From Nitrospira sp. (GTDB lineage: Bacteria > Nitrospirota > Nitrospiria > Nitrospirales > Nitrospiraceae), in assembly GCA_005116745.1 (NCBI GenBank), contig SWDS01000002.1, forward strand, positions 166,652-230,651: DNA of 64,000 nucleotides, read 5' to 3'. Both the position numbers and the translations under genes were made by a program. The notes beneath the pieces are model-generated. The model was given only the letters and a program-made list of their open reading frames with translations, was not told the origin of the DNA and did no database searches. Positions 1 to 64,000 of the stretch are shown here, piece by piece (positions within the stretch are counted from its first letter, which is position 1; every line of letters starts with the position of its first letter).

Positions 1-2097
1 ACGCCCCTTGAGGCGGAAGCCGTCATGCGAACCGTGAAGGAGCAGATCGAACGGATCGTGAGTTTGGGGAAAATCCTGATCCCCGATGTCATGGTCGTCA
101 TCGAAAACCTCGAAGAACCAGGCCGATTAGCCGACATGGTGGCTTCGAATCTCGGCCTCAAGGTCGATACCACTCAGGCCGTTTTGGAAATCTCCGATCC
201 AATTCAACGCCTTCGCCAAGTGAGCGACATTCTCGGAAAGGAAATCGAAGTCCTCTCCATGCAGCACAAGATTCAAGCGCAAGCCAAAGGGGAGATGGAC
301 AAGACCCAGCGGGAGTATTTCCTGCGTGAACAACTGAAAGCCATTCAGAAGGAGTTGGGCGAACTCGATGAACGGGCGGAAGAAGTCACGGAATTCCGCA
401 AACGGATCAAAGACGCAAAGATGCCCGACAAGGTCTTGAAGGAAGCCGAAAAGCAGCTCAAGCGTCTCGAAAAAATGCACCCGGATACCGCCGAGTCCGC
501 AACGGTGCGAACCTATTTGGAATGGATGGTCGAATTACCGTGGTCCAAGCGGTCGAAGGATAACCTCGACCTAAAGGCTGCCGCCAAAGTATTGAATGAC
601 GACCACTACGACCTTGAGAAGGTCAAGGAACGAATCCTGGAATACCTGGCCGTCCGAAAGCTCAAAGAGAAAATGAAGGGCCCGATTCTCTGCTTCGTCG
701 GCCCACCAGGGGTCGGGAAAACCTCGTTGGGAAAATCGATCGCCCGGGCACTGGGACGTGAGTTTGTTCGTATCAGCTTAGGCGGCGTACGGGATGAGGC
801 TGAAATCCGCGGCCACCGCCGCACCTATGTCGGCGCATTACCCGGACGCATCATCCAAGGTCTGAAACAGGCAGGAACGAGTAATCCGGTGTTCATGCTC
901 GACGAGGTCGACAAGGTCGGGATGGATTTCCGAGGGGACCCCTCGGCAGCCTTATTGGAAGTGCTCGACCCGGAACAGAACAATGCGTTTACCGACCACT
1001 ATCTCGGGGCTCCATTCGATCTGACCGAAGTGATGTTCATCACCACGGCGAATTTAATCGATCCCATCCTTCCCGCATTGCGTGATCGCATGGAAGTCAT
1101 CGAGATTCCCGGGTATACCGAGGAGGAGAAACTCGGCATCGCCCAGAAATACCTGATTCCTCGTCAACTCGAAGAGCACGGAATTACGAACAAACATGTC
1201 CGTCTGACGGAACCGGCCATTCGACAGATCATCTCGCATTACACCCGCGAAGCAGGCGTGCGGAATCTGGAACGTGAGATTGCCAGCGTGATGCGCAAGG
1301 TCGCAAAGAAAGTCGCCGAGGGCAAAGGTCAGGGATTTCCTATCGATCCATCGAATCTCAAAAAATACCTTGGTGTGTCGAAGTATGTGCCGGAAGCAGA
1401 GCTCGAAAAAGACGAAATCGGGGTGGTAACCGGCCTGGCCTGGACGGAAGCGGGCGGCGATGTGCTCTATATCGAGGCGACAGTGATGAAGGGGAAAGGC
1501 CAACTGACCCTTACCGGCCATCTGGGAGACGTGATGAAAGAGTCCGCGCAGGCGGCGCTCAGCTATGTCCGTTCACGGGAAAAAACGTTGAATCTCCACC
1601 CTGACATGTTCAGCAAACAAGACTTACATATTCATGTACCAGCCGGAGCCATCCCCAAGGACGGGCCATCGGCCGGCATCACGATGGCCACTGCGATCGC
1701 CTCGGCATTTTCCGGTACTCCTGCAAGGCGAGATTTGGCCATGACCGGAGAAATCACCCTGCGCGGCCGCGTCCTTCCAATCGGAGGACTCAAGGAAAAG
1801 ATTTTGGCGGCAAAACGGGCAAAACTCACCACCGTCATCCTTCCGCGTCGAAATAAAAAGGATCTGGAGGAAATCCCCAAGCATCTCCTCAAAGGCATTC
1901 ACTTGGCGTTCGTCGAAACCATGGACGACGTCATGAAGATCGCCCTCCGCCGACAAGCCAAGGCTTCACCGGCCTCTCGGAAGCCATCGACACCTCCGGC
2001 GCCATCGCGTATCCCCCCTCTGCGATCCAGTAAAGGCCGACGATCACACGAACTCCCTGCCACGGTGATGGCACACCGCGCACCGGCGCGGTCATAA
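1..2097 (+). CDS. lon: ATP-dependent protease Lon (5' end cut by the window)
   Basis: AAA+ serine protease that unfolds and degrades misfolded and regulatory cytoplasmic proteins. The frame is open from base 1, so the N-terminal substrate-binding domain is missing; residues here are counted from the Met at 25. Seen: a long charged coiled-coil stretch (about 80-150), Walker A GPPGVGKT (226-233), Walker B FMLDEVDK, and the Lon peptidase domain. The latter has the Ser in PKDGPSAG (S549) and the Lys in GGLKEK (K592), with the same 43-residue spacing as the E. coli dyad. The C-terminus carries a Pro/Ser/Arg-rich tail of about 45 residues that most Lon proteins lack. thiL starts 11 bases downstream, suggesting cotranscription. 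Confidence 0.97.
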
Positions 2098-2108
2098 AGG
2101 ATCGTACC

Positions 2109-3152
2109 GTGGCCCGCCGTCAGGCCAGCCCCCCCCTTCAAGAATTTGCACTCATCCGAATGCTCGAGCGTCGGTTTGCCCGTCGCACACCGGGACTTGT
2201 CCAAGGCATCGGCGACGACGCTGCCGTAATTGCGACCTCGTCGCCGACGTGGTGGCACCTCACAACGGACTTGCTTGCCGAAGGTATTCACTTTGACATG
2301 AAGTCAGCGACCCCTGAGTCCGTCGGATACCGGGCAGCCATGGCCAACCTCAGCGATATCGCCGCCATGGGAGCCGTCCCCCGCTATCTGCTCATCTCGC
2401 TCGCCATCCCAAAAACATGGACGCGGCCACACATCCATGAGCTCTACACCGGCTTGATGAAAGCTTGCCGCCTGTATAACGTGACACTCGTCGGTGGGGA
2501 TACCTCGGCATCCAAGGCTGGACTCTTTCTCAGCATCACCCTGGTCGGCGCGACAAGCAGGCGCCTAGCACTGTTTCGACACGGTGCCAACGTAGGAGAT
2601 CACATTTACGTTTCGGGCACGCTAGGAGACTCCCTCGCAGGCCTCACGCTCTTAATGGAGAGCACAAGCTCAGGCCCCTCAAGGAAAAAGAAGTCCGAGT
2701 TCTCTTCCGCTCATCGAGCGTTTCTGCTCCGTCGCCATTTCCGCCCTACTGCGAGGGTCGCCGAAGGCCAGTGGCTCAACGAGAGACAACTCGCCTCTGC
2801 TGCCATCGATCTGTCCGACGGCCTCTCCGGAGATCTTCGGCATCTGTGTGAAGCCAGTCGAGTCGGCGCAGAGGTGGAACTCGACAAGATTCCGATCTCA
2901 CCGGCCTGCCGAGCCTATGCCCGGGCGATCGGAGTGTCGCCGATTCAACTCGCACTCACTGGAGGCGAAGACTATGAGTTGCTGTTCACCACGCCGCCAC
3001 GCGACTGCAAGAAGGTTGAGCAGCAAGCGCGAACACGCGGCTATCGCATCACCCATATCGGAACGATTCGCCCGCAGTGGTTCGGGATTCAGATGATGAC
3101 TGACGGTCGGACGCAACCTCTGCCGGTCACAAGTTACGAGCATTTCCGTTGA
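2109..3152 (+). CDS. thiL: Thiamine-monophosphate kinase
   Basis: Phosphorylates thiamine monophosphate to the active cofactor thiamine diphosphate, the last step of thiamine synthesis. The 347-residue product matches the family length. It shows the AIRS-kinase pattern: an N-terminal F-x-LIRMLERRF helix, the metal/ATP-binding GIGDDAA motif near residue 36, an AMANLSDIAAMGA segment, VGGDTS, and the C-terminal SDGLSGD and GGEDYELLF motifs. GTG start. The stop codon shares one base with the ATG of the next gene (TGATG), indicating translational coupling. The other thiamine genes (thiS, thiG, thiE) lie about 20 kb away on the other strand. Confidence 0.95.
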   Translation: MARRQASPPLQEFALIRMLERRFARRTPGLVQGIGDDAAVIATSSPTWWHLTTDLLAEGIHFDMKSATPESVGYRAAMANLSDIAAMGAVPRYLLISLAIPKTWTRPHIHELYTGLMKACRLYNVTLVGGDTSASKAGLFLSITLVGATSRRLALFRHGANVGDHIYVSGTLGDSLAGLTLLMESTSSGPSRKKKSEFSSAHRAFLLRRHFRPTARVAEGQWLNERQLASAAIDLSDGLSGDLRHLCEASRVGAEVELDKIPISPACRAYARAIGVSPIQLALTGGEDYELLFTTPPRDCKKVEQQARTRGYRITHIGTIRPQWFGIQMMTDGRTQPLPVTSYEHFR

Positions 3153-3667
3153 TGGCCAACAGCAGTCACCAGCCCTCGGCACAACGGGCCCGATCATTTC
3201 GGGCACTCTTGCGCCAAGTCCTGCATTTACAGGAGTCACCGCAACGCACCGCGTTGGCCTTTGCGCTGGGCGTCTTCATCGCGTTCTCCCCCGCCTATGG
3301 TCTGCACACGGCGATGGTAGTGCTCTGCACCTGGCTATTCGGTCTCAATTTCTTGGCCTTGCTCGCCGGCGCCTTAGTCAATAATCCCTGGACCGTCATT
3401 CCGATCTTAGGCGCAACCTACTGGACCGGCGCCCTCTTGCTCGGACGTACGGATCAACCGAACTTCGACTGGCAGGATATGAGTTTCAGCGGCATCTACG
3501 AACAAGTCCTTCCCTACGCTGCTCCCTTCGTGCTCGGAGGACTTGTGCTCAGTGTGCTCGGAGCCCTCGTGTCCTATCCTGCCGCCTACTTGTTTTTCAA
3601 AAAACATCGCTCCGCGCCTACCAGTCCCACGACCGAACCGTTGCCGCCCCCTGACCAAGTGGGCTAA
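3152..3667 (+). CDS. DUF2062 membrane protein
   Basis: About 171 residues. A short basic N-terminus is followed by hydrophobic segments at roughly 35-85 and 125-160. The pattern LAFALGVFIAFSPAYGLHT and the NNPWT motif are typical of DUF2062 inner-membrane proteins, whose biochemical role is unknown. An in-frame TTG lies one codon earlier at 3149. The ATG at 3152 overlaps the thiL stop by one base and was preferred. It sits at the end of the lon-thiL run, 14 bases before the HD-domain gene. Confidence 0.8.
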   Translation: MANSSHQPSAQRARSFRALLRQVLHLQESPQRTALAFALGVFIAFSPAYGLHTAMVVLCTWLFGLNFLALLAGALVNNPWTVIPILGATYWTGALLLGRTDQPNFDWQDMSFSGIYEQVLPYAAPFVLGGLVLSVLGALVSYPAAYLFFKKHRSAPTSPTTEPLPPPDQVG

Positions 3668-3681
3668 GATACACACTGACT

Positions 3682-5100
3682 ATGGAATCAGCAGACCGAC
3701 CGAACGCGCCCTATGATGGCTCGGCGCTCATCGCTGACCCCATCCACAAGTACGTCACCTTCACCGTCCCCTATGCTCATCCTGATCCACATGAGCACAC
3801 CGAGAAGGACCTGATCGACTCCCCCTGGGTCCAGCGGCTGCGATACATCTACCAACTGCAGAGCGCTCGCTGGGTCTATCCCTCCGCGGAACATACCCGG
3901 TTTGTGCATTCACTCGGGACGATGCACGTCGCGGGACGATTTGCTCGACACCTGTACCCGTTTCTCAAGAAAGTCGTGAAGGATGTGCCCTCTCCAAATT
4001 TCGTCGAAGAGTTCCTCCGTGTCACAGCCTTGGTCCACGACATCGGGCACGGGCCGTTTTGCCATTTCTTCGACGATAATTTTCTCCATACCCATGGCCT
4101 CACCCACGAGCGGCTAGGCCAAATCATCATCCGTGAACATTTAGCCCCCCTCATCAAGAAAATCCGCCGAAGCCCGTCCGGCCCCTTCGCAAGAGGAGAA
4201 GAACTGAATCCTGACCAAATCGCTCACCTGATCCTCAAGGAGAAAGGCAAGGACAACTCCCGCCTTCCTCGATGGTTGAACATGCTCCAGCCCGTGATCT
4301 CAGGGAGTTACACGGGAGACAATCTGGACTATGTCTTGAGGGACTCGTATATGTGTGGCGTGGCGGTCGGCCCAGTCGATCTGACACGGTTGATTCATTA
4401 CACCATCGTGACGGAGAAAGGGTTCACCATTCACAAGACAGGACTTCCGTCCCTCCAAATGTTTCTAAACACCAGAATGTACCTCTACTCCAATGTCTAC
4501 TTCCATCGCACCACCAGAGCAATCGACATCCATCTGCGGGACATCTTCGGCCAGACGATGCAGCTGCTCTGCCCCAAGGATCCGCGTAAGAATATGGATC
4601 GGTATCGCGCTCTAACCGATTGGTCGCTGTTGGAAGAAGTCCGAGGATGGGCACAGTCTCGCCACAAAGCCCGACGACAGTTAGGACAGGAATGGGCCAG
4701 GATTTTAGGCCGAGACATCAAATGGAAAATGGCCTACAGCACGACGTTGAAAGAAAAAGGACAGGAACGCGGCATGGCGTTTCCCAGCCATCGGCATTTT
4801 GAGCAGCAGATTGCCAAAGAGCTGCCGTCCGGCTTGAGACGGCTGCCGTTTCGAGTGGACATGGCCCTGTTGGATCCACGACCAGACCCCAAAGACCACC
4901 GAGATAATCCACTCTATGTGTACGATCCCGGGACGGGTCAGGTTTCGACCGAGCCGCTGGAGGAATGCTTAGACCTGCTGCCTACGCGACTCATCCAGTT
5001 TCGAATCTATTCTCCCGACCACCACCACGACGCCGCTCTCTCGCAAGCTGCCGCAACCGTCCTCAATAAGACCCCGACCAGCCTAGAGTCTAATTACTGA
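3682..5100 (+). CDS. HD-domain phosphohydrolase (dNTPase/SAMHD1-like)
   Basis: 472 residues. The metal-dependent HD motif is present: an early histidine in EHTRFVHSLGTMH, then ALVHDIGHGPFCHFFDD (the HD pair), then a distal aspartate in SGSYTGDNLDYVLRDS. This order is that of the SAMHD1/YdhJ-like branch, whose characterised members cleave dNTPs to nucleoside and triphosphate. Substrate cannot be read from the sequence. The C-terminal 200 residues are rich in basic residues and likely form the multimer and allosteric part. No recognisable terminator follows. Confidence 0.85.
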   Translation: MESADRPNAPYDGSALIADPIHKYVTFTVPYAHPDPHEHTEKDLIDSPWVQRLRYIYQLQSARWVYPSAEHTRFVHSLGTMHVAGRFARHLYPFLKKVVKDVPSPNFVEEFLRVTALVHDIGHGPFCHFFDDNFLHTHGLTHERLGQIIIREHLAPLIKKIRRSPSGPFARGEELNPDQIAHLILKEKGKDNSRLPRWLNMLQPVISGSYTGDNLDYVLRDSYMCGVAVGPVDLTRLIHYTIVTEKGFTIHKTGLPSLQMFLNTRMYLYSNVYFHRTTRAIDIHLRDIFGQTMQLLCPKDPRKNMDRYRALTDWSLLEEVRGWAQSRHKARRQLGQEWARILGRDIKWKMAYSTTLKEKGQERGMAFPSHRHFEQQIAKELPSGLRRLPFRVDMALLDPRPDPKDHRDNPLYVYDPGTGQVSTEPLEECLDLLPTRLIQFRIYSPDHHHDAALSQAAATVLNKTPTSLESNY

Positions 5101-5432
5101 ATACTCCACGCCAAGTCCCATTTTTGAACAATCCCGAAGACCGAATACGCTGTTTCGTCCACGCCCTCTCCTTCACACATCCAAACATCAGGGCTCCTAT
5201 TCATCTGCTCATTTCAGATGATCGCGAATGCCATACATGGACAAGTGGGCAACGAAGTTCTCTATTTTCTCAATGCAGAGAGGATCAGTGCTGCCTGAGA
5301 ATGTGAAGTTCTTCCTCCTCTACATTTTCGCGACAAGGTCCTTTCTTCTTCCACCAAAGCTGGCAGGCATCCTGCAGGGAATCGAGTTGATCTGAGTCTT
5401 GATTCAGAGGGCTAACACAGAGGAGGCTATGT
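5101..5432. other. Intergenic stretch, no gene seen
   Basis: 332 bases between the HD gene and the small exported protein. Short open frames occur on both strands but none has a convincing ribosome binding site or protein-like composition. Its last bases carry the AGGAGG (5421-5426) that serves the next gene. Confidence 0.5.
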
Positions 5433-5807
5433 ATGATGGGTTTGACTAGAGAACTGATGATCACTCTCTGCGGGCTTTCTCTTTCATTGGCCATTCCAGC
5501 CTATGCTCAGCTTGGGGGTGGCCAGCAGGATGCGGCCGGTCTCCTGAATGGCATGCCCCCCGACGTCTTGGCAAAGGTGCGCTCGTTAGCACAGATCCTC
5601 CAACAGGGCCTCAAAGAGGGGAAAATCTCGGATACCGACATTCAACAAGGCTTGATGTCCGGCCAGCTTGGGGAAAAGCTAAAACAGCTGAACCCCGAAG
5701 CCAGTCAGCTCCTTGACGAAATCAGTGAGGCATCGCAGCAGGGAAAAGGACCGGATGAAAAAAGCGTGATGCCGCTGATGGGAGGATTGGGTGTCTCGCC
5801 AAATTAG
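5433..5807 (+). CDS. Small exported protein of unknown function
   Basis: 124 residues. AGGAGG lies 6 bases before the ATG at 5433; a second ATG follows directly. The N-terminus has a signal-peptide pattern: a basic start, a hydrophobic core around ITLCGLSLSLAIPA and an A-Y-A cleavage site near residue 26. The mature part is Gln/Gly-rich and predicted helical, with two similar phrases (LKEGKISDTDIQQGLMSGQ and LKQLNPEASQLLDEISEA). I do not recognise the family. Periplasmic or outer-membrane location is inferred. Confidence 0.7.
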   Translation: MMGLTRELMITLCGLSLSLAIPAYAQLGGGQQDAAGLLNGMPPDVLAKVRSLAQILQQGLKEGKISDTDIQQGLMSGQLGEKLKQLNPEASQLLDEISEASQQGKGPDEKSVMPLMGGLGVSPN

Positions 5808-5865
5808 CTACACGGGAATACCCGAGTGACATAGTTGGGGAAAATGAGGGTATGATTGAAACATC

Positions 5866-6183
5866 ATGGACAATCAATCTGGCATGAGTCGTACCGACAA
5901 GCTGGCCCTCATTACGCCGTGGATCAACCCCGAAGAGCGGATCACTGTGCAGTTTGATGACCAACGCGATATCAACACGGTCGTGGCTGGCTGCAGTGAG
6001 CGATTAGTTGATCTGGAATTGGAAACCAACATCCCCCACATTCGGCAGAAACTATCGATCCCGCTGAGCGAGGTCGAAGTTTCAGAAGATCCCACTCACT
6101 ATACGCGTGATCCCGATAAGCCGTTACAATTTAAACGACTACTGTTGATCATCAATGGCAAGCGCCCGGGCATTGTGTATTGA
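5866..6183 (+). CDS. Conserved-looking hypothetical protein, 105 aa
   Basis: A soluble, acidic-to-neutral small protein with alternating strand-like segments (ERITVQFDD, LVDLELETN, LSIPLSEVEVSED) and a tail rich in basic residues. No signal peptide or membrane segment is visible. A second in-frame ATG (residue 7) could be the true start. The ribosome binding site is weak for both. Function unknown. Confidence 0.6.
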   Translation: MDNQSGMSRTDKLALITPWINPEERITVQFDDQRDINTVVAGCSERLVDLELETNIPHIRQKLSIPLSEVEVSEDPTHYTRDPDKPLQFKRLLLIINGKRPGIVY

Positions 6184-6741
6184 GAGAGACGCGTTTGCTC
6201 ACAAACAGTATCCGACCCCTTATATTCGACTCAGGCGCTCATATACGGCGTATGTGGAAAGATTCGAGGCGCTCCGGCGAGACAAAGAACAGTCCCCTGC
6301 AGACATTGGAGCCACGGAGCCATGAGTCTCAGGCGGTTTCGTGATCGATTATACCGACTCGAAACGACGACCACGAGCTGATCATGGGTGTCACCGAAGT
6401 GGAACGACGGAAACGGCAGAGAGATCTGAAGATGACGGTAAACGATCCGCTCGCACCCACGCTCTACAACGACTTCCTCATTGCCGTAAGCAATGTCCGG
6501 TGCAGACAGCGGAAAGAAGGACGCGGTGGCTGCTGGCCCTGTCAGCCGGTGAATACGGTGGTTCAGGCGGCCTATGCCAGCCAGCGAGACGGCCCGACCA
6601 AGACCATTGGACGGAACCGAGATCGTCGTTCCTGAGCGAACTGTGGCGGTCGGTTTCGAGACGAAACGGCCTGTGATGACGATTCGGCCTTGGGAAGGGC
6701 GATGCACTAGAGCCTTCTATCTCCCTTGTCCCATCAGAATG
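6184..6741. other. Stretch without a confident gene
   Basis: Between the 105-residue protein and the HEPN gene. A 158-codon frame (6231-6707, minus) and an 83-codon frame (6384-6635, plus) overlap each other. Both give low-complexity Arg/Ser-rich products without domain, start signal or family resemblance. The sequence could be decayed coding DNA at the edge of the accessory patch. I see no terminator or repeat. Confidence 0.4.
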
Positions 6742-7242
6742 TTATGGGGAGTGAGATCCTGGTGGGATGGGAAAGGCATCCTCGAATTGAGACCCGAAAA
6801 AACCAAGCTCAAGAGAACGGTATTCCATCTCCTGCGCTTCCATCTCAATTTGAGAAAGTTCGACCTGGACACGCTCGGCTCTCTTGAGTGGTCCGTCGCC
6901 AATTTCGAGAGGTCTAAAGAAAGTCAACGTGGAAGAGTTTTCGATATGGGCGATTGAGCCGTGAACTATCAGGTGTCTTAGTTTTAGATGGAGCCAAAGA
7001 GCCTTAGTCAGTTTCAGTCCGTCTGCGCTGATCCCAGAAAGCCTCGGTTCCTTCTTGAGCACACGTTTAAGAAGGGCAATTTTCCCCGCAATGCCATCCG
7101 GAAACTTGGCTGGGATGAAGGTTGGGCAGTTGGCATAGATGATTTTGGTAAAGCGATATAGTTCATACTCGAACACAGACCAATTCACCTGGAACTTCCC
7201 GATAGCAAGATAGACGCGATCAAGATCTCGATTGTCAAGCAT
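6742..7242 (-). CDS. Small HEPN-like protein, third gene of the abi-like operon
   Basis: 166 residues from the ATG at 7242, 14 bases after the stop of the upstream AbiJ-like gene; the longer frame back to 7323 would run into that gene. It is all-helical in appearance, with LKLRHLIVHGSI carrying R-x4-H, the catalytic pattern of HEPN ribonucleases, preceded by a helix ending in Trp-Leu-His-Leu. The C-terminal third is acidic and probably coiled. HEPN proteins are frequent RNases or RNA-binding partners in phage defence and toxin-antitoxin loci. The RNase role here is inferred from the motif and context only. Confidence 0.6.
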   Translation of the reverse strand: MLDNRDLDRVYLAIGKFQVNWSVFEYELYRFTKIIYANCPTFIPAKFPDGIAGKIALLKRVLKKEPRLSGISADGLKLTKALWLHLKLRHLIVHGSIAHIENSSTLTFFRPLEIGDGPLKRAERVQVELSQIEMEAQEMEYRSLELGFFGSQFEDAFPIPPGSHSP

Positions 7243-7256
7243 GGAGCTTTCAGACT

Positions 7257-8075
7257 TCACCGAGTACCACCGGGGCTGGTCTTGTGCGCGTCGAAGAGAA
7301 ACGCAACTAAGGTGGCAGCACACCCGACAGCAAGACGAGCATGGTGTGGCAGTAGTCCCTCGAACTCTCCATGCTTCCCGTGTCCTGTACCGTACAGGCC
7401 CCGGAGTTCGGCGAGGTTGTTGCCAATGGTGCCGAGACTTTGCAGGAGTCGCCTCAGCACGTCCACTCCGCGTGTGGCTTCATGGACGCCTTCGGGAACG
7501 AGTTTCAATTCTCGCAGGGTGTGCTTCGTTAGTGTGGGAATGTCCGGTGTGCCCGAAACGGGCTTCCCACGTTCAGCCAGGATGGTCTTGCAACACGTCT
7601 CGATCAATTCCTTTGCGCTTCCTATCGCCAAGGCCGGGTCCGAATCAATAGATTGTTCGATGCGGTGAATCTGTTTAGCAAGATGCTTGGCATCGAAACA
7701 GGCGGTTGCTTTCTTGAGTTGCCCTAGATCGATCTTCCCCGCCATCAAGCGAGAGGCAATGGTTTTACAGTCGCGAATCAGTGCCGTCTTATCATCCTCA
7801 CTGATAGGGTCGAAAGGATGAGGGTTGTCTTCGACATGCTTTACAAGCGCCGCTATGGTTGTCCCGGCAAGATGATCTGATTCGAGTTTCCAGAATTGCC
7901 GGAGTTTCTTCGCTTTGGATGTTCCGGTTCCTGTGTACTTATCATTATGGATGTCTATGTCGAAGTCAGCGAAGAAGGTCTCAAAGGTTGAGTCACTGAA
8001 CGTGGAAACATAGCCGGTACCCATGCATAAGAGTCTTTCGAGCTTTCCTCGCTCTATGCCGTTCAACGAACTCAT
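7257..8075 (-). CDS. Abortive-infection family protein (AbiJ-like, Abi C-terminal domain)
   Basis: About 272 residues from the ATG at 8075; an in-frame TTG at 8093 would overlap the upstream stop (TTGA). The N-terminal 80 residues (ERGKLERLLCMGTGYVSTFS and following, with TFETFFADFDIDI) look like the N-terminal domain found in AbiJ-type proteins. The C-terminal half has the Abi C-terminus pattern: SAKELIETCCKTIL, a long helix with VDVLRRLLQSL, and ELRGLYGTGHGK with the conserved R...GTGHG. That domain belongs to the HEPN superfamily. A role in phage-triggered growth arrest is inferred from family and operon, not shown. Confidence 0.75.
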   Translation of the reverse strand: MSSLNGIERGKLERLLCMGTGYVSTFSDSTFETFFADFDIDIHNDKYTGTGTSKAKKLRQFWKLESDHLAGTTIAALVKHVEDNPHPFDPISEDDKTALIRDCKTIASRLMAGKIDLGQLKKATACFDAKHLAKQIHRIEQSIDSDPALAIGSAKELIETCCKTILAERGKPVSGTPDIPTLTKHTLRELKLVPEGVHEATRGVDVLRRLLQSLGTIGNNLAELRGLYGTGHGKHGEFEGLLPHHARLAVGCAATLVAFLFDAHKTSPGGTR

Positions 8076-8089
8076 AGGAGATCTCTGAA

Positions 8090-8728
8090 TCAACCGGCCT
8101 TGGAGGGAGTGGTGCTCAATGGAGTGAGTCCAATGAGCTTGCGAAAGGTGGCCTCAATTTCATTTCGGATCGGTTTAACTTGTTTGTCTAGGTGCTGCCA
8201 GGCAGCTTCCCGTTCCGTACTACCCATCTCGCCTTTGCTAGCCGTAGAACCATCTTTGTGCATACCCCATGATGTGAGTATGTCGCGATTAAAGCTCTCG
8301 AGCAGATCACAAAGGGGTTCTTCAAAAAAGATCTTGTGAGTGTTGCAGTAACGGGCAAAATCAATGGCAGCATTAGACGCTTCCTTTTCGCGATGTTGCC
8401 TAACATCTTCTCCGTCATTCAGACCGCTTGGGAACAGCAGAAGCTGCATACGGTCGTGAACCTCCGCCAATTTGGCGTACAGCTCAGCGATGACTTCTGC
8501 CCGTTTCTCATGCAACCTCGCAAAAGTCGTTTCCTGCTGGAAGGCGGCGATGCGCAAGTCTGCCTTGAGCTGCTCTAACTCTTTCTCGTTCTTTGCTCGC
8601 AGGTCGGCTTTGAAGGATTCTAGATCCATGGACAGTAGATGTTTCGACAAGATTTTGGCGAGAAAGACGAAGGCAGCCGATGCAAATCCGGTGGCCGTGA
8701 GGGTCGTGACGAACGTGTTCCAGTCCAT
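8090..8728 (-). CDS. Membrane-anchored coiled-coil protein, first gene of the abi-like operon
   Basis: 212 residues from the ATG at 8728; the longer frame back to 8779 runs through the end of the preceding small frame. One hydrophobic segment (about residues 8-28, ATGFASAAFVFLAKILS) is followed by about 70 residues of Lys/Glu/Leu-rich coiled coil (LKADLRIAAFQQETTFARLH) and a soluble domain with aromatic-rich helices. I do not recognise the family. Its stop abuts the start region of the AbiJ-like gene, so the two are probably coupled. A membrane sensor or anchor role is a guess from topology. Confidence 0.7.
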   Translation of the reverse strand: MDWNTFVTTLTATGFASAAFVFLAKILSKHLLSMDLESFKADLRAKNEKELEQLKADLRIAAFQQETTFARLHEKRAEVIAELYAKLAEVHDRMQLLLFPSGLNDGEDVRQHREKEASNAAIDFARYCNTHKIFFEEPLCDLLESFNRDILTSWGMHKDGSTASKGEMGSTEREAAWQHLDKQVKPIRNEIEATFRKLIGLTPLSTTPSKAG

Positions 8729-8730
8729 CG

Positions 8731-8838
8731 CTACTTCCCCTTCGGCAAGATCCCCTTCCGCTCCAACTCCTGGTTGCAAGCCTCCGCCAGCTCGATCAAG
8801 AAGTCCTTCACGGTCTTGCCCTCATGCGCGGCGGCCAT
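8731..8838 (-). pseudogene. Short open frame, probably the 3' remnant of a lost gene
   Basis: 35 codons ending 2 bases before the membrane-protein start. The product (MAAAHEGKTVKDFLIELAEA and a Lys-rich tail) reads like the C-terminal helix of a larger protein. An in-frame stop lies only a few codons upstream of its ATG, so the rest of the gene is absent. It may mark a deletion point at the 5' side of the abi-like operon. Confidence 0.4.
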
Positions 8839-9041
8839 CTTTTGATGTGGCAATAGGGTCAAGCATGACTATTGACTTATTTGGTGCCATAGCCTTTTCC
8901 TGCATCGCGATTCCATCATGACTGTTGTAGACTCACTCGTCCTCCCGCGCCGCCCCTCATCCATATACACACAACGGAGCACATTGCCGTTCTCATCTAT
9001 TCTCTGCGGGCAGGACCAAGAACCGCCGCGCGCACTGTCCT

Positions 9042-9305
9042 TCAAGACTTCGTCCTCCATTCCTCGAAGGCATTCGTCGCACTCGGCTTAGCTTCTTTGC
9101 GGTCTTCCTTATCTACGGACGTCTGTGACTTTCGGGCACGTTCTTCTTGATGATCATGCACAAGTCCCGCGACAATCAGGAGCTGGATGCCCATCAAGAG
9201 AAAGAATAAGGCTCCCTTGTACTGCCCGCTAGGCTCGGCAAGTGAAAACTTGGGCGCGGCAAGTAGAAGAGAGAGCGCTGAACAGAGAAACAAGAAGATT
9301 CGCAT
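9042..9305 (-). CDS. Small exported or membrane protein, copy 1 of a duplicated gene
   Basis: 87 residues from the ATG at 9305. The start was set by alignment with its paralogue at 14835-15098, which begins the same way (M-x-IFLFL-SALSLLL). A signal-like hydrophobic N-terminus ends near A-E at residue 24. A second hydrophobic segment (ALFFLLMGIQLLIVAGLV) is followed by a conserved HDHQEERARKSQTS and an acidic/basic tail. Likely one or two membrane passes with a charged cytoplasmic end. Function unknown. Confidence 0.65.
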   Translation of the reverse strand: MRIFLFLCSALSLLLAAPKFSLAEPSGQYKGALFFLLMGIQLLIVAGLVHDHQEERARKSQTSVDKEDRKEAKPSATNAFEEWRTKS

Positions 9306-9402
9306 GCGGAATGCCTCATGCCTAAGTCGCAGCAATGAGGGTATGCTTGCCGGAGAGGTAAGGTCAACCAGAAATCACAGGAGAGGGCAAGGACCGACTA
9401 GC
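9042..9402. repeat. Segmental duplicate shared with 14835-15196
   Basis: The gene and about 95 bases on the far side of its start are repeated at 14835-15196 in the same orientation. The noncoding part is also conserved (shared TATGCTTGCCGGAGAG, then AAGGTCAACCAGAAATCACA), so whole DNA was copied, not only the coding frame. The two copies enclose the SDR, ftsH, amoC and MarR genes. Confidence 0.75.
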
Positions 9403-9560
9403 AGTCTGCTGAAAAACTCGGTTTCTGCTCCGCGCACCGTTGCACGATGATAGAAAGAACTGTGGCATTCTACACATCAGAATGCTCAAAAAGTCCGTCC
9501 AGCAAGGCCGCAGCGAGCGAAGGAGCAAGGCGTACGCTTCGGTGCTTTGAGGACTTATCG
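9399..9560. repeat. Extragenic palindromic repeat, copy R1
   Basis: Begins at TAGCAGTCTGCTGAAAAACT. It contains a second internal border, CAGAATGCTCAAAAAG, then the core GCAAGGCCGCAGCGAGCGAAG and GTACGCTTCGG. The left 85 bases match R3 (42894-43098) closely. The right half is degenerate here: the closing CAGCATTCTGCTA border is missing. Confidence 0.8.
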
Positions 9561-9703
9561 CATCGGCGCTGACACCGCCAGACCGGATTATCTACCGCGC
9601 AAGAGTACTTCTCAGGAAGATGAGGTCTGGCCCCAGGAGGATGCCAATTCTGGACCGGCGACCTAGGGACTCATTTTGTACACGATCCACCCACCGATGA
9701 TGA

Positions 9704-9781
9704 TTAGAACCGATTGTACACGTACCACGCACCGAGGATGATTACAACCGACACCAATGCGAACAGCGGAATAATATCCAT
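9704..9781 (-). CDS. 25-residue membrane peptide
   Basis: Too short for ordinary gene calling, but AAGGAG lies 6 bases before the ATG and the product is a clean single transmembrane helix (MDIIPLFALVSVVIILGAWY, then VYNRF). Immediately beyond its stop (about 9670-9706) a second, startless copy of the helix-plus-VYK end follows in tandem, so the 3' half has been duplicated. Function unknown; it may be a small subunit of a membrane complex. Confidence 0.5.
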   Translation of the reverse strand: MDIIPLFALVSVVIILGAWYVYNRF

Positions 9782-9853
9782 AGCCGCTCCTTAAAGACCT
9801 TCGAAATAATCAACTGCATACCACAAGTCTTCTCGTGCTTGATCTTCTATCGC

Positions 9854-10612
9854 TTATGCGGCCGTCACACCGCCATCCACCGACAGGATGCTCCCGGTTG
9901 TCCAGCGCGACTCCTCGGATGCAAAATAAACCGTCGCTTCAGCAACCTCCTCCGGCTGCCCGAGCCGACCCATTGGGTGGACGCCTTCGAACCAGGCTTT
10001 AATCTGTGGATCCTTCACCATGTTTGCGATGGGTGGGGTAACAACGCCAGCTGGACAGATACAGTTACAACGGATGTTTTGCCTCGCGTAGTGCACAGCC
10101 ACTGTCTTGGTGAGCATGATCACACCCGCCTTGGCCGCTTGATACGCATGAGCCTCAAAGCCGGGAATTGCCTTGAGCCCGACGACTGTGGAGATATTCA
10201 GGATCGAGCCGCCGCCCTGCTGAAGCATCTGAGGAATCACCGCACGAATAAATCGAAACGTCCCCTTCATAAACACGTCAAAGGTCTCATCCCAAATCTG
10301 ATCAGTGGTCTCGTGAAGTCGCGCCGTATGGAACAAATTGCCCGCATTGTTGACCAGAATATCGAGACGGCCGAAGGTCCCGACAGTAGTGGCCACCGCT
10401 TCCTGCACGTCGTGTTCGTTGGTCACACTGCCTGGAAGTGCTAAAGCCTGTCCGCCTGTCCGCTCAATGTCTTTAACAACGCGTTCCAATTCATCCTGCC
10501 GCCGGCCTGTGATCGCAACTTTCGCGCCTTCCCGAGCAAAAACCTTGGCAATCGCCTCACCGATGCCGGTCCCTCCACCGGTGACAATCGCCACCCTGTG
10601 TGCGAGTCTCAT
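9854..10612 (-). CDS. SDR-family NAD(P)-dependent oxidoreductase
   Basis: 252 residues from the ATG at 10612, with GGGGGTGA upstream; the longer frame to 10654 has no such site. Classical short-chain dehydrogenase: TGGGTGIG cofactor loop near residue 12, NNAG, catalytic Ser in LNISTVVG, and Tyr/Lys in AYQAAKAG. The C-terminus SVDGGVTAA is typical of FabG-like 3-oxoacyl reductases. Substrate cannot be assigned. It stands alone between the repeat region and ftsH. Confidence 0.9.
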   Translation of the reverse strand: MRLAHRVAIVTGGGTGIGEAIAKVFAREGAKVAITGRRQDELERVVKDIERTGGQALALPGSVTNEHDVQEAVATTVGTFGRLDILVNNAGNLFHTARLHETTDQIWDETFDVFMKGTFRFIRAVIPQMLQQGGGSILNISTVVGLKAIPGFEAHAYQAAKAGVIMLTKTVAVHYARQNIRCNCICPAGVVTPPIANMVKDPQIKAWFEGVHPMGRLGQPEEVAEATVYFASEESRWTTGSILSVDGGVTAA

Positions 10613-10890
10613 ATGTTTCACCCCCAGGCAGTTTGGTTCATCACTATCACGCACGGTACATATCGAATCGTGAAACCATCACAAACCAGGACGATACACC
10701 GCATGCAATATCTGCATGGTCCTCATCACTTCCTGATTCGAGTGTCACTAGGAGTAACTCAGCCCCATCGGACCTACACGGCATCCGTCGCTCCTTTCAC
10801 GAATAGTGTAACGACAACTTGATCGATAGTCTCCATGCCTGTTCCATCCGCTGAAATCTTGAGGAGCAGGCTACTGAACATCAACAGACC

Positions 10891-12699
10891 TTAGGCTAGG
10901 ACAGCGTGAGAAGAAGATTGTACAAGAATCGCATCGATTTCCGATGCGTCCAGCACTTCTTTCTCCAAGAGCGCTTCCGCCAACGCTTTTAAGCTTGCCA
11001 TCTGTTCGGTCAGGACCCGCTTGGCCCGTTCGTAATTCTCCGTGACGAGGCGCTTAATCTCTCGATCGATTTCCAGCGCCATTTCATTACTGACATCACG
11101 CTTACTCCCAAAAGAGCGACCGAGAAACATCGATTCTTCCTTCTGCCCGAACACGAGCGGCCCAAGTGTTTCACTCATGCCCCATTCGCAAACCATTTGG
11201 CGCGCAAGAGCCGTCGCGCGCTCCAAATCGTTGCCGGCACCGGTCGTGCTCTGTTTGAAGACCAGCTCCTCCGCGACTCTGCCTCCCATGAGGATCGCCA
11301 GCGTGTTGTACAAGAACTCTTTGGAGTAATTGTGACGGTCGTCGGTCGGTAGCTGCATGGTCACACCCAGCGCGCGGCCTCTCGGAATAATCGACACTTT
11401 ATGGACAGGATCGGTGCCAGGCAGAAGTTTGGCCATCAAGGCATGACCCGCCTCGTGATAGGCGGTGACCCGCTTTTCCTCGTCCGTGAGCACCATGCTC
11501 TTGCGCTCGGGGCCCATCAAGATCTTGTCCTTCGCCATGTCGAAATCCACGGCTCCGACTTCGGTTTTACTCTGACGAGCAGCCCAGAGCGCAGCCTCAT
11601 TGACCAGATTTTCCAAGTCGGCGCCTGAGAAACCGGGAGTGCCTCGAGCGATCTTCTCCAGCTCTACGCCGGCGGCAATCGGCACTTTCTTGGTGTGGAC
11701 CTTCAGGATCTCCGTACGGCCTCGGAGATCCGGCTGATTCACCACCACTTGCCTGTCGAATCGGCCTGGCCTCAGCAGAGCCGGGTCAAGTACATCTGGA
11801 CGATTGGTGGCTGCCACCAGAATGACACCCTCCGTCGTATCAAATCCGTCCATTTCAACCAGCAACTGGTTGAGCGTTTGTTCACGTTCATCATTTCCAC
11901 CGCCGAGCCCCGCTCCCCTGGACCGTCCGACTGCGTCGATCTCATCGATAAAAATGATACAGGGAGCCTGTTTTTTCGCTTGTTCGAACATATTACGCAC
12001 TCGAGAGGCCCCGACGCCCACGAACATTTCTACAAAATCCGACCCGCTGATGCTGAAGAAGGGAACGCCCGCCTCGCCGGCAATCGCCTTCGCCAATAAG
12101 GTCTTCCCGGTTCCAGGAGGGCCCACGACCAACACACCCTTGGGAATGCGCCCGCCGAGTTTCTGGAACTTTCGCGGGTCCTTCAGAAATTCGACTGTTT
12201 CTTGTACTTCCTCTTTCACTTCATCGATTCCTGCCACATCGGCAAAGGTCACCTTTTTTCGATCATCTGTCAGCAAGCGGGCTCTGCTCTTCACGAGGGA
12301 TAGGGCCGTGTTCCCGGGCTGCATTCGGCGCATCAAGAACAACCAGAAACCGAGACAAAACGCGATCGGCCCCCAGGTCACAAGAAAACTCATATACCAA
12401 GGGCTTTCATCAGGTGGTTTGACCTCGATCTGAACATCTTTCTCCCGTAGCACCTGGACGAGATCAGGATAGTCCGCCGAGTAGGTTCGAAGTCGGGAAT
12501 TATCTTTTAATACACCGCTGATATGATGTCCCCTGATGATGACCTTTCCGACGTCGCCTTTGTCGAGTTTCGCCATGAAATCGCTGAAAATAACCTGTTC
12601 CTCTAATCCGCGCGTCGGCATGCTCCATAAGTTGACTAGCAATATGATGAACAGGCCTAACACCGTCCAAAACATCAGTTGTTTGGTCTTGGTATTCAA
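10891..12699 (-). CDS. ftsH: ATP-dependent zinc metalloprotease FtsH
   Basis: 602 residues, inner membrane. Two transmembrane helices (about 8-25 and 107-127) flank a small periplasmic domain. The AAA+ module has GPPGTGKT, the Walker [10 protein letters not shown] and the second-region-of-homology arginines in [10 protein letters not shown]. The peptidase domain has HEAGH (zinc, general base) and the distal zinc aspartate in [11 protein letters not shown]. It degrades membrane proteins and short-lived regulators. About 190 bases separate its start from the 3' end of amoC on the same strand. Confidence 0.97.
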
Positions 12700-12928
12700 G
12701 GGCAGCCTCTCACGAATAGTTGGTCACGTCGGATAGCTTATCGCTGTGATACCCTCACCCTCAGTGTGAAGACGTATTTGACATGCTTACAGTTTTATAT
12801 TTACCTGACATCTTCCGTTATTTCAGTCGGGCGGAGCGACGGACCTACACTACCTGGCTCGTCGCTCCCTCCGACCTACGCCTCGGACCTACAATCTCCG
12901 TAATTTTCTATCTCAGTACCGGATCTTA

Positions 12929-13756
12929 TCAGTACCCGGCCTTGGCGTTCGGATTCACCTGGCTGGGGAACGGATCGAGAACGGTTTTGGGTGCGCTGTT
13001 CCAGACCACATCCGCCAGATTCGACATCCGGCTCACGATCTGCGCGGCCACGCCGCCTGCGCCGCCGAACAACCCGCACCAGCCCAATGTCACAAAGCCC
13101 CAATGCAACGGCGCCGCAAACAACTCATCCACAAACCAGAACGCATGGCCCCACTCGTTGAGGCCCACGTTCGGGAGGATCATCATCGGTCCCACGATCG
13201 CCGCCACCAACGGGAACGACGTGGCTTGGCTGTACAGCGGCAACCGGGTCTGCGCATACAGATAACTCGACACGCCGCACGTGATGTACAACGGGAACGT
13301 CCCGTAGAACGCCACAATGTGGCTCGCCGTAAAGCTTGTGTCCCGGATGATCACTTGATGCCACGCGGCATCCTGCTCTAACGTGTAGCTGCCCGCGTAG
13401 TACACGCCCCAGATGTAGCAGGCCAACCAGCCCATCCAGTGAAAGTACCGCTTCAGCTCGAGCTTCGGGTCCAGGTTCGCCAGGTTCCGATCCCGCGTCA
13501 CCCAGATCCACCCGATTGACGTGGCAAAGAACACGGCGTTAGCCAGAATGTTAAACCGCCACAGCCCCATCCACACTGACTCAAACTCCGGCGTCATGGA
13601 GTCGAGACCGTGCGAGTACCCAAACGTCCGCTGGTACACCACCCAAAACACCCCAATTGCCAACATCCCCAACCAGCCGAGCTTCGCCGCCTTCGTGTCG
13701 TACCACTGCGAAATGTCATATCCTCTCTCTGTGTTTGTTTGAGTTGAGGATCCCAT
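12929..13756 (-). CDS. amoC: Ammonia monooxygenase subunit C (orphan copy)
   Basis: Integral membrane subunit of the copper enzyme that oxidises ammonia to hydroxylamine. 275 residues with about six hydrophobic helices. The metal site known from PmoC (Asp156, His160, His173) is present as D129 in QDAAWH, H133 in the same motif, and H146 in FTASH, with identical spacing. GGAGGT stands 9 bases before the ATG. No amoA or amoB is nearby, so this is a singleton of the kind known in comammox Nitrospira next to the full operon. A 47-codon membrane-peptide gene lies just upstream on the same strand. Confidence 0.95.
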
Positions 13757-13808
13757 GATTTAGACCTCCTTGTGAGATTAAGGATAACGCTTCTTCCACT
13801 TCCATTGC

Positions 13809-13952
13809 TCAGCCTGCATAACGGTAGGCGGCCGTTAAAGCGCCCACGGCTAACCCCATTAACCACCCCCATTTGTACAAAGTTGCATCTTCAGCTTTTT
13901 CTTCTAAAAGACCAGACCCGCGCGCATTGGTTGATCGCATACGTGTCTCCAT
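13809..13952 (-). CDS. 47-residue membrane peptide upstream of amoC
   Basis: A strong AGGAGGAGG lies 6 bases before the ATG at 13952. The product starts basic (METRMRSTNARG), has an acidic linker and ends in one helix (WGWLMGLAVGALTAAYRYAG), consistent with a single membrane pass. It ends 52 bases before amoC on the same strand, so cotranscription is likely. I do not recognise the family; an accessory or assembly role with AmoC is only suggested by position. Confidence 0.6.
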   Translation of the reverse strand: METRMRSTNARGSGLLEEKAEDATLYKWGWLMGLAVGALTAAYRYAG

Positions 13953-13982
13953 GCACACCTCCTCCTGGGTTAGGAATTATTA

Positions 13983-14016
13983 AGGGCATATGCTTTCATA
14001 AATGGGTACATGCCCT
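13983..14016. promoter_or_regulatory. Inverted repeat between amoC unit and marR
   Basis: AGGGCAT (13983-13989) and ATGCCCT (14010-14016) form perfect 7-bp arms around a 20-base centre, in the divergent space between the amoC unit and the MarR gene. A dyad here suits an operator for the adjacent regulator. This is inference only. Confidence 0.4.
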
Positions 14017-14050
14017 CATACTACGTGCGACACTTTCTGGTGTCAAGCCC

Positions 14051-14079
14051 TTGGAAAAACGTCAAGACCGTCCTATAAT
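14051..14079 (+). promoter_or_regulatory. Sigma70-type promoter of the MarR gene
   Basis: TTGGAA, 17 bases, then a perfect TATAAT (14074-14079), about 47 bases before the MarR start. Confidence 0.6.
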
Positions 14080-14125
14080 ATTTTTACTCGGACGCATGAA
14101 CCAAATCTAACAATGGGTGAGCTGT

Positions 14126-14569
14126 ATGGTTAAGCAGATATCGTCACACTCTCCGTGCTACTGCGCAGTCTTGCGAAAAGCCGTTCGCCGCGTGTCGGTT
14201 CTCTATGATGGGCACCTCAGAAGTACTGGGCTTAAGACAACTCAGTTCTCATTGTTAGGAGAACTCAACAGACACCGCCAAACACCGCCGACCATGAATG
14301 AATTGGCAGAATACTTGGTGATGGACCGCTCAACGCTCGGGCATAACTTGAGACCACTTTTGCGCAGGCAGTTAGTAGCTCTAAAGCCTGATGGGATTGA
14401 TGGACGGACACGGCGTGTGACGCTCACCGCAAAGGGTGCAGCCAAATTTGCCAGTGCGGAAAAATCATGGCAAAAAGCCCAGCAGGAGTATGAGACCGTA
14501 ATAGGGAAGACCGCTGCGGTCGCACTGCGAAACGCCTTGCAGAAGCTGGCTACATCAGCCGTACTCTAA
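14126..14569 (+). CDS. MarR-family transcriptional regulator
   Basis: 147 residues from the ATG at 14126, chosen over an in-frame GTG at 14117 because GGGTGAG precedes only the ATG. Winged-helix pattern: LKTTQFSLLGEL, recognition helix MNELAEYLVMDRSTLGHNLR, and a wing with DGRTRRVTLTAKG. A Cys-x-Cys pair near the N-terminus could act as a redox switch, as in OhrR-like members; that is a guess. It is divergent from the amoC unit with a dyad between them, so control of amoC is a reasonable hypothesis. Confidence 0.85.
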   Translation: MVKQISSHSPCYCAVLRKAVRRVSVLYDGHLRSTGLKTTQFSLLGELNRHRQTPPTMNELAEYLVMDRSTLGHNLRPLLRRQLVALKPDGIDGRTRRVTLTAKGAAKFASAEKSWQKAQQEYETVIGKTAAVALRNALQKLATSAVL

Positions 14570-14640
14570 CGGATAAAAGCGCGGCACAACCAAAACCTTT
14601 CGATAGCACAACCCTGAGTCAGAAATGCTTCTCGGGTCAG

Positions 14641-14772
14641 TTATGCCTCTGCTAGTGGAAAGACGAATGATTTCAGGTACTGGTTGAGAGACCGCAGCCC
14701 TTTGGAAGCTTTATTGGTATTAACTTGATTCTGTGCTTCATAATCAGCCCACTCCCTCTCGCGCAACCTCAT
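14641..14772 (-). CDS. Possible 43-residue protein or gene remnant
   Basis: In the otherwise empty space 14570-14834. The frame gives a charged helical product (MRLREREWADYEAQNQ and onward). There is no clear ribosome binding site, so it may be a leftover of a larger gene. Nothing else is seen in this stretch. Confidence 0.25.
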   Translation of the reverse strand: MRLREREWADYEAQNQVNTNKASKGLRSLNQYLKSFVFPLAEA

Positions 14773-14834
14773 TTCTTGAGCACCCTACTCGTTAAGCTGC
14801 TACGACTTTTTGACCTTGAGCGTCTGCGCGTATT

Positions 14835-15098
14835 TCACAACTTCTTCCTTTGTTCCTCCGAGGTATTCGCCATGCTCGTCCCAGCTTCTTTGTGATCTTC
14901 ATTTTCTGCAGACGTCTGTGACTTTCGGGCACGTTCTTCTTGATGATCATGCACAAGCACCCCGATAATCAGCAGCTGGATGCCGATGAGCAGAAAGAAC
15001 AACGCCCCACGGTTCTGCCCGGTATGCTCGGCAATTGAAAACTGGTGAGCAGAAAGCAGCAAAGAAAGTGCCGAGGAGAGAAACAAGAAGATGCTCAT
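14835..15098 (-). CDS. Small exported or membrane protein, copy 2
   Basis: 87 residues and clearly a paralogue of the protein at 9042-9305: same signal-like start, same second hydrophobic segment (ALFFLLIGIQLLIIGVLV) and the same HDHQEERARKSQTS block, diverging mainly in the tail. The 95 bases beyond its start are also duplicated. Function unknown. Confidence 0.65.
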   Translation of the reverse strand: MSIFLFLSSALSLLLSAHQFSIAEHTGQNRGALFFLLIGIQLLIIGVLVHDHQEERARKSQTSAENEDHKEAGTSMANTSEEQRKKL

Positions 15099-15196
15099 GC
15101 GGAATGCCTCATACCTAAATCGCAGGGATAAGGGTATGCTTGCCGGAGAGATAAGGTCAACCAGAAATCACAGGGAAGGGCAATGACTGACTAGAG

Positions 15197-16192
15197 CTAG
15201 GGAACCGACGGACCAACGCCGACGGTAGAATCAGCAACCGGCACGGGTACTGCCGATGGCGTAGAGCCTCTGAACGGCAGATCCAGCAAGGCATAGGGGT
15301 TGACGCGTGCGCCGTTAAGTTTCACGCCCCAATGGAGATGCGGTCCCGTGGCCCGACCGGTCGCCCCGACTTTTCCGACGACCTGCCCGGCCTTCACCTG
15401 ATCGCCGTCCTTGACCAGCACTTCGGATAGATGAAAATACATCGAGTAGAAGCCGAGTCCGTGATCGACAAAGATGCCTTTCCCAGAGAAGAAATGCTCG
15501 ACGGTGAGCCGCACAATGCCATCATTCGTCGCCAGCACATCCGTTCCGAGCGGCGCACTGATGTCTTCCCCGTTATGCGGATTGCGTGGCTGCCCATTCA
15601 TGATTCTGACACTGCCGAAGATCCCAGTTCGTCTGCCGTTCACCGGTTCCACAAAACCCGGTTGCCACAACTTGACCTGGGAGTCTGTGGCCAGGGCGGT
15701 CTTGACCTGCTCTTGTTCAGCTTTCCAACGTGCGACTGCCTTGTCGTCTAAATCGACTTTATCTTTCGGTAGCGTGAGATGCTCAACGTGAAATTTCTCT
15801 TTGACGACTGTCACCCTGTACATGAGTGTGCGACTTTGATCTGCGGTGTTCATCTCGACCGCGAGTTCATGCGTTCCCGGCTCATCCTGAAGGTCTATCC
15901 CGAGCAATCCGATGAATCCTTTTGGTTCATCACGTCTCGTCTCGAGAAAGAACCTCACGGATCGCCCCAAGAATTTTCCCTGGACTCGAACAGTTGAATC
16001 ATCGGTAGGCACTTTGACCACGATAATGTGCCCTTGCTTCCCACTATAGTGGCCATCCGCACCTTGCGCAGTCGGTACGGAACCAGACAAGAGATCGACG
16101 AAGAGAGAACCGGCAAACAGCACGAGAACCGCAAGCACGGAAGGTTCCACCATGGCATGGCGTCGGTGATGCACATCCAGTATCGGCTTCAT
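15197..16192 (-). CDS. M23-family peptidase (LytM type)
   Basis: 331 residues from the ATG at 16192, which overlaps the pafA stop by 4 bases (ATGA). A hydrophobic N-terminal anchor or signal (about 16-40) is followed by an Ig-like region and a C-terminal LytM domain. Zinc ligands are in HNGEDI (H, D) and in the HLHW motif of GPHLHWGVKLNG. Such enzymes cut peptide cross-links in peptidoglycan, or act as murein-hydrolase activators when degenerate; here the ligands are intact. Position at the end of the proteasome operon is probably only transcriptional. Confidence 0.85.
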   Translation of the reverse strand: MKPILDVHHRRHAMVEPSVLAVLVLFAGSLFVDLLSGSVPTAQGADGHYSGKQGHIIVVKVPTDDSTVRVQGKFLGRSVRFFLETRRDEPKGFIGLLGIDLQDEPGTHELAVEMNTADQSRTLMYRVTVVKEKFHVEHLTLPKDKVDLDDKAVARWKAEQEQVKTALATDSQVKLWQPGFVEPVNGRRTGIFGSVRIMNGQPRNPHNGEDISAPLGTDVLATNDGIVRLTVEHFFSGKGIFVDHGLGFYSMYFHLSEVLVKDGDQVKAGQVVGKVGATGRATGPHLHWGVKLNGARVNPYALLDLPFRGSTPSAVPVPVADSTVGVGPSVP

Positions 16193-17565
16193 CGGTAGAA
16201 ACGTCCTCCGGATACTTGAGAAATCAGTTCCTCGACCCGTCGATTCACCGCACTGAAGGGGTCCATGCAAAGGATGGTTTCCTCCCAATACCCATTCAGC
16301 TTCAGATATGTCCAATCCACTGTATAGGATCGATTCTTGGCCCGTGCAAACCGAATAAAATCTCCTCGAACTTTTGCCCTGGTCGTCTGTGGAGGGGTGG
16401 ACATCGCCCGCTGGACCACCTCCTCTTCGACGACCCGTTCGATGAGCCCTCGAGACTCCATCAGGTAATACAACCCTCTTGTTCGCTTCACGTCATGGAA
16501 CTGTAAATCCAGGAGGAGCACCCTCGGGTCATCCCACCCGCAATTCTTCTTGTCTACGTAAGACTGGATCAGATGTTTCTTCGTGACCCAATCGACCTGA
16601 TGGATAAGCTGCATTGGATCTTCTTCCAGCTGCTGGAGCATCCGTTCCCACTTGTCATACACATCGTCGAGGAAGGGTTCATGCGCCTGTTCATTCAGGT
16701 ACTCTCTCGCCCGCTTGAGATAGACCTGTTGAATCTCAATGGCGGTCATCTGCCGACCATCATCAAGCTTGACCCTTTTCTTCAGGGTCGGATCCCGTGA
16801 GACCTCTCGGATCGCCTTGACCGGATCTTCGAGTTCCAACCCATGAACCGTGTACCCGTCTTCGATCATCGACAAGACCAGCGCAGCGGTCCCCACTTTG
16901 AGGTACGTCGCGTACTCCGACATGTTGGAATCGCCGACGATGATATGGAGGCGACGATAGCGTTCGGCATCTGAATGGGGCTCGTCGCGGGTGTTGATGA
17001 TGCTCCGAGAAGAGGTCGTCGACGAGGATGTCTTCTCATGAATATGTTGCGCGCGCTGAGAGATGAAATACTGCGGCTTGCCAGATACTTTTAATACTTT
17101 GCCCGCCCCGCTGAACACCTGCCGGGTCACGAAAAACGGGATCAATTGTTCGGTGACTTTCCAGAAATCGACATCGCGTCGCATGAGGAAATTCTCGTGG
17201 CATCCGTAGGTATTCCCAAGAGAATCCGTATTATTCTTGAAAATATAGATTTCCCCGGACAGCCCTTCCTCTCGAAGCCGTTCTTCGGCGGCCGGTAAAC
17301 AGGCCTCCAACAATCGCTCCCCCGCTTTATCGTGGATCACGAGGTCCAGAATGTTATCGCACTCTGGAGTCGAATATTCGGGATGGCAGCCGGTATCTTG
17401 ATAGAATCGCGCCCCATTGACCAAAAATGCGTTCGACGGCCAGCTATTGGGAATCAGTCCTTCAAAAATGTACCCCAAGACTTTTTCCATGGGAAGATAG
17501 ATACGACCGTTGGGGGAAAAAATGAGGCCGTATTCGTTCTCGAGGCCGTATATCCGTTGCTTCAT
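16189..17565 (-). CDS. pafA: Pup ligase PafA homologue
   Basis: Attaches the C-terminal glutamate of a Pup-like tag to substrate lysines using ATP. 458 residues from the ATG at 17565, with GGTGG upstream; a second ATG pair at 17583 is possible. Family marks: RIYGLENEYGL at the start, QDTGCHPEYSTPECD carrying the catalytic aspartate region, FKNNTDSLGNTYGCHENFL, and RSIINTRDEPHSDAERYRRL. It lacks the long insertion after the first motif that marks Dop. The protein tag itself may be Pup or the related UBact described in Nitrospirae; neither is encoded here. Confidence 0.93.
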   Translation of the reverse strand: MKQRIYGLENEYGLIFSPNGRIYLPMEKVLGYIFEGLIPNSWPSNAFLVNGARFYQDTGCHPEYSTPECDNILDLVIHDKAGERLLEACLPAAEERLREEGLSGEIYIFKNNTDSLGNTYGCHENFLMRRDVDFWKVTEQLIPFFVTRQVFSGAGKVLKVSGKPQYFISQRAQHIHEKTSSSTTSSRSIINTRDEPHSDAERYRRLHIIVGDSNMSEYATYLKVGTAALVLSMIEDGYTVHGLELEDPVKAIREVSRDPTLKKRVKLDDGRQMTAIEIQQVYLKRAREYLNEQAHEPFLDDVYDKWERMLQQLEEDPMQLIHQVDWVTKKHLIQSYVDKKNCGWDDPRVLLLDLQFHDVKRTRGLYYLMESRGLIERVVEEEVVQRAMSTPPQTTRAKVRGDFIRFARAKNRSYTVDWTYLKLNGYWEETILCMDPFSAVNRRVEELISQVSGGRFYR

Positions 17566-17655
17566 CGAACCACCAGACATCATGAAAGGCCTTTAGATAG
17601 AGTATACGCCGCTTTGCGGATCTGCAACAAAGGAAGCCTCTACGAAAGGCAGAGG

Positions 17656-18342
17656 TCAGGGAGAGAGGATGAATCGAACATCGGCAATCGATACCCGGCG
17701 AAACTTTCGGCCGACACGGGTTCGGTCCAAAACCGCGACTTCCAATCCTTCTGGCGGCAGCTTTTGATTGGCCGTCTGCTCCAGCGCTGTAACACACAGC
17801 TTCAACGCGGCATCCAAGGGCGGCGCCTGACTGGGACTGTTTTCCTTCAACAGGGTCTGCACCGCCTCAGACTTGCCGCCGATCACCGCAAAGTTCTTCT
17901 CATCGATGATGCTGCCGTCGAACGAAATACGATAGATTTCGTTCGGGTGATTATTGGAACCGGCCTGCACCACAAGGATCTCTACCTCAAGCGGCTTCAT
18001 TTCCTGGCTGAATACGGTCCCCAGGCTTTGAGAATACCCATTCGCCAGAGAGCGGCCCGTGACGTCTTCTCGGCTGTACATGAACCCTTTGAGGTCAGCG
18101 TGGCGGATTCCAGCCTTTCGAAGGTTCTCAAACTCGCTATACTTGCCGGCTCCGGCAAACGCAATGTTGTCGTAAATCTCCGACACCTTGTGCAGCGAGG
18201 CGCTCGGATTATCCGCAGTCAACAGAATGCCGTCGACATACTCCATCGCGATGATCGAGCGGCCTTTGGCAATCCCCTTCTTCGCATACTCCGCCTTATC
18301 CTGCATCATCTGCTCAGGGGACACGTAGTAGGGCATTGGCAT
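17656..18342 (-). CDS. prcA: Proteasome subunit alpha
   Basis: 228 residues from the ATG at 18342, 2 bases after the prcB stop; the longer frame to 18387 would overlap prcB. N-terminal gate residues MPMPYYVSPEQMM, then the alpha-ring core AKGRSIIAMEYVDGILLTAD and KVSEIYDNIAFAGAGKYSEF. There is no catalytic threonine, as expected for the outer, gating rings of the 20S particle. The basic tail (RVGRKFRRVSIADV) is shorter than in mycobacteria. Confidence 0.93.
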   Translation of the reverse strand: MPMPYYVSPEQMMQDKAEYAKKGIAKGRSIIAMEYVDGILLTADNPSASLHKVSEIYDNIAFAGAGKYSEFENLRKAGIRHADLKGFMYSREDVTGRSLANGYSQSLGTVFSQEMKPLEVEILVVQAGSNNHPNEIYRISFDGSIIDEKNFAVIGGKSEAVQTLLKENSPSQAPPLDAALKLCVTALEQTANQKLPPEGLEVAVLDRTRVGRKFRRVSIADVRFILSP

Positions 18343-18344
18343 GA

Positions 18345-19160
18345 TTACGTCTCCCGTGAACGGCGCGCGGCCATCACATCGTTGCACACAGCACGCAGGG
18401 TGTCGTCGGATACATCGGCGATGCCTTGAGCCGTCACGACCTTCGCCGTGGGATAAATGCCCCGCACGAGGTCAGGTCCGCCGGTCCCGACGTCGTCATC
18501 CGCGGCATTATAGAGCGCCAACAAGGCTAATTTGATCGCATCCCCCTCGGAAAGTTGCCGCTTAAAATGTTCGCGCATCGTGTTGCGGGCATCTTTCCCA
18601 CCTGAACCGATCGCATGGTAATCGGACTCTTCGTACCTTCCACCGGTAATGTCGTATTTGAAGATGCGGCCCTCGCCACGCTTCACGTCATACCCGACAT
18701 ACAACGGCATGACGACCAGTCCCTGAAACACCATCGGAAGATTCGCCTTGACCATCTGCCCCAGCTTATTGGCCTTTCCTTCACAGGAGAGCGGCACACC
18801 TTCCAGTTTTTCGTAATGCTCCAACTCGGTCTGAAATAGCTTGGCCATCTCGATGCACGGCCCGGCCGCCCCCGCGATCGCCATGGCCGACCAGTCGTCG
18901 ATCTTGAAGACTTTTTCGATTCGCCGATCCGCAATCTGAAACCCTTCCGTGGCTCGGCGGTCTCCGGCAATCACCACTCCCTGCTGATACTTGAGAGCCA
19001 GCACGGTCGTGGCAGAAGGTACAGCGACCGGCCCAACGGCGCGCACCTGGTCGGGAACGGCTGCCATACCGTGGCTTCGCAATGCCAACTCGGGATGATG
19101 TATCGAGACAAAGTCAAAAAAACTGGAGCCGTCGTGGTCAGGGAGATAAGGCAGTTTCAT
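18345..19160 (-). CDS. prcB: Proteasome subunit beta
   Basis: 271 residues. The catalytic N-terminal threonine is exposed after removal of a propeptide: the junction is PSA/TTVLALKYQQGV, making T51 the nucleophile and the propeptide about 50 residues. Further active-site features: GDRRAT, with the Asp and Arg conserved, and a Lys in FKIDDWSAMAIAGAAGP. AIGSGGKDARNTM resembles the GSGG turn. Starts 23 bases after dop. Confidence 0.95.
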   Translation of the reverse strand: MKLPYLPDHDGSSFFDFVSIHHPELALRSHGMAAVPDQVRAVGPVAVPSATTVLALKYQQGVVIAGDRRATEGFQIADRRIEKVFKIDDWSAMAIAGAAGPCIEMAKLFQTELEHYEKLEGVPLSCEGKANKLGQMVKANLPMVFQGLVVMPLYVGYDVKRGEGRIFKYDITGGRYEESDYHAIGSGGKDARNTMREHFKRQLSEGDAIKLALLALYNAADDDVGTGGPDLVRGIYPTAKVVTAQGIADVSDDTLRAVCNDVMAARRSRET

Positions 19161-19183
19161 CGCGATCTTCGAACCACCCTTCG

Positions 19184-20683
19184 TTAAACCTTGAGTTTCT
19201 CGATCAAGGCATCGACCGAATCGGTTGTATCAAGCAACTCCTGCGTCAAGGCCTGCGTCCCTCGATGAGGATCCATCAGCGGCACTTTTTTGATTGTCGT
19301 ATTGCCGATGTCGAACAACACCGATGTCCAACTAGCGCCATAGAGCGCCTTCGCAAACTTACTGACACAGCGCCCACGAAAATAGGCTCTCGTTCCAGTC
19401 GGAGGGTTCAATTCAGCATGCTGAATCTCATCTTCCTCAACAATCCGTTCGATGAGGCGACTGCGTTCCAGGGTATAAAATAATCCCTTCTCTGGACGGA
19501 CGTCATGGTATTGGAGATCCATGAGCTTCATTCGAGGATCATTCCATCCGCAGCCTTTACGCTCCATGTAGGACTCGATCATATGCCGCTTGGCAACCCA
19601 ATCCAACGATTTGACCAACAGCCGCGGATCTTGATCGAGCTGATCCAGGACCTCCTCCCAACGACGCAATACATCATGAGTGGTAGGACTGTGAGCCTGC
19701 GAGGAATAAAAAGTCTTGGCAGCACCCAGGTACGCCCGTTGAACGGCAAGAGCCGTAGTAGGCCTTCCACCGGCCAGTTTCAGGGTTTCCTTCACATCCA
19801 GGTCGCGCGACACCTGCTTAAACACACGGACCGGTTCGTCCAGTTCAAGCTGGGGCAGATCGGCTCCTGATTCCAGCAAGTCCAAGACAATGTCCAACGT
19901 TCCCACCTTTAAATAGGTAGAGAGTTCCGCCATATTGGCATCGCCCGTGATGACATGGAGTCTCCGAAACCTCGCCGCGTCGGCATGCGGTTCGTCTCGT
20001 GTGTTGATGATCGGCCGTTTGACCATCGTATTGAGGTCCATGAGACATTCGAAAAAGTCGGCGCGCTGGGAGATTTGATATTCCGCCGGGCTGGTTTGAT
20101 TTTCAGCTCCAACTTTTCCTGCTCCGGCAAAGATCGGTCGTGTGACGAAAAACGGCGTCAACACCCGAGCAATCCGGTCGAACGACACGGCCCTCGAGAC
20201 TAAATGATTTTCATGGTACCCGTAGCTGTTGCCCTTGCCGTCAGAATTGTTCTTGTATAGGACATACTGTTCGCTTCCTCTCACCCGAGTCAGTTCCTGA
20301 AGACATTTGGCGAGAATGCGCTCCCCGACTCGTTCGAACGCCACCACCTCCCGGGCGCTCGAGCACTCTGGTGTCGAGTATTCCGGATGAGCGCCATCGA
20401 CATATAACCGTCCGCCGTTCGCCAACACCTTGTTCAGCTGCCGGTTATAGTCGGGATTGGGGCGCTCTCGTTCACCATCGACTTCAAATCCACGAGCATC
20501 CACAAGGGGATTTTCGTGTTCATAATCCCAGAGCGCCCTTGGAGCCGGCAATCCCGGGTAATGTCCAATGACGGTAAAGGAGCCTGACACAGGGTCAACC
20601 GCAGATGGATCTTTTGACGCAATACCGAACTCGGTTTCAGTGCCGAGCACGCGCAAGCGACTCGTGGAGGTAGAGTCTGGCAT
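19184..20683 (-). CDS. dop: Deamidase/depupylase Dop homologue
   Basis: Removes Pup from tagged proteins and, where Pup ends in Gln, deamidates it to Glu. 499 residues from the ATG at 20683, 7 bases after the mpa stop; the upstream extension lies inside mpa and was rejected. It differs from PafA by the long insertion between LGTETEFGIA and DGAHPEYSTPE (about residues 22-80), the Dop loop. Other marks: YKNNSDGKGNSYGYHENHL, RPIINTRDEPHADAARFRRL and GCGWNDPRMKLMDLQYHDV. Confidence 0.93.
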   Translation of the reverse strand: MPDSTSTSRLRVLGTETEFGIASKDPSAVDPVSGSFTVIGHYPGLPAPRALWDYEHENPLVDARGFEVDGERERPNPDYNRQLNKVLANGGRLYVDGAHPEYSTPECSSAREVVAFERVGERILAKCLQELTRVRGSEQYVLYKNNSDGKGNSYGYHENHLVSRAVSFDRIARVLTPFFVTRPIFAGAGKVGAENQTSPAEYQISQRADFFECLMDLNTMVKRPIINTRDEPHADAARFRRLHVITGDANMAELSTYLKVGTLDIVLDLLESGADLPQLELDEPVRVFKQVSRDLDVKETLKLAGGRPTTALAVQRAYLGAAKTFYSSQAHSPTTHDVLRRWEEVLDQLDQDPRLLVKSLDWVAKRHMIESYMERKGCGWNDPRMKLMDLQYHDVRPEKGLFYTLERSRLIERIVEEDEIQHAELNPPTGTRAYFRGRCVSKFAKALYGASWTSVLFDIGNTTIKKVPLMDPHRGTQALTQELLDTTDSVDALIEKLKV

Positions 20684-20690
20684 AAGTTCG

Positions 20691-22460
20691 CTAGAGATAG
20701 TGGCCAGTATTGACGGTTTCAATCTGCCGATGTTCGGCAGGTCCACCGCTGATGGTCCGGAGATGAATGATTTTCTCGCCCTTCTTTCCGGCGACTTTTG
20801 CCCAATCGTCCGGATTGGTCGTGTTGGGGAGATCTTCGTGTTCCTTGAACTCCTCACGGATGGCGCGGATCAAGTCGTCCGAGCGCAGACCGGCTCCTTC
20901 TTGCGCGATCACGCGCTTGACGGCAAATTTTTTCGCGCGTGAGACAATGCCTTCGATCAAGGCTCCACTGGCGAAGTCCTTAAAGTACAGCACTTCCTTT
21001 TCGCCATTGGCGTAGGTCACTTCGATGAACTTGTTTTCTTCACTGGCGGCGTACATCGTCTCGACTGTCAACGTCGTCAAGCGATCCACGAGCGCCTGTC
21101 GATCGCCTCCGTGCTGTTCCAGGTCTTCGGCGGAAAACGGGAGATCCGTTGAGATGTACTTCGAGAAAATGTCCTTGGCAGCCGTGGCATCTGGTCGTCC
21201 CACTTTGACTTTGACATCCAATCGACCGGCGCGAAGCACTGCCGGATCGATCAAATCCTGACGATTGCTGGCCCCAATAACGATGACGTTGCGCAATCGC
21301 TCAACCCCGTCAATCTCAGAGAGAAACTGCGGCACAATGGTCGATTCGATATCCGAGGACACACCAGTCCCACGAGTCCGGAAGAGCGCATCCATTTCAT
21401 CAAAAAAAACAATCACCGGATGGCCATCATCGGCCCGTTCCTTCGCCTTTTTAAACACTTCACGCACCTGACGCTCCGACTCCCCGACGTACTTATTGAG
21501 CAATTCAGGACCCTTCACATGAAGAAAGTAGCTCCGAATTTCCTTACCGGCTCGATGGCCCAATTTCTTCGCGATCGAGTTGGCCACGGCTTTCGCAATA
21601 AGCGTCTTCCCACAACCAGGTGGGCCATAGAGCAACACCCCCTTCGGTGCGCTGAGCTTATATTCAGCGAATACGTGCGGATGCAGGAACGGCAGTTCGA
21701 CCGCATCACGGACTTGTTCCAATTCCTTCTGCAGGCCGCCGATATGCTCATAGTCGACATCCGGAACCTCTTCCAATACCAGCTCTTCCGCTTCGGACTT
21801 CGGCAACTTCTCAATGACATACCCGGAACGGGGATCATAGAGGAGGTGGTCACCGACACTCAGCCGCTCAGCGAGCAATGGATCACCGAGCTCAGCCACC
21901 TTCTCCTCATCGAAATGGAGCGTGACCAAGGCTCGTCCCCCCTCCAGCACGTCTTTGAGTCGAACAACCTCCCCCTGACTGTCGAACCCCTTCACTTCAA
22001 TCACGTTGAGCGCTTCATTCAGAACGACTTCGCGGCCCTTCCGCAACTCAGTGCGCTTAATCGAGGGGTGCAGGCTCACCTTCATTTTCCGTCCCGATAC
22101 ATACACGTTGCCCGTTCCATCCTCGTTCAGGCTGGAAAAGATGGCGTAGGCCGACGGTGGCGCGGTCAGCTTCTCGACCTCGGCCCGCAGGGCCTCGATC
22201 TGAGCCTTCGCCTCCTGCAGCGTCGCTACAAGTTTTTCGTTGTGCTTGGTCGCCTGATCGAATTGGTGGCGGGACTGATACAACCGACGGATTTCTTCTT
22301 CCATCGACTGAATCTGAACGCGAAGCTTATCGACTTCACGACTGTGTTCGTCGTTCTTGTGAATCATCTCCCCATTCCCCTCAGACAACCGCTTCGTAAT
22401 CTTCTTGACGGAATCTCGGAGGGACCGGAGCCGACCGCGCTGATCTTTGCTAGACGCCAT
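20691..22460 (-). CDS. mpa: Proteasomal AAA+ ATPase (Mpa/ARC)
   Basis: Hexameric unfoldase that binds tagged proteins through N-terminal coiled coils and feeds them to the 20S core. 589 residues: coiled coil at about 15-95, tandem OB-type domains (about 96-240), AAA+ domain with GPPGCGKT near 277, Walker B VFFDEMDALF and arginine finger region VLRAGRLDVKVKVGRP. The last residues GHYL fit the Tyr-x proteasome-docking tail (GQYL in actinobacteria). First gene of the operon mpa-dop-prcB-prcA-pafA, under the promoter at 22522-22550. Confidence 0.95.
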   Translation of the reverse strand: MASSKDQRGRLRSLRDSVKKITKRLSEGNGEMIHKNDEHSREVDKLRVQIQSMEEEIRRLYQSRHQFDQATKHNEKLVATLQEAKAQIEALRAEVEKLTAPPSAYAIFSSLNEDGTGNVYVSGRKMKVSLHPSIKRTELRKGREVVLNEALNVIEVKGFDSQGEVVRLKDVLEGGRALVTLHFDEEKVAELGDPLLAERLSVGDHLLYDPRSGYVIEKLPKSEAEELVLEEVPDVDYEHIGGLQKELEQVRDAVELPFLHPHVFAEYKLSAPKGVLLYGPPGCGKTLIAKAVANSIAKKLGHRAGKEIRSYFLHVKGPELLNKYVGESERQVREVFKKAKERADDGHPVIVFFDEMDALFRTRGTGVSSDIESTIVPQFLSEIDGVERLRNVIVIGASNRQDLIDPAVLRAGRLDVKVKVGRPDATAAKDIFSKYISTDLPFSAEDLEQHGGDRQALVDRLTTLTVETMYAASEENKFIEVTYANGEKEVLYFKDFASGALIEGIVSRAKKFAVKRVIAQEGAGLRSDDLIRAIREEFKEHEDLPNTTNPDDWAKVAGKKGEKIIHLRTISGGPAEHRQIETVNTGHYL

Positions 22461-22503
22461 TTCGGCACAACAAGAATCGGACGCAACGTCGAATGAGTTC
22501 GTG

Positions 22504-22519
22504 GATCACACGTGTGATC
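22504..22519. promoter_or_regulatory. Perfect 16-bp palindrome at the mpa transcription start
   Basis: GATCACACGTGTGATC reads the same on both strands. It sits 3-18 bases downstream of the proposed -10 box, covering the expected start site of the mpa operon. This is a classic repressor position. The cognate regulator is not in the window as far as I can tell. Confidence 0.55.
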
Positions 22520-22521
22520 GG

Positions 22522-22550
22522 ATTCTAACACCCGACCTAGAGGTGGTCAA
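22522..22550 (-). promoter_or_regulatory. Sigma70-type promoter of the proteasome operon
   Basis: On the minus strand TTGACC, 17 bases, TAGAAT. It lies about 60 bases before the mpa ATG and would drive mpa-dop-prcBA-pafA. Confidence 0.6.
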
Positions 22551-22600
22551 CTGCAACAGGGGATTCTACGCAAGACAGGTCAACGTGACCTGATCACGTC

Positions 22601-23227
22601 TCATGCCTGCAGGGCTGTATTGAACTCACGTATGGCACTACTGATATCGACAGAAGTGAGCAGCGCACCGATCACGGCGACTCCATGAGCCCCGGCTCGA
22701 CGCACATCGCGCACCCGTTCGCTTGTGATGCCTCCGATGGCAAAGATGGGGACCATCGAGTTGCGACAGACATCGGCAAGAACATCGAGTCCGAGCGGAG
22801 TACCGAATGAACGCTTGGACGGAGTATCAAAAATCGGACCGAAGATGATGTAGTCGGCTCCATCATGATTCGCCCGTTGAACATCTTCAACGGAATGCGT
22901 GGAAATTCCTATTAATCGATTGGGCCCAATGAGCCGCCGGGCCACGGAGACCGGAAGGCTGTTGGCACGAAGATGCACACCGTCTAAGTTCAGCGCCAGT
23001 ACGAGATCGACACGATCGTTAAGGATCAACGGAACGGAGCGCGGCACGGTCAGCGCGTGGATCTCTTGTGCCAGCGGGAGCAGCTCACCAGTAGGCAAAT
23101 CCCGTTCTCGAAGTTGCATAGCCGGCACACCAGCCATGATCGCTTGACTGAGTACTGTGGAGAGGGAACGTCCTCGGACCAGGTGTCGATCAGTAACAAG
23201 AAGCAGGCGAAAGTGTACTGGCGGCAT
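22601..23227 (-). CDS. thiE: Thiamine-phosphate synthase
   Basis: Joins the pyrimidine pyrophosphate and thiazole phosphate moieties to give thiamine phosphate. 208 residues from the ATG at 23227; an in-frame GTG is one codon earlier. TIM-barrel family marks: LLLVTDRHL, MQLRERDLPT, LILNDRVDLVLALNLDGVHL, GISTHSVEDV, DYIIFGPIFDTPSK and FAIGGITSERV. It follows thiG on the same strand, separated by the R2 repeat, so it may be transcribed separately. Confidence 0.94.
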   Translation of the reverse strand: MPPVHFRLLLVTDRHLVRGRSLSTVLSQAIMAGVPAMQLRERDLPTGELLPLAQEIHALTVPRSVPLILNDRVDLVLALNLDGVHLRANSLPVSVARRLIGPNRLIGISTHSVEDVQRANHDGADYIIFGPIFDTPSKRSFGTPLGLDVLADVCRNSMVPIFAIGGITSERVRDVRRAGAHGVAVIGALLTSVDISSAIREFNTALQA

Positions 23228-23252
23228 CACTGAAGGACTGCGATCCTCGTCT

Positions 23253-23380
23253 TAGCAGGATACTCAAAAAGGCCGTCCAGCAAGGCCGCAGCGAGTGAAG
23301 AGGCGAGACGTACGCTTCGGTACGTTGAGCCTCTGAGCGATGCGAGAACACCGCTGGAGGACTTTTTCAGCATTCTGCTA
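23253..23380. repeat. Extragenic palindromic repeat, copy R2
   Basis: The most complete core copy. Borders AGCAGGATACTCAAAAAGG and, inverted, CTTTTTCAGCATTCTGCTA. Inside is a hairpin region, GTACGCTTCGGTACG, flanked by GAGGCGAG and GAGCCTC. Its last three bases (CTA, minus strand TAG) are the stop codon of thiG. Confidence 0.85.
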
Positions 23381-24151
23381 GAGCATTCCTTCGATCGGAC
23401 TGCTAGCCGTCGCATAGAGTTTCCTGGGAATGCGACCTGCTTTATAGGCCAGGCGACCAGCATACACGGCGTACTTCATCGCTTCTGCCATGGCAATCGG
23501 ATCCTTCGCGCCTGCGATGGCCGTGTTCATGAGTACGGCATCAGCTCCCAATTCCATTGCAAACGCAGCATCGGAAGCAGTCCCGACACCGGCATCGACG
23601 ATGATCGGTACCTTGATCATTTCCATGATGATTTTTAAGTTATAGGGGTTGCGGATACCCAATCCAGACCCAATTGGTGCCGCCAACGGCATGACGGCTG
23701 GACATCCAACATCGACGAGCTTCTGAGCGACGATGGGATCATCATTCGTATAGGGCAGGACGATAAATCCTTCTTTGACGAGAATCTTCGCGGCTTCAAT
23801 CAACCCCGCCGTATCTGGGAACAAGGTCCGCTCGTCGCCGAGCACCTCTAACTTCACCACATCAGAAACGCCGGCCGCGCGCGCCAGACGGGAGTATCGA
23901 ACCGCATCCTCCACCGTGTAGCAGCCGGCGGTATTCGGCAAAATCGTGTATTTCTTGGGATCAATATAATCAAGCAGGTTCTCTTTCGATCGATCGGTGA
24001 TATTGACCCGACGCACCGCAACCGTTACGACATCGGCGCCGGACATCTCAATCGCTTTTTTCGTCTCGGCAAAGTCTTTGTATTTGCCCGTCCCAACCCA
24101 CAAGCGCGACTTGAACTCACGCCCCGCAATAATCAGCCGATCGTCTGTCAT
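23378..24151 (-). CDS. thiG: Thiazole synthase
   Basis: Builds the thiazole phosphate of thiamine from deoxyxylulose phosphate, dehydroglycine and ThiS thiocarboxylate. 257 residues, TIM barrel. Family marks: [46 protein letters not shown] (with the Schiff-base lysine), PYTNDDPI and [23 protein letters not shown]. The C-terminus ends at a stop that belongs to repeat R2, so the last residues could have been altered by that insertion. Confidence 0.96.
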
Positions 24152-24160
24152 AATATCCTC

Positions 24161-24388
24161 TTACAATGATCCGCCACCGATGAAACTCATAATCTCGACC
24201 CGATCGCCCTCTTTGAGCTGGCGCTGGCCGAATGTCCCACGGTCGAGAATTTCGAGATTCAACTCAACTGCCACACGCTCCGTCCTAATTTCCAGGTCTC
24301 GCAAGAGATCAGCCACTGTCGCATCACAGCGGCAGGTCTGCGCCTGCCCATTGACATGAATGTGGATTGCTTCCTGCACGCCTGTCAT
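24161..24388 (-). CDS. thiS: Sulfur carrier protein ThiS
   Basis: Ubiquitin-fold sulfur carrier for thiazole synthesis, directly upstream of thiG. 75 residues with VNGQAQTC, VADLLRDLEI, VAVELNLEILDR and LKEGDRVEIMSFIGGG. The usual functional C-terminus is a terminal Gly-Gly. Here Ser-Leu follows (GGGSL), so processing would be needed before adenylation, or the terminal requirement is relaxed. An internal GTG (codon 4) is an alternative start. Confidence 0.88.
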   Translation of the reverse strand: MTGVQEAIHIHVNGQAQTCRCDATVADLLRDLEIRTERVAVELNLEILDRGTFGQRQLKEGDRVEIMSFIGGGSL

Positions 24389-24477
24389 CCTATGAGAGTA
24401 GAATTCACCTTGTCAACAAAGTGCCCCTTGCCTACAGGACCAAGGAAACCGCACAATAGAACTCCACGGTCCTACAC

Positions 24478-24948
24478 ATGAAAGAGAACAATCAGCAACT
24501 CGCCACCATCTTCCGATCGATGGCCGATCTCCTTTCGGCCCAACGCGCCAATCCCTATCGGGTGCGGGCCTATCGGCGGGCTGCGGATGCTCTGCTGGCC
24601 ATCGATGAAGATGTGACGGCGCTGGTTGAGCGTCAGGGGCTTGAAGAGATTGATGGGATCGGGGCTGACCTGGCAAAAAAAATAGAAGAGTTTCTTGAGA
24701 CCGGCACCATCCGTGCCTACGAAGAGCTGAAAACGCCGCTCCCGGCGGAGGTGAAGAGCTGGGCGAGCCTGCCAGGACTTTCCGAGTCGCTCGTGGCCTA
24801 TTTATACTTCCGCCTCGGCATACGGACGCTCGACGACCTCGCCCAGATCACCCGCTCGCACCTGCTTCGGACCCTGCCGAGTTTTTCAGGGTCCGAAGAG
24901 CGCTTACTCCAGGCCGTTCAGGAACGAATTCATGCGCGAGAACCTTAG
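24478..24948 (+). CDS. Helix-hairpin-helix protein related to the PolX N-terminus
   Basis: 156 residues. The first 75 match the beta-hairpin/HhH DNA-binding start of family X polymerases: NQQLATIFRSMADLL, NPYRVRAYRRAADAL, IDGIGADLAKKIEEFLETG. A second helix-hairpin-like part (LPGLSESLVAYLYFRLGIRTLDDL) follows. There is no polymerase palm or PHP domain, so this is a stand-alone DNA-binding module rather than a polymerase. Its stop overlaps the ctpA stop tail to tail. Confidence 0.8.
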   Translation: MKENNQQLATIFRSMADLLSAQRANPYRVRAYRRAADALLAIDEDVTALVERQGLEEIDGIGADLAKKIEEFLETGTIRAYEELKTPLPAEVKSWASLPGLSESLVAYLYFRLGIRTLDDLAQITRSHLLRTLPSFSGSEERLLQAVQERIHAREP

Positions 24949-26300
24949 GACGTCTTGAGGTCCTTGAAGATCTTCCAACTTTTCAACAATTCCACAGCCT
25001 TCTGAAGCTGTGCATCCTGTTCAAGCGAAGGTTCTCCCCCGACTTCAGGCAATGCCGGTGAAGGCGTCCCATTCTTCGGTCCCCCCTCGTCCAGAGACTT
25101 GCCATTCTGAGGTGAGGTTTCCTTTCCTGTTGGTGGCTTGACCACCTTTGGTTCCGCCTCCTTTTCAGCAGGTTTCCCCTCAGACACTTTAGCCACCACC
25201 GGCGCTGAAAGCTTCACGACGATGTCCGGCGTAATGCCGGTCGACTGAATGGACCGGCCCTTTGGCGTATAGTACTTTGCGGTCGTGAGACGAAGCCCTG
25301 AACCGTCACCTAGCGAGAGGATCGTCTGCACCGATCCTTTTCCGAATGAGGTGGTCCCAACAACAAGACCTCGTCCATAATCTTGCAGCGCTCCGGCAAC
25401 AATTTCCGATGCACTCGCGGATCCTTCATTGACCAGGACAATGACCGGTAGATCCTCCAACTGATCCTTGGCTTTGGCGAACCATTCGTCTTTTTTCCCT
25501 TCTCGGCTCTTGGTATATACAACCAACTTCCCGCTAGGAAGAAATTGTTCGGATACATCGACGGCCGCGGTCAGCAACCCGCCAGGATTGTTTCGTAGGT
25601 CAAGAATAGTTCCTTGGACCTTCTGTTCTTTGAACTGTTTGATCGCCTTGGCGAGATCTCGCCCAGTGGCTTCCTGAAACTGAGTGAGCCGAACATAACC
25701 GAGGTTGTCGATGACCTTCGACTTGACGCTTTCAATTTTAATGGTGTCTCGGACGAGGGTGAAGACCAATGGGTCCGGTGTGCCATCTCGCTGAATCGTG
25801 AGATTGACCTTGCTGCCTTTCGGTCCTCGCATCTTCTGGACCGCATCCATCAAGGTCAGGTCCTTTGTCGTGTCGTCATTGACCTTCGTGATAAAGTCGC
25901 CGGCCTTAATCCCGGCTCGATGGGCCGGCGTGCCTTCGATCGGTGCGATGACGGCCAACCGGTTGTCCTTCACACCGATTTGAATGCCAACTCCCCCAAA
26001 TTCTCCCCTGGTTTCAACCTGCATCTCCTTATACATCTCCGGAGTCATGTAGGCTGAGTGTGGATCGAGCGTCGACAGCATGCCACGGATGGCCCCTTGA
26101 ATGAGGTCCTTCGGTTTCGTCTCATCGACATAATGTTTCTGAACTTGGTTCAGGACCTCGGAGAAGGTTTTGAGCTCCTCATAGGTTTCACCCGCATGTC
26201 CGGTCCGTTCCCACCCTTTTCCGATGAGAAGTCCACCGAGCAGCGCAAGGGCAATCATCGGCACGACCACCCAAGACTTCTTCCGAGGCTGCTGTTCCAT
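24945..26300 (-). CDS. ctpA: Carboxyl-terminal processing protease (S41)
   Basis: Periplasmic serine protease. 451 residues from the ATG at 26300; an in-frame GTG at 26309 is possible. N-terminal anchor (about 9-28), PDZ domain with VGIQIGVKDNRLAVIAPIEG, and S41 core with the Ser in NEGSASASEI and the Lys in TSFGKGSVQ. A long Pro/Lys/Glu-rich linker precedes the C-terminal helix. Homologues trim envelope proteins and peptidoglycan hydrolases. It follows the ftsE-ftsX-envC genes, a common grouping. Confidence 0.93.
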   Translation of the reverse strand: MEQQPRKKSWVVVPMIALALLGGLLIGKGWERTGHAGETYEELKTFSEVLNQVQKHYVDETKPKDLIQGAIRGMLSTLDPHSAYMTPEMYKEMQVETRGEFGGVGIQIGVKDNRLAVIAPIEGTPAHRAGIKAGDFITKVNDDTTKDLTLMDAVQKMRGPKGSKVNLTIQRDGTPDPLVFTLVRDTIKIESVKSKVIDNLGYVRLTQFQEATGRDLAKAIKQFKEQKVQGTILDLRNNPGGLLTAAVDVSEQFLPSGKLVVYTKSREGKKDEWFAKAKDQLEDLPVIVLVNEGSASASEIVAGALQDYGRGLVVGTTSFGKGSVQTILSLGDGSGLRLTTAKYYTPKGRSIQSTGITPDIVVKLSAPVVAKVSEGKPAEKEAEPKVVKPPTGKETSPQNGKSLDEGGPKNGTPSPALPEVGGEPSLEQDAQLQKAVELLKSWKIFKDLKTS

Positions 26301-26367
26301 AATCTTCACATCCCTTCTTTCCTGAGTTGTCGGACCCTCCGATCAGAATACACCAAGAAGGCCATGC

Positions 26368-27552
26368 TCATCGTTTGGCCAACCAGTGGAGGGGATCCAC
26401 TGGCTCGGCTCCTTCCCGCAACTCGAAGTATAAAGTATTTTCTCCAATCATGCCCGTATCCCCAGTCTCCCCGATCGGTTGACCTTCGGCAACCTGCTCG
26501 CCCGATTTAGACAGAATCTTGGAGGCATGCGCGTATAAGGAAAAGAACCCGTTGGCATGATCTAGAATTATAACGAGTCCGTAGCCTTTCAACCAGTCTG
26601 CATAGACCACACTCCCCGTCATGACGGCATGGATGAGGCTTCCCTCTGCCGTTCGAATTTCAATACCCTTGCGCTGCACATAGGTATTGAACGTCGGATG
26701 CTTCTGGCGCCCGAAGAACGACACGACTTTTCCATCGGCCGGCCACGGGAGTGTACCTCGGACTCCATGCGCCGATGGTGAAGACAAGGGAGGGGCCACG
26801 GCCATGGTACGTCGGCGCGTTTCTAACTCATGCAACAAGCCATCTACCCGAGACGCGGAACGTTCCAGTTCGTCGACCGTACGATTATAGGAGTCCTTTT
26901 CGTGCGTGATCTTCACTAGATAGACTTTCTTCTCTCTCTGAAGCACTCGGATATCCGCCAGCTTTTTCTCGATGGTTTGCTTGAAGGCAACCAGTCCGAC
27001 TCTGGCCTCGGCACGCTGACGCTCAACCTGCTCCATCCGGTCCATATCGGTGCGGAACGTCTCCAATAACTCGTAGTCCTTGTGTGACACAACCGAGAGG
27101 TATTGTCCACGACGCTGGAAATCGCTGTACGAGTCCGCTGTTAAGAGGGCCTTCACACGCCCAAACCGCCCTTCCATATACTGCACGCGGAGTCGGGCAA
27201 GAATGGCCTCACGTCGGGCATCAATACTGGCTCGCATCGCCCCCAGCCGATCCGTAATCTCGTCGATCTCCCGATCCTTCTGTCGCAGTTTCTTGCTGAT
27301 CTCATGATGATCTTGTCGATGATGCACCAGTCGCTCATCCAGGGATTGGAGCCCTTGCAACACCGATTCTCGTTTTTTCTCTGCGGCCTCGGCGCGTTTC
27401 CGTTTTTCCTCAATCTTGCCCTTCAGCTTCTCAAGCGTCTTTCTCTCACGCTCGATTTTCTCAGAGATCGGATCATTCGCCGCACCCGCCACAGAGACCA
27501 CCCCTCCTCCCACCGCAAGACACCAGAGGAGGATGGCACAGGAGACTCTCAT
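26368..27552 (-). CDS. envC: EnvC-like murein hydrolase activator
   Basis: 394 residues from the ATG at 27552, overlapping the ftsX stop by 4 bases. Signal peptide (hydrophobic to about 24), about 220 residues of coiled coil rich in Lys, Glu and Arg, and a C-terminal LytM-like domain. The domain has no HxGxD zinc motif at the expected place (KGIEIRTAEGSLIHAV) and no HxH, so it is probably catalytically inactive, as in EnvC that activates amidases. FtsEX in the membrane controls such activators during septum splitting. Confidence 0.9.
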   Translation of the reverse strand: MRVSCAILLWCLAVGGGVVSVAGAANDPISEKIERERKTLEKLKGKIEEKRKRAEAAEKKRESVLQGLQSLDERLVHHRQDHHEISKKLRQKDREIDEITDRLGAMRASIDARREAILARLRVQYMEGRFGRVKALLTADSYSDFQRRGQYLSVVSHKDYELLETFRTDMDRMEQVERQRAEARVGLVAFKQTIEKKLADIRVLQREKKVYLVKITHEKDSYNRTVDELERSASRVDGLLHELETRRRTMAVAPPLSSPSAHGVRGTLPWPADGKVVSFFGRQKHPTFNTYVQRKGIEIRTAEGSLIHAVMTGSVVYADWLKGYGLVIILDHANGFFSLYAHASKILSKSGEQVAEGQPIGETGDTGMIGENTLYFELREGAEPVDPLHWLAKR

Positions 27553-28448
27553 GCCCGCCCGTCTCCAACACGTAGCAGCGACACCACGCTCCCGGCAAAG
27601 CCAAGCCCCATTCCCGCCAGCACGAGCGCCAGACACACCGAGAGGGGGAAAAAAGAGATCATGCCTTCGATCCCGCTAAAACGGCCCGTCAATTGAATCT
27701 GCTGCCGGAACAGTTCAACCGCGAACTTGAGAATCCCCAACGATAGCGCGCTACCACAGGCTCCAAGTACGGCTCCTTCGAGAAAATAGGGAATACGGAT
27801 GAATGTACGTGTGGCTCCGATCAAGCGAAGAATTTCGATCTCCTCCTGTCTGGCCAACAGTGCGAGTCTGGTCGTATTTCCGATGATCGTCACGGCAGCT
27901 GCGGAAAGGAGGATCCCCACCCCAATCGCCGCCAGCTCGATATATCCGATCAGTCCGGCCAACAGACTACTCCATTCTTGATTATAGTCGACCTTTGCGA
28001 CACCTGCCATTGTTTGCACTCGTTCTACCCACGCTTTCATGGCGTCCGGAGACCGAAAGCTCGGCGCAAGTGTCACAACGAACGAAGCCGGGAGCGGGTT
28101 CTCCCCAAGCCCTTCGAGTAAGTGCGACTCACTGGGAAATTGAACTCGAAATTCTCCCAATGCCTGTGCTTTTGAAATAAAGAGCACCCCATCGACCATA
28201 CGATCGGTCTTGAGTGTTCGTTCGAGATCTCGCACCTGTTCGCTCGGCAGTCGATCCTCCAAATAGACCATGACCTTGACATCTTCCTGGAGCGACCCCG
28301 CTGCGTTCCGGAGATTCATATAGAGCAACAGAAAGATGCCGACACAGGCCAAAGCAAAGGCCGTGGTCAGAATGGCGACGATCGTCGTCGTCCGATTGGT
28401 CCGCATATTCACCCACGCTTCGCGCACGAGATAAAACAGGCGTCTCAT
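27549..28448 (-). CDS. ftsX: Cell division protein FtsX
   Basis: 299 residues. An N-terminal transmembrane helix (about 20-44) is followed by a large periplasmic loop (about 45-165, with VKVMVYLEDRLPSEQVRDLE) that binds EnvC-type activators, then three further helices in the C-terminal half. LARQEEIEILRLIGATRTFI is the FtsE-coupling helix of this ABC family. It overlaps ftsE by 4 bases. Confidence 0.94.
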   Translation of the reverse strand: MRRLFYLVREAWVNMRTNRTTTIVAILTTAFALACVGIFLLLYMNLRNAAGSLQEDVKVMVYLEDRLPSEQVRDLERTLKTDRMVDGVLFISKAQALGEFRVQFPSESHLLEGLGENPLPASFVVTLAPSFRSPDAMKAWVERVQTMAGVAKVDYNQEWSSLLAGLIGYIELAAIGVGILLSAAAVTIIGNTTRLALLARQEEIEILRLIGATRTFIRIPYFLEGAVLGACGSALSLGILKFAVELFRQQIQLTGRFSGIEGMISFFPLSVCLALVLAGMGLGFAGSVVSLLRVGDGRA

Positions 28449-29134
28449 CCTCCGACCTCTTCCCCGACTCTTCGCTCTGCGAGCAACACCCCTTGCACCA
28501 AGGTGATCACCCGTCGATTCACATATTTCAGGACATGAGGATCGTGCGTCGCGACAACCACGGTCGTCCCTCGGGCATTGATCAATTTAAACAATTCAAT
28601 AATTTCCCTGGTGCGCTCTGGATCAAGATTGCCTGTTGGTTCATCGGCCAGAAGCACCACCGGCCCATTGACGATCGACCGGGCGATACACACACGCTGC
28701 TGCTCTCCTGTTGAAAGACTGCTCGGTAACTGATCATTCTTGTGATCAACATCGACCGCGCGCAATGCCTCTGTCACTTTACGACGGATATCTTTCTCGG
28801 AGGCCCCTTGGACAATCAACGGAAGCGCCACATTGTCGAAGACGGATTTCTTCGGCAACAGACGAAAGTCTTGAAACACCGCCCCAACCTTCCGTCGAAG
28901 ATAGGGAATCTCGGATGGTCTGAGCTTGGTCACATTCTTGCCGTGAACGAAAATCTGGCCCTCGTCCGGCTGCTCCTCCGCGATCAACATGCGCAACAGC
29001 GTCGACTTCCCAGACCCGCTCGCGCCCATAAGCAGGACAAACTCTCCCTTCTCGATCTCAACGGTGACATCAGACAACGCGGCTCTGCGAGCATGCCATT
29101 TCGACACATGGATGAGTTGAATGATGGCATCCAT
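28445..29134 (-). CDS. ftsE: Cell division ATP-binding protein FtsE
   Basis: 229-residue ABC ATPase: Walker A GASGSGKST, signature LSTGEQQRV (with the S-x-G core), Walker B VVLLADEPTG and switch His in VVVATHDP. The EYR/FQDFRLL region (GAVFQDFRLLPKKSVFDNVA) is typical of FtsE. First gene of ftsE-ftsX-envC, all with overlapping ends. Confidence 0.95.
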   Translation of the reverse strand: MDAIIQLIHVSKWHARRAALSDVTVEIEKGEFVLLMGASGSGKSTLLRMLIAEEQPDEGQIFVHGKNVTKLRPSEIPYLRRKVGAVFQDFRLLPKKSVFDNVALPLIVQGASEKDIRRKVTEALRAVDVDHKNDQLPSSLSTGEQQRVCIARSIVNGPVVLLADEPTGNLDPERTREIIELFKLINARGTTVVVATHDPHVLKYVNRRVITLVQGVLLAERRVGEEVGG

Positions 29135-29164
29135 GGAAACCCCTTCGAGTAAAGGCGAACACGT

Positions 29165-29545
29165 TCAGTGTTCGGTCACATCAAATGCGTTCTGGAGATG
29201 TTCGATCCGCCCTTGGTCGGAAGCTCGCCCCTGGACCAACACCACATCGAATCGGCAGACCTTATCGGACCAATGCCGTTGGGCTAAATACTGTGCGGCC
29301 AGTTTCGTCAGCTTCACCCGCTTGCGGTGATCCACAGCCAGCAAAGCCCCGCCGAAGGCGTCTGTGGTCCTGCCCTTCACTTCAACGAAGACCACGACAC
29401 CATGATCGTCCGCGACGAGGTCCAATTCACCAAGCCTAGTCCGTACGTTACGATCAAGAATGCGATAGCCCTTGGCCACCAAGAACTGTTCGGCCTGCAT
29501 TTCACTGGCTTGGCCAAACTGATGGCGGGGGTCTGAAGTAACCAT
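29165..29545 (-). CDS. yraN: YraN-family (UPF0102) nuclease-fold protein
   Basis: 126 residues from the ATG at 29545, 4 bases after the rnhB stop; the longer frame lies inside rnhB. PD-(D/E)XK-type motif: GELDLVADDHGVVVFVEVKGR, with the acidic pair and E-x-K. Family members are Holliday-junction-resolvase-like and of uncertain role. Pairing with rnhB is very common. Confidence 0.88.
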   Translation of the reverse strand: MVTSDPRHQFGQASEMQAEQFLVAKGYRILDRNVRTRLGELDLVADDHGVVVFVEVKGRTTDAFGGALLAVDHRKRVKLTKLAAQYLAQRHWSDKVCRFDVVLVQGRASDQGRIEHLQNAFDVTEH

Positions 29546-29549
29546 GTCG

Positions 29550-30209
29550 TTACTGTTCGAGCACTGTGCCGCACATTCGTCGGGACGGCTCACGCTTCGC
29601 GGCGAGGATCGCCTCGTGCACCGGCCTGAATGTTCGGCGATGGATGGAGCAGGGGCCATGGCACGCCAATCGTTGCAGATGTTCTCTCGTGCCATACCCC
29701 TTATGCGAGAGAAAATCATATTCGGGAAACATGTCATGGTACTCTGCCATGAGACGATCCCTTGTAACTTTGGCGATGATGGAGGCTGCCGCAATCGAGA
29801 GGGAGAGGGAGTCTCCCTTGATGATAGGCCGTTCAGGGATTCCGATCCCAGGAAGCGTCACGGCATCAATGAGTAGATAATCAGGGGGAGGAGCCAGCTG
29901 ATCAATGGCTCGCCGCATCGCCAGCTTGGTCGCCTCGAGAATATTGAGCCGATCGATCTCATCGACGTCCGCCGATCCGATTCCCATCCCCACGGCATGC
30001 TCAAGAATCGCGGCATACAATCGGGCTCGCTCCCCTTCGGATAGCTGCTTAGAATCATCGATCCCCGAGAGCCGACAGCGAACCGGTAAGACAACCGCAG
30101 CGGCAACGACCGGACCGGCTAACGGGCCCCGTCCGGCTTCATCAATGCCAGCAATACGACGATACCCACACAGCCGGGCCGCCCGCTCGAACTCTTCGGT
30201 GGGTCCCAT
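29550..30209 (-). CDS. rnhB: Ribonuclease HII
   Basis: Cleaves RNA in RNA-DNA hybrids and removes misincorporated ribonucleotides. 219 residues. Catalytic residues are seen in IAGIDEAGRGPLAGPV (Asp, Glu), DYLLIDAVTLPG (Asp) and in the SIIAKVTRD helix. Family length. Part of the ffh-rpsP-rimM-trmD-rplS-rnhB-yraN series on the minus strand. Confidence 0.96.
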   Translation of the reverse strand: MGPTEEFERAARLCGYRRIAGIDEAGRGPLAGPVVAAAVVLPVRCRLSGIDDSKQLSEGERARLYAAILEHAVGMGIGSADVDEIDRLNILEATKLAMRRAIDQLAPPPDYLLIDAVTLPGIGIPERPIIKGDSLSLSIAAASIIAKVTRDRLMAEYHDMFPEYDFLSHKGYGTREHLQRLACHGPCSIHRRTFRPVHEAILAAKREPSRRMCGTVLEQ

Positions 30210-30279
30210 CAGATCAGACGTCCCTTCACCGACTCATGCGATCGTCCCTGCCGTGAGGGAACATGTGCTCCGAAAAAGG

Positions 30280-30687
30280 CTAGGAGGCCGTTACGGTCTC
30301 TGCTTTGGCAGCCGGAGGTTCTGCCGAGGATTTGCTCCCTCCGACAAACTCCCGCTCCTCGACCTTCGCAAACTTGCCCTTTTTGCCGCGCAGATAGTAC
30401 AGCTTCGCGCGTCGAACGCGCCCCTGCCGAACCACATCAACCTTGGAGACAATCGGAGAATGGACCGGAAAAATCCGTTCGACCCCCACTCCGTATGAAA
30501 TTTTTCTGACCGTAAACGTTTCGGTATTCAAACTTCCCTTGCGCGCGATCACAGTTCCTTCATAGACCTGGATACGCTCTTTTTCGCCTTCGATGACTTT
30601 GACGTGGACCTTGACGGTATCCCCGATCTCAAAGTGTGGCGCTGATTTCTTCGTCAAGGACCGCTGAATTCGCTCCAACTGATTCAT
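30280..30687 (-). CDS. rplS: 50S ribosomal protein L19
   Basis: 135 residues. Family pattern [22 protein letters not shown] and [10 protein letters not shown], then [21 protein letters not shown] and [14 protein letters not shown]. An acidic, Ala/Ser-rich C-terminal tail of about 20 residues extends past the usual end. Starts 4 bases after trmD. Confidence 0.97.
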
Positions 30688-30691
30688 GGAC

Positions 30692-31480
30692 TTAACCCTC
30701 CTCCTCCCACCGTGATGTCGTGGCCGTCAAAAGGCCCTCGCTCATCAATTCATCCAACAACTGTTGATCTTCCCTCGTGAACACCCGACCTTGCAGAAGA
30801 TCGGGGCGACGCAGATACGTGCTGCGCAATGCTTCTTTCCGACGCCACAACCGAATGGCCTCATGATGGCCCGAGAGCAAGACGTCGGGCACGCCGACTC
30901 CTCCAATCTCTGCGGGCCTTGTATACTGCGGATACTCCAGCAACGAGTCAGAAAACGACTCTTCCAAGACAGAAGTGGGATCGCCCAAGACGCCAGGGAC
31001 AAGTCTGGCCGCTGCATCGATCAAAACGAGCGCCGGCAACTCACCACCGGTCAACACATAATCTCCGAGTGAAACTTCCTCCGGAGCGACAGTCATACGG
31101 ACACGCTCATCCACTCCCTCATAATGCCCGCACAGGATGACGATTCGGCGGCGCTCACCCGCCAACTGCTGCGCATAGTCTTGCGTAAACGGCCGCCCAT
31201 GAGGAGATGGAAACATCATCCGAATGTCTTCACCGCTTGCCTGCGCTTCATCTCGGATCGCGGCAACGGCAAGAAGAATCGGCTCGGCCTTCATGACCAT
31301 GCCGGCCCCCCCTCCATACGGCATATCATCGACCACTTTGTGGCGATCCGCTGTAAAGTCTCGCAAATTATGCACCTTCACGGTAAGCAGCCCCTTGTCT
31401 TGCCCTCGCTTGAGCATGCTGTGAGTCAAGACCGGAGCGAACATGCCTGGGAACAATGTCAGCACATCGAACCGCAACAT
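30692..31480 (-). CDS. trmD: tRNA (guanine-N1)-methyltransferase
   Basis: Methylates G37 of tRNAs with a G36, using S-adenosylmethionine in a knotted (SPOUT) fold. 262 residues from the ATG at 31480, 1 base after the rimM stop. Marks: [38 protein letters not shown] and [16 protein letters not shown], with the catalytic aspartate in the later [12 protein letters not shown] region. Confidence 0.97.
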
Positions 31481-31481
31481 G

Positions 31482-32000
31482 CTACTCACCCAATCCGTCG
31501 ATCAGCCGGACGGTCATTGTGCCAGCTGCCACGTCGACGGCGCGCACCAATTCTTTCGCGGCAGGGATCAAGGTCTCTTTGGCCCCTTGGCGAACAACAA
31601 ACACCAGATTCCCCGGCACATCCAAGATCTCTTCCAGCACACCGATCAACTGACTCTCCTCAGTATAAACAGCAAGACCGATGAGATCACACTCATAGTA
31701 TTGCCCATCCGGCAGCTCCGGCACAATTCCCCGAACCGTTCGGATGAATCCACCCCGCCAGAGACTCGCGGCCTCCGGCGTGGTTACACCGCTCAATCCA
31801 AGAATAAATCTAGTCCCAGCCCGCCTCACATGGGTGACGCTGGTCTCCAGCGTCTGCCCGTTCTTTGCGAGGAGACTTACACTCCTCAGCCCTTCAAATC
31901 GACCCGGGACATCGGACAGTGGTCGAACCTTCACCTCTCCCCTGACGCCAAATGGCCGCTCGATCAGTCCCACCGTCACGGTGTCCAGCTGACTCACCAT
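31482..32000 (-). CDS. rimM: 16S rRNA processing protein RimM
   Basis: 172 residues from the ATG at 32000; the upstream extension overlaps rpsP. N-terminal barrel with VTVGLIERPFGVRGEVKVRP and a C-terminal PRC barrel with YYECDLIGLAVYTEE and IPAAKELVRAVDVAAGT. It binds S19 and assists 30S head maturation. The small KH-domain gene often found between rpsP and rimM is absent. Confidence 0.94.
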   Translation of the reverse strand: MVSQLDTVTVGLIERPFGVRGEVKVRPLSDVPGRFEGLRSVSLLAKNGQTLETSVTHVRRAGTRFILGLSGVTTPEAASLWRGGFIRTVRGIVPELPDGQYYECDLIGLAVYTEESQLIGVLEEILDVPGNLVFVVRQGAKETLIPAAKELVRAVDVAAGTMTVRLIDGLGE

Positions 32001-32007
32001 CGCGAGA

Positions 32008-32301
32008 TTAGGCCTTTGCAGAGGCTTTTTTCTGCGCGGCTTTTTCAGCCTCAAACTGCTTCCAGACTCCTGCCCGACGCAGCAACGTCCGCACGGTCAC
32101 CGTAGGTTGCGCGCCGTGCCGCAACCAGGACAGAACACGTTCCTGCTTCAATTCCGGCAGGCCGGCTTCTTTCAACGGGTCAAAAATTCCAAGGATCTCC
32201 AAGAACCGGCCGTCACGTGCTTTCCGTGAATCAGCGGCTACCACCCGATACATCGGTCGTTTATGCCTTCCCGTTCGAGCCAGTCTCAAATGTACAGCCA
32301 C
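32008..32301 (-). CDS. rpsP: 30S ribosomal protein S16
   Basis: 97 residues from a GTG at 32301, preceded by a near-perfect AAGGAGGA; the longer frame from 32385 has no support. VHLRLARTGRHKRPMYRVV, ADSRKARDGRFLEILG and the WLRHGAQPTVTVRTLLRRAG end are family-typical. A Lys/Ala-rich tail closes it. Confidence 0.96.
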   Translation of the reverse strand: MAVHLRLARTGRHKRPMYRVVAADSRKARDGRFLEILGIFDPLKEAGLPELKQERVLSWLRHGAQPTVTVRTLLRRAGVWKQFEAEKAAQKKASAKA

Positions 32302-32409
32302 AAAGTCCTCCTTAAGATTAAGTGAGCCGACAGCTGTCAGCTTCTTCATTCCAAACATTGCTTGCAGCCCATAGCTGAAAGCCATTCACTGACAGCCGAC
32401 TGCGTTCCC

Positions 32410-33756
32410 TCACATCGAGCGCATGAGTTGGGCAAGCTGTCGACGCCCTCCTGCACCAGTCATCACCTTTGCCAGCTTCTTCGCGGACAAAAACTGCTTG
32501 ATCAGACGATTCACATCCTGCACCGTCGTGCCGCTGCCACGAGCGATCCGCTTCTTCCGACTTCCATTGATAATCGTATGATCGCGGCGCTCCCGCGGGG
32601 TCATCGAATCGATCACGGCGACCACACGGCCGATCTCTCGCTCCGGCTTGTGGTCTTCCATCGCGTGTTTGAGCTTTTGCCCACCCGGGAGCATGTCAAG
32701 AATCTGCTCAAACGAACCCATGCGGCTCATCTGGCCAAGCTGAGCTCGAAAATCTTCCAGGGTGAAGGTATTGCTGGTGAGCCGCTTCTGCGCTTCCTCC
32801 GCCTGCTCACGAGTGATGCTTTCTTGGGCTTTCTCAATGAGCGAGAGCACGTCGCCCATCCCAAGAATACGGGAAGCCATTCGGTCCGGATGAAACGGCT
32901 CCAGTGCATCCAGCTTCTCCCCGACACCAAGAAACTTGATGGGCTTGCCGGTGGCGGCCCGAATCGACAAGACCGCCCCTCCGCGCGCATCCCCTTCAAC
33001 CTTGGTCAAAATAACACCGGTTACCCCAACCTTCTGATCAAACTGGCCGGCCATGGTCACGGCATCTTGCCCCGTCATCGCGTCGGCAACCAACAACACC
33101 TCATGAGGGGACACCGCTGTTTTCACGGCAACCAGTTCGTCCATGAGCTCGTTGTCGATATGCAGCCGACCGCCGGTATCCAAGATGATCAGATCAAAAC
33201 CCTGATCGCGCCCCCGCTCGACCCCCGCACAGCAGATCCGCACCACATCCATCTGAGAAGCCTGAATGTGATCCGCGCGGTGCACCTCCACTCCGAGATC
33301 CCGACCAAGAGCACTCAGTTGCTCACCAGCCGCAGGGCGACGCGGGTCGGCTGCAACCAGGAGCACTCGCTTACCTTGATTTTTGAACAGACGCGCAAGC
33401 TTGCCACTGGCCGTCGTCTTTCCGGCTCCTTGCAATCCAACCATCATCAGGATGGTCGGAGGCATCGAGCTCAGGGCAAGTCCCGCCCGCTCATGCCCCA
33501 TCATCGCCCTGAGTTCATCCCAGACGACTTTGACGACCTGATGTCCGGGAGTCAGACTCTGCAAGACTTCCTGGCCAACAGCCTTTTGACGGACCCGGTC
33601 GATGAATTCTTTGACGATTTTGAAGTTGACGTCTGCTTCAAGAAGCGCAAACCGCACATCTTTCAGCGCTTCCGTGATGTTCTGCTCCGTGAGCACACCC
33701 TGCCCTCGGAGCTTCTTCAGAATTCTCTCAAACTTATCGCTCAACGCATCAAGCAT
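32410..33756 (-). CDS. ffh: Signal recognition particle protein Ffh
   Basis: GTPase that binds 4.5S RNA and signal sequences of membrane-bound proteins. 448 residues: N domain helices, G domain with GLQGAGKTT, the DTGGRLH G3 motif and TKVEGDARGG, then a Met-rich M domain with RIARGSGTTVQDVNRL for RNA binding. First gene of the ribosomal/RNA-modification series. Confidence 0.97.
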   Translation of the reverse strand: MLDALSDKFERILKKLRGQGVLTEQNITEALKDVRFALLEADVNFKIVKEFIDRVRQKAVGQEVLQSLTPGHQVVKVVWDELRAMMGHERAGLALSSMPPTILMMVGLQGAGKTTASGKLARLFKNQGKRVLLVAADPRRPAAGEQLSALGRDLGVEVHRADHIQASQMDVVRICCAGVERGRDQGFDLIILDTGGRLHIDNELMDELVAVKTAVSPHEVLLVADAMTGQDAVTMAGQFDQKVGVTGVILTKVEGDARGGAVLSIRAATGKPIKFLGVGEKLDALEPFHPDRMASRILGMGDVLSLIEKAQESITREQAEEAQKRLTSNTFTLEDFRAQLGQMSRMGSFEQILDMLPGGQKLKHAMEDHKPEREIGRVVAVIDSMTPRERRDHTIINGSRKKRIARGSGTTVQDVNRLIKQFLSAKKLAKVMTGAGGRRQLAQLMRSM

Positions 33757-33899
33757 GACGCCATATCACCACAAAGAAAGAGGCCATCGAAGCCTTGCAC
33801 CAGACATCCGATCGCCTCGAAAATCCTGGGAAAAGAGCATCGGGGAGTGTATCGGACCAGGCAGGGCAAGTCAAGGTCATCCCCAAGTCAGTAGTTTTA

Positions 33900-33928
33900 T
33901 TGACATGCCGAAAACCTTCGGATATGGT
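33900..33928 (+). promoter_or_regulatory. Sigma70-type promoter before the DUF4321 gene
   Basis: TTGACA (33900-33905), 17 bases, TATGGT. The expected start lies about 50 bases before the GTG at 33988. Confidence 0.5.
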
Positions 33929-33987
33929 GCCCCTCAGCCACCGAATAGCAGACGTACGGAAACTCATAAGGAAAGAAGAGTAGCCGC

Positions 33988-34248
33988 GTGAGAAAGTCGC
34001 CCTGGGTTTTGATCATCTTCCTGCTGATTGGGGGACTCCTTGGTGGAATACTTGGGGAGATCCTCCACGTTATGGCACCTCAAGGCACCATCCAAAACAT
34101 TTTTGCGACGAACTTTAATCCTGGGATCAGCCCCCCGCTCACCATTGACCTTGTCCTGATCAAACTAGTCTTAGGATTCAATATTAAAGTCAACATCCTG
34201 AGCATCCTTGGCATGTTCATCGGCATCTACCTCTACAAACACGTCTAG
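33988..34248 (+). CDS. DUF4321 small membrane protein
   Basis: 86 residues from a GTG. Two hydrophobic helices (about 5-28 with GGLLGGILGEIL, and 52-82) enclose a short loop with NFNPGISPPLTIDL. This pattern is that of DUF4321 proteins, whose role is unknown. It is a single gene between divergent ffh and convergent uvrB. The space 34249-34411 holds nothing I can name. Confidence 0.8.
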   Translation: MRKSPWVLIIFLLIGGLLGGILGEILHVMAPQGTIQNIFATNFNPGISPPLTIDLVLIKLVLGFNIKVNILSILGMFIGIYLYKHV

Positions 34249-34411
34249 CAGCCGAAACAGCCCATCGATTTCGTTCTCGTCTGGTGAACCTCACGAAGGC
34301 TCTGCTCGGTACAGCGCGAGTCTAGGCGCGCCAGAGCAAGCACGTGAACACACAAGCTTTTCGACGAACTTCCGAATGCTTCTGTAGATGAATGTCCGCT
34401 TGTGCCTCTTT

Positions 34412-36451
34412 CTAAGACTTCGCGTTCAACGCTTGCAGTCGGAGCGACCGAATCTGATTGCGCAGTTCTGCGGCGCGCTCAAAGGCCAGCTCTTTGGCGG
34501 CAGCTTTCATCTCTGACTCCAGACGTTTGATACGCTGATCCGTTGATTCCGAACCTCCATACGGTTCGAGTGATTCCGCTGCGAGGTCCAACCGAACATA
34601 GTCCATGTCGGCCACCGCATACTCAAGGGAAGGAATACTTTTCGTAATACCGACCGGGGTAATGCCGTGCACTCGGTTGTACTCGGCTTGAATCTCACGA
34701 CGTCGGTTCGTTTCCTCGATCGCCTGTTTCATCGAGTTCGTCACCACATCTCCGTAAAAAATCACCCGTCCTTCGAGGTGGCGTGCGGCTCTCCCCGCTG
34801 TTTGAATTAATGAGCGGTACGAACGCAGGTACCCTTCTTTATCGGCATCAAGAATCGCGACCAGGCTCACTTCGGGAAGATCAAGCCCTTCGCGTAGAAG
34901 ATTGATCCCTACCAGCACGTCAAACGTCCCGCACCGGAGGTCGCGGATGATCTCGGCGCGTTCAAGTGTCTTAATATCAGAATGCAAATAGCGAACTTTG
35001 ACCCCCAAGTCATGGTAATACTCAGTCAAATCTTCCGCCATCCGCTTCGTCAAGGTCGTCACGAGCACCCTGGCGCCCTTCGCAACCTCCGCACGGACTT
35101 GGCCGAGGAGATGGTCCACCTGGCCCTTGGCTGGCACGATCTCGATGCGCGGATCCATCAAACCGGTCGGACGAACGATCTGCTCAACCACATCGGGGCC
35201 GGCATGCTCTAGTTCATAGGTCCCTGGTGTTGCGGACACATACACCACCTGATTGAGACAGCCCTCGAACTCGGAAAACTTCAACGGGCGGTTATCCACC
35301 GCCGACGGCAGTCGAAATCCATACTCCACCAACGTCCGTTTCCTAGAGTAATCTCCCTCATACATCCCACCGACTTGTGGAACCATCGCGTGGGACTCAT
35401 CGACGATCAACAGGAAATCCTTCGGAAAATAATCCAACAACGTGGGAGGCGGATCACCCGACTTTCGCCCGCTGAGATGGCGTGAGTAATTCTCGATCCC
35501 ATGGCAATAGCCCATGGCTCGAATCATCTCCAGGTCGAACTTCGTACGCTGCTCGATGCGCTGGGCCTCCAGCAGGCGTCCCGCCTTCCTGAAATACATC
35601 ACGCGTTCGTCGAGTTCTTCCTCAATGCCGGTAATGGCTCGCTCATAGCGATCGGGGGCAATGAGGTAATGGGTATTCGGATAGATCGCGATCTTGGGGA
35701 GCTTACCCAGCGATTTCCCCGTGAGCGGATCGATTTCATGAATCGCGTCCACAACGTCGCCGAACAGCTCGATACGCACCGACTTCGCCTCAGACGAAGC
35801 AGGAAAAATCTCGATCACGTCCCCCCGCGCCCGGAACGTCCCTCGATGAAAATCCGCATCATTGCGCTCGTATTGAATCTCCACCAGTTTCGATAAGATC
35901 TTTTCTCGCCTCGTCTCGACGCCTTCCTCCAAATAAATCAGCATGTCATGGTAGACCTCCGGCGACCCAAGCCCATAGATACAGGACACCGAGGACACGA
36001 TCAGCACATCATTTCGTTGTAATAGTTCGGTCGTGGCGGAGTGGCGCATCTGATCAATCGCATCATTGATGGAGGCATCCTTCGCAATATACGTGTCGCT
36101 CTGCGGGATATACGCTTCCGGTTGATAATAGTCGTAATAGCTCACGAAGTACTCGACGGCATTCTGAGGGAAAAACTGTTTAAACTCCTGATAGAGTTGA
36201 CCGGCCAACGTCTTGTTGTGGACCAGCACAAGCGTCGGCTTCTGAACACGCTCGATGAGATTGGCCATCGTGAAGGTCTTGCCGGACCCCGTCACTCCGA
36301 GTAAGACATGGTGTCTTTTCCCGGACTGCACTCCAGCCGTCAACTTGGCGATGGCTTGAGGCTGATCCCCGCAGGCTTGAAAGGGAGCCTCTAGCTTAAA
36401 AGGCGGCACGATCCCCCCGGTGAAGCCATGTGAACGGACATCCGGATACAC
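34412..36451 (-). CDS. uvrB: Excinuclease ABC subunit UvrB
   Basis: Damage-verifying helicase of nucleotide excision repair. 679 residues: Walker A GVTGSGKT, the beta-hairpin region [47 protein letters not shown], and a C-terminal UVR coiled-coil motif ([17 protein letters not shown]) that contacts UvrC. The start is uncertain: the ATG at 36451 has no ribosome binding site, and a GTG at codon 15 (36409) follows a G-run and is closer to the usual family start. Confidence 0.96.
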
Positions 36452-36490
36452 ACCAATGACTAGGGACGTCCCAATCTCGAAAGTAAAAAG

Positions 36491-36515
36491 GGCTGCCGGA
36501 AGTTCCGGCAGCCCT
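36491..36515 (-). terminator. Intrinsic terminator of the RNA-binding protein gene
   Basis: A 10-bp GC-rich stem (GGGCTGCCGG and CCGGCAGCCC) with a 5-base loop, followed on the minus strand by TTTTTAC. It lies just past the RRM gene and before uvrB. Confidence 0.85.
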
Positions 36516-36540
36516 TACTCGCAGCAGAACAAATCTACCG

Positions 36541-36843
36541 TTAACCGCGGCCGCCTCCGAATCCTCCACGCCCACCACCTCCACCTGAACGGGGCTCCTG
36601 AGGACGCGCTTCGTTCACCGTTAACGTCCGGCCACCAAGGGGTGTGCCGTTCAATGCGGCAACCGCCGCTTGTGCTTCAGCATCAGACGACATTTCGACA
36701 AACCCAAACCCACGAGACTGCCCAGTGAACTTATCCGTAATAATCCGCGCCGAGGCAACCGCCCCATGCGCTGCAAACAGATCGCTTAGCTGTTGCTCGG
36801 TTGTTGAATAGGGTAACCCACCGACATAAATCTTCGCACCCAT
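36541..36843 (-). CDS. RRM-type RNA-binding protein
   Basis: 100 residues from the ATG at 36843; the extra 7 codons in the longer frame lack a start signal. A single RRM: RNP2 IYVGGLPY near residue 5 and RNP1 SRGFGFVEM near 42, then a Gly/Arg-rich tail (RGG repeats). It resembles the bacterial cold-shock-type RRM proteins of cyanobacteria and others. It probably binds single-stranded RNA in the cytoplasm. It has its own terminator, so it is likely monocistronic. Confidence 0.92.
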   Translation of the reverse strand: MGAKIYVGGLPYSTTEQQLSDLFAAHGAVASARIITDKFTGQSRGFGFVEMSSDAEAQAAVAALNGTPLGGRTLTVNEARPQEPRSGGGGGRGGFGGGRG

Positions 36844-37106
36844 CAGACTCCTCCTTTGACACAATAATGTTGTCTTGGACTCGAGAAAGCAACGAGGAAG
36901 GAATGGGCCGAAGGCGTCAACACAGCGGCGACTTAGCTCTGGCTTCCGATCAGATTCCCGGACTGGCCCAATACAACATCTATTCAGGCCTTGTCACTTT
37001 CCGCGCCGGTATTGCCAGGCCTTTAGCACACCGATTCGCTCATGCTACTCCAGGCAAATAAGAAAAGGCAAGGTTGAGGCCAAACCGGCTCGCTGGTGAA
37101 CCCAGA

Positions 37107-37868
37107 TTAATAGGCTGGCGGCGAGGAAAACGGTCGGTGGGAGAAGAGAGGAACGGCATGAAAGCTATCAAACCACATCGTCGATGTTCCAGCAACGACT
37201 AACCCAACCTGCCCCAACCCCAATGTTTGGTCTTCAACAGACAGGACGAGCGTTCCATCCACAAACATTTCGATAAAATCCTTGCTGATAATGGTATTCC
37301 GCTGCACCCTGAGTGAATGCCACTCAACCGGTTTCAGAGTGACCGGTGCCTGGCCGAGAACCGTTGCCAGTCCGCCAGAGAGCCGAACAAATCGGGCTTG
37401 TCGAGCGAGAGGGTCGACGATTGCCGTATAAAAATTCCTTGCATCACGCACCCCCAAGACAACCCCCCCTGATCCAACGGCCCCTTCCGGCATATGAAGT
37501 CGAACACTCAGGTCAGGATATTCATACTGCATTCCCTCGGCCAACAGAAGCTGGTAACAATTCTGGGTACAGGTTGAGGAGCCAGCGACCACTTGCGGCG
37601 GAGAAGGTGCCGTCGCATGAGCCTGGACCACCCACTCCGCAAGCGGTTCGTCAGTGGAAACCACCTTGACGAAGCTGATGGGCTGAGCGTTAGGGACATC
37701 CTGGTCGAACGTCCATTTTTGGAAAAGCCCCCCCACCGCCTGCTTCCTCAGATTGGCAGTTTTTTCCTCGTGTGTTTCATTCTGAATTGCGTACGCCGAG
37801 AGAGAGCCCAGCATCAGACTAAGGCCCGTGACAAGGGAAACACAGATTGTCCTGGAAGTTCGTTTCAT
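37107..37868 (-). CDS. Exported protein with a lectin-like jelly-roll domain
   Basis: 253 residues from the ATG at 37868. Signal peptide (basic start, SLVTGLSLMLGSLSAYA). The mature part has strand-rich sequence typical of LamG or DUF1080-like folds: VVLGVRDARNFYTAIVDP, LKPVEWHSLRVQRN and FVDGTLVLSVED. A Cys pair in SSTCTQNCYQ could form a disulfide. It may bind carbohydrate or another polymer; this is inferred from fold only. Confidence 0.7.
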   Translation of the reverse strand: MKRTSRTICVSLVTGLSLMLGSLSAYAIQNETHEEKTANLRKQAVGGLFQKWTFDQDVPNAQPISFVKVVSTDEPLAEWVVQAHATAPSPPQVVAGSSTCTQNCYQLLLAEGMQYEYPDLSVRLHMPEGAVGSGGVVLGVRDARNFYTAIVDPLARQARFVRLSGGLATVLGQAPVTLKPVEWHSLRVQRNTIISKDFIEMFVDGTLVLSVEDQTLGLGQVGLVVAGTSTMWFDSFHAVPLFSHRPFSSPPAY

Positions 37869-37912
37869 AACGACACCCGGTCGAGTTGGCTCACACACCG
37901 ACAGCATCCGCA

Positions 37913-38167
37913 CTACTTCGATTTTCCCGTGTTCTTGATTTGGAGAATCTCACGCTGCAGCCGGTCCCGCTCGGCCAGTATCTTCTTCCTCCGTTGACCT
38001 CGAGTCCAGATCCACCACCGCAGTTTCTGACTGAAGCTCACCGTCGGAGTCGGAGCGCTACCGCCAGGAGCCTCCTGAAACGAATAGCCGTCATGGCTGT
38101 CACGTTGCTCGAAAAATCGCCGGTACAAATGATCGTACAAGCCTTTCCCTGATTCACCACCTGCCAT
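37913..38167 (-). CDS. Hypothetical protein, 84 aa
   Basis: From the ATG at 38167 (an upstream ATG at 38197 is possible). A hydrophilic protein with aromatic clusters (YDHLYRRFFEQRD, WWIWTRG) and a C-terminal Arg/Lys-rich coiled helix. No signal or membrane segment. It sits 44 bases before the exported lectin-like gene on the same strand. Family not recognised. Confidence 0.5.
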   Translation of the reverse strand: MAGGESGKGLYDHLYRRFFEQRDSHDGYSFQEAPGGSAPTPTVSFSQKLRWWIWTRGQRRKKILAERDRLQREILQIKNTGKSK

Positions 38168-38348
38168 GTCCACTCCATCACTGATTGAAACGTTCACGCT
38201 ATCCCAGCTCGTTCGTGTCTATTCAGATACAAAGCACTGAATCGATCGTACTCGCTGATGCAGCGAATACTACCTGGGCTCAATGCAGCTCTGCAAGCGG
38301 CGTTACCCACTGTGCTATGATCGGCCACATAAACGCAACGGCCTGATT

Positions 38349-39908
38349 ATGATCAGACGCTCGCCATCAAAACGTGTCTGTCCTTTCACGCATGCCTGGC
38401 ACGCGTGGGTTCTGGTCTGCACCGTGCTGGCGCTCGGAGTGCAGCCTCCGTCCAGTCTGGCTCAAGTATCGATGTCGACTCTTGAGGCTGCCATCGAATC
38501 GCTCTCGGCAGATCGGATGCTCGCCGATATCCAAACCCTCAGCGGACCAGCATTCAATGGAAGGCAAAGTGGCACGGCTGACGACCTGCGGTCGGCACAG
38601 TGGGTGGCGCAAGAATTTCGCTCGGCAGGCCTGAGGCTGCCGCTCATTCGCAATAGCTCACCCACACTCTCTTTCCCAGGCGGAAAGGGCAACACCTCAT
38701 CAGGTGCGATGACAGCCATAATACCTACTCACCGCATGGCGCCCGATCCGGCGTTGCGAGTCGGTACCGCCGATCAGCTGGCCACCAGGAACCTTGGCTC
38801 AGACTATCTCCCGATCTTTGATGCGCCATCGGCTGACATCCAAGCCCAAATCGTATTCGTCGGATATGGCATTGTCGATTCGGCGCACGGCATCGATGAC
38901 TATGCCGGAGTCGACGTGAACAATTGCATCGTGCTCTTCCTACGGGGCAAGCCAGAGCATTATCCACGTCCCGTCACCCACGCCGACAAAGTTCGGCTTG
39001 CCCGGGAACATGGAGCAGTCGGCTATCTGACGACGACCGGTCCTCTACTCCACCCCTATGAGATCCGCCGAGGCGTGACTGGTAACCCCAGCGCCTTTTA
39101 CGGACAGTTGCCACCTGATCAAGCCATTCCCGGCGCCTGGGTCAGCACGGCACTCGCCCAAGACCTGCTCACCGAATTGAACGGAGCCGCTCCCAATCAC
39201 CTTCGCACGCTTCAGGAACGGCTGAACCAGGCAGCCTCATCACAGGCCACACGCACAGACCGAGTGGCCTCGCTTCATTGGGAGACTGCCACAGAGAACG
39301 GCCTCCTGGTCAATGTGCTGGGGATGATCCCTGGAACCGGAACCGAAACCGTCATTGTTGGAGCCCATCGCGATCACTTCGGTCGCCCGGGAGGGATGCT
39401 GTTCCCCGGCGCGGATGACAATGCCTCCGGAACGGCAGTCATCTTGGAGGTAGCGCGAACGCTCATGAAGATGGACGTACGTCCCTCCCAAACAATCCTC
39501 TTCATCTCATTTAGTGGTGAGGAGCGCGACCTACTCGGCTCACGCCTCTATACCTCTCAGCCGATCATTCCACTTAACACCACGAAGGCCATGATCAACA
39601 TCGATCATGCGGGCGTCGGCAATGGACGACTCACTGTCGGCGTGACAGGGTTAGAGAAGGACGTCCCTCTCGCAGCAGGGAAAGCTGCGGGCATTCACGA
39701 CACACTGGATCTCTATGGATTCTTCCCCGGCGGTGACCATGTGCCGTTCAAAGAAGCTGGCGTGCCGACCGTCACGGTGGTGAGTGGTGGGGTGCATCCA
39801 CACTTTCACCAACCAACGGATACCGCCGAGACCATCGAGTCAGGAGTGTTAACAGCCACCGCTCGGTACGTACTGGCCATGACCTGGCAGCTGGCCTACG
39901 AGCCATGA
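38349..39908 (+). CDS. Exported M28-family zinc aminopeptidase
   Basis: 519 residues from the ATG at 38349. Signal peptide to about residue 38 (ALGVQPPSSLAQ). The middle carries a PA-domain-like insert (DYAGVDVNNCIVLFLRG). The C-terminal M28 domain has zinc ligands in GAHRDHFG (His), PGADDNASG (Asp), SGEERDLLGS (Glu pair), NIDHAG (Asp) and HPHFHQPTD (His). Such enzymes release N-terminal residues from peptides in the periplasm. No partner genes. Confidence 0.9.
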   Translation: MIRRSPSKRVCPFTHAWHAWVLVCTVLALGVQPPSSLAQVSMSTLEAAIESLSADRMLADIQTLSGPAFNGRQSGTADDLRSAQWVAQEFRSAGLRLPLIRNSSPTLSFPGGKGNTSSGAMTAIIPTHRMAPDPALRVGTADQLATRNLGSDYLPIFDAPSADIQAQIVFVGYGIVDSAHGIDDYAGVDVNNCIVLFLRGKPEHYPRPVTHADKVRLAREHGAVGYLTTTGPLLHPYEIRRGVTGNPSAFYGQLPPDQAIPGAWVSTALAQDLLTELNGAAPNHLRTLQERLNQAASSQATRTDRVASLHWETATENGLLVNVLGMIPGTGTETVIVGAHRDHFGRPGGMLFPGADDNASGTAVILEVARTLMKMDVRPSQTILFISFSGEERDLLGSRLYTSQPIIPLNTTKAMINIDHAGVGNGRLTVGVTGLEKDVPLAAGKAAGIHDTLDLYGFFPGGDHVPFKEAGVPTVTVVSGGVHPHFHQPTDTAETIESGVLTATARYVLAMTWQLAYEP

Positions 39909-40057
39909 ACGGCGGCACCTCGTTTCACAAACGACCTGCAGCGATCGTCAAGGGCAAAGAAGATAGATTCAGAAACATCGGTCAATCCGCCCATTGCAAT
40001 TGACGATTGATGATGCTGCAGGAAATACCACAACGCAGAGGCAACCAGCTCGCGTAC

Positions 40058-40510
40058 CTACGGTATCTCGTCAAGTAACCCAGACTCGATCGGAGGCAAC
40101 GGAGCGGTTTCGCGTGGCGGCCCTGGAAGAACAGTGGGGCTACCTGCCTGATTCGCACCTTGGATCAGCCCAATGGATAGCTGTGGTCCGAAGGTCATCA
40201 TCGCGCCACTCCACGCCTGACCAGTCGTCGGATTGCGAAAGTTAAAGGACTGAAAGTTCGGGGCTGGTGTGTAGAGAAACCCTTGGGTTCCCTGATTATC
40301 GATGTACAGACTGCCGCCGCCGAACTTAAACAGCGGAGAGACTCCTCCACTAAACGATCGGACGCTCGATGCGCCTGCGGCACTCTGCGCGAGGACGGCC
40401 CGATCAGCGTAGGGCGCCACAACCGCCAGCACACCCAGCAACCCACCTATGACCCTCACACATCGCATGCGGTTGCCTACTTGTTGGATGAGAGGAGCAT
40501 TAATGTTCAT
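40058..40510 (-). CDS. Small exported protein, Gly/Asn/Pro-rich
   Basis: 150 residues from the ATG at 40510. This start was chosen because a TATAAT (40530-40535, minus strand) just upstream would place the transcript start between it and the earlier ATG codons. A membrane or signal segment (RVIGGLLGVLAVVAPYADRAV) ends near L-A-Q. The mature part is low in charge, with SFSGGVSPLFKFGGGSLYID and NFQSFNFRNPTTG, resembling surface or outer-membrane associated proteins. Unknown function. Divergent from the TolC gene. Confidence 0.6.
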   Translation of the reverse strand: MNINAPLIQQVGNRMRCVRVIGGLLGVLAVVAPYADRAVLAQSAAGASSVRSFSGGVSPLFKFGGGSLYIDNQGTQGFLYTPAPNFQSFNFRNPTTGQAWSGAMMTFGPQLSIGLIQGANQAGSPTVLPGPPRETAPLPPIESGLLDEIP

Positions 40511-40573
40511 GACAGCGTCCATAGGACACATTATAGTATGCTCTTGCTCAGATCGTCGATCAAGGAGGCATGT

Positions 40574-42139
40574 ATGAATCGCCCAACTCCACCTCGCCAC
40601 CATCTCGCGAATCTCGTGCTCGCTGGCCTGTGCTGCGTCGTGTCACCATCTCAAAGTTGGAGCCTTGATGTGACTCAGCCTATTCCCGCTGAACGACGTG
40701 AAACTGTCTCCCTGGCTGACGCCGCGATCCGCGCACTGCAACACAATCTCGACATCAGCATCAGCCGTCAGAATCGTGAAAGTCGGCTGGCTGATATCAT
40801 CATCGAACAATCCAAGTTCGACCCCAATCTCAGCATCAATGGTCAATATAACCGAACGGTGAACCCGCTCAATCGACCGGTGTTCGGAGGAACTGATCCG
40901 AACCTCCTCGGTCAGATCACAACCTTCGATCAACGCAACCATTCCGTGACCGTGGACGCCTCGACCAACCTCATCACCGGCGGTAATTTCGATGTGAATT
41001 ATGCTCCGGCACGAAGCAGCGTGAATCAAAATGTCGCCAGAGGATTCCTGTTCAATCCCTCGTGGACGGGCGGCCTGGCCTTCACCTTTACGCAGCCATT
41101 ACTCAGAAACGCCGGGATCGCGATCAACAAAACCTTCATCAAGGTTGCTCAAAACAATGCCGAGGTTGAGCAGCATGTATTTCGAGATCGTGTGATGACC
41201 GTCGTTTCCACGGTGGAGCAGACCTATTGGGAGCTGGTGTTTGCGAACGAAAACTTGAAAGTCGCACAGGCAGCGTTAAAGGCCGCCGAAGAACTCTTAG
41301 CCACAAACCGCGCCAAGTCGAAAGCGGGGATCATGTCAATCGTCGACGTACTGCAAGCCGAAGCCGCGATGGCATCCAGGGTAGAGCAAGTGTTGGTAGC
41401 GGAGAAAGCCATTCGTGACCAGGAAGATCAATTACGGCGTCTCTTGAATCCGGGCGAGGAAGAGTTGCGTCAAGACGTGCGGCTGACACCCGCCGATGTC
41501 CCCGTCACGGTCCTAGAGCCCCTCAGCCTCCAAGAGGCCATCGACATCGCGATCGAACAACGTCCGGAGATCACCCAGGCCAAAAAACAGATCGAGTCCG
41601 GTGAACTCAACAAGCAATTCGCCCGCAACCAATTGCTGCCGACGCTGTCGTTTCAAGGCACCCTCGGACTCGCCGGGCTTGGCGGCGACTACGGCGAAGC
41701 CTTTACCAGGAACTTCAGCGGCGACTTCTACAACTATGGAGCGGGACTGGTGCTCAGCTATCCGCTTGGCAACCGCGCCGCGGTCAGCACCTATTCCAAG
41801 CGCCAACTGGAAGCCAAGAATGCGGAAGTCGCACTTGCCAACGTGCGCCAACAAATCATCGTCGGCATTCGTGAGGCAGTACGTCGAGTCCAAACCGACT
41901 TCAAACGCATCGAGACCACCCGTTCGGCACGCATCATGGCGGAAAAGCAGTTGCAAGCCGAACAAGAACGGCTGAAGGTCGGCCTCAGCACCACTCGCTT
42001 CGTGCTCGATTTCCAACGAGACCTGGCCACGGCTCAGGGGAACGAACTACGGGCCGTCGTCGATTACAACAAGTCGCTGTCCAACCTCGCACGGCATAAA
42101 GCGACCACGTTGGACCGCTATCACCTCGAGCTCTCGTAA
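40574..42139 (+). CDS. TolC-family outer-membrane efflux protein
   Basis: 521 residues from the ATG at 40574, with AAGGAGG 5 bases upstream; the longer frame is discarded. Signal peptide to about 30, then two homologous halves of long helices with LADAAIRALQHNLDI and LQEAIDIAIEQRPEITQAKKQ, plus strand segments (NLSINGQYNRTVNP, LSYPLGNRAA). It forms a trimeric outer-membrane channel for drug or protein export. No membrane-fusion or inner-membrane pump gene is adjacent. Confidence 0.93.
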   Translation: MNRPTPPRHHLANLVLAGLCCVVSPSQSWSLDVTQPIPAERRETVSLADAAIRALQHNLDISISRQNRESRLADIIIEQSKFDPNLSINGQYNRTVNPLNRPVFGGTDPNLLGQITTFDQRNHSVTVDASTNLITGGNFDVNYAPARSSVNQNVARGFLFNPSWTGGLAFTFTQPLLRNAGIAINKTFIKVAQNNAEVEQHVFRDRVMTVVSTVEQTYWELVFANENLKVAQAALKAAEELLATNRAKSKAGIMSIVDVLQAEAAMASRVEQVLVAEKAIRDQEDQLRRLLNPGEEELRQDVRLTPADVPVTVLEPLSLQEAIDIAIEQRPEITQAKKQIESGELNKQFARNQLLPTLSFQGTLGLAGLGGDYGEAFTRNFSGDFYNYGAGLVLSYPLGNRAAVSTYSKRQLEAKNAEVALANVRQQIIVGIREAVRRVQTDFKRIETTRSARIMAEKQLQAEQERLKVGLSTTRFVLDFQRDLATAQGNELRAVVDYNKSLSNLARHKATTLDRYHLELS

Positions 42140-42146
42140 CCTTCTC

Positions 42147-42854
42147 ATGGCGTCCGGGCCAGGTCGGCTGGCTCCAGATCACATGCTCACTGTGGGAGCA
42201 GCACTGCCGCTGCTCCCCATCACAGCAACATTCGGCTACTACGGTCTGCCAGACTCCTGCAGGGAACTGCTCCTCGTTCAATTCGCGCCGCAAGTCCTCG
42301 CCTATATTGGACTTGGTCTCTGGGCTGTCCGTACCTCACAGGTCTCGGTACAACTGGGGTTAGAAAAAGAAAAGATGCGGAGCGGCCTGCAGTGGGGAAT
42401 TCTGACGGGACTGTGCTTGGGCAGTCTGAATACCTTCGTGATTCTGGCAGTCTATCCGCATCTCGGCTACGACATCACGTTCCTCAAGCAGACGCCCCAT
42501 GGTCTGCTTCCCCCCCTGCTCATGGTGCCATGGCTCATCTGCGGTATCGCGCTGTTCGTAGAAATGAACTTTCGTGGTTTTCTCTTGGGTCGACTAGCTG
42601 AACTCGAATCGCGTTGGCTAGGGACCAACTCACGCCCACGGCCGGCGCTCCTCGCCCTCGCAATCAGTTCACTCACGTTTGCATTCGATCCATTCATGGT
42701 GAATACATTCCACCATCTCCACTGGATCGCCGTATGGGATGGACTCATATGGGGAACCATCTGGCTCAGAACCCGCAATCTCTGGATTACGATTGTGGCC
42801 CATGCTATTGAGGTCATCATCCTGTACAGTGCCGTCAGAGCGACGATAGGATAA
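42147..42854 (+). CDS. CPBP-family intramembrane protease-like protein
   Basis: 235 residues, seven or so hydrophobic helices. It shows the CPBP/CAAX-protease frame: E-M-N-F-R-G (usually EExxFRG), a central FAFDPF followed by FHHLHW, and HAIEVIIL near the end. The first Glu of the usual pair is replaced by Val, so activity is uncertain. It starts 7 bases after the TolC stop and is likely cotranscribed. Confidence 0.7.
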   Translation: MASGPGRLAPDHMLTVGAALPLLPITATFGYYGLPDSCRELLLVQFAPQVLAYIGLGLWAVRTSQVSVQLGLEKEKMRSGLQWGILTGLCLGSLNTFVILAVYPHLGYDITFLKQTPHGLLPPLLMVPWLICGIALFVEMNFRGFLLGRLAELESRWLGTNSRPRPALLALAISSLTFAFDPFMVNTFHHLHWIAVWDGLIWGTIWLRTRNLWITIVAHAIEVIILYSAVRATIG

Positions 42855-42893
42855 AATAGGTTTCGCCGCGCGATCTCAGTGAGGGTGAGGCGC

Positions 42894-43098
42894 TAGCAGT
42901 CTGCTGAAAAACTCGGATTCTGCTTCGCGCACCGTTGCACGGTGATAGAAAGGACTGTGGCATGCTGCATCTCAGAATGCTCAAAAAGGCCGCCCAGCAA
43001 GGCCGCAGCGAGCGAAGAGGCGAGGCGTACGCTTCGGTACGTTGAGCCTCTGAGTGATGCGAGAACACCGCTGGAGGACTTTTTCAGCATTCTGCTAG
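42894..43098. repeat. Extragenic palindromic repeat, copy R3 (long form)
   Basis: The fullest copy: left module TAGCAGTCTGCTGAAAAACT as in R1, then CAGAATGCTCAAAAAGG, the core hairpin GTACGCTTCGGTACG and the closing TTTTTCAGCATTCTGCTAG. It fills the space between the CPBP and DUF3147 genes. Confidence 0.85.
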
Positions 43099-43145
43099 AG
43101 CGGGAAGCAATGGAAGCGTTTCACGGAAGCTAAGGAGGAGAGTCG

Positions 43146-43484
43146 GTGAACGATCTTGGCAAGTATCTGCTTTATTTTCTCTTGGGTGGGAGCATCGTGA
43201 GCTTTTCCACGTATCTTGGCTCGCAAGGCAAGTCGTTTCTCGCCGCCATGGCCAGCACGTTTCCCGCCATTACCGGCGTCACCTTTATCTTGCTCTATGG
43301 CAGCGGCGGTGGGGCCACGACGGTCGACTACGCCAAGAACTTGCTGTGGTTTGTCCCGCCCTGGACCGTCTATGTCGTCGCGATGATCCTAGGCATTCCG
43401 CGCCTTGGCTTCTGGCCGGCGATGGTCGGATCGCTCGTCCTGTATATGGGCTGTGTGGGGCTGGTAAAAATGATGATCCGGTAG
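43146..43484 (+). CDS. DUF3147-like membrane protein
   Basis: 112 residues from a GTG with AGGAGGAG upstream. Four hydrophobic helices with short loops (YLLYFLLGGSIVSFSTYLG, FPAITGVTFILLYGSG, WFVPPWTVYVVAMILG, MVGSLVLYMGCVGLV). The GKSFLAA and PAITG phrases fit small DUF3147-type integral membrane proteins of unknown role. Confidence 0.7.
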   Translation: MNDLGKYLLYFLLGGSIVSFSTYLGSQGKSFLAAMASTFPAITGVTFILLYGSGGGATTVDYAKNLLWFVPPWTVYVVAMILGIPRLGFWPAMVGSLVLYMGCVGLVKMMIR

Positions 43485-43519
43485 GCCGCGCGAGCATGGT
43501 CTAACCATCTGCCCATGGC

Positions 43520-43548
43520 TTGCCAAGGGGTACATGATTGTGTACACT
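43520..43548 (+). promoter_or_regulatory. Promoter with operator of the first Phd/RelE-type module
   Basis: TTGCCA, 17 bases, TACACT. Inside lies GTACA-6 bases-TGTAC (43530-43545), a dyad over the -10 box suited to autoregulation by the antitoxin. Confidence 0.55.
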
Positions 43549-43569
43549 TCAAGCTAGCGAGGAACAACC

Positions 43570-43836
43570 ATGACAAAAACCATGTCGCTCAAACAAGCTC
43601 GATCTCGATTCTCTTCTCTGATTGATAAAGCTGACCGTTTGTCAGAACGGGTCATTGTGACCAAGAATGGCACGCCGAAAGCGGTCGTGATGGGAGCTGA
43701 CGAATATGAAAGCTGGGTGGAAACCCTGGAATTGCTCTCGAATCCGAGAGCGGTCAAAGCCCTCCAGCAAGGTTTGAAAGAGGCAAAGGCGGGAAAAGTG
43801 CGTTCGTTCAAGGATGTGTTCGGCGAAGATCAGTGA
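43570..43836 (+). CDS. Phd/YefM-family antitoxin
   Basis: 88 residues with GAGGA before the ATG. The N-terminal DNA-binding fold has SLKQARSRFSSLIDKAD and ERVIVTKNGTPKAVVMGADEY, typical of Phd/YefM. The C-terminal helix (VKALQQGLKEAKAGK) would wrap the toxin. It overlaps the toxin gene by 4 bases (GTGA). Confidence 0.92.
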   Translation: MTKTMSLKQARSRFSSLIDKADRLSERVIVTKNGTPKAVVMGADEYESWVETLELLSNPRAVKALQQGLKEAKAGKVRSFKDVFGEDQ

Positions 43837-44084
43837 GGCTCATCAAGCTGACCCACCAGGTCGTCAAAGATCTCGAAGCCTTCGATGATGGAATCCGTGA
43901 ACGCATAAAAGAATCGCTCCGTCACTTAGCTGACCATCCCCACGAGGGCAAACCGCTCAAGGGCCGATTTCAGAAAGACAAGGTGTGGTCCTACCGGGTG
44001 TGGCCCTATCGTGTTCTCTACCGTACAGTCGCCGGCTGGATCGAGATCCTGTCGATTGAACACCGGAAAGACGTGTACCGGTAA
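43833..44084 (+). CDS. RelE/ParE-family toxin
   Basis: 83 residues from a GTG. Pattern LTHQVVKDLEAFDDGIRERI, then KPLKGRFQKDKVWSYRVWPYRVLYRT and IEILSIEHRKDVYR: the RelE-type fold with basic and tyrosine residues at the active face. Likely a ribosome-dependent mRNA nuclease. Its only near neighbour downstream is a convergent unknown gene. Confidence 0.9.
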   Translation: MRLIKLTHQVVKDLEAFDDGIRERIKESLRHLADHPHEGKPLKGRFQKDKVWSYRVWPYRVLYRTVAGWIEILSIEHRKDVYR

Positions 44085-44093
44085 GCGAAACCT

Positions 44094-44666
44094 CTATGCC
44101 GGTCCGCTGAAATGTAATCGATTGATCTCCCCGAGAGCGACCAGCATCTGATCGAGGGCGATGGTCACAGAATGGCTGGCCAGGTAAGACGGGCTATCGT
44201 TCCCTGCCCAGAGATCCGGTGGGCTCTCCATGGCTCGTACGTTTTGACAGAATCGGCCGATCGTCTGCTGCCAGTGGGCCGGCCCAGCCCCTTCATCAAG
44301 AAACAGAACTCGGTCTTGTGAAAAGGGCTGATCGAATTGCCCCGCCCGCTGCTGCCACACCGCTTCCATCGCCTGCTGCCGGTGTGGACCAAGTTCCAAC
44401 CCACTGGCCCGTTCGTTGAGCGCCGCGAACAACCCACCCACCACGTGATCAACGTGTGCGTCTGGAAAGACGCCTACACAGGCCTGCATCAGGAGATACT
44501 TATGGAAGAGAAACACCTCGGCGCTGATACGAGAGTCATCTGCGGTCGGATCATAGACCCGAGCGAGCTCACGCAGCGCCTCCGCCGAGGACCCGGTCAA
44601 GACTGATCCAAGCAGCGGCATAATCCGCCTGCCTATGTCGAGATATTCAATGTCCGACAGCAACAT
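44094..44666 (-). CDS. Hypothetical protein, 190 aa
   Basis: From the ATG at 44666 (the longer frame to 44720 lacks signal and enters repeat R4). A soluble, helical, acidic protein with LRELARVYDPTADD, HVDHVVGGLFAALNERASG and SVTIALDQMLVALGEI. No known motif found. Its transcript converges on the adjacent toxin gene. Confidence 0.6.
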   Translation of the reverse strand: MLLSDIEYLDIGRRIMPLLGSVLTGSSAEALRELARVYDPTADDSRISAEVFLFHKYLLMQACVGVFPDAHVDHVVGGLFAALNERASGLELGPHRQQAMEAVWQQRAGQFDQPFSQDRVLFLDEGAGPAHWQQTIGRFCQNVRAMESPPDLWAGNDSPSYLASHSVTIALDQMLVALGEINRLHFSGPA

Positions 44667-44707
44667 CGTCGGATTTCCTTCACTATCCCCAGAAGACCCT
44701 CTCTTCG

Positions 44708-44835
44708 GCAGGAGACTCAAAATGGCTGTTCAGGAAGGCCGCAGCGAGTGAAGGGCCGAGGCATACCCTCTGGGGTATGTTGAGGGTCTGAACGATGCGA
44801 GAACGAAGCTGACGGACATTTTCAGTTTCCTGCTA
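44708..44835. repeat. Extragenic palindromic repeat, copy R4 (diverged)
   Basis: Same architecture as R2: a left border with ACTCAAAATGGC, core AAGGCCGCAGCGAGTGAAGG, a different hairpin (ATACCCTCTGGGGTAT) and right border TTTTCAGTTTCCTGCTA. The hairpin arms changed together, so base pairing is kept. Its final CTA (minus TAG) is the stop codon of the ybjQ gene. Confidence 0.8.
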
Positions 44836-45153
44836 CTCGAGCACCACAGCCGTGCCGCTCGCACTCACCATCAACATGCTGCTGTTGGCACCGATCGTTT
44901 CATAATCGATATCGATGCCGACAATCGCATTGGCACCCAAGTTCTTGGCCTGCTCGCGCATTTCTCCAAGGGCGATATCCTTGGCCTTCCGCAATTCCTT
45001 TTCATAGGCCGCCGAGCGCCCCCCCACGATATCGCGGATCGATGCGAAAAAGTCACGAAAGATATTCGCGCCCAGAATCGCGTCTCCGGACACCAATCCC
45101 AGATACTTCACCGCCTTCTTGCCCTCAATATTATTTGTCGTTGACAGAATCAT
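44833..45153 (-). CDS. YbjQ/UPF0145 family protein
   Basis: 106 residues with GGAGGGCAC before the ATG. Family marks: [63 protein letters not shown] small pentamer-forming heavy-metal-binding-like domain of uncertain function. The stop codon is supplied by repeat R4. Confidence 0.9.
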
Positions 45154-45241
45154 GTGCCCTCCTGTTTAAGGTGCGTTATCCTCTCATTCGATGAACCAAT
45201 CACCAAGCCTTTCCTGCTTGTGGCCTCTATTCGTCGTGTAT

Positions 45242-46330
45242 TCACGTGACCTTGTGCTTCTCCATATCGCCTCGGAGATATTCATTCAGCGGATCATCCG
45301 GGTTTCCCGATAGGCTCCGTTGAATCATGCCGTTGACGTCCGGCGCCATGTTCACCGGGTAAATATTGACGACTGGATGTTCGCGTCGATAGATACGGAA
45401 CACCTCATCGGCAAAGGCTTGTCCGATTGAGGTGATGCCTTTAAAGTCCAAAATCACCTCTCGAAATTCGTCAATGCGAGCCATTAACCGCTTGGCTTGA
45501 GAACGAGAAATGAGCTGCTCTCCCTCGTATTTGAGCAGCACGAGAGGGATGTTGGTCTTTGAGAAGCCAAATTGGTCGAATTCTGCTCGATAGATATCAA
45601 AGATCTCCTTGGCCGTGTGACTGGCATTTGTGGCAATTTTCATCACGACCTCTGTGCCATCCTTTGGCGCTTCCTCCGATTCAAACAACCAATCATCCGT
45701 TCGTCGGAGCCTGATGAACAGCAACGTCCCCGAGGCGATGCTGCACTCATCAAACATTCGGGAGGTAAAGAAAATGCCTTCTCCTGTATGCTTGGCGGCA
45801 TCAGTCGTGAGTTTCCCCTTGGCCAACTCCAGAATGGCATGTTGCGGGTCGCTGAGGTTGAGAGCTTGCTGAATCTTGTGGAAGATCCCGACTCCGTAAT
45901 CGCGGATTGTAATGATGATGGTGGCCGCATCGCGGGAGACACTGATCGCCGCCGTGGTCGACTCAGAGTGGTCAATGACGTTGTTGACCATCTCCGTCAC
46001 ACCGTGAGCACAGATATCCAACACGTTGCTCGGCAGACCAAGCAGGTGCGGTTTCACATCACGAAGCCACACCTGGTCTTCCGTCAGCCCAGGAACAATC
46101 TGCAATTCTTTCTGATGACTGTTCAGAACCTTGAGGGCATAGCGCCTGGCCTTGGTCTTTCCTTCTGCTACCAAGAGGCTCACTTTTATGAGGGCCCCCA
46201 GGCGATTGACGATAGCGACCCGAGACAGACCGAACTTTTCAGCGGTAAGGCGACCGATGTCAGTCGGATGACTCCCGACATTGCGGATGATAAATTCTTG
46301 AATTTCTTGAGATGTTTTATTATCGACAGA
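45242..46330 (-). CDS. HTH - histidine-kinase-like ATPase - DUF4325 regulator
   Basis: 362 residues from a GTG at 46330 with AAGAGGA upstream; an earlier ATG at 46354 overlaps the -10 box and was rejected. Order: N-terminal winged HTH (about 1-75, VAIVNRLGALIKVSLL), a GHKL ATPase domain with N-box GVTEMVNNVIDHS and G-boxes DYGVGIF and HTGEGIFFTSRMFD but no phospho-acceptor histidine module, and a C-terminal STAS-like DUF4325 (about 255-345). The arrangement resembles anti-sigma or partner-switch regulators. Target unknown; it lies beside the TA and STAND genes. Confidence 0.8.
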   Translation of the reverse strand, partial: SVDNKTSQEIQEFIIRNVGSHPTDIGRLTAEKFGLSRVAIVNRLGALIKVSLLVAEGKTKARRYALKVLNSHQKELQIVPGLTEDQVWLRDVKPHLLGLPSNVLDICAHGVTEMVNNVIDHSESTTAAISVSRDAATIIITIRDYGVGIFHKIQQALNLSDPQHAILELAKGKLTTDAAKHTGEGIFFTSRMFDECSIASGTLLFIRLRRTDDWLFESEEAPKDGTEVVMKIATNASHTAKEIFDIYRAEFDQFGFSKTNIPLVLLKYEGEQLISRSQAKRLMARIDEFREVILDFKGITSIGQAFADEVFRIYRREHPVVNIYPVNMAPDVNGMIQRSLSGNPDDPLNEYLRGDMEKHKVT

Positions 46331-46353
46331 CACGAAACATCCTCTTACTATCA

Positions 46354-46393
46354 TTTATAACAACATGTTATATTATTGTAAACATGGTTGTTA
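46354..46393 (-). promoter_or_regulatory. Promoter overlapped by an inverted repeat
   Basis: Minus strand: TTTACA (46382-46377), 17 bases, TATAAA (46359-46354). The near-perfect inverted repeat TAACAACATGTT / AACATGGTTGTTA (46358-46393) covers both boxes, as expected for autorepression by the HTH protein it serves. Confidence 0.65.
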
Positions 46394-46494
46394 CTATTTT
46401 TAACTTGCGGCAAGTTTCGGGAGGCGTCGGAGAGAAAAAAGCCGAATCTCGGGCTCATAATTGAAGAACCCTCAGCTCGCGCCCAATCGGCCAC

Positions 46495-46600
46495 TGGCTT
46501 CGATGTGCTCCCCCAACGTGAATCGACGAGAACGAGGAAACTTATCAAGCTGCGGGAATCAGCCAGAGTAGCAGCTTGTGGCATGATTGCACCGCCTGCG
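46495..46600 (-). pseudogene. avd-like gene fragment A
   Basis: The minus strand reads PQAVQSCHKLLLWLIP and then, after a one-base insertion, QLDKFPRSRRFTLGE. This is the N-terminal part of the four-helix-bundle protein Avd associated with diversity-generating retroelements (also found alone). It is about 100 bases long, frameshifted and without the remaining helices. A second copy lies at 47410-47530. Confidence 0.6.
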
Positions 46601-46701
46601 GCACAGGCAACAACCAGATTCCTAGATCGATCACGCGTTCGACAGGCAGCGCCCCTGGCCCTCTCCGGCACCGTCACGCATGCTGTGCGAAGGCCTTCCT
46701 G

Positions 46702-46730
46702 TTGACAAGAGGCACACATCGTCATAATAT
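46702..46730 (+). promoter_or_regulatory. Consensus promoter of the BrnT-like module, probably leaderless
   Basis: TTGACA, 17 bases, TAATAT. The GTG start at 46738 lies only 7 bases after the -10 box, so transcription would begin at or next to the start codon. No ribosome binding site is present. Confidence 0.6.
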
Positions 46731-46737
46731 TCCCAAT

Positions 46738-47025
46738 GTGGAGAAATGGGACTATGCGTTCGATCCAGAGAAGAACACCTGGCTCATCCGGGAGCGCGGA
46801 ATCAGCTTCGAACAGATCATCGCGCTGATTGAAAGCGGCCATCTCGTTCAGGTGCTGGAACATCACGACCGCGAGCGCTATCCCAACCAGCTTCTCTACG
46901 AAGTCGATGTAGGTGGATATATTTACGTCGTCCCAGTCGTCAGAGACCACCAGACACTGTTTTTAAAGACGATCTATCCAAGCCGGAAGGCCACGAGAAG
47001 CCGCGCGAAAGGACGCCCATCATGA
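46738..47025 (+). CDS. BrnT-like toxin
   Basis: 95 residues from a GTG at 46738; the longer frame upstream is the antisense of avd fragment A and was discarded. FDPEKNTWLIRERGISFEQI, YPNQLLYEVDVGGYIYVVPVV and FLKTIYPSRKATR follow the compact RelE-like fold of BrnT/DUF4258 proteins. Probably a translation-inhibiting RNase, paired with the overlapping downstream gene. Confidence 0.8.
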   Translation: MEKWDYAFDPEKNTWLIRERGISFEQIIALIESGHLVQVLEHHDRERYPNQLLYEVDVGGYIYVVPVVRDHQTLFLKTIYPSRKATRSRAKGRPS

Positions 47026-47303
47026 AGAAGAAACTCGTGTTGGATCAAGACGAAGAACAGCTGATCACTGATTACGAACGCGGTGCTTTCAGGCCGGTCA
47101 AGAATCAGGACATGGCCAGAAAAGAAGCGATGGAAGCCGCCCGGCGCTACGTGCGCAAGGACGCCCGGATCAATATCCGATTATCGACCGCCGACCTTGA
47201 GCTGCTCAAGCAACGCGCCGCCGAAGAAGGCCTACCCTATCAAAGCCTGATCGCCAGCATCCTTCATAAATACGTCAGCCGCTCTGCGCCACAGACAAAT
47301 TAA
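47022..47303 (+). CDS. Ribbon-helix-helix antitoxin partner (CopG/BrnA-like)
   Basis: 93 residues, starting in a 4-base overlap (ATGA) with the toxin. INIRLSTADLELLKQRAAEEGLPYQSLIASILHKYV is the CopG-type DNA-binding fold at the C-terminal end; the N-terminal part is charged and likely contacts the toxin. The toxin-first order is that of BrnTA. Confidence 0.85.
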   Translation: MKKKLVLDQDEEQLITDYERGAFRPVKNQDMARKEAMEAARRYVRKDARINIRLSTADLELLKQRAAEEGLPYQSLIASILHKYVSRSAPQTN

Positions 47304-47309
47304 CCAGTC

Positions 47310-47350
47310 GCCCTGAGTTCTTCGACTTCGCTCAGAACAGGCATGTCGAA
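47310..47350. repeat. Short palindromic repeat, GAGTTCTTCGACTTCGC type
   Basis: Hairpin-forming TTCTTCGACTTCGCTCAGAA followed by CATGTCGAAG. A related unit, TACTGAGCTTGTCGAAGCA, is at 47567-47585. The two flank the avd fragment B. They look like dispersed palindromic repeats, not coding sequence. Confidence 0.5.
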
Positions 47351-47409
47351 GCCTGCCGTGAGTTCATCGAACCGGATGAACGGAGAGTTTTTCCGCAACC
47401 TGCTCGACC

Positions 47410-47530
47410 GCATTTCGAGGCGCTCTCCTAATGTGAAACGACGCGAGCGCGGGAATTCATCGAGCTGCGGAATCAGCCACAGCAACAGCTTGTGGCACGA
47501 CTGCACGGCTTGGGGAACCGTCGGAGACAT
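47410..47530 (-). pseudogene. avd-like gene fragment B
   Basis: From an ATG at 47530 the minus strand encodes MSPTVPQAVQSCHKLLLWLI, then PQLDEFPRSRRFTLGERLE, after which resemblance to Avd is lost. This is the first helix and turn of the Avd four-helix bundle. Together with fragment A it brackets the BrnT/antitoxin pair in the same orientation. No reverse transcriptase frame is present in the window. Confidence 0.6.
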
Positions 47531-47678
47531 CACGTCACTCCACAACCTACTATCATGCGTTCGTACTGAGCTTGTCGAAGCATGAGCGGATGGGCTTCCC
47601 GCAGCTCCCTCGACCACATCTGACTACACTCGCCCAACGGACTCGGAGGCAAAGGGTCAAAGAACAAAGCGCACAGGG

Positions 47679-50381
47679 CTACGAAAGGTCCAGGGCAAGA
47701 CGGAAGCCAAGGATGCCGTTGTCCCGGCTGTCGGCATTGCCTATGTCGTCCCGGGTCTCACGCAGGTGTACCGATCCGGCGCCCCGGTAGCCGGCATCGC
47801 ACCCGTTCCGAAGAGAGACACGTGAGCTCCCCAGCCTGTAGTCCCAGGAACCGCCGCGGATCACGCGCCGGTCGCCACCCTTGTCGATACGCATGGTCTC
47901 CAGTCGTTCGGAGTTCCTGGTTTTGTTCACACACCATTCCCAGACATTCCCCATCATATCCAGCACACCCTGTTGCGTGGCCCCCTGAGGATACATCCCC
48001 ACCGCCGTGGTCCGGTTCAGTCGGCTTTCATAGCTGTTGCAACGGGAACCATCCCGCCCGCCTTCCCACGGATATTCGCGCTCTGGATCTCCCCCTGTCG
48101 CCGCCTGCTGCCATTCCCACTCTGTCGGTAAACGAACCGGCTGGTCAGGCTGGTGGTGACTGAGCCACCGGCAAAAGGCAACGGCTTCGTACCAGGAGAC
48201 TGTTTCCCGAGGAGCGTTAGCTTCGTGCCATGACGCGGTACACGCCTCCTCGCTCTGTTCGATGTCCTTCCACCACTCCTCATTTCGATAGCCATCCGTT
48301 GCTGTGATGAACGCCGCGAACTGCGCGTTCGTCACTGGGTATTTAGCCATGCGGAAGGGCTTCACCTCGAACACGTGATCGCCATCCTCAAGCTTGACGC
48401 TGCCTCCGGGGATATCGATCCACACGATGTCAGGCACACCGTCTTTCACCCCGACACCGGGTCGCGTATCGCCGAACTCGGCGAGCGTTTGGCCGATCAG
48501 TAGCCGCTCTTGATGCGAGAGCTCCTCCTCTAATTTCGCAAGCAGCAGCTGGTGAGGCTTCAGAAACCGCTCCAACTCGGGAGAGAGACTCTTGCCGAAC
48601 TGCTCGAGCGCATTAAGCACCTTCTTCGCACGGTTGCCAAGCCACAGCTCGTGTGGATTGTCGCCGCCCTTCTGCCATCTCCTGGCTTCCACTTCAGCAT
48701 GATCGATATCACGCAAGGCTTCCCCGCTCTTCTCAATCCAATCTTTGAGCTCCGGCCAGGCAGTAAACAACTTCTCATGGGCGACCTCCACGACGGCCTC
48801 TTGGCCGGTCCCGCTCGTGACCAAGACGCGGCACTCTTGTCCTGCCAATGCGTCGATGAGCTTCTTGGCGGCCTGATTCGAACTGAACATCGAAACGGCC
48901 GCGCGGCGTCGCGTCGGCGGGCGTTCTCGTTCGAGGTGCATGAGTTCGGCAAAGACGCGGTCGAACGATCCGCCCACCTGTTCGTCCAAACCAGACAAGA
49001 CGTCATTGGTCTTTGTCGCGATCGCACCGACCACACCACCAATGGCCTCATAGGCCTCCATCCTAAAGATCCGGCCCTTACGCCTCTCAAAGAGTTGCTT
49101 GAGGGCATATTCGACAAGGGCCAGGTTCCCCGGCTCTTGCCCAGTATCCTGCAAGATCCGCTCGACAAGTCCCTGCTCAAACTCGTATCCGGTGGCGTGA
49201 GCCGGTTTCTCGATCATGTCCTGCAATACCCTCGGCGATACAGGACCCAAGTGATGCCGGTAAGGACTGTTGAGCAGGGCCAGGGTTGATTCGTACTCTT
49301 CCAGCTTCCCAAGAAATTCGCTACGGATAGTGGCGATGACTCTGAGCCGATTGGTCTGGTCTTGCGCCGTGCCGATCACTTGCTCAAGAAACGTCTGAAT
49401 GTCCGGCTCGTGAAAGCCACTCGTAAACACCTCCTCGAATTGATCGACGAACAGGATCAATTCCTGCCCTTGGGTGAGATGCTGAGAGAGGAGGTCCCGA
49501 AACGTCGAGCCTGTGGCTGTCAATCGTGGCCGAACGGCGAGCTGGAAGATCTCTTTGAGTCCACGGGCCAACGCATCCCAGGGGGTGTCGCCATCGCTCG
49601 GCTGGATGCGCTGCCATAGCCATTGCGCGTTTCCAGGTAATCGCCCTTGTTTGGTAATAGCCTGCCAGACTCCCGCCGCGACCACGGACGATTTCCCAGA
49701 TCCAGACGCCCCGATGACGAGCAGTGTGCGTCCCCCCGGCTCACTCATCTTGGCGACGAGCTCGTCCACTTCACGATCACGCCCGAAGAACAACGGCGCA
49801 TAGTCCTGGTTAAACCACAGCAACCCCCGATAGGGCGACGTGCCCTCCGGCCAATCGATGCGAACCTGCCGCGGGCTTGGCTGCCCTCTCTCTTCTTCAT
49901 CTTCCTTCAACGCTTGGTAAATAAGTTTCTCAAGCTCATCGACATTGCTAAACGATGCACACATCACTTTTGCATCATTCAGTCGTTGACGAAACTGCTC
50001 CTGCCGATCGCCATACCTCACATCCATGAAGCGCCTCAGTGGAACCGACGCCTCCGGATCGAGTAGGAAAAGGAACCGTTTTATGGTTGGTGCTTCCGTC
50101 GCCGCTTGAAATTCGAGTTCGGCATAGGAGACTTCTGGCTGGTCACGAACAGGAGAGCCATAGCGCAACCCGATCAACCCAATATAGACATCGCATTCAC
50201 GAACGCACTTCTTACAGTACTCGGCAGGTTTTTCATCTCGCGCCGTGAAATACCCCATATCGCGTGGCACACTTCCAGCCCGATTCACCGCCGCAACTGC
50301 AGCGTCGATAAACGATCTCTTTTCAGGATACTTAGCGAATTCTGACGTGTGACTGATGAACACTTTAAGAATCTTCGTCAT
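47679..50381 (-). CDS. DUF4062 - STAND NTPase - FGE/C-type-lectin-fold protein (DGR-target-like)
   Basis: 900 residues from the ATG at 50381 (the longer frame to 50444 lacks support). Order: N-terminal DUF4062/TIR-like domain (1-150; LKVFISHTSEF, CDVYIGLIGLRYGS), linker, then an nSTAND NTPase (about 195-480; SPYRGLLWFNQDYAPLFFGR, Walker A GASGSGKSS near 224, Walker B LILFVDQFEEVF). A helical arm follows, then a formylglycine-generating-enzyme fold (about 655-900) with PVTNAQFAAF, PTEWEWQQAATGG and MGNVWEWC. The end, RVIRGGSWDYRLGSSRVSLR to NGILGFRLALDLS, matches the variable region of DGR target proteins. A defence or self/non-self receptor is inferred. Confidence 0.85.
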   Translation of the reverse strand: MTKILKVFISHTSEFAKYPEKRSFIDAAVAAVNRAGSVPRDMGYFTARDEKPAEYCKKCVRECDVYIGLIGLRYGSPVRDQPEVSYAELEFQAATEAPTIKRFLFLLDPEASVPLRRFMDVRYGDRQEQFRQRLNDAKVMCASFSNVDELEKLIYQALKEDEEERGQPSPRQVRIDWPEGTSPYRGLLWFNQDYAPLFFGRDREVDELVAKMSEPGGRTLLVIGASGSGKSSVVAAGVWQAITKQGRLPGNAQWLWQRIQPSDGDTPWDALARGLKEIFQLAVRPRLTATGSTFRDLLSQHLTQGQELILFVDQFEEVFTSGFHEPDIQTFLEQVIGTAQDQTNRLRVIATIRSEFLGKLEEYESTLALLNSPYRHHLGPVSPRVLQDMIEKPAHATGYEFEQGLVERILQDTGQEPGNLALVEYALKQLFERRKGRIFRMEAYEAIGGVVGAIATKTNDVLSGLDEQVGGSFDRVFAELMHLERERPPTRRRAAVSMFSSNQAAKKLIDALAGQECRVLVTSGTGQEAVVEVAHEKLFTAWPELKDWIEKSGEALRDIDHAEVEARRWQKGGDNPHELWLGNRAKKVLNALEQFGKSLSPELERFLKPHQLLLAKLEEELSHQERLLIGQTLAEFGDTRPGVGVKDGVPDIVWIDIPGGSVKLEDGDHVFEVKPFRMAKYPVTNAQFAAFITATDGYRNEEWWKDIEQSEEACTASWHEANAPRETVSWYEAVAFCRWLSHHQPDQPVRLPTEWEWQQAATGGDPEREYPWEGGRDGSRCNSYESRLNRTTAVGMYPQGATQQGVLDMMGNVWEWCVNKTRNSERLETMRIDKGGDRRVIRGGSWDYRLGSSRVSLRNGCDAGYRGAGSVHLRETRDDIGNADSRDNGILGFRLALDLS

Positions 50382-50546
50382 CTTTGCACTCTCAAGGGTG
50401 GGTACGTACGCAGCGCATTCTACGCTTCCATTAGACAAAGGCAAGAACCAGGAACAGCCTTGGCCACTCTCGTCCCTGCTCCGTCATTGATCCAATCGTC
50501 ACCAATTGCTACGATGGTCGGTCTTTCACCTGTGGAATCGCTCGCT

Positions 50547-53327
50547 ATGCCAAACCCACTGCCCCCCAAACCCTCGACCGATCACCTCATCATTGAAGGC
50601 GCCCGGCAGAATAATCTGAAGAACGTCTCGCTTCAGATTCCCCACAACAAAGTCACGGCTATCACTGGCGTCTCAGGATCGGGAAAATCCTCGCTCGCGT
50701 TCGACACAATCTTCGCGGAAGGGCAATGGCGCTATGTCGAGTCGCTCTCGACTTATGCCCGCATGTTTCTCGATAAGGTGGCTCGCCCGGACGTTGATCG
50801 CATTCTCAACGTGCGCCCGGCCATTGCCATCGAGCAGAAGAATCAAGTGCGCACATCGCGCTCGACGGTTGGGACGACGACGGAAATTGCCGATCTCCTG
50901 CGCCTGCTCTTCGCCAAGATCGGCAAGTCCATCTGTCCTGACTGTACGCAAGAGGCCCGATCGTTCCAGCCAGACAGCGTGGCAGACGACCTGCTGACAC
51001 GATGGCCTGATGCCAGGGCCATGATACTGTTCCCAATCGCAACTCCTTCACCCAAGGAAGAGGCGACTTTTGTCCAATCACTCCTGACGCGGGGGTTTGC
51101 CAGGCTCAAAGCAAACAACGAGATCGTTGATCTACATGAGGTCGGACAGCGTTCACTCCACAAGCTCTCCTCGCTCCACATCGTCCTCGATCGCCTAGTG
51201 ATCCGGGAAGACAACCGCACTCGTCTCGTCGAAGCAGTGGAAACAGCCTTCCGCGAAGGAGAGGGCCGCTGCTCAATCGACCTCATCGGTCATGGACAAC
51301 AGTCGTACAGCACGAAATCGCTCTGCCAGAAATGCGGGCGCACCTTCGAGCCCCTGCGGCCGGTTCTCTTTTCGTTCAACCATCCGTTCGGCGCCTGTCC
51401 CGAGTGCAAAGGCTTCGGCAATGTGCTGCGGTACGATCCTGAACTGGTGATCCCTGACCAAGCCAAGTCACTTGCCGATGGAGCGGTGGAACCTTGGAGT
51501 AAACCGAGCTCTGCCTGGTGGCAGAAGCAAATGATCACTGCGATGAAACGAAAAGGCGTCGATATCACGATCCCGTTCACATCGCTTCCCACGGATACTC
51601 AGCAACTGCTCTGGCAGGGTGACAAGTCCTTCGATGGGATCAACGACTTCTTCGAGCACCTGGAAGGCAAACGCTACAAGCTCCATGTCCGTGTCTTTCT
51701 CAGCCGTTACCGTACGCCTTTCGATTGTCCTGGTTGCCATGGCAGCCGCCTGAAGCCGGACGCGCTGTTTGTCAAAATCGCCGATGCCGATATTCATGCG
51801 ACGACGGAACGGACCGTCGAGAGTCTTTCAGGATGGGTAGACTCCTTACCCCTCTCGCCCACTGAGCAAGCGATCGCCGAAGATATTCTCCGTCAGCTCA
51901 CGGCCAAACTGAGCTTCCTCCAACGAGTCGGCCTTGGGTATCTGACGCTCAACCGACAGACGAAAACGCTGTCCGGTGGTGAGGCGCAACGAGTTGCGCT
52001 GGCGAATCAGCTGGGTTCTCGGCTCGTTGGCACACTCTACGTCCTGGATGAACCGACGATTGGCCTTCATCCAAGGGATACCGACCTCCTCGCCGAGATC
52101 CTTCACGATCTTGCCAATACCGGAAACACCGTCGTGGTCGTTGAGCATGATCGCCGCATGATCGAATCAGCCGACTACATCGTTGAACTCGGTCCTCACT
52201 CCGGTGAAAAGGGCGGCGAGATTGTCTGTGCGGCACCAGCCAATGAATTCATCCAGGACCGTCGTCCCACAACGGCTCGATACTTGCGAGGCGAAGACCG
52301 CATTCCCCTGCCCGTCAAGCGACGACCCGGCAACGGCAAGATGCTGGTGATGGCTGGCGTGGCTGAACATAACCTGAAAGACCTGTCCGTTCGGATTCCC
52401 CTCGGCATGCTCGTGTGTGTCACCGGCGTCTCCGGCTCTGGCAAAAGTACATTAGTCGAAGACACTCTCTACCGCGCCGTGGCCCGCGCGTTTCGCGTGG
52501 ACTCCCTTCCCATGGGGCGCTTTAAGGCCATCAAAGGCATCGAACACCTCAAAGGCATCAAGTTGATCGACCAACAGCCGATCGGACGCACTCCTCGCTC
52601 CAACCCCATCACCTACCTGAAAGCCTTCGATGAGATCCGCCGGCTGTTTGCGTCTGAACGGGAAGCACTCACGCGAGGATTCACACCAGGCCACTTTTCG
52701 TTTAATGCCTCTGGCGGTCGCTGTGAACGCTGCGAAGGCAGCGGTGTGGAAAAGCTAGAGATGTATTTCTTCGAGGATATCTACGCACCCTGCGAGGTCT
52801 GTGACGGCAAGCGCTTCAAACCGGAGGTCCTGAAGATTCGTTACCGGGGCAAGAACATCTCCGATGTGCTCGGCATGACCGTGGAGGAGGCGCTCTCCTT
52901 TTTCACTGGAATGCCCAAGCTCCAGGAACGCTTACACCTTCTCACCTCCATCGGCCTGGGGTATTTGCGCCTAGGCCAATCGGCCACCACACTCTCCGGC
53001 GGCGAAGCTCAGCGGTTAAAAATCGCCGCCGAGCTGAAGGACAGCAGCGCGAAAGATGTCCTCTATGTCATGGATGAGCCAACGACGGGCTTGCACTTTG
53101 ACGACATCAAGAAGCTCCTCACCGTTCTTCACAAACTCGTGAACGCCGGCAACACCCTGGTGGTCGTCGAGCACAACCTCGACGTCATCAAATCCGCCGA
53201 CTGGATCATCGACCTCGGCCCAGAAGGCGGCGCCGCAGGGGGGCAAATCATTGCGGAGGGAAGACCGGAGCAAGTAGCAAAAGTAGCGGCGTCACATACG
53301 GGGCAGTTTCTAGGCAAGATATCTTGA
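50547..53327 (+). CDS. uvrA: Excinuclease ABC subunit UvrA
   Basis: DNA damage sensor of nucleotide excision repair. About 926 residues from the ATG at 50547; ATGs at 50514 and 50349 also lie in frame, but the upstream residues do not look like UvrA and overlap the divergent STAND gene. Two ABC modules with Walker A GVSGSGKSS and GVSGSGKST, signatures LSGGEAQR twice, and zinc-binding cysteine sets in CQKCGRTF/CPECKGFGN, CPGCHGSR and CERCEGSG/CEVCDGKRF. The extreme C-terminus is GQFLGKIS; two diverged copies of the same 3' end lie downstream (54075-54254 and 54968-55173). Confidence 0.95.
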   Translation: MPNPLPPKPSTDHLIIEGARQNNLKNVSLQIPHNKVTAITGVSGSGKSSLAFDTIFAEGQWRYVESLSTYARMFLDKVARPDVDRILNVRPAIAIEQKNQVRTSRSTVGTTTEIADLLRLLFAKIGKSICPDCTQEARSFQPDSVADDLLTRWPDARAMILFPIATPSPKEEATFVQSLLTRGFARLKANNEIVDLHEVGQRSLHKLSSLHIVLDRLVIREDNRTRLVEAVETAFREGEGRCSIDLIGHGQQSYSTKSLCQKCGRTFEPLRPVLFSFNHPFGACPECKGFGNVLRYDPELVIPDQAKSLADGAVEPWSKPSSAWWQKQMITAMKRKGVDITIPFTSLPTDTQQLLWQGDKSFDGINDFFEHLEGKRYKLHVRVFLSRYRTPFDCPGCHGSRLKPDALFVKIADADIHATTERTVESLSGWVDSLPLSPTEQAIAEDILRQLTAKLSFLQRVGLGYLTLNRQTKTLSGGEAQRVALANQLGSRLVGTLYVLDEPTIGLHPRDTDLLAEILHDLANTGNTVVVVEHDRRMIESADYIVELGPHSGEKGGEIVCAAPANEFIQDRRPTTARYLRGEDRIPLPVKRRPGNGKMLVMAGVAEHNLKDLSVRIPLGMLVCVTGVSGSGKSTLVEDTLYRAVARAFRVDSLPMGRFKAIKGIEHLKGIKLIDQQPIGRTPRSNPITYLKAFDEIRRLFASEREALTRGFTPGHFSFNASGGRCERCEGSGVEKLEMYFFEDIYAPCEVCDGKRFKPEVLKIRYRGKNISDVLGMTVEEALSFFTGMPKLQERLHLLTSIGLGYLRLGQSATTLSGGEAQRLKIAAELKDSSAKDVLYVMDEPTTGLHFDDIKKLLTVLHKLVNAGNTLVVVEHNLDVIKSADWIIDLGPEGGAAGGQIIAEGRPEQVAKVAASHTGQFLGKIS

Positions 53328-53338
53328 GCCGACGGATA

Positions 53339-53367
53339 TTGACGTAATTCTGTACAGAATATAGACT
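53339..53367 (+). promoter_or_regulatory. Promoter with internal palindromic operator
   Basis: TTGACG, 17 bases, TAGACT. A perfect 14-bp palindrome, ATTCTGTACAGAAT (53347-53360), fills the spacer, an ideal site for autoregulation by the antitoxin. It begins 12 bases after the uvrA stop. Confidence 0.7.
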
Positions 53368-53399
53368 TAACTAGCTACTAAGACAAAAGGGGGAACTCG

Positions 53400-53681
53400 A
53401 TGGGAATTACATCCAAAGATGTCGTTTCACTCAGTCAAGCACGAGCAAAGCTCACCGAGTTGTGCGACGAGGTACGAACGAACGGGAGCGAGAAACTTAT
53501 TACCAAGAATGGGGGTAGCTGCGCGGCGCTCATCGACGCAGATCGCCTGGACTATTACCACCGGCTAGAGCGGGAGCACATCCATCTCGGACTACTGGAA
53601 GAAGCCATCAAAGGTCTCACTGACCTCAAAGCAGGCAAGACCATGAGCCTCGCCCAACTCAAAGCACGTCATGGCCGGTAA
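53400..53681 (+). CDS. Phd/YefM-like antitoxin
   Basis: 93 residues with a GGGGGAA site before the ATG. VVSLSQARAKLTELCDEVR and EKLITKNGGSCAALIDADRLDYY follow the Phd fold; the C-terminal helix is LLEEAIKGLTDLKAGK. It overlaps the toxin gene by 11 bases. First cassette inserted behind uvrA. Confidence 0.85.
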   Translation: MGITSKDVVSLSQARAKLTELCDEVRTNGSEKLITKNGGSCAALIDADRLDYYHRLEREHIHLGLLEEAIKGLTDLKAGKTMSLAQLKARHGR

Positions 53682-54045
53682 ACGACCGAGGTTTACCGAA
53701 AACTTTTCTGCTAATCTTAGCGCCATTGAAGAGTTCCTTGAACCCCACAGCCGCACAACATTCCGCCATTTCCTCGCTCGACTGTTCGACGATGCCATAC
53801 CAACTCTGTGTCGGTTTCCACAGTCTGGCCGATCGTTTTTAGCCCGCACAATCAAGTCCACAAAGGCAAGAGTGCTGAGCAAGCGGCTGAGCACGCTTCT
53901 CGGCAAACAAGACGACCTGCGTGAGTTTGTGATGGACCAGTATCTCGTGTTGTATCTCGTACGCCGAGACCAGGTGATCTTCCTCGCGGTGAAACATCAT
54001 CGACAGCTGTCGTTCGACCTCAAAGGATTTTGGCATGAGGAATAG
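53671..54045 (+). CDS. RelE/ParE-like toxin
   Basis: 124 residues. RPRFTENFSANLSAIEEFLE, a central insertion with basic residues, and QYLVLYLVRRDQVIFLAVKHHRQLSFDL at the end fit the RelE/ParE fold, longer than usual. Paired with the overlapping antitoxin. Activity is inferred. Confidence 0.75.
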   Translation: MAGKRPRFTENFSANLSAIEEFLEPHSRTTFRHFLARLFDDAIPTLCRFPQSGRSFLARTIKSTKARVLSKRLSTLLGKQDDLREFVMDQYLVLYLVRRDQVIFLAVKHHRQLSFDLKGFWHEE

Positions 54046-54074
54046 CTACCTGACACTGCGGATATAACACTCTC

Positions 54075-54254
54075 ATGGTCGTGACCCGTCTCAATGTGTC
54101 AAGTCGGCTGATTATCGACCTGGGCCTCGAAGGCGGGGCCGGCGGCGGTCAGATCATAGCCGAAGGACGACCGGAACAAGTCGCGAAGATAGCTGGATCA
54201 CGTACAGGACGGCTTCTCACAAACGCCTTAGCGAGAGCATCTTCCATAGATTGA
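54075..54254 (+). pseudogene. uvrA 3'-end copy 1
   Basis: 59 codons, open from an [39 protein letters not shown] and a tail [10 protein letters not shown]. It matches the last 40-odd residues of UvrA ([20 protein letters not shown] and onward) but is clearly diverged. It starts 29 bases after the toxin stop and precedes the VapBC cassette. Confidence 0.85.
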
Positions 54255-54269
54255 GAAGTCTCTGAGGCC

Positions 54270-54299
54270 TTGCCGTGTAACAATATGATTGTTTATACT
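54270..54299 (+). promoter_or_regulatory. Promoter and operator of the VapBC-like module
   Basis: TTGCCG, 18 bases, TATACT. Just downstream ATGTACAT occurs twice with a two-base overlap gap (about 54303-54322), a symmetric element suited to the antitoxin. Confidence 0.5.
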
Positions 54300-54334
54300 G
54301 TCCATGTACATCGCATGTACATTTTGGAGGGGCC

Positions 54335-54538
54335 ATGACTACTGCGCTGAAGCACAAGCACCTCGTATTGGATCAGCGAAAGATCGATGCTGCAAAGCGA
54401 TATTTCGGAGTTACCTCCGAGCAGGAAGCGATTGATAAGGCACTCTCTCTCCTGATTGAGGAACAACGACTGAGTAAGGCGCTTCGACCTCTGAAAGGAA
54501 TTTTGAAAGGCGACGACCGACCATGGCCTTACCGATAG
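54335..54538 (+). CDS. VapB-like antitoxin
   Basis: 67 residues with TGGAGG before the ATG. LVLDQRKIDAAKRYFGVTSE and EAIDKALSLLIEEQ is the ribbon-helix-helix pattern of VapB-type antitoxins; the C-terminal end (GILKGDDRPWP) would contact the toxin. It overlaps the PIN-domain gene by 16 bases. Confidence 0.82.
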   Translation: MTTALKHKHLVLDQRKIDAAKRYFGVTSEQEAIDKALSLLIEEQRLSKALRPLKGILKGDDRPWPYR

Positions 54539-54957
54539 GTGGCAAGGTCCTCCTCAATACGAATGTCTTCATCGATTTCTTAAGAGCAGATAGACACACA
54601 GAATGGGTCTTGGGTGGACATGGGAGTGTTGTGCGGTTCATCTCAGCCATTGTTCTACTTGAACTTCGGCTCGGCGCAGACACACCAAAGCGCAAGAAAG
54701 CCATTGACCGACTTCAACACGCATTCTCTTCCGAACGCACTCTCGGCCTGACGCCTACAGTTCTTGATCGGGCTGGGCAGCTCTTTCGAGCCATGTATGG
54801 AAACGCTTCCGGATTACGCGACCGGCTTGGGCCCATGAATGATGTTCTCATCGCTCTCACAGCAAGAGAAATCGGCGCAACCGTCGTGACCAGCAACGTG
54901 CTCGAATTTCGGCGAATCGCAGCGAAAGTCTCAGGCCTTAAGATTGTTGAACCCTAG
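54523..54957 (+). CDS. VapC-like PIN-domain toxin with altered first acidic residue
   Basis: 144 residues. PIN-domain layout: VLLNTNVFIDFLR, ISAIVLLELRLGA, MNDVLIALTAREIGATVVTSN. The first catalytic aspartate (normally LxDTN) is Asn here (AAT codon). The Glu in LLELRLG and the Asp in MNDVLIAL are kept. PIN nucleases need the acidic cluster to hold metal, so this toxin may be weakened or inactive. Paired with the upstream VapB-like gene. Confidence 0.85.
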   Translation: MALPIGGKVLLNTNVFIDFLRADRHTEWVLGGHGSVVRFISAIVLLELRLGADTPKRKKAIDRLQHAFSSERTLGLTPTVLDRAGQLFRAMYGNASGLRDRLGPMNDVLIALTAREIGATVVTSNVLEFRRIAAKVSGLKIVEP

Positions 54958-54967
54958 CGACTCTCTC

Positions 54968-55173
54968 CAGAAACTCGTGAATGCCTGCAACACCCTGGTG
55001 ATCGTCGAGCCAACCTGGATGTCATTAAATCCGCCGACTGGATCATCGACCTCGGCCCAGAAGGCGGCGCAACCGGCGGGCAGATCTTTGCGGAAGGCCG
55101 GCCGGAGCAGGTGGCGAAGGTGACGGCGTCACATACAGGAAGGTTCCTGTTTGAAGTGTTGAAACTTGCTTGA
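54968..55173 (+). pseudogene. uvrA 3'-end copy 2
   Basis: About 206 bases, starting at [14 protein letters not shown]. There is one frameshift at the GAGCACAACCTC equivalent, then [20 protein letters not shown] to a conventional UvrA end, [14 protein letters not shown] 44-base run is identical to the matching part of uvrA (in 53190-53233) while flanking parts differ. It follows the VapC gene by 10 bases. Confidence 0.88.
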
Positions 55174-55190
55174 GCCTAGGTAGCTTGCGA

Positions 55191-56129
55191 TCAGTAATTG
55201 TCTAATAATTGTGGATCGCATAAAATTTCGTAGCATCGCCCATCCGGGCGGCCATCTTTATCTATTCCACCCAGAATAGATCCTAGGTTCAGCTCCGAGC
55301 TACCAAGTGCACGTATTAAGGAGTGACCATGATACGCGCTACCTGATGGGTGTCGTTGTGGGTTAACCACGCCTTCATGGATGACGGCGTTCTTGAGAAT
55401 CGAACCATTAAAATAGGCGATAATTTTTGAATGCAGGTGGTTCACATAATTCGTGAGATGGTCAAGCTTCTCAAAGTATTCGCCGTGGACCAGCCGATGC
55501 CGTAATGCTCCTTTCCCCTTGTCTTCCTTTGTGCCCCACAAGTCTTCCTTCAGATCCTTCCCAAGAATCTGTTCAAGTTTGATGAAGTCAATCGAGTACT
55601 TGGTTCCACTCGAGTTCTTCTTGCATAGAGCCTCAATCGCGCTTAGCATCAATAGCAGTTTAGACGAATACCCGGTGGTGTTAGTGGCATCTTTCCAATA
55701 TTGATAAAATGCATCCGGCACCTCTGAATTTTCGAGCAGTACTTCTAGTGCCCAGCGCTCGTTTTCTTCAAACATGAGGCCGACTGGCCCATGCGGTTTT
55801 GTCCACCTGAAGACACCACAACTACAGTCACTGCGAAGCACAAAGTAGGGTTGATCAAGCCATTCCATATAACATTGACTCAGTACGAAAATCCGGCAGG
55901 CAATCTTTGTCAGGCGTTCCCCAAATTCTCGTCTAGCCTCCTTAACGTTACCTGCCTCAATGTTGAACCTTGCTAACCAATACTGATGAGTCCAGTAACC
56001 CTGATCCAGATTTTCCTGCCAAGCGGAAAGTTCAACTTCGTTGCAGGTAAATCCGAAACCTTGACCAGAAGACTGATCGACTGCATTATCAGCAAGCGTG
56101 TGGATACGCTGTTCAATCAGATACCGCAT
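55191..56129 (-). CDS. HEPN-domain protein (Apea-like)
   Basis: 312 residues. The helical C-terminal half has LLLMLSAIEALCKKNSSG and ALRHRLVHGEYFEKL, an R-x4-H HEPN motif; the N-terminal part has aromatic-rich helices and a Cys pair (CSCGVFRW). Such Apea-like HEPN proteins are thought to be RNases in defence systems. It lies immediately after the second uvrA copy, on the opposite strand, so it may be the cargo of a third cassette. Confidence 0.65.
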   Translation of the reverse strand: MRYLIEQRIHTLADNAVDQSSGQGFGFTCNEVELSAWQENLDQGYWTHQYWLARFNIEAGNVKEARREFGERLTKIACRIFVLSQCYMEWLDQPYFVLRSDCSCGVFRWTKPHGPVGLMFEENERWALEVLLENSEVPDAFYQYWKDATNTTGYSSKLLLMLSAIEALCKKNSSGTKYSIDFIKLEQILGKDLKEDLWGTKEDKGKGALRHRLVHGEYFEKLDHLTNYVNHLHSKIIAYFNGSILKNAVIHEGVVNPQRHPSGSAYHGHSLIRALGSSELNLGSILGGIDKDGRPDGRCYEILCDPQLLDNY

Positions 56130-56329
56130 TCAGACTTCCACAACCAGGCGAGGCAAAAATAAGACATACTGATCCGACCATGAAAGAGTACGCACTTTGC
56201 AAGCAAGAACATCCCGAAAATCCGCTGTTTATTTGCTTTCCAAGAATTAAGGCACGCACTATTTAGCGTTCGCCTCAGTAATATTCTCCGATCGGTCCTT
56301 AGTATCTGCCTTACGTGCAGATCCCGGAG

Positions 56330-57757
56330 TTACTCCTCGTCTGGCTTTTTAGGCTTCGCCGGAGGCTGTTCACCTTCCAGCTTCTTGTGCAGATACTTTT
56401 TGCTGAACGTGGTGATGCCAAAGGCAAGTCCGATAGCGATGGGGACGAACACCGCCGAGGCAATATTCGCATTCTTGAGCCAACCCATTTCCTGAAACCC
56501 TTTGAACACATATCCACAAAGTCCTGCCAGGTAATAGGCGATGACAATAATCGACAACCCCTCGACGGTGTGCTGTAGCAGCACTTGGCTCTTCGTCGTC
56601 TTGTCGACGCTTTTAAGCAGTGCGAGGTTCTGCGATTCCAGAATCAAGTCGATACGGGTCCGAATGATGGTGATGATGCCCTCGAATCCGCCACGGAGCG
56701 TGTCGATACGACGCAAGAGCTGTTGATGCCCTTCCGCCACACCAGTAATACCGCTCAACACATAATCGGAGATGGGCCGATAGGACTCCATGGGGTGCTC
56801 GGCAAGAGACGCCAACGTCGTATGCACGATCTTGTCATAGGGAAGCGAGGCGGACAGCTCGAAGTGAAGTGTTCCAGCCATGCGGTTAGTCTTGAGCAGA
56901 TCCTGCGTGAGGGTATTCAACCAGCGTTGCAACGTCTGGGAATCAGCGTGTCCGATGTGGTTCGTGATGATCTCGCGCTGTTTCAGATGAACCTGCTCGA
57001 ACTTATAGACCTGATCGACGGCAGCGGAGAACAGCGGTTTCTGCATCAGTAGCAAATGATAGTAGGTCTCGATCCGCACAATGGCATCGACAATGTCTTT
57101 CAGGCGTGAGGGATCGCCTTGCGACGGCCCGACACTGACCCAATACCGTTCTCGCTCTTGGTCGTCCGGTGTAAAACTTGTCGCGACACATGTCTGCTCA
57201 TTGAAGATTCGGCTGCCGTACAAAACCGGGCCAGGCATTAGTCCGCGCAACTCCTGACGAGGCGGGAGCATGCCCGTCGTCAGCAGAATGTCCAAACGGC
57301 AGACCACCGTCCCAAGCGGCTCCACGGGAAACGTGTACTCTGAAAACGTCAATGGCCCAAAAGTCGGTGCGCCGTTCGCTTGCGGTGGTAGATGCCAGAG
57401 CTGGTAACTATAGTATTCCGTATGGGCTTGCCAGATGAGGATAAGCCGATCGCCGTGTTCCGATTCCTTCACACCGTAGCCGAAATTCTCCCTGACGTAG
57501 GTCGCCTCGGCAGAAATCTTAAGATGTCCCAACAGCGATTGGAATTCCACCCGACTGGCTGGACGCTGTGTCGGCGGGTCGGACATCCGAAAGGCTTTAT
57601 AGTGCACATGGGCTGGGGCCCGCAGCCATCTCCCGATCGGCTGGTGCGGGCGTTCGTGTAACTTTCTCAACAAGGCCTCGGCTCCTGGCCGAGACGTATC
57701 TGGCTGATTCACGTGTGTGTTCTCCCTCTTCGTATACGCTCTCTCATCCAACTCCAC
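56330..57757 (-). CDS. DUF3422 family membrane protein
   Basis: 475 residues; ATG with GGAG upstream at 57757, or a GTG at 57712. The N-terminus has LHERPHQPIGRWLRAPAHV, the typical DUF3422 opening, and the centre long helices. Two transmembrane helices near the C-terminus (about 398-418 and 430-450) are followed by a Lys/Pro-rich tail (PPAKPKKPDEE). Function unknown; inner-membrane location inferred. Confidence 0.85.
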   Translation of the reverse strand: MELDERAYTKRENTHVNQPDTSRPGAEALLRKLHERPHQPIGRWLRAPAHVHYKAFRMSDPPTQRPASRVEFQSLLGHLKISAEATYVRENFGYGVKESEHGDRLILIWQAHTEYYSYQLWHLPPQANGAPTFGPLTFSEYTFPVEPLGTVVCRLDILLTTGMLPPRQELRGLMPGPVLYGSRIFNEQTCVATSFTPDDQERERYWVSVGPSQGDPSRLKDIVDAIVRIETYYHLLLMQKPLFSAAVDQVYKFEQVHLKQREIITNHIGHADSQTLQRWLNTLTQDLLKTNRMAGTLHFELSASLPYDKIVHTTLASLAEHPMESYRPISDYVLSGITGVAEGHQQLLRRIDTLRGGFEGIITIIRTRIDLILESQNLALLKSVDKTTKSQVLLQHTVEGLSIIVIAYYLAGLCGYVFKGFQEMGWLKNANIASAVFVPIAIGLAFGITTFSKKYLHKKLEGEQPPAKPKKPDEE

Positions 57758-57923
57758 GTTTGACGCGACGATCGCGTCAGGAACCTTGCATCCGAACGAT
57801 CATGCCGACAGGGATGACCTCCGCGACAAGCCACGCTCCCTCACAGCAGAGACGAGCCTAGCACTCGGCGTGGGCACGCTTCAATGATGATGGAGTCGAT
57901 GTCGGTCGGGACGCGCGAAGGCT

Positions 57924-58484
57924 TCAGTTACAGGATGGATCGAAGGGCATGTCGACGTACGGCTGATAGGCTTCGCCCAGCGTGAGAAGAATGTCCCCCC
58001 AGACACGCGTCGGTTCTTTTTCAAACACTGCCTGCGAATCTGCGGGTAAGGTGATCCAGGAGCCAGTTTTCATTTCATTCTCCAGCTGGCCTGGTCCCCA
58101 CCCCGAATAGCCAAGATAGGCGCGGAAAGATTCCTTCGTCCCGACACCGGTGAGAATGCGTTCGACCATGCCGACGTCTCCGCCAAGGCACACTCCGTCG
58201 AACACGTGGTGCGCATTATCCGGAAACTGATCACCCCGGTACAGCAGCATCACTTGATTCGTCTGCACCGGACCACCGGCATAGAGCACATGGGCTGATC
58301 CCTCCAGCACCGGGATCTGAGGCAAGGCCTCAGAGATGGACATGGCCGTCGGACGGTTTACGATGACGCCAAGCGCTCCTTCCGATCCATGTTCACATAG
58401 CAACACAACGGTCTGGCGGAAGTTCGGATCGCGAAGGCTTGGCGCCGCGATCAGAAACATCCCTTTATGAAGTTTGGTGTCCAT
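57924..58484 (-). CDS. AlgH/YqgE family protein (UPF0301)
   Basis: 186 residues from the ATG at 58484 (8 extra codons in the longer frame). Pattern KGMFLIAAPSLRDPNFRQTV, GALGVIVNRP, LYAGGPVQTNQVMLL and RAYLGYSGWGPGQLENEM. Family members affect alginate regulation in pseudomonads. The true biochemical role is unknown. Confidence 0.93.
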   Translation of the reverse strand: MDTKLHKGMFLIAAPSLRDPNFRQTVVLLCEHGSEGALGVIVNRPTAMSISEALPQIPVLEGSAHVLYAGGPVQTNQVMLLYRGDQFPDNAHHVFDGVCLGGDVGMVERILTGVGTKESFRAYLGYSGWGPGQLENEMKTGSWITLPADSQAVFEKEPTRVWGDILLTLGEAYQPYVDMPFDPSCN

Positions 58485-58562
58485 AGAGCGAAATCCTACT
58501 CTGCCCACGCAACTTGCGCAAGCACTGGGCAGCTCTCAGCAGGAAATGACAGTGGCGAGAAT

Positions 58563-59354
58563 TTACATCTTGTACAGCGACGTACGACGGTCGCGAAGCA
58601 GATCGTTGTAGCGATTCAAACTCTTGTTGCGGGCTTGCGCCGGATCAATCTCAACGATCGTCAGCTCTTCTTGGTCATGCGACGCCCGATGTTGAATCAC
58701 CCCCTTCGGGGTGACCACTTCGCTCTGGCCGATATAGGTCAACCGCTCTTTGCCACCCCGTGCCTCGCTACCAATTCGATTGCACGTCACGGCAAACACC
58801 CGATTTTCGAGACATCGCACCGGCATGGAATCCGGGCAGTTCGGCAAGACCAGATTGGAGGGATGACAAATGATCTCGGCCCCCTGCATCGCTAAGGTGC
58901 GTGCCGCCTCCGGGTAGTACCAATCGAAACAAATCATGATCCCGATCTTTGCAGCTCCGATGTCCCACACAAGAAATCCTGAGTCGCCGGGCGTGAAGTA
59001 TTGTGTCTCTTCGAAAAAGAGATGGGTTTTCCGATAGCATCCCAGAAAACCAGACGGTCCCACGACCACGGCGGAGTTGTAGCAGCGGGAACCAGATCGT
59101 TCAGGAAGTCCCGCCACAAGGTGCATCTTGCGGCGTTTCGCGATGTCGACCAGACAACGGACCGTGGGACCATCAGGAACCGGTTCAGCGAGCTGATACG
59201 CTTCCTGTTGTGAAAGAAACTGATAGCCGGATGCAAACAACTCCGGCAGTACAATGAGATCCGCATCCGCCTGATCCAGCTTGGCCGTGACCATCTCCAG
59301 ATTCTTGGCCACCTCACCGAACTGTGGATCGAATTGGTAGAATCCGACTTGCAC
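58563..59354 (-). CDS. Carbon-nitrogen hydrolase (nitrilase superfamily)
   Basis: 263 residues. Catalytic triad seen: Glu in IVLPELFASGYQ, Lys in GCYRKTHLF, and Cys in IMICFDWYYPE. Members hydrolyse amides, nitriles or carbamoyl compounds; the specific substrate cannot be told, though similarity is closest to omega-amidase/N-carbamoylputrescine-type enzymes. It stands between AlgH and the SmbP gene, with a hairpin upstream. Confidence 0.9.
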   Translation of the reverse strand: MQVGFYQFDPQFGEVAKNLEMVTAKLDQADADLIVLPELFASGYQFLSQQEAYQLAEPVPDGPTVRCLVDIAKRRKMHLVAGLPERSGSRCYNSAVVVGPSGFLGCYRKTHLFFEETQYFTPGDSGFLVWDIGAAKIGIMICFDWYYPEAARTLAMQGAEIICHPSNLVLPNCPDSMPVRCLENRVFAVTCNRIGSEARGGKERLTYIGQSEVVTPKGVIQHRASHDQEELTIVEIDPAQARNKSLNRYNDLLRDRRTSLYKM

Positions 59355-59376
59355 GTCACACTCCCGTCATACACGA

Positions 59377-59403
59377 ACGGGCAGGGAGTGTGTCCCTGCC
59401 CGT
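59377..59403. terminator. Strong 11-bp hairpin between SmbP and nitrilase genes
   Basis: ACGGGCAGGGA, 5 bases, TCCCTGCCCGT: perfect arms. There is no T-run on the minus strand, so it may terminate weakly or protect the SmbP transcript end. Confidence 0.6.
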
Positions 59404-59452
59404 CTGAAAACTCGCTGACCGCTAAAAGACGTCAGCGACAAACCCTGCTGCG

Positions 59453-59800
59453 TTACTTTACTTCAGCCAAATGCGTCGCGCCGCCATCTGCATGTTCCGT
59501 GCATGCATCGGCATGTCCGGCCTTGCCATGTTTCACAGCTTCCGTCAGGTGTTTGATCCCTTCCATCAAATGGGGATTTTTCAGTCCAGCAGCCGTCGCA
59601 TGTTTGAGGGCTTCACTCGCATGCTCAACACAGGCGTCCGCATGCCCTTCTTTCCCATGTGATGCAGCGCCTCTCGCGTGTTCGACCGCTTCAGCCACAT
59701 GCTTGTCGCCGGCGAGCGCTAAACCCGTCAGCACCGGCACGCCAACCAATACACCAAGTCCGAACACCAACATCGCACTACGACAGATTCTTCTCATCAT
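59453..59800 (-). CDS. smbP: Small metal-binding protein SmbP-like
   Basis: 115 residues with AAGGAGG before the ATG. Signal peptide to A-L-A-G (about residue 31). The mature protein repeats helices rich in His: VAEAVEHARGAASHGKEGHA, then ADACVEHASEALKHA and LTEAVKHGKAGHADACTEHA. Histidines at seven-residue spacing are those of the Nitrosomonas europaea SmbP family, which binds copper and other divalent metals in the periplasm. Two Cys in ADACxEH are additional candidates for ligation. Confidence 0.9.
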   Translation of the reverse strand: MMRRICRSAMLVFGLGVLVGVPVLTGLALAGDKHVAEAVEHARGAASHGKEGHADACVEHASEALKHATAAGLKNPHLMEGIKHLTEAVKHGKAGHADACTEHADGGATHLAEVK

Positions 59801-59883
59801 GGCTGCCTCCTTGATGGTTGAAGATGCGAACTTTTACGTTGGAAAATACTTGAATTCACCTTACACAGCGTTCTGCAAGACTG

Positions 59884-60762
59884 TCAAGAAGGTTTGGAGG
59901 CTGGACCAAACCCAAGCATTTTCTGAAGCGCATGAAAATCTTTTTCGGCTGGACAGGCGAAGTCTCGACTCCACTCCCACCACGACCCAGGATAGTTTCT
60001 GAGCTTTGAATACCCGACAAGCTTGAGGATGAAATAGAGCCAGGCCGATCGCACGCCACCGGTACAGTAGCAAATGACGTCCTGTCCGTTGCCGATCCCC
60101 TTTGCGACCAACATCTCCTTGATCACCGACAGATCTTTCACCGTCGCATCCTTATTCAAAAACCCATTCCACGCCACGTGGATGGCTGAGGGGATGTGAC
60201 CGGGCCGTGGGATACCCGACAGCTCTTTGCCTAGATACTCTTCAACGCTGCGCGCATCGAGAATCGCCGTCTGTGGATGCGGCCCCCTGACAAGGTCTTT
60301 CAGATCATCTTTCAATGCAATCAAATCCAGACGTGGTCGAGCGGTGAAGTTTCCCCTCGGTGGGGAAACCAGTCCATGCTCAAACGGCCGCTTTTCCGCC
60401 GTCCACTTCACCCACCCCCCATCCAAAATACGCAACCGGGTGTGGCCCAGATAGTCCAACATCCAAAACATCCGCCCTTCGTCGCCCCAGTTGTCGAACG
60501 GATTGGAATAGATCACCACCTCACTGTCTTGATTGACCCCAAGCCGCTGGAGAATACGCTCGATCTCGCCGAGAGCTGGATTGAGCAAGCCTTTCGCGAC
60601 GGCATTGGGATCGCTATATTCATGCCACGTGGAATGCACGGCCCCGGGAATATGCCCGCCGAATTCATATGCGGCCTTGCCTCGCACGTCGATAATCACC
60701 ACGCCCGATTGACCGAGCTGCTGCTGAAGCGATTCAGTATCGATGAGTAATGGATGTGTCAC
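59884..60762 (-). CDS. Two-domain rhodanese sulfurtransferase
   Basis: 292 residues, probable thiosulfate or 3-mercaptopyruvate sulfurtransferase. N-terminal inactive domain (VVIDVRGKAAYEFGGHIPGA, VVIYSNPFDNWGDEGR) and a C-terminal catalytic domain with ILDARSVEEYLG and the active Cys in VICYCTGGVRSAWLY. It transfers sulfane sulfur to thiols or cyanide. Separated from the cytochrome gene by 34 bases on the same strand. Confidence 0.92.
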   Translation of the reverse strand: MTHPLLIDTESLQQQLGQSGVVIIDVRGKAAYEFGGHIPGAVHSTWHEYSDPNAVAKGLLNPALGEIERILQRLGVNQDSEVVIYSNPFDNWGDEGRMFWMLDYLGHTRLRILDGGWVKWTAEKRPFEHGLVSPPRGNFTARPRLDLIALKDDLKDLVRGPHPQTAILDARSVEEYLGKELSGIPRPGHIPSAIHVAWNGFLNKDATVKDLSVIKEMLVAKGIGNGQDVICYCTGGVRSAWLYFILKLVGYSKLRNYPGSWWEWSRDFACPAEKDFHALQKMLGFGPASKPS

Positions 60763-60796
60763 GATGCCTAGCTCTTTCTAGCCCACGACGGGCAAT

Positions 60797-62083
60797 TCAG
60801 CTGTGCGCGACAGCTTTGCAACTGTTGCCATCCTGTTGGCGACGGACGTGCGATCGCCCGGTTTCTTGGTGCTCCAATGCGGTTTTCAACTCGCCCGATA
60901 ACGGAAACTCTTGCTCATAGACGACAAATCGATAGGGATCGTTGCCGGTCAAGCCGTATTTCGTGTGCAACATCTCATGCTGTCCATCGGTCAGAATATG
61001 GTACCGCACCCGTGTTTTCAGCTTCAGTCCGTCCGTCTTCTCGGGTATCCGATACGCAAACTGATAGTCACGGCTGGCCTGCGGGAACAGTCGATTATCA
61101 TACAACTCTACGATGACAGGCTGCCAGAGTATCCACCGCCCCATCGTGGAACTCTGCTGCTCCAGTATGTGTCCCTGCTGATCTTCGACAAGGAACTCCA
61201 CCGTAAAAAATCGATCGGGGTCACCTGTTGGAATCTTATGCCCGGCACCAGCATTCGTCAGCGTGAGCGTAAACCCAACCCGATCGCCAGGCTTCGGAAC
61301 AGAGATATCCGCTTTCACCTGAACAGCAATCGCTCGCGACACCATCCCTTGATCATGTCCGCCCCGCCAGAGATGTTGACGCCCCTTGCGGACCGGTCCA
61401 CCCAAAGCCACCGGTCTCTCAATCTCCGGCATGTGGCAACTCTGGCAGATGAAGCCTTGCTCCTGCCAGTACTGGCCTTCATATTCCGCATAGGTCCCGC
61501 AGGGTCCCACGTTATAGAACTGGGCCGGGCCGGACACTACATTATGACAGCGGTAGCACAGCTGAGCTGTTTTAAAATTTGGGTCAAATTTCGTGGGATG
61601 TGGCGCCACGGAATCTTCGAACGGCCCATGGATCACGCCATCGCGCACATGGCAGGCCGCACAGGTGACCGATTCCTTTTGATACTCCGGATCATAGTGC
61701 GGGTTTGGCTCTTGAATGGCTTTCTCGACTCGTCCACGTGGAATCTCTTTCACCAGTGTGGGCTGCTGATTCTCGAGCGGTGTATGGCAATTCAGGCAAA
61801 CCCAAATGTTCTTATCCTTCTTCCAGTAGGCCTGAAAAAACGGATCTTCGTAGGCATGGGCATGAATGCTCGTCTTCCATTCCTCATAGATCTCACGGTG
61901 ACATTGGCCACAGGATTCGGCTTTGAGACTGGTCAACCCTTTAGGGACGTTCTGAAACGGAATGGCATGGGCATAGTCATCGCGTAACCCGAAGATCACG
62001 ACCGGTTTGATCTCCGCGTAATAGAGATACACGATGGCCGCAGCCACAATGGCCCCGAGAACAATCTTCAGTCCACGTGTCAT
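60797..62083 (-). CDS. Membrane-anchored pentahaem cytochrome c
   Basis: 428 residues. N-terminal transmembrane anchor (ILGAIVAAAIVYLYYA region), then five CxxCH haem sites: CGQCH, CLNCH, CAACH, CYRCH and CQSCH. A strand-rich C-terminal domain (about 250-400) follows. The arrangement resembles cytochrome c-554-type electron carriers. It overlaps the next gene by 4 bases. A role in electron transfer of nitrification or sulfur metabolism (rhodanese neighbour) is possible but not shown. Confidence 0.9.
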   Translation of the reverse strand: MTRGLKIVLGAIVAAAIVYLYYAEIKPVVIFGLRDDYAHAIPFQNVPKGLTSLKAESCGQCHREIYEEWKTSIHAHAYEDPFFQAYWKKDKNIWVCLNCHTPLENQQPTLVKEIPRGRVEKAIQEPNPHYDPEYQKESVTCAACHVRDGVIHGPFEDSVAPHPTKFDPNFKTAQLCYRCHNVVSGPAQFYNVGPCGTYAEYEGQYWQEQGFICQSCHMPEIERPVALGGPVRKGRQHLWRGGHDQGMVSRAIAVQVKADISVPKPGDRVGFTLTLTNAGAGHKIPTGDPDRFFTVEFLVEDQQGHILEQQSSTMGRWILWQPVIVELYDNRLFPQASRDYQFAYRIPEKTDGLKLKTRVRYHILTDGQHEMLHTKYGLTGNDPYRFVVYEQEFPLSGELKTALEHQETGRSHVRRQQDGNSCKAVAHS

Positions 62084-63024
62084 GCGTTCAGAAGCGCGCC
62101 GATGTGTGCGTGAACGGAGGCGGCAAGCGCCGTTAGGTTATATCCGCCTTCGAGTGAGGAGAGAATACGGCCGTTCGCGTGGCGTGTGGCGATACCCGCC
62201 ACAATCTCGGTTAACTCCGCATAGCCGGATTCAGTCAATCCCATACTCGCCAACGGATCATCCTTATGCGCATCGAAGCCGGCTGAGATGATGACAAACT
62301 CTGGCTTGAAATCATCTGCTGCCGCTAGCAGCACTTTCTGAAACACAGCGCGATACTCGTCGTCTCCCTCACCGGCTTCCATCGGCACATTGATGGTGAA
62401 TCCTTCCCCAGCTCCCTTGCCGCGCTCCGTTCCTCGGCCTGTGCCCGGATAATGGGGATACTGGTGGGTACTGAAGAAGAGAATCGAGGGATCGTCCTCA
62501 AAGCTATGCTGCGTCCCATTCCCATGGTGCACATCCCAATCAACAATCAAGACTCGCGTGAGTCCATACTTTTTCTGGAGATAGCGGGCAGCAATCGCCA
62601 CATTATTGAAGAAGCAGAACCCCATCGCTTGTCCCGCTTCAGCATGATGACCTGGAGGCCGAACAGCGCAGAACACGTGATCAACCTCCTGTGCCATGAT
62701 GGCATCCACCGCCGCCAGTGCGCCTCCCGCCGCTAAATAGGCAGCCTGCAGTGTGCCTGGGGACATAGACGTATCAGGATCGAGCGAGACACGGCCACTC
62801 GCGGGTGCTTGGCGGGTGAGCGACGCCAGATAATTGGAATTGTGGACTTGCGTGATCCACTCATCCTCGGCCTTTCGCGGCTCGATCCTGACCAATCGAG
62901 CAGCGACTCCGCTCTCCTCCAATCGCTGCATGATCGCGCGCAACCGATTGGGAGACTCGGGATGCCCGGCTCCCATGTCATGCTCAAGATACGCTGGATG
63001 ATAGACGAGACCTGTCTTCCCCAT
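62080..63024 (-). CDS. Histone deacetylase family protein (AcuC-like)
   Basis: 314 residues from the ATG at 63024. HDAC fold: HDMGAGHPESPNRL, RPPGHHAEAGQAMGFCFFNN (His pair), VLIVDWDVHHGNGTQ (zinc Asp, His) and GFDAHKDDPL. Bacterial homologues deacetylate acetyl-CoA synthetase or polyamines. Its reading frame ends inside the cytochrome start, so the two are coupled in one transcript. Confidence 0.93.
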   Translation of the reverse strand: MGKTGLVYHPAYLEHDMGAGHPESPNRLRAIMQRLEESGVAARLVRIEPRKAEDEWITQVHNSNYLASLTRQAPASGRVSLDPDTSMSPGTLQAAYLAAGGALAAVDAIMAQEVDHVFCAVRPPGHHAEAGQAMGFCFFNNVAIAARYLQKKYGLTRVLIVDWDVHHGNGTQHSFEDDPSILFFSTHQYPHYPGTGRGTERGKGAGEGFTINVPMEAGEGDDEYRAVFQKVLLAAADDFKPEFVIISAGFDAHKDDPLASMGLTESGYAELTEIVAGIATRHANGRILSSLEGGYNLTALAASVHAHIGALLNA

Positions 63025-63133
63025 ATACACCCTCACACGCACACGCAATTTCAAGTCAGAGTATCATGCAGAAAACGCCATAGACAATGTGCGTCAGCAC
63101 TGCTATCGTTTCCCACGAACAACAGGAGCCATC

Positions 63134-63451
63134 ATGCCCAATCCACGAATCGAACCGCTGAAGAAATTCCTGGCCATGGACCCGAACGACGATGTCGCCT
63201 GGTTTGGGTTGGGGAAAGCCTACATGGACGACGGGAACTTTGAAGAAGCCGCGAAGGCGCTCCAGCAATGCATCACGGTAAAACCTACCTACTCAGCTGC
63301 CTATTATGGGCTCGCGCAATCTCTCCAGAAACTGGAGCGCCTCGACGAATGCCGAACCGTCTGTGCGACGGGCATTGACGTCTCGACGAAGAACGGTGAT
63401 GCCATGGTGACGAAGAATCTTGAGGCGTTGACGCGTTCGTTGCCGTCGTGA
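63134..63451 (+). CDS. TPR-repeat protein
   Basis: 105 residues from the ATG at 63134 with CAGGAG upstream. Two to three tetratricopeptide repeats: DDVAWFGLGKAYMDDGNFEE, then AAKALQQCITVKPTYSAAYY and GLAQSLQKLERLDECR. A small scaffold or chaperone-like protein without signal peptide. The stop overlaps the GTG of the next gene by 4 bases. Confidence 0.85.
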   Translation: MPNPRIEPLKKFLAMDPNDDVAWFGLGKAYMDDGNFEEAAKALQQCITVKPTYSAAYYGLAQSLQKLERLDECRTVCATGIDVSTKNGDAMVTKNLEALTRSLPS

Positions 63452-64000
63452 CGTCTGGGGTCCCATCCACGTCTCCCTTTCGCCTCCCATCCTGGGCCAT
63501 CCGTCTTGCGCGTCGGCAGCAACACCCGATCGTGGCGGCGTCCGATCGTATGCGATTCGTCATCCAACTCGCGCTGACCAACGTCACCGCTCAGACCGGT
63601 GGCCCCTTCGGGGCGGCAGTCTTCGAAACCAAGACAGGACGACTCATTGCCGTCGGGGTAAACGTCGTCGAACCCACCAACTGTTCACTTGCCCATGCCG
63701 AAGTGGTCGCCCTCGCCAACGCACACGCGACTCTGAAGCAGTTCGATCTCGGCGCGCCTGGTATGCCGAAGCTCACACTGATCACGAGCTGTGAACCCTG
63801 CGCCATGTGTTATGGCGCGATTCTTTGGTCCGGGGTTCGAAACGTCGTCTGCGCCGCGCGGGGGTCCGACGCAGCGGCAATCGGGTTCGATGAAGCTCCA
63901 AAACCTAAAAACTGGGTGGCCACGCTGGAAGATCGCGGAATTTCCGTGACCCGTGACATTTGCCGAGACGAGGCCATTGCGGTCTTTCAACGTTATCAGC
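63448..64000 (+). CDS. Nucleoside/guanine deaminase-type enzyme (3' end cut)
   Basis: Starts at a GTG in a GTGA overlap with the TPR gene and is open to the window end, so the 3' end is missing (184 codons seen). Zinc-dependent cytidine-deaminase fold: TGGPFGAAVFE, CSLAHAEVVAL (His-Ala-Glu) and SCEPCAMCYGAILWSGV (PCxxC). The ILWSGV and FDEAP parts resemble guanine deaminase and TadA-like members. The longer-than-usual N-terminus (about 35 residues) is of uncertain start. Confidence 0.85.
   Translation, partial: MTSGVPSTSPFRLPSWAIRLARRQQHPIVAASDRMRFVIQLALTNVTAQTGGPFGAAVFETKTGRLIAVGVNVVEPTNCSLAHAEVVALANAHATLKQFDLGAPGMPKLTLITSCEPCAMCYGAILWSGVRNVVCAARGSDAAAIGFDEAPKPKNWVATLEDRGISVTRDICRDEAIAVFQRYQ

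Follow-up and report, generated by a model that had tools for sequence, protein, structure and literature searches.

Whether a bacterial receptor whose C-terminal tail has the layout of a diversity-generating retroelement (DGR) target was in fact diversified by such an element, and whether it still is, are the questions raised by a single gene in the Nitrospira DNA analysed here (a stretch of 64,000 nucleotides, referred to as the window). We approached them through the domain structure of the receptor, the complete DGRs of other Nitrospira, the variation of related tails across the genus, and searches of the genome carrying the window (G000) for the missing machinery.

Domain structure of the receptor

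An earlier note, made from the DNA letters, had described one protein joining a DUF4062 domain, an nSTAND NTPase and a formylglycine-enzyme (FGE)/C-type-lectin end. This fusion is borne out, the ORF being exactly as stated there and all three domains being recognized by Pfam profiles (Table 1). The nSTAND1 module lies between effector and sensor, with Walker A at residue 224 and Walker B (LILFVDQFEE) at residue 308. An S-x-x-E-x-E motif containing E88 and E90 is found in the DUF4062 domain; E90 is invariant among 16 aligned relatives and E88 aligns with the sole Glu of the corresponding motif in KpSwz, either of the two being a candidate catalytic residue. The nearest solved structures by sequence are FGE-fold proteins, including the DGR variable protein TvpA (2y3c; residues 749-860 of the lectin end, E=1.3e-5), and, for the N-terminus, KpSwz (10wc_A; residues 5-153 aligned, E=4e-5). 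Of two AlphaFold predictions built from 16-member alignments, one reached a pLDDT of 39 for the lectin end and the other stayed below 50 for residues 745-900, too low for placing VR sites on a structure; the full-length model gave partial structural matches only, to ATPase and NDT/TIR-like folds, and these carry no weight in what follows. PADLOC returned no convincing match.

Table 1. Features of the receptor locus (window positions)
Feature	Position	Strand	Evidence or remarks
DUF4062-nSTAND1-FGE/C-type-lectin receptor gene	47679..50381	minus	900 aa; ATG at 50381, TAG at 47679-47681
DUF4062 domain (TIR-like NADase family)	50100..50366	minus	Pfam E=1.4e-15
nSTAND1 NTPase	48657..49835	minus	Pfam E=8.7e-92
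FGE-sulfatase / C-type-lectin-fold sensor domain	47790..48419	minus	PF03781 E=1.2e-40
VR copy 1, TR codons 1-28	47775..47858	minus	match to foreign TR, E=1.7e-10; mismatches at A 15/24, at non-A 8/67
Partial VR copy 2, tandem to copy 1; covers about TR codons 10-35 and contains indels	47691..47768	minus	TR alignment
avd 5' stub, MSPTVPQAVQSCHKLLLWLIPQLDEFPRSRRFTLGERLE, 39 codons, then broken off	47414..47530	minus	90% aa identity to intact Nitrospira avd, E=5e-24
Second avd 5' stub	46499..46604	minus	78% identical to first stub

Complete DGR cassettes in other Nitrospira

Intact cassettes occur in other members of the genus in the order target, avd (encoding bAvd), reverse transcriptase (RT) and template repeat (TR), and the TR of these complete DGRs encodes RGGSWNNKPENLRVSNRNRNNADNRNNNIGFRLAQ. 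Pairs of TR and variable region (VR) were sought by an A-wildcard scan of the loci around RTs; it yielded clean TRs at six loci close to DGR-type RTs, and at three of these the whole TR/VR pair was present. The best 70-nt TR/VR alignments, at G105:C100, G105:C47 and G149:C140, contain 18, 19 and 20 changes at TR adenines, respectively, and none elsewhere. RTs at the G105 and G149 loci are 350-380 aa long and carry the motif IPIGN[LQ]TSQFFAN together with YxDD, and bAvd beside Nitrospira DGR RTs is matched with E values of 1e-17 to 1e-19. One intact RT and TR cassette, in G149, is adjoined on the far side of the TR by a DUF4062-nSTAND1-FGE gene about 61% identical to that of the window, the assembly ending just ahead of its VR. 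Of the 79 genus genomes, 29 have a match resembling a TR or VR, and these include all 10 in which a strong DGR RT match was obtained; in the 19 that have such a match and no RT, the match is TR-like in a few (e.g. G035, G041) and short in two. Many Nitrospira genomes also encode RTs of 460-600 aa that match the DGR profile weakly (E 1e-6 to 1e-32); these were taken as group II-like and left out of the DGR RT count.

The receptor tail as a DGR variable region

The receptor tail, RGGSWDYRLGSSRVSLRNGCDAGYRGAGSVHLRETRDDIGNADSRDNGILGFRLALDLS, is carried by the C-type-lectin/FGE fold that also matches TvpA. When the TR of G127 was used as a DNA query against G000, this tail was the best match (75% over 91 bp), with mismatches at 15 of 24 template A positions and at 8 of 67 non-A positions, a skew that is significant over the first 60 nt (Fisher p=2e-4); here as throughout, comparisons with the window rest on TRs of other Nitrospira species. 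Because relatives possess complete DGRs with a homologous TR, we identify the window tail as a DGR VR, and the past adenine-directed mutagenesis of the C-terminus that had been claimed from the letters gains support from these intact elements of sister species. At the 11 AAC codons of the TR, the first window copy reads GAC TAC AGC CTT AAC TGC GAT TAC GGC GCC GGA, most of them still ending in C. Third bases are altered at 3 of these 11 codons, compared with 7.6% in the VR family (p=0.05), which suggests either that the VR has aged or that it came from a slightly different TR.

The RGGSW...GFRLA layout that had been claimed for the last residues is present, differing in one detail from the earlier description. 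The stretch between these motifs is 21 codons longer than in a normal VR, giving a tail of about 1.6 VRs, and it is over-long because it contains a second, partial copy. A 66-nt segment of this copy (47712-47777) aligns to the TR with a score of 50, compared with 22 +- 3.6 for shuffled sequences, of which none in 300 reached 50; none of 164 other segments of the receptor gene matched that score. The second copy perhaps arose by mis-registered retrohoming or by unequal recombination, both of which are guesses.

Variation of VRs across the genus

Comparison of one genome per species revealed Nitrospira orthologues 40-76% identical to the window receptor, the alignments tending to end shortly past RGGSW. 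Beyond that point the orthologue tails conform to RGGSWxxxPxxLRxSxRxxxxxxxRxxxIGFRLxQDIP, where x marks the changing residues. Differences among 16 orthologues fall mostly at third codon positions outside the tail, whereas within it the ratio of differences at positions 1/2 to those at position 3 is 0.95, against 0.48-0.73 elsewhere. The pattern is sharper in 49 VRs collected from the genus: at the 11 AAC codons of the TR, positions 1, 2 and 3 differ in 62%, 51% and 7.6% of cases, and at all other codons in 15%, 16% and 23%. Variable first and second positions with a conserved third position at AAC codons are the mark of adenine-directed mutagenesis. An ordinarily conserved C-terminus in relatives had been named earlier as a sign against DGR ancestry; judged from the 16 orthologues and 49 VRs, the tail is instead hypervariable.

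These data also bear on the view that the tail belongs to an ordinary FGE-fold domain that evolves fast and has loops that merely look like a VR, no retroelement having been involved. The RGGSW...GFR frame is indeed common to FGE-fold proteins, and G000 has 21 FGE-sulfatase matches, many with ordinary tails. However, ordinary FGE paralogues (L014, L019) differ from the TR at 26-34 of 75 non-A positions, compared with 8 of 67 for the window; the conservation of third codon positions alongside variable first and second positions is the reverse of ordinary evolution; and an avd stub adjoins the window gene. Taken together, the foreign-TR match, the codon pattern of the 49 VRs and the stub lead us to reject ordinary FGE variation, to which we attach next to no probability, and to retain the tail as a DGR VR.

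A single VR family is borne by several types of Nitrospira effector, namely TIR-nSTAND1, TIR, caspase and DUF4062; a caspase (Peptidase_C14)-FGE protein with a VR of the window kind is encoded at 2217-3857 of locus L257 (G134:C1). A near-identical VR, DNEREILRVSNRSGSPADDRGSSVGF, is present in four species (loci L037, L038, L039 and L045, genus g9, in G057, G082, G100 and G112), in whose genomes no DGR-type RT was found; this looks like frozen specificity. VRs at four other loci (L169 1718-4567, L176 7835-9622, L047 and L050) are out of frame or overrun the usual end owing to frameshifts inside the VR; these reflect genuine loss or else an assembly error arising from a mixed population.

Absence of the diversifying machinery

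Neither an RT nor a TR was found in the window, as had been noted before, but the window is not devoid of DGR remains, as two truncated avd genes lie downstream of the receptor. The search was extended to the whole of G000, an assembly of 3.86 Mb in 32 contigs and 99.96% complete, in which profile searches with PF00078 (RVT_1) and with a Nitrospira DGR RT profile detected no RT; queries with the window tail and with a foreign TR recovered VRs only, and no TR; and a bAvd search that did score in the four DGR-bearing genomes used as positive controls revealed no intact bAvd in G000. The lack of a TR and RT genome-wide had been proposed earlier as one half of a case against a DGR target, the other half being the ordinary conservation discounted above.

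Three VR-like tails are nevertheless present in G000: that of the window gene, that of a TIR-nSTAND1-FGE protein on C1, and that of a TIR-FGE protein on C6. The second STAND gene of this genome is the next match of the G127 TR (E=9.9e-4). On C1 (L283 3196-5853) the VR appears old, with 22/74 non-A mismatches, and an avd stub of about 50 codons lies downstream; the C6 gene (L284 4149-5435) has 11/75 non-A mismatches and is without an avd stub. Three such tails without an RT, a TR or an intact avd imply that the window target has been orphaned, and on these sequence grounds we consider it very probable that the gene is the orphaned target of a DGR. As G000 is without an RT, the gene is a former target and not part of a working element, and we infer that the receptor is now frozen at its last specificity.

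The principal alternative is that a DGR missed in the assembly, or residing on an unassembled plasmid, continues to diversify the receptor in trans. Cassettes in the genus often occupy very short contigs (G127:C47, 5.7 kb; G105:C100, 8.9 kb), VR/TR repeats break assemblies, and a small RT contig could be missing from the 32 of G000. Action in trans does occur in Nitrospira: a G127 target on another contig (C64) differs from the TR by 10 A changes and no others. Moreover, one VR in G093 (G093:C36:81166-81276, L242) matches the TR of G158 at 73/73 non-A positions with 12 A changes, while no DGR-type RT was found in the G093 assembly; there, diversification or loss of the RT must be recent, or else the RT was missed through an assembly gap. 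Against a trans-acting DGR stand the completeness of G000 with its negative RT, TR and bAvd searches, and the state of its three VRs, which differ from the nearest known TRs at 8/67, 11/75 and 22/74 non-A positions, not near zero. A relative, G078, is likewise orphaned, with two VRs and no DGR RT in a single contig of 4.1 Mb, so that the missing RT is not an assembly gap in that case. Ongoing diversification in trans is thus decidedly unlikely, and loss of the diversifier remains the preferred reading. The earlier expectation that diversification would have to act from elsewhere or be lost was right, and of the two it is loss that the neighbouring avd stub supports.

Proposed function and relation to known systems

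As long as the genome had an RT, the VR would have been replaced by cDNA made from the TR with errors at adenines, and the ligand-binding face of the lectin end altered. Binding of a ligand such as a phage product by this end may lead nSTAND1 to bind NTP and oligomerize, whereupon the TIR-like DUF4062 domain would become active as an NADase, depleting NAD+ and arresting the infected cell. This chain from ligand through nSTAND1 and DUF4062 to loss of NAD+ is argued from the protein families and is, in our estimation, somewhat probable; phage sensing and NAD+ depletion by the window receptor itself are predictions. DUF4062 proteins have been reported in one study to protect against phage through NAD+ depletion (PMC13174449, preprint 2026), and DGR-diversified nSTAND1-FGE proteins have been proposed as antigen sensors (Dore et al. 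2024, PMC10907252).

The closest parallels are the DGR STAND/CLec sensors of Thiohalocapsa PB-PSB1 and clade 5D (PMC10907252), which share the nSTAND1 centre and a DGR VR within a C-terminal FGE/CLec domain. N-terminal TIR effectors are present in some of them, several targets occur per genome and some loci are incomplete or remote, as in Nitrospira. In contrast to that group, the window effector is DUF4062 and the host is Nitrospira, neither being named as such in the searched text, and G000 is without RT, TR and intact avd genome-wide, its targets being marked by truncated avd stubs. Swarozyc/KpSwz (PMC13174449), an antiphage NADase, shares the TIR-like DUF4062 domain with the window protein, in which NADase activity is putative; KpSwz differs in having another auxiliary domain, and the paper mentions no STAND, FGE or DGR. 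TvpA of Treponema denticola (2y3c) has the FGE-type C-type-lectin fold and a similar lectin-end sequence, but is without a STAND or effector domain, and the VR of the window is partially duplicated.

DGR-diversified STAND sensors are thus already known as a kind. New here are the DUF4062 effector, the Nitrospira repertoire with several effectors on one VR family, the orphan targets with avd stubs, and the partly duplicated VR. A literature search of open-licence papers found none on DGRs in Nitrospira, though an earlier mention is possible; in one survey, Nitrospirae accounted for 0.6% of DGR hits. It is mostly in multicellular bacteria that STAND receptors diversified by DGRs have been put forward as the bacterial equivalent of hypervariable immune sensors; Nitrospira adds a genus-wide repertoire of TIR, DUF4062 and caspase fusions. 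It also displays a state not stressed before, in which targets outlast their diversifier and are marked by a broken accessory gene. This raises the question of whether hypermutated sensors are retained as fixed innate receptors after reaching a useful specificity.

Truncated avd genes and history of the locus

The receptor gene adjoins uvrA in the window and in G078, LK70 and G125, and evolves faster than this neighbour, the UvrA of G125 being 94% identical and its receptor 64%. Another group of relatives shows just 25-28% identity in the DUF4062 domain and 74-79% in the nSTAND domain, a disparity that suggests effector swapping.

Past the avd break next to the receptor gene lies unrelated sequence, whereas a whole avd stands at the equivalent place in intact cassettes. 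Similar stubs follow the TIR-STAND gene on C1 of G000 and the orthologues of the window gene in G078, G125 and LK70, as well as other targets in G134, G151 and G096; many other VR genes of the genus are without one. Break points vary among loci, several lying near codon 40, but the window junction is common to G096:C1 and probably to G096:C2. Most simply, the window locus is either a DGR cassette that was beheaded or a target that was copied to a new site along with the first part of avd. The original order would have been target-avd-RT-TR, and either a deletion starting inside avd would have removed the rest of the cassette, or the target would have been copied elsewhere with only the beginning of avd. 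It is conceivable, if rather unlikely, that DGRs come and go in Nitrospira while targets stay, with cassettes of target and avd stub dispersing or surviving as a library of cell-suicide receptors, either frozen or diversified from a distance, in which the stub would supply homology for regaining RT and TR. On this view, the stubs that have one junction across species (those of the window, G096:C1 and probably G096:C2) with VRs that differ would mean that VRs were diversified in trans after the RT had been lost in cis.

The two window stubs flank a small plus-strand gene pair (46576-47025 and 47022-47303), which by its appearance is a candidate BrnT/BrnA toxin-antitoxin module. Where avd breaks off, the sequence that follows (47300-47413; also L303, L306 and L320) resembles REP-like repeats dispersed in the genus, CAGGTTGCGGAAAAACTC ... 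TTCGACAAGCTCAG.
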